Source: Planctomycetaceae bacterium
GTDB taxonomy: Bacteria; Planctomycetota; Phycisphaerae; Phycisphaerales; SM1A02
Assembly (NCBI GenBank): GCA_002685335.1
Contig: NYWY01000024.1
Location: forward strand, 1-8,311
Length of the DNA stretch: 8,311 nucleotides
Direction of reading: 5' to 3'
Shown here piece after piece: positions 1-8,311 of the stretch; the first letter of the stretch is position 1; each line of letters opens with the position of its first letter. Below the pieces are notes generated by a model, which ran no database searches, was not told where the DNA came from, and saw only the letters and a list, made by a program, of their open reading frames with translations. The translations under genes were made by a program, and so were the position numbers.

Positions 1-2720
1 AATCCCCCGCCGCCGGCCCCCGGCAACTCCCACGCCGCGAGATCCCGGGCGTGACCCGCCGCGATCGCATCGATCCGAGGATTGGTCGCCGCCGGATCGA
101 ACGCTCTCTTCAACCGCCAGTATTCCGCGAGACGTCGAGTGAACTCGTCGATGTCACCGCTCCGGATCGCCGAGGCCATCGCTTCCGCCCCGTCCTTCAA
201 CCGGCCGATGATTCGAACCGCCCCACGCTCCCGGGTGAGGTAGCGACCCACGACCTTCTCCAGAATGTCCCGCGCGAGTCGCTGCTCGCCCGAATAGAGA
301 AGAATCGCGCGGGCTTCGATCGCCTGCAGAAATTCCGAGGGAGCCGCGAGTGATTCGACCACCGGTCGCTGGCTCGGGCCCGGCGAGGTCCGCGCGATCT
401 TCAAGCCACCATGAATCCCTCCGACCTGGTCCTGCCAACCACCTCGGGTGGTCATCATCTGCTCCAACGCACTCGTCCGCTCGATGATCGACGCCCCATC
501 GATGCCATCACCGAAAAGTCGCTCCAGGCAGGCGAGCACCGTCGCCCCGAGGATGGAGCTGGTGCCCATTCCAGACCCTTTCGGCACCGCCGAGTGCAGG
601 GTGAGCACCACCCCTCCTCCGAGTCGCTCCAATCGTCGGCGAAGACTGCTCCGGGGGTCCGAGGGCGTCACCCCGGCCAGGCGGAGGGCCATCCGAGGCA
701 GGGTCGTCCAGTCCGCGGGATCCCCGGGAGCATGAAGCTGACGGGTGTTGGTGAACACCCGACTCGATCCAAGATCCACGCTGTGCACCACGATCTTCGG
801 TTCATCAAGACGCTTCGAGAATGCCTGGATCGGCGGCTTGCCATGAAGCAGCACCGCGGCGTTCACCACCGTTCCACCATGGTCGACGCACATCGGCGGG
901 GTATCGCTCCATCCGCCTGCCAGATCGATCCGGACCGGCGCGGTGCACCAGACCGCTTGATCCGGAAGCACGGTCGCCGGACGATCATCCGACGCGGGTT
1001 CGATCGGCGCGGCGATCAGATCTCCGACCCGGGCCAGTGCCCGACTCAGGTCGTCGTCCCTTCGATCATCACCCCCACGCTCGGCGAACCGACTCGCCGC
1101 GGCCGCCAGTCTCGCCCCCTCCAGATGATCGGACGCGGCATCCGAACTCCGTCGAAGCTCGGATGCGACCGACCGGGCGACCGAGCCGTCCAGACGATCC
1201 GCGATGGCTCCCACGGGAACATCCGGACGCCGACGAATCAGATCCGCTCCTTCGGATTCAAGTCGGGCCTGCTCCCATCGATCCCGATGAGCCAGCAGTC
1301 GCGGCACGTCCAGCCGTCCCAGGGCCTCGACCAGGGACCACCGAGTCCCTCGCGTCGCCCGCGGTCCTTCGCGAAGCGTTCGGAGGGCATGCGCGAGACT
1401 CGAGCCCACGGAACCGATCGACCACAGTCTCGCTTCCCGCAGCGTGCCACCGGGCTCCACGAATTCCTCGGGCGAACCCGTCCGGTCGAGGAGTGATCGC
1501 CCGCCCAGAGTGCCGCCCGCATCGATCGGCGTCTTGAAATCGTCTCGTTCGTGATGTGCGACCACCAACCAGCGGCCTCGATCCCGCCGATCCCGAATCG
1601 GAAGGGCGAGGACGCATTCACCCCGTCGAAGTTCCAACCGCGTGTTCGCGGAGATCCCGGTCACGAGATTGCGGCCGATCGATCGAATTCGTTCGTCATC
1701 ACCGTCGCGCCCCGAGTCGCGGACGAGATCGAGGTACTCCGGCGTGGTTCCCGGATGCAGGAAGGATCGCCCTCGATCCGTCTCCACCCGAAACTCCATG
1801 CCTCGGACGCCGCGACGCCATTCGGACAGGAGTCTTCGGCGATCCGATCCCGGCTCTCCACCCGCCACCCTGCGAAAGGTCACGGCATCGACCGCGGCTG
1901 GAATCGCCTTGAGCATCTCGTTGTAGAGTTCGATCGGTCCCGTCCGGCCGGCTCGGATTCCTGCGAGCAGTCCCGGGCCGACGACCAGGCGGCCGTTCTT
2001 CAGTGTCACGCCCGCAACCCGCAACCATCGACCGATCGATTCGGAATCAAAGGAAAGCACGCCGGTATCGACCAGCAGCATCCTTCCGCGACGCACCGCT
2101 CCGGCATCCCGGGCCTCGAGTTCATCCGGCTTCTGCAAGATGTCGCGCACGGAGCCATCGCTCGCTTTCACGTAGACCCCGTGTCGAGACCCACGCTCGA
2201 TCGATGCCGACTGGGCAACCCCCACCAGCCCGGGAAGATCAAGCCGGACTCCGTCCAGGGTCACCAGCGCATCACCGCTGGCCACCACGACTCGGGCACC
2301 TCGCGTCGCCCCGGCAAGCGAGGCGACGATCGCCTCGAGCATGGTTCCGGAACCCGGCCGGCCATCGTTCCGCGGGAATGGCATGAGAATCTTCCCCGCC
2401 GCCGCGAACGCCGGCAGCCGGCGGCTTTCACCCCCGGAATGCACCACCGCCACTCGCTTCCCATGCAGGAGCGAGGCGGGATCATCCGGACCGGTCTCCG
2501 CCGCGAAATGTCGGGCGGCTTGAAAACCGGCCTCGAGCGTCGCGCCCCCGGAACCGACCCGGCGCCCACCGGGATCCGGCACCACGAGAAGATCCCGGGC
2601 CGCCACCAGCCCGTCTTCGACCATCCGACCGACGACGTGACGGTAGATCTCGGCCTGCCGGGCATCCGAAGCGGTCAGGACCAGAAGGTCGAACGGGGGC
2701 GGATCATGAAACGCCGTCAT
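1..2720 (-). CDS. fkp: Bifunctional L-fucokinase / L-fucose-1-P guanylyltransferase (Fkp type), C-terminus cut by window edge
   Basis: The frame is open from an ATG at 2720-2718 to the left edge: 906 codons and no stop. Known Fkp of Bacteroides fragilis is 949 residues, so roughly 45 are missing. It makes GDP-L-fucose from free L-fucose in two cytoplasmic steps: ATP-dependent phosphorylation at C1, then GTP-dependent nucleotidyl transfer. Seen in the N-terminal pyrophosphorylase half: GSGGATL (56-62), HSGGESRRLP (94-103) followed by GKILMPFP (109-116), ASGD (147-150), and HGVYV...LQKP (180-198). Seen in the C-terminal GHMP kinase half: APVRIDLAGGWSDTPP (594-609), the ATP loop VPKGSGMGTSSILG (712-725), RGGWQDQVGG (759-768), and LPGAGGGG (899-906), the third GHMP motif, exactly at the window edge. 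These match Fkp motifs in order. No clear Shine-Dalgarno precedes the start. The gene is divergent from a fucose-type mutarotase. A heptose kinase is unlikely because the N-terminal half is the fucose pyrophosphorylase type. Confidence 0.93.
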   Translation of the reverse strand, partial: MTAFHDPPPFDLLVLTASDARQAEIYRHVVGRMVEDGLVAARDLLVVPDPGGRRVGSGGATLEAGFQAARHFAAETGPDDPASLLHGKRVAVVHSGGESRRLPAFAAAGKILMPFPRNDGRPGSGTMLEAIVASLAGATRGARVVVASGDALVTLDGVRLDLPGLVGVAQSASIERGSRHGVYVKASDGSVRDILQKPDELEARDAGAVRRGRMLLVDTGVLSFDSESIGRWLRVAGVTLKNGRLVVGPGLLAGIRAGRTGPIELYNEMLKAIPAAVDAVTFRRVAGGEPGSDRRRLLSEWRRGVRGMEFRVETDRGRSFLHPGTTPEYLDLVRDSGRDGDDERIRSIGRNLVTGISANTRLELRRGECVLALPIRDRRDRGRWLVVAHHERDDFKTPIDAGGTLGGRSLLDRTGSPEEFVEPGGTLREARLWSIGSVGSSLAHALRTLREGPRATRGTRWSLVEALGRLDVPRLLAHRDRWEQARLESEGADLIRRRPDVPVGAIADRLDGSVARSVASELRRSSDAASDHLEGARLAAAASRFAERGGDDRRDDDLSRALARVGDLIAAPIEPASDDRPATVLPDQAVWCTAPVRIDLAGGWSDTPPMCVDHGGTVVNAAVLLHGKPPIQAFSKRLDEPKIVVHSVDLGSSRVFTNTRQLHAPGDPADWTTLPRMALRLAGVTPSDPRSSLRRRLERLGGGVVLTLHSAVPKGSGMGTSSILGATVLACLERLFGDGIDGASIIERTSALEQMMTTRGGWQDQVGGIHGGLKIARTSPGPSQRPVVESLAAPSEFLQAIEARAILLYSGEQRLARDILEKVVGRYLTRERGAVRIIGRLKDGAEAMASAIRSGDIDEFTRRLAEYWRLKRAFDPAATNPRIDAIAAGHARDLAAWELPGAGGGG

Positions 2721-2800
2721 GTTCCCGATGCTACCCGTTCGATCTCCATGCTCCAGCGGGTTCGCCGTATCCTGCGGGGTCCCGATCCCCGGAATCAATC

Positions 2801-3151
2801 GTGAAGACCTTCGCACAGGCCCTTGATCTCGTCGACGACCCCCTCCGCATCGCGGAATACGAGCGTCATCACCGGGAGGCCTGGCCCGAGGTGATCCACG
2901 GTCTTCGATCCATCGGGATCCGCGATCTTCGGATCTGGCGGACCGGCACCCGTCTCTTCATGACGCTCCAGGTACCGGAAGATTTCAATCCGGCCCACGA
3001 CTATCAGTCCTACGCCGAGGATCCCCGGTGCCGGGCGTGGGATGAACTCATGCGGGACTACCAACGGCGGGTCCCTTCCGCCGACCCCAGCGACGGTGGC
3101 TGGTGGACGCCGATGACCGAGATCTTCAACCTCGAGGAGCAGGATCAATGA
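2801..3151 (+). CDS. L-rhamnose mutarotase-family protein, probably L-fucose mutarotase
   Basis: A 116-residue protein starting at GTG (2801). This start gives the usual N-terminus of the family (about 105-115 residues) and no ATG lies nearby. The family interconverts alpha and beta anomers of 6-deoxy sugars in the cytoplasm. Seen: Y20-x3-H24-x3-W28-P29-E30, the family signature; H24 aligns with the catalytic His of E. coli RhaM. GTRLFMTLQ (49-57) and a C-terminal GGWW...IFNL segment are also present. The pattern LDLVDDP near the start together with GTRLFM resembles the RhaM-fold proteins found in L-fucose clusters more than E. coli RhaM. The divergent fkp gene supports fucose as substrate. 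Its TGA overlaps the next gene's ATG in an ATGA junction, so the two are probably translationally coupled. Family assignment is firm; sugar specificity is inferred. Confidence 0.88.
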   Translation: MKTFAQALDLVDDPLRIAEYERHHREAWPEVIHGLRSIGIRDLRIWRTGTRLFMTLQVPEDFNPAHDYQSYAEDPRCRAWDELMRDYQRRVPSADPSDGGWWTPMTEIFNLEEQDQ

Positions 3152-3849
3152 CCGATCAGAATCCTTCGAAGACCGAACCTCGTCCGCTGATCTCCGCTCG
3201 CAGCTCCGCTCGGCGCCCCCTGCTCGGAAGAGGCCTTCTGATCGCCGGCGTCGTGCTGGCGGCCACCGGTCTGGTCATGGCGGCGGTCACCCCGTGGTCG
3301 GAACTCTCCGATCTTCGAGTCAGCATGCAGAAGCGGGTGGCCAACCAGACCCCGATGCGTTTCATCGCCCCGGGCGATGCCACCTTCGATCTCCCGCAGG
3401 GGCGGATCTTCGTGGCCTACCTCACCGATACCGAACTGGACGGGACTCGGTATCTCGCCTCTTCCGAACTGGTTTTCGAACTCACGGTCACCGATGCCCA
3501 GGGCAGCGTCATGGAGATCGAGTACGAAACCACCCAGCGGGCGAACCTTCCGTCCTCCCGTCCCGGAAAACCATCCACTGCGGTGCTGGTGGGCGCCGTG
3601 ACGATCCCCAAGCCGGGCCCCTACGACATCACGCTCATCCTCGGAAGGAACGAATCGAGTTCCGCGGTCGCCGACGTCTTCCTGGTCCAGGAAGACGAGA
3701 TCGAGACGCTGAACGAAGCATTCCGTCCGGTACTCGCCGCCTTCTGCGGCCTGGGAGGCGGCGGTTTCCTGTTGCTGCTCGGGGGAATCACCGTGTGGCT
3801 CGAGAAGCGAGCCCGCCTCGCCGCCGCGATCCGGTACGAGGTTCACTGA
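3148..3849 (+). CDS. Two-pass membrane protein with a large extracytoplasmic domain, function unknown
   Basis: 233 residues. I chose the ATG at 3148 because GAGGAG (3134-3139) sits 8 bases upstream and the ATG overlaps the mutarotase stop by four bases; an in-frame upstream ATG at 3103 would lie deep inside the mutarotase gene. Seen: a basic, Ser/Arg-rich cytoplasmic N-tail (1-28), a hydrophobic segment (about 29-48), a polar beta-rich stretch of about 140 residues (50-190), a second Gly/Leu-rich hydrophobic segment (about 194-217), and a basic C-tail (KRARLAAAIR) consistent with both ends in the cytoplasm. The middle part alternates short hydrophobic strands with turns and contains PKPGPYDITLIL, reminiscent of a beta-sandwich. 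I do not recognise the family. Its coupling to the mutarotase could mean a role linked to sugar use or simply a shared transcript. Confidence 0.85.
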   Translation: MTDQNPSKTEPRPLISARSSARRPLLGRGLLIAGVVLAATGLVMAAVTPWSELSDLRVSMQKRVANQTPMRFIAPGDATFDLPQGRIFVAYLTDTELDGTRYLASSELVFELTVTDAQGSVMEIEYETTQRANLPSSRPGKPSTAVLVGAVTIPKPGPYDITLILGRNESSSAVADVFLVQEDEIETLNEAFRPVLAAFCGLGGGGFLLLLGGITVWLEKRARLAAAIRYEVH

Positions 3850-4032
3850 CCGGCCGAAGATCCTCGCCCGAGACATCGACCACCCTGACACCTCAGGTCA
3901 CCCCACGCCGGAACGGTCGGACGACGACTTCGGGCGATGGATTCGGAACGAGCCCTGCTCGACCTCGATCTCACCCGGTACGAACCGGATCCACCGTCGC
4001 CAGATCACGGAAACCACGGGACGGGATGTGAA
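3850..4032. other. Intergenic stretch without a supported gene
   Basis: 183 bases between the plus-strand membrane protein gene and the hairpin next to the tRNA. The only plus-strand ORF with a start (ATG at 3937) encodes a short Asp/Pro/Arg-rich peptide that would run into the antisense of the tRNA, and no ribosome binding site precedes it. A small palindrome, ACCTCAGGT, lies at 3890-3898. I see nothing else here. Confidence 0.6.
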
Positions 4033-4060
4033 CGACGCCCCGCCGTGAGGCGGGGCGTCG
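4033..4060 (-). terminator. GC-rich 12-bp hairpin following tRNA-Thr, probable terminator
   Basis: Bases 4033-4044 (CGACGCCCCGCC) pair perfectly with 4049-4060 (GGCGGGGCGTCG) around a four-base loop, GTGA on the plus strand. On the minus strand the hairpin begins two bases after the tRNA 3' end and is followed by TTCACATCCC, so there is no real T-tract. It lies between convergent transcripts and may stop both, or act mainly as a 3' processing or stability structure. Confidence 0.6.
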
Positions 4061-4062
4061 GA

Positions 4063-4135
4063 AGCCACCAACCGGACTTGAACCGGTGACCTAAGCTTTA
4101 CGAAAGCTTCGCTCTACCAACTGAGCTATGGTGGC
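4063..4135 (-). tRNA. tRNA-Thr (anticodon CGU)
   Basis: A 73-nt cloverleaf can be laid out completely. The acceptor GCCACCA pairs with TGGTGGC over 7 bp, and the D arm is GCTC/GAGC. The anticodon arm AAGCT/AGCTT encloses loop TTCGTAA, giving anticodon CGT. The variable loop is AGGTC, and the T arm ACCGG/CCGGT encloses loop TTCAAGT. It reads the threonine codon ACG. The discriminator base is T and no CCA is encoded, so the 3' CCA must be added after transcription. It follows the 735-codon gene on the same strand, 57 bases after that gene's stop. Confidence 0.97.
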
Positions 4136-4138
4136 GGT

Positions 4139-4182
4139 GATCATTGCCTCGAGCATCCAACGGGCCTCCCCGGTGAATGATC
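4139..4182. repeat. Short inverted repeat after the exported repeat-protein gene
   Basis: GATCATT (4139-4145) and AATGATC (4176-4182) are perfect inverted copies separated by 30 bases. They lie between the stop of the 735-codon gene and the tRNA 5' end. They could form the base of a loose hairpin at the 3' end of that transcript. There is no T-tract, so terminator function is doubtful. Confidence 0.3.
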
Positions 4183-4192
4183 GGCGGTGAAA

Positions 4193-6400
4193 TCAGCCTT
4201 CAGTGATCAGGCTGACCGCTTCATCCGTGGGGAGATCGAGTGAACCGTAGAGACGACCCGCGGCATCGGCGATGCCTGCGTTGCCGCCGGCTCCGGCATT
4301 GGCCGCGATGAGTCGCCGAAGCGCCTCGCTCTGTCGAGCATCGACCCGGGATCCGAACGAGCGGGCGTTGGACGCCGCTCGGTCCAGAAGGGCGATCTGC
4401 TCGCTGGCGTTGTTGGAGGCGAGCGCCGCATCCATGAGGGCTCGCTGAGCACGTTCGGTTCCGATCAGGGCGACCACATCGGCGACCAACAGTCGCATGC
4501 CGCCGGAAATCGTCCCCATGGCTTCGAGCAGGGCGGGCTCCGCGTCGTCGACCTTGTAGACCGAGCCTTCCGCCCGAGCGATGGTGGCCAGAGTCTGAAG
4601 GGCGTTCCGGGTGTAGGTCATCGCATCGACTTCCGTCATGCGACCCCCCGAGGCCACCTTCATGAGTCGATCGACCGTGATGCCGAACTGTTCGTCGGTT
4701 CCGGCCCCATCCCAGCTCACGGTGGCTCGATCTTCCGTGAACTCCCGGTCGAGGCGGATACCGTCGATCGAGTTGGAGACGAGGAGCACGGGCGTGGCAC
4801 CGGTCCGGGCGAAGGACCGAACCCGACCCACGGTTTCCACCGCGTTGGGAACGGATTCCTGAACGATGATCAGGTCGATTCCGTTTCCACGGTTGATTTC
4901 GGCTTCAAGCTCGTAGAAGTCACCACCGGCGGCGACGACTCGGAAACCCGCGGACTTCAACATGGCGGCAAAGCGGTTTCGATCCTCTTCGCTGGACGCG
5001 ACGACCGCCGCGAACGACTGGTTCCCCGCGCGAACCGCCGAAGCGAGCAGCGGTACGACCTGGCCGTCACCCGCGAACGCGGAGGACGGGAGGGCCGAGC
5101 CGAGGACGAGGGCGGCGTCGTACTGAACCCGTCGATCGGGGTACAGGAGGCACTCGAGCAACGGCGAACGGCCACCGGCAGCGAACATGCTGCCTCGGCC
5201 GACGGTATGTCCAAGGGCTTCGATCGCATCACGCACCAGGGCGGTGTCGTCGGCGTCGATCGCCATGGCGAGCACGTCGCGACAGATCGAACTGCCGGAG
5301 GCGGTGGCGAAGAACTGCGGCGAATAGGTCGAGTCGGCTTCAAACGGATCGGACTCGTCGCTTCCCAACTGGTTCTCGCGCCGAAGGTCCGCGGCGACGA
5401 AGGTCGACAGGGCCATTCGATTGGTCGGCTCGGCTTCCAACGCCGCCCGGGAGCAACGCATGGCCATCACCTGACTGAAGATCGAGGTGGGCACCGGCGT
5501 CGGGACGAGTCCCGAGTGAGCCCCGTAACTCCAGACGATGTTCTCGGAATCGCCGGGATAGGCGACGAGCGACTGATCCTCGGCGAAGAACTTGCGACCG
5601 AGCGCGGTGTAGGCGGCGGCGATGTCGGTGGACGTACCTCCGAGACGACGGAACGCGACGTTGGCCGCGTCCCGGACTTCGGGGGTCGTGCGGCGGTCAT
5701 TCGCCACATCCAGCAGGAACGGGATGGCCGTGGGCCAGCCGATCGCGGAGAGGATCCGGCAGACCTTGGCCTGGACGATCGGTGAAAGTTCGGGGAGTGC
5801 GGCACAGAGCGGAAGAACCGCCTGCCGCTTGATCTCTTCGAGCACTTCGGTGACGCGGAGTTCCGCCTCGGGACTCTTGGTGGTGACCAGCGTCTCCAGA
5901 AGTTCGGGGACCGCGTACTCGCCGGCTTCGACCAATCGTCGGCGGCCCATCAACTGCGAGCGAAGGGAACCATCCAGCATGCCGATCGCTTCGCGGATTC
6001 GATCCTGGTTGCGAGCGAGATCGTCGCGTCCTTTTTCGAGGCGGTTCTCGAAATTGGTGACCATCGGGCCGACGCCGCTCATGCCGCGGCCTCGCGTGAG
6101 TGCCCGCTCGACCTTGTCGTTGAGGTTGTTCTCGCGAACGATCTCTGCGATCTCGGCATCGGTGGTGCCGGATTCCATGAGCTTCTGGGCGGCCGCCTCG
6201 GCGAGGTCCGGCTTTGCGATCAGCAGGTAGTGGAGGAAGTCCTCGACCAACTGCGTGGGGTTCGTCGCAGCGTCCTGCACCAGCAGGTGACTCGATGAAG
6301 CGGCAGTAGCCGTCAGCGGCGCGATACCGGCGACGATGACGCCACCAACCGCGATCGAGCGAAGAAGTCCAGCGGTGGTGGTGCGGGAGTTGCGAGCCAT
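4193..6400 (-). CDS. Exported HEAT-like repeat protein with a degenerate receiver-like domain
   Basis: 735 residues, ATG at 6400-6398, preceded by GAGGAA (6412-6407) with six bases between. Seen: a signal peptide with basic N-region and hydrophobic core (SIAVGGVIVAGIAPLTATA, about 15-33), so the protein is probably exported. Residues 46-140 are helical and charged. About 157-255 and 411-457 form amphipathic helix pairs of the HEAT/PBS-lyase kind (for example AVPELLETL, AIPFLLDVA, EVRDAANVAFRRLG). Residues about 461-585 follow the alternating strand/helix order of a response-regulator receiver: FAAVVASSEED, LKSAGFRVV, GIDLIIVQES, TPVLLVSNS. The acidic pocket and phosphoacceptor Asp are replaced (Q514 where Asp is expected). 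The last 150 residues are Ala-rich helices. I know no experimentally defined function. A scaffold or regulatory role in the periplasm is a guess. The following tRNA is on the same strand. Confidence 0.88.
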   Translation of the reverse strand: MARNSRTTTAGLLRSIAVGGVIVAGIAPLTATAASSSHLLVQDAATNPTQLVEDFLHYLLIAKPDLAEAAAQKLMESGTTDAEIAEIVRENNLNDKVERALTRGRGMSGVGPMVTNFENRLEKGRDDLARNQDRIREAIGMLDGSLRSQLMGRRRLVEAGEYAVPELLETLVTTKSPEAELRVTEVLEEIKRQAVLPLCAALPELSPIVQAKVCRILSAIGWPTAIPFLLDVANDRRTTPEVRDAANVAFRRLGGTSTDIAAAYTALGRKFFAEDQSLVAYPGDSENIVWSYGAHSGLVPTPVPTSIFSQVMAMRCSRAALEAEPTNRMALSTFVAADLRRENQLGSDESDPFEADSTYSPQFFATASGSSICRDVLAMAIDADDTALVRDAIEALGHTVGRGSMFAAGGRSPLLECLLYPDRRVQYDAALVLGSALPSSAFAGDGQVVPLLASAVRAGNQSFAAVVASSEEDRNRFAAMLKSAGFRVVAAGGDFYELEAEINRGNGIDLIIVQESVPNAVETVGRVRSFARTGATPVLLVSNSIDGIRLDREFTEDRATVSWDGAGTDEQFGITVDRLMKVASGGRMTEVDAMTYTRNALQTLATIARAEGSVYKVDDAEPALLEAMGTISGGMRLLVADVVALIGTERAQRALMDAALASNNASEQIALLDRAASNARSFGSRVDARQSEALRRLIAANAGAGGNAGIADAAGRLYGSLDLPTDEAVSLITEG

Positions 6401-6428
6401 CGAGCGTTCCTCGGAGGGGGGGGTTGGT

Positions 6429-6443
6429 CCCGCCTTCAGCGGG
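6429..6443 (-). other. Leader hairpin in the 5' untranslated region of the repeat-protein gene
   Basis: CCCGC / GCGGG around a five-base loop, 29 bases upstream of the start codon of the minus-strand gene. A second, 6-bp hairpin (CCATCC / GGATGG, 6477-6495) and a third (CGTGGC / GCCACG, 6556-6573) lie further upstream. They may structure the leader. No riboswitch class is recognised on this strand. Confidence 0.35.
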
Positions 6444-6644
6444 AGCAGTGGACGAAAGAACGATTGTCGGCGATCACCATCCTGAAAAAGGATGGCCTTG
6501 CCTCGAATCTGAGCCCGATGCCGATCGGATGATCGGCCGCGAGCCCGTGCGGAGCCGTGGCGAGAAGGCCACGAGGGTCACCTGACGCATTTCGCAACCT
6601 CGGCGGGAAGGGTTCCGCGGGATCGCGCGACGGGTAGAACGAGA

Positions 6645-6674
6645 AGAGTACCGGGCCTCGGAAGAGGGTGTCAA
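6645..6674 (-). promoter_or_regulatory. Sigma-70-like promoter candidate for the exported repeat-protein gene
   Basis: On the minus strand a perfect TTGACA (6674-6669) is followed after 18 bases by TACTCT (6650-6645), a weak -10 matching 3 of 6 consensus bases. Transcription would start near 6638, leaving a leader of about 240 bases before the ATG at 6400. The perfect -35 is the main support. Confidence 0.4.
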
Positions 6675-6736
6675 CGGGTCCGATCATCGGCGCGGCGTCC
6701 ACAGAGCCCAGATCGGTGGAGTTGGAGGACGCCCGA

Positions 6737-6742
6737 TATACT
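6737..6742 (+). promoter_or_regulatory. Possible -10 element upstream of the B12 riboswitch
   Basis: TATACT on the plus strand, 5 of 6 to consensus, in a locally AT-rich patch within GC-rich DNA. It is placed about 55 bases before the riboswitch core, which suits a leader start near 6750. No recognisable -35 lies 17 bases upstream, so this is tentative. Confidence 0.35.
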
Positions 6743-6795
6743 TTTCGCTGGAACGGGTCCCGCGTCGTCGCGGGCGGCCTGATGCCGACCCCTCG

Positions 6796-6990
6796 GGGCG
6801 GATCAGGTCGAAGGGAAGGCGGTGAAAAACCGCCACGGACGCGCCGCCGTGACAGGTGAGGGTCGTTTGGAGACCCTCGAAGCGGGCCGAACACGCCACT
6901 GATCCCCAGGTCGTTTTCCAGCGACCGCCCACGGGAGGTCGGGAAGGCCGGTCCGCAGTACCTGGAGTCGGAAGACCTGCCCGGTCATCA
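6796..6990 (+). promoter_or_regulatory. Cobalamin (vitamin B12) riboswitch aptamer
   Basis: The conserved boxes of the class appear in order and spacing. GGGAA (6813-6817) comes first, then the GGTGAAAAACC hairpin (GGCGGT/ACCGCC, 6818-6834). Next is CGGACGCGCCGCCGTGA (6836-6852), equivalent to the consensus CGGaCCCGCCrCTGTGA. A variable hairpin follows (GAGGGTC/GACCCTC, 6858-6878), then GCCACTG (6895-6901), a hairpin GGTCG/CGACC (6909-6926), GGGAAGGC (6941-6948), and the 3' box GGAGTCGGAAGACCTGCC (6964-6981). CAGGTC (6804-6809) pairs with GACCTG (6974-6979) and closes the aptamer. The RNA is known to bind cobalamin and lower expression of the downstream gene when B12 is plentiful. The target is the secreted-protein gene starting at 7055 and the prepilin-like gene coupled to it. 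Exact aptamer ends and ligand subtype (adenosyl- or methyl/aquo-cobalamin) cannot be fixed by eye. Confidence 0.9.
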
Positions 6991-6995
6991 CCGTT

Positions 6996-7040
6996 GCCCG
7001 CTTCGGCGGGCCACTACCTGAGGCCGGCGCGATTCCGGTC
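6996..7040 (+). promoter_or_regulatory. Riboswitch expression platform with two hairpins before the start codon
   Basis: The first hairpin is GCCCGC (6996-7001), UUCG tetraloop, GCGGGC (7006-7011). The second is GGCCGG (7022-7027) paired with CCGGTC (7035-7040), one G-U pair, loop CGCGATT (7028-7034). Its loop bases CGCG can pair with CGCG (6840-6843) in the aptamer hairpin loop ACGCGCCG, which would be the L5-L13 kissing contact typical of this class. The second hairpin ends 14 bases before the ATG, next to the only weak ribosome-binding match (GGA, 7044-7046). No T-tract follows, so control is more likely translational than by termination. Confidence 0.55.
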
Positions 7041-7054
7041 CTTGGAATCCATTC

Positions 7055-7978
7055 ATGCGTGCAGGCCTGCTCCCCCCCCGTTTTCTCACGATCTCGCCCC
7101 TGGTCGTCATGAGCCTCGTTTTCGAGGTCCCGGCAGAATCTCCCTTTGCGACCGAAGTGATCGATTTTCAGCCTGGTCGAGGCGGAGTTCCTGGCTACGA
7201 CCTCCCCGCTGCGGCCCTCGGAACGCCGACCCGGATGACGGGCGGCGACTTTCTCCCGGAAGCGATCACTCCGTTTCAACCGGCCTGGCTGCCTCAGGAG
7301 ATCGTCTCTCTAGGGATTGGCGGTTCGATCACCCTCGCCTTCGATCATGACGTCCTCGACGACCCGAGCAATCCTTTTGGCATCGACCTTCTGATCTTCG
7401 GTAACGCGTTCTGCACCGATCCCGCCTATCCCGCCGCGGTCTGTGGCGGTTTCTATGCCGAAGGCGGTCAGGTGGAGGTGAGCTTCGACGGGATCGACTG
7501 GCGAATCGTTCCCGATCTCGCCGCGGATGGTGCCTTTCCCACCGTCGGCTGGCTCGATACCGGTCCCTACGACACGGTGCCTGGATCGAAGCCGACGGAT
7601 TTCACCCGTCCGGTCGACCCGGCCCTCGAGTCGAATCTCCAGGGACTCGACTTCGACGCCATCATGGTGGGGTACGACGGCGCCGGCGGGGGTACCGGCA
7701 TCGACCTGGCCATCGTGGGTCTGCCAGCCGTACGATTCGTCCGCATCTCCAACGACGGCCTGGGATTCACCCCGGAGATCGATGCGATCGCTGACGTCTC
7801 ACCCGCACGATCGAACCCACAGGATCCGGATCTCGATGGAAACGGCACCGTCGGCGGTGGCGACCTCGGCCTGATGCTCGTCGCCTGGGGAACCACCGGC
7901 CCTCTCGGAGATCTCAATGACGACGGGCTCGTCAGCGGTCCCGACCTGGGCCTGCTGCTGGTGGCGTGGGACGGATGA
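7055..7978 (+). CDS. Secreted beta-rich surface protein with dockerin-like C-terminal repeats, under B12 riboswitch control
   Basis: 307 residues from the ATG at 7055, the first start after the riboswitch. Seen: a signal peptide (basic start, hydrophobic LTISPLVVMSLVF, about 11-23, small residues near 27-29). A beta-rich domain (about 33-250) follows with many Asp/Gly turns; it includes GGSITLAFDHDV (89-100), PFGIDLLIFGNAF (107-119) and VEVSFDGIDWRIVPD (140-154). C120 and C130 could form a disulfide. The tail has two dockerin type I-like calcium loops, DLDGNGTVGGGDLGLMLVAW (259-278) and DLNDDGLVSGPDLGLLLVAW (286-305), with Asp/Asn at the alternating ligand positions. Such tails are common on secreted planctomycete proteins. 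The stop overlaps the next start (ATGA). I infer a role in the B12 response at the cell surface, perhaps ligand capture. The beta domain resembles proteins annotated only as 'cell surface protein'. Confidence 0.88.
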   Translation: MRAGLLPPRFLTISPLVVMSLVFEVPAESPFATEVIDFQPGRGGVPGYDLPAAALGTPTRMTGGDFLPEAITPFQPAWLPQEIVSLGIGGSITLAFDHDVLDDPSNPFGIDLLIFGNAFCTDPAYPAAVCGGFYAEGGQVEVSFDGIDWRIVPDLAADGAFPTVGWLDTGPYDTVPGSKPTDFTRPVDPALESNLQGLDFDAIMVGYDGAGGGTGIDLAIVGLPAVRFVRISNDGLGFTPEIDAIADVSPARSNPQDPDLDGNGTVGGGDLGLMLVAWGTTGPLGDLNDDGLVSGPDLGLLLVAWDG

Positions 7979-8311
7979 TCAGTACACCTCCTCTCCATCG
8001 CCGCGGCATGACCATCGTGGAAGTGATGACCACGATGGGAATCATCATCATCCTCGCAAGCCTCGTCGCGACCGCCGCCGGTGTGGCCCGAGATTTTTCT
8101 CGGAGCACCGTCTGCCACGCCAACCTCCGGCAATTGCACCTGGCCGCGGAAACCTACCACGCGACCAGCAATGGATACCCCGCCGCCATCCTCTTCTTCC
8201 TCGACAACGGCGGGGTCCGCACCACATCCTGGGATTTCGATCACCGAGGCGACGGCACGATCGAACCGGGCCCGATCTGGAATTATCTCGACGGACCCGA
8301 GTCCGTCTTCC
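7975..8311 (+). CDS. Prepilin-like protein (type II secretion / type IV pilus pseudopilin), C-terminus cut by window edge
   Basis: 112 codons are visible from the ATG at 7975, open to the right edge. The ATG overlaps the stop of the preceding gene by four bases, so both are on one B12-riboswitch-controlled transcript. Seen: a class III signal peptide with basic HRRG (8-11) before the prepilin peptidase site, then MTIVEVMTTMGIIIILASLV, with the conserved Glu at position +5 (E16) of the mature protein and a long hydrophobic helix to about residue 36. After it come CHANLRQLHLAAETYHATSNGYP (shown in part here: NLRQLHLAAETYHA, 50-63), the usual stem region of planctomycete prepilins and GspG-like proteins. 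The globular part is only partly visible (WDFDHRGDG, 86-94). It would be processed by a prepilin peptidase and assembled in a pseudopilus. It could be a major or minor pseudopilin; the missing C-terminus would decide. Confidence 0.85.
   Translation, partial: MISTPPLHRRGMTIVEVMTTMGIIIILASLVATAAGVARDFSRSTVCHANLRQLHLAAETYHATSNGYPAAILFFLDNGGVRTTSWDFDHRGDGTIEPGPIWNYLDGPESVF

Follow-up and report, generated by a model that had tools for sequence, protein, structure and literature searches.

The two genes at the right-hand end of the window (the whole stretch of 8,311 nt that was analysed, from a Planctomycetaceae contig) probably form an operon for B12-repressed scavenging, which pairs a secreted capture protein with a dedicated pseudopilin within one order of Phycisphaerae. 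We assign this reading a probability of about 80%. The riboswitch ahead of the genes, the agreement of the binder with BtuH-type proteins in fold and profile, the conserved gene order and the missing CbiC were observed directly.

The leader of the operon (6738..6998, + strand) was matched by the cobalamin riboswitch model RF00174 over the full length of the model (positions 1-189), scoring 60.4 bits where the gathering threshold is 31.5 (Rfam cmscan, E = 2.3e-13). This covariance-model match bears out the original prediction of a near-canonical cobalamin riboswitch, and the aptamer was found to start 58 nt ahead of the piece on which that prediction had been made. The B12 box GCCACTG lies within the aptamer at 6895..6901 (+ strand), as read from the sequence and from the cmscan alignment. 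Between the aptamer and the start codon is a spacer of 56 nt (6999..7054, + strand), which opens with a GC-rich hairpin according to sequence reading and folding and is presumed to be the expression platform. Since riboswitches of the RF00174 class usually work in this manner, we infer that this one represses the operon at high B12 and permits its expression at low B12.

The product of the first gene behind the riboswitch (7055..7978, + strand) is an exported protein of 307 aa that contains a BtuH-like domain, defined by its open reading frame, its homologues, a fold match and hhalign. Its hydrophobic N-terminus (noted by eye) and the beta-rich core of its predicted structure model agree with its earlier description as an exported, beta-rich surface protein. 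We found 481 homologues of this protein, and searches of Pfam and NCBIfam returned no family for it at E ≤ 1. Searching the PDB by hmmsearch with a core-only profile (alignment A2) yielded no true match and did not retrieve BtuH; the BtuH lead was supplied by a fold search, in which the core matched BtuH2 and BtuG1. On the basis of this fold match and of hhalign, residues 27-250 (7133..7804, + strand) were assigned as a BtuH-like, putative B12-binding domain. The profile-profile comparison of the core with BtuH/BtuG1 gave an hhalign score of 63.1, whereas 60 permutations gave no score above 20.1, and a bridge protein (L191) tied the family of the surface protein to BtuH/BtuG1 sequences (E = 1.3e-17). 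Asn117 (7403..7405, + strand) falls in the same hhalign column as Asn399 of BtuH2, a residue that contacts the B12 phosphate according to the available text of PMC8941943, and this column is unchanged in all 38 rows of the core alignment. The hhalign alignment covers 82 columns, and the B12-contact residues His476, Trp511 and Trp577 of BtuH2 fall outside it. Inspection by eye showed no cysteine close to where the signal peptide of the window protein ends, the place at which the lipoprotein anchor of BtuH was looked for, and we therefore call the protein BtuH-like rather than BtuH.

Alternatively, the surface protein might be a carbohydrate- or surface-binding adhesin of the CBM32/discoidin type, for which B12 merely signals attachment. 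This is very unlikely, because the BtuH2 and BtuG1 chains outscored the CBM32/discoidin-type chains by roughly 3 Z units or more in the fold search, because the profile and sequence bridges point to BtuH/BtuG1, and because other riboswitch operons of the order carry DUF4465 proteins or have a BtuB-type receptor adjoining. Capture of B12 by the surface protein, a binding predicted from fold, motif and context, is well supported, and the resemblance to BtuH2/BtuG1 in fold and profile lends independent backing to the earlier guess of a capture protein.

The protein ends in a dockerin-like, EF-hand-type tail (residues about 255-303; 7817..7963, + strand). As a family profile (A1) the tail matched dockerin chains of the PDB with a best E-value of 5.3e-5, and this is the form in which the originally proposed dockerin tail was recovered; Pfam gave no match to the tail with the single window sequence. 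The profile of the whole protein matched 188 PDB sequences in hmmsearch, and the three best alignments together with 60 listed of these 188 matches fell on the tail, mostly involving dockerin-, EF-hand- or calmodulin-type chains.

The second gene encodes a pseudopilin (a prepilin of the DUF1559/H-X9-DG type) and is cut by the end of the window (7975..8311, + strand). Its ATG at 7975 overlaps the TGA of the surface protein gene (7976-7978) in a 4-nt ATGA overlap. The prepilin-like protein anticipated at this overlap was confirmed by PF07596 (DUF1559), which scored 24.8 bits on the truncated window copy against a cut-off of 23.3; the same model scored 15.6 bits, below cut-off, on a full-length relative (L004). 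The PF07963 N_methyl model reached 17.3 bits in the window copy, below its cut-off of 21.2, and exceeded the cut-off in L004. A class III prepilin signal, RRG-MTIVE, is present in the window prepilin (G, hydrophobic, E at +5). The window prepilin is 73% identical (alignment A6) to the member of L001, the full-length form of which gave a pilin-like predicted model with a helix at 16-67. The H-X9-DG motif (FRH, nine residues, DG) was seen in full-length relatives, and the window copy ends before that region. A weak match to TIGR04294 was obtained in six of 32 cases. As the window ends inside the prepilin gene, the downstream context was taken from relatives.

Out of 187 relatives confirmed in a scan of species genomes, the best 80 were kept and their genomes searched with RF00174. 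A riboswitch was located just upstream of the surface protein gene in 72 of the 80 loci. Among the first 30 genomes, 27 contained exactly one riboswitch over cut-off; these 27 and a sub-cut-off match in G010 are on the strand of the gene, 40 to 287 nt before its matched part, and no riboswitch was found in G014 and G019. The next 50 genomes yielded 44 with a riboswitch no more than 900 nt upstream (one of the 44 below cut-off), and the upstream riboswitch was the sole one over cut-off in 38. Four of the eight misses have at most 320 nt of upstream contig (L031, L032, L055 and L079), leaving L014, L019, L037 and L075 as true misses. The record of L079 is titled Caulobacteraceae, and its bin appears to be mixed. 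Among the 56 of the 80 loci that were scorable, a possible prepilin start shares 4 nt with the stop of the surface protein gene in 37 and 1 nt in another eight, a permissive count in which the prepilin start closest to the stop was chosen. Most relatives checked thus keep the order riboswitch, surface protein, prepilin that had been put forward from the window, and because it recurs in most of the relatives examined, this architecture is not due to chance. The TonB receptor or BtuFCD genes that had been suggested for checking in the same operon were not seen in the nearer relatives of the window.

Other features of the window surround this operon. A 735-aa HEAT-repeat protein is encoded at 4193-6400 (- strand), pointing away from the riboswitch operon; many of the 80 loci retain its gene beside the operon (cluster 0, 71 ORFs). 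A tRNA gene with anticodon CGU, read by eye, adjoins the HEAT-repeat gene at 4063-4135 (- strand). Further upstream, a fusion of fucose pyrophosphorylase and GHMP kinase (3-2816, - strand) and an L-rhamnose mutarotase (2801-3151, + strand) are divergent, with overlapping 5' ends.

To avoid a choice of loci by protein, we took an even, taxonomic sample of 121 genomes from the order to which G001 belongs (20 also figure among the 80) and searched them with the domain profile and RF00174. This identified 125 riboswitches over cut-off in 113 of the 121 genomes, 101 of which had just one. Matches to the BtuH-like domain were divided into strong and weak at 113 bits: a riboswitch was present at most 3 kb upstream on the same strand in 57 of 63 genomes with a strong match and in 29 of 30 with a weak match only, and 38 of the 125 riboswitches had neither. 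Leaving out 20 riboswitches in already examined genomes, we analysed the stretches of up to 6.5 kb downstream of the other 105. At E under 1e-15, the pilin family is represented behind 95 of the 105. A BtuH-like protein, called at E ≤ 1e-3 with at least one of three profiles, lies behind 78, and a second secreted family termed A5 behind 18, two of which are marginal matches that fall on the frame of the BtuH-like protein (L215, L224). No pilin match was obtained in 136 control windows taken from the flanks of the first 80 loci. The pilin profile does match other pilins in the same genomes, and from the median number of first-look candidates, 78 in each genome, we estimate a chance rate near 7%. 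Among the ten stretches without a pilin, five had none of the families, four had A5 only and one had a BtuH-like protein only; two of the ten (L233, L235) are cut by contig ends and measure at most 3.1 kb. With loci sampled by taxonomy instead of by the protein, the 95 of 105 support the proposal that the pseudopilin belongs to the B12 regulon.

The five riboswitches with none of these families behind them precede genes of other kinds. The one at L197 (G135:C161) lies before a ribonucleotide reductase whose alpha subunit is best matched by PRK07207 in NCBIfam and whose beta subunit was recognised by eye, a B12-independent isozyme under B12 control. Such isozymes are classic targets of cobalamin riboswitches. 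The other four riboswitches precede BtuB-type receptors at L239, L242, L245 and L282, and TonB-B12 was the best-matching family for the receptors of L239 and L242, the two tested. The TonB-B12 matches of these receptors, in G094, G108, G119 and G175, distant members of the order, reach 270 to 291 bits and stay below the curated cut-off of 599.7. Genes of the ExbB type, of ExbD-like appearance (by eye) and of the TonB type follow the receptor gene of G108, and in G108, G119 and G175 a separate unit of riboswitch and pilin directly precedes the receptor unit.

Several other families accompany these riboswitches. DUF4465 proteins are encoded in the riboswitch operons of L250 (E = 5.8e-32) and L271 (E = 3.5e-33). 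As far as the available text of PMC13398666 goes, DUF4465 proteins retain B12, including 'Pan' from Mucisphaera calidilacus, and TonB, ABC and propeller genes are named in their genome context; 'pilin' and 'planctomycet' are absent from the main text in that form. Mucisphaera calidilacus belongs to Phycisphaerales. The A5 proteins (about 170-200 aa, with a PEP-CTERM-like tail) were observed behind second or sub-cut-off cobalamin riboswitches, at 13 of 16 such sites (L161-L163, L177, L179-L182 and L184-L188) and by eye at L183, with L164 and L178 lacking them. The sub-cut-off riboswitch matches at A5 sites often span 70-150 nt only and are possibly a compact variant aptamer. A guess by eye that A5 is transcobalamin-C-like (DUF4430) was unsupported by Pfam, a PDB profile search with A5 returned nothing, and NCBIfam SCO2322 weakly matched nine of 13 members (best 9.2e-6); A5 is for these reasons reported simply as a secreted family. 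A DUF4430 (PF14478) protein adjoins a second, strong cobalamin riboswitch in G073 (L164:8505-9566, - strand), a site that also has VWA and MotA/ExbB-type genes. At the distant loci L190-L194, an extra gene between riboswitch and binder looked propeller-like by eye; we do not claim it as BtuG-like, because the copy of L194 had no sequence match in Pfam or the PDB. Binder and pilin are separated by a PQQ-type propeller protein in L055, L059 and L060, and the copy of L059 gave a weak dockerin match in the family search.

It is conceivable that the riboswitch serves the third and later genes, with the first two as passengers. Behind the pilin, several relatives (L002-L008, L010 and others) carry genes for a 249-aa hydrolase-like protein (by eye, and with no Pfam family), MoeA, MoaD/ThiS or a BFD-type 2Fe-2S protein; these recurring third genes are then followed by convergent MutL and NadE. 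The third genes vary, however, from MoeA to a BFD-type 2Fe-2S protein, a RibBA-like protein (L189, by eye) or convergent MutL at once, whereas the first two genes are the constant part, and this passenger reading is extremely unlikely.

The physiology of the carriers was examined in 30 gene-carrying genomes (G001 to G030), and because these are mostly draft metagenome genomes, absences among them are soft. CbiC was detected in none of the 30, and by this one gene de novo B12 synthesis appears unlikely. The domain of the B12-dependent methionine synthase MetH was present in 26. In 11 of these 26 (e.g., G015, G017, G018 and G026) the match to the MetH activation domain contains one TGA, which may be the terminal stop. 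A FecCD (BtuC-type) permease over cut-off was found in 29 of 30 carriers. At the two loci inspected, it neighbours an ATPase gene (L167) or a Peripla_BP_2 gene (L168), and these genes lie away from the riboswitch operon, in which BtuFCD genes were not seen. TonB receptors (PF00593) occur in 17 of the 30, two each at most, and those sampled in four genomes (L143, L148, L173 and L176) best matched heme, zinc or Xanth-Caul families rather than B12. TonB-B12 matches were obtained in four of the 30, none above 95 bits, and a clear BtuB in none. T2SSE-type ATPases were present in all 30. Overall, the genomes tested look like B12-dependent auxotrophs.

We propose the following mechanism for B12-repressed scavenging. 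Low B12 in the cell would lead the riboswitch to permit expression, and plentiful B12 would shut it off. The secreted BtuH-like protein would capture extracellular B12, held or displayed outside the cell by its dockerin-like tail. The H-X9-DG-type pseudopilin would be assembled by the general type II / type IV filament machinery of the cell, and may either present and pull in captured B12 at the outer membrane or move the capture protein outward. A BtuFCD-type permease encoded elsewhere would complete the import, with B12 as the presumed cargo of FecCD. For the pseudopilin itself, action by display and retraction at the outer membrane is our tentative preference, at slightly less than even odds. 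A stronger version, in which it forms or tips a pilus-like fibre bearing the BtuH-like protein (or a DUF4465 protein, or another binder) and B12 reaches the periplasm by retraction of the fibre, in place of BtuB at the outer membrane, is somewhat unlikely. The pseudopilin might also only secrete the capture protein, as a cargo-specific pseudopilin of type II secretion with no handling of B12, an explanation that departs from ours in the last step only. This is a real possibility with the odds against it: the pseudopilin persists while the preceding protein switches family, and it occurs behind riboswitches with no recognisable secreted binder between them (L231, L241 and L270). A function other than display and retraction or binder export is less probable still.

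B12 crosses the Gram-negative outer membrane by one well-described route, BtuB with TonB. If our reading is correct, either type II/IV filaments have a part in taking up a vitamin, or one vitamin-binding protein has a secretion pseudopilin of its own, and both would be new; the former, in the stronger version with a pilus-like fibre, would amount to vitamin uptake by a type IV filament, in parallel to DNA uptake by competence pili. We found no description of a system of riboswitch, binder and pseudopilin in the open-licence PMC literature, nor an open-licence paper joining 'cobalamin riboswitch' with 'planctomycete' or BtuH with planctomycetes and B12. The available text of PMC8941943 describes BtuH in gut Bacteroidetes and in three species of Firmicutes, and our results would place a BtuH-type domain outside the gut bacteria of its first description.

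The BtuB-BtuG-BtuH-BtuJ loci of Bacteroides likewise place exported B12 binders under a riboswitch, and the BtuJ family, DUF4465, also occurs in operons L250 and L271 of this order. The outer-membrane step is BtuBG in Bacteroides, whereas here the most constant partner is the pseudopilin and none of the 30 genomes has a clear BtuB. Compared with BtuH2 and the BtuG1 H-domain of Bacteroides thetaiotaomicron (PDB 7BIZ, 8BLW), the window protein shares the B12-binding-domain fold, the GNAF motif with its phosphate-binding Asn and its position as an exported protein behind a cobalamin riboswitch; of the contact residues, this Asn is the one that the alignment covers. In contrast to those proteins, it has no lipobox (by eye), a dockerin-like tail and a pseudopilin gene behind it, and the nearer relatives of the window showed no btuB in the operon. 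A planctomycete precedent for the capture of macromolecules is provided by the pili-like crateriform fibres of Planctopirus limnophila and Gemmata obscuriglobus, on which gold-labelled dextran was captured (available text of PMC5394234); these are other bacteria with another ligand, and that text links no gene of this pseudopilin family to the fibres. Finally, the pseudopilins of this operon resemble the H-X9-DG / DUF1559 pseudopilins of Planctomycetes in their prepilin signal, pilin-like model, PF07596 match and motif in full-length relatives, but differ from them in being under a cobalamin riboswitch. Those of the nearer relatives keep a distinct conserved globular part with the motifs TGYNYNT, GANKFMRAP and NGFLSDDD. 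These findings also offer a functional lead for one branch of this abundant planctomycetal family.
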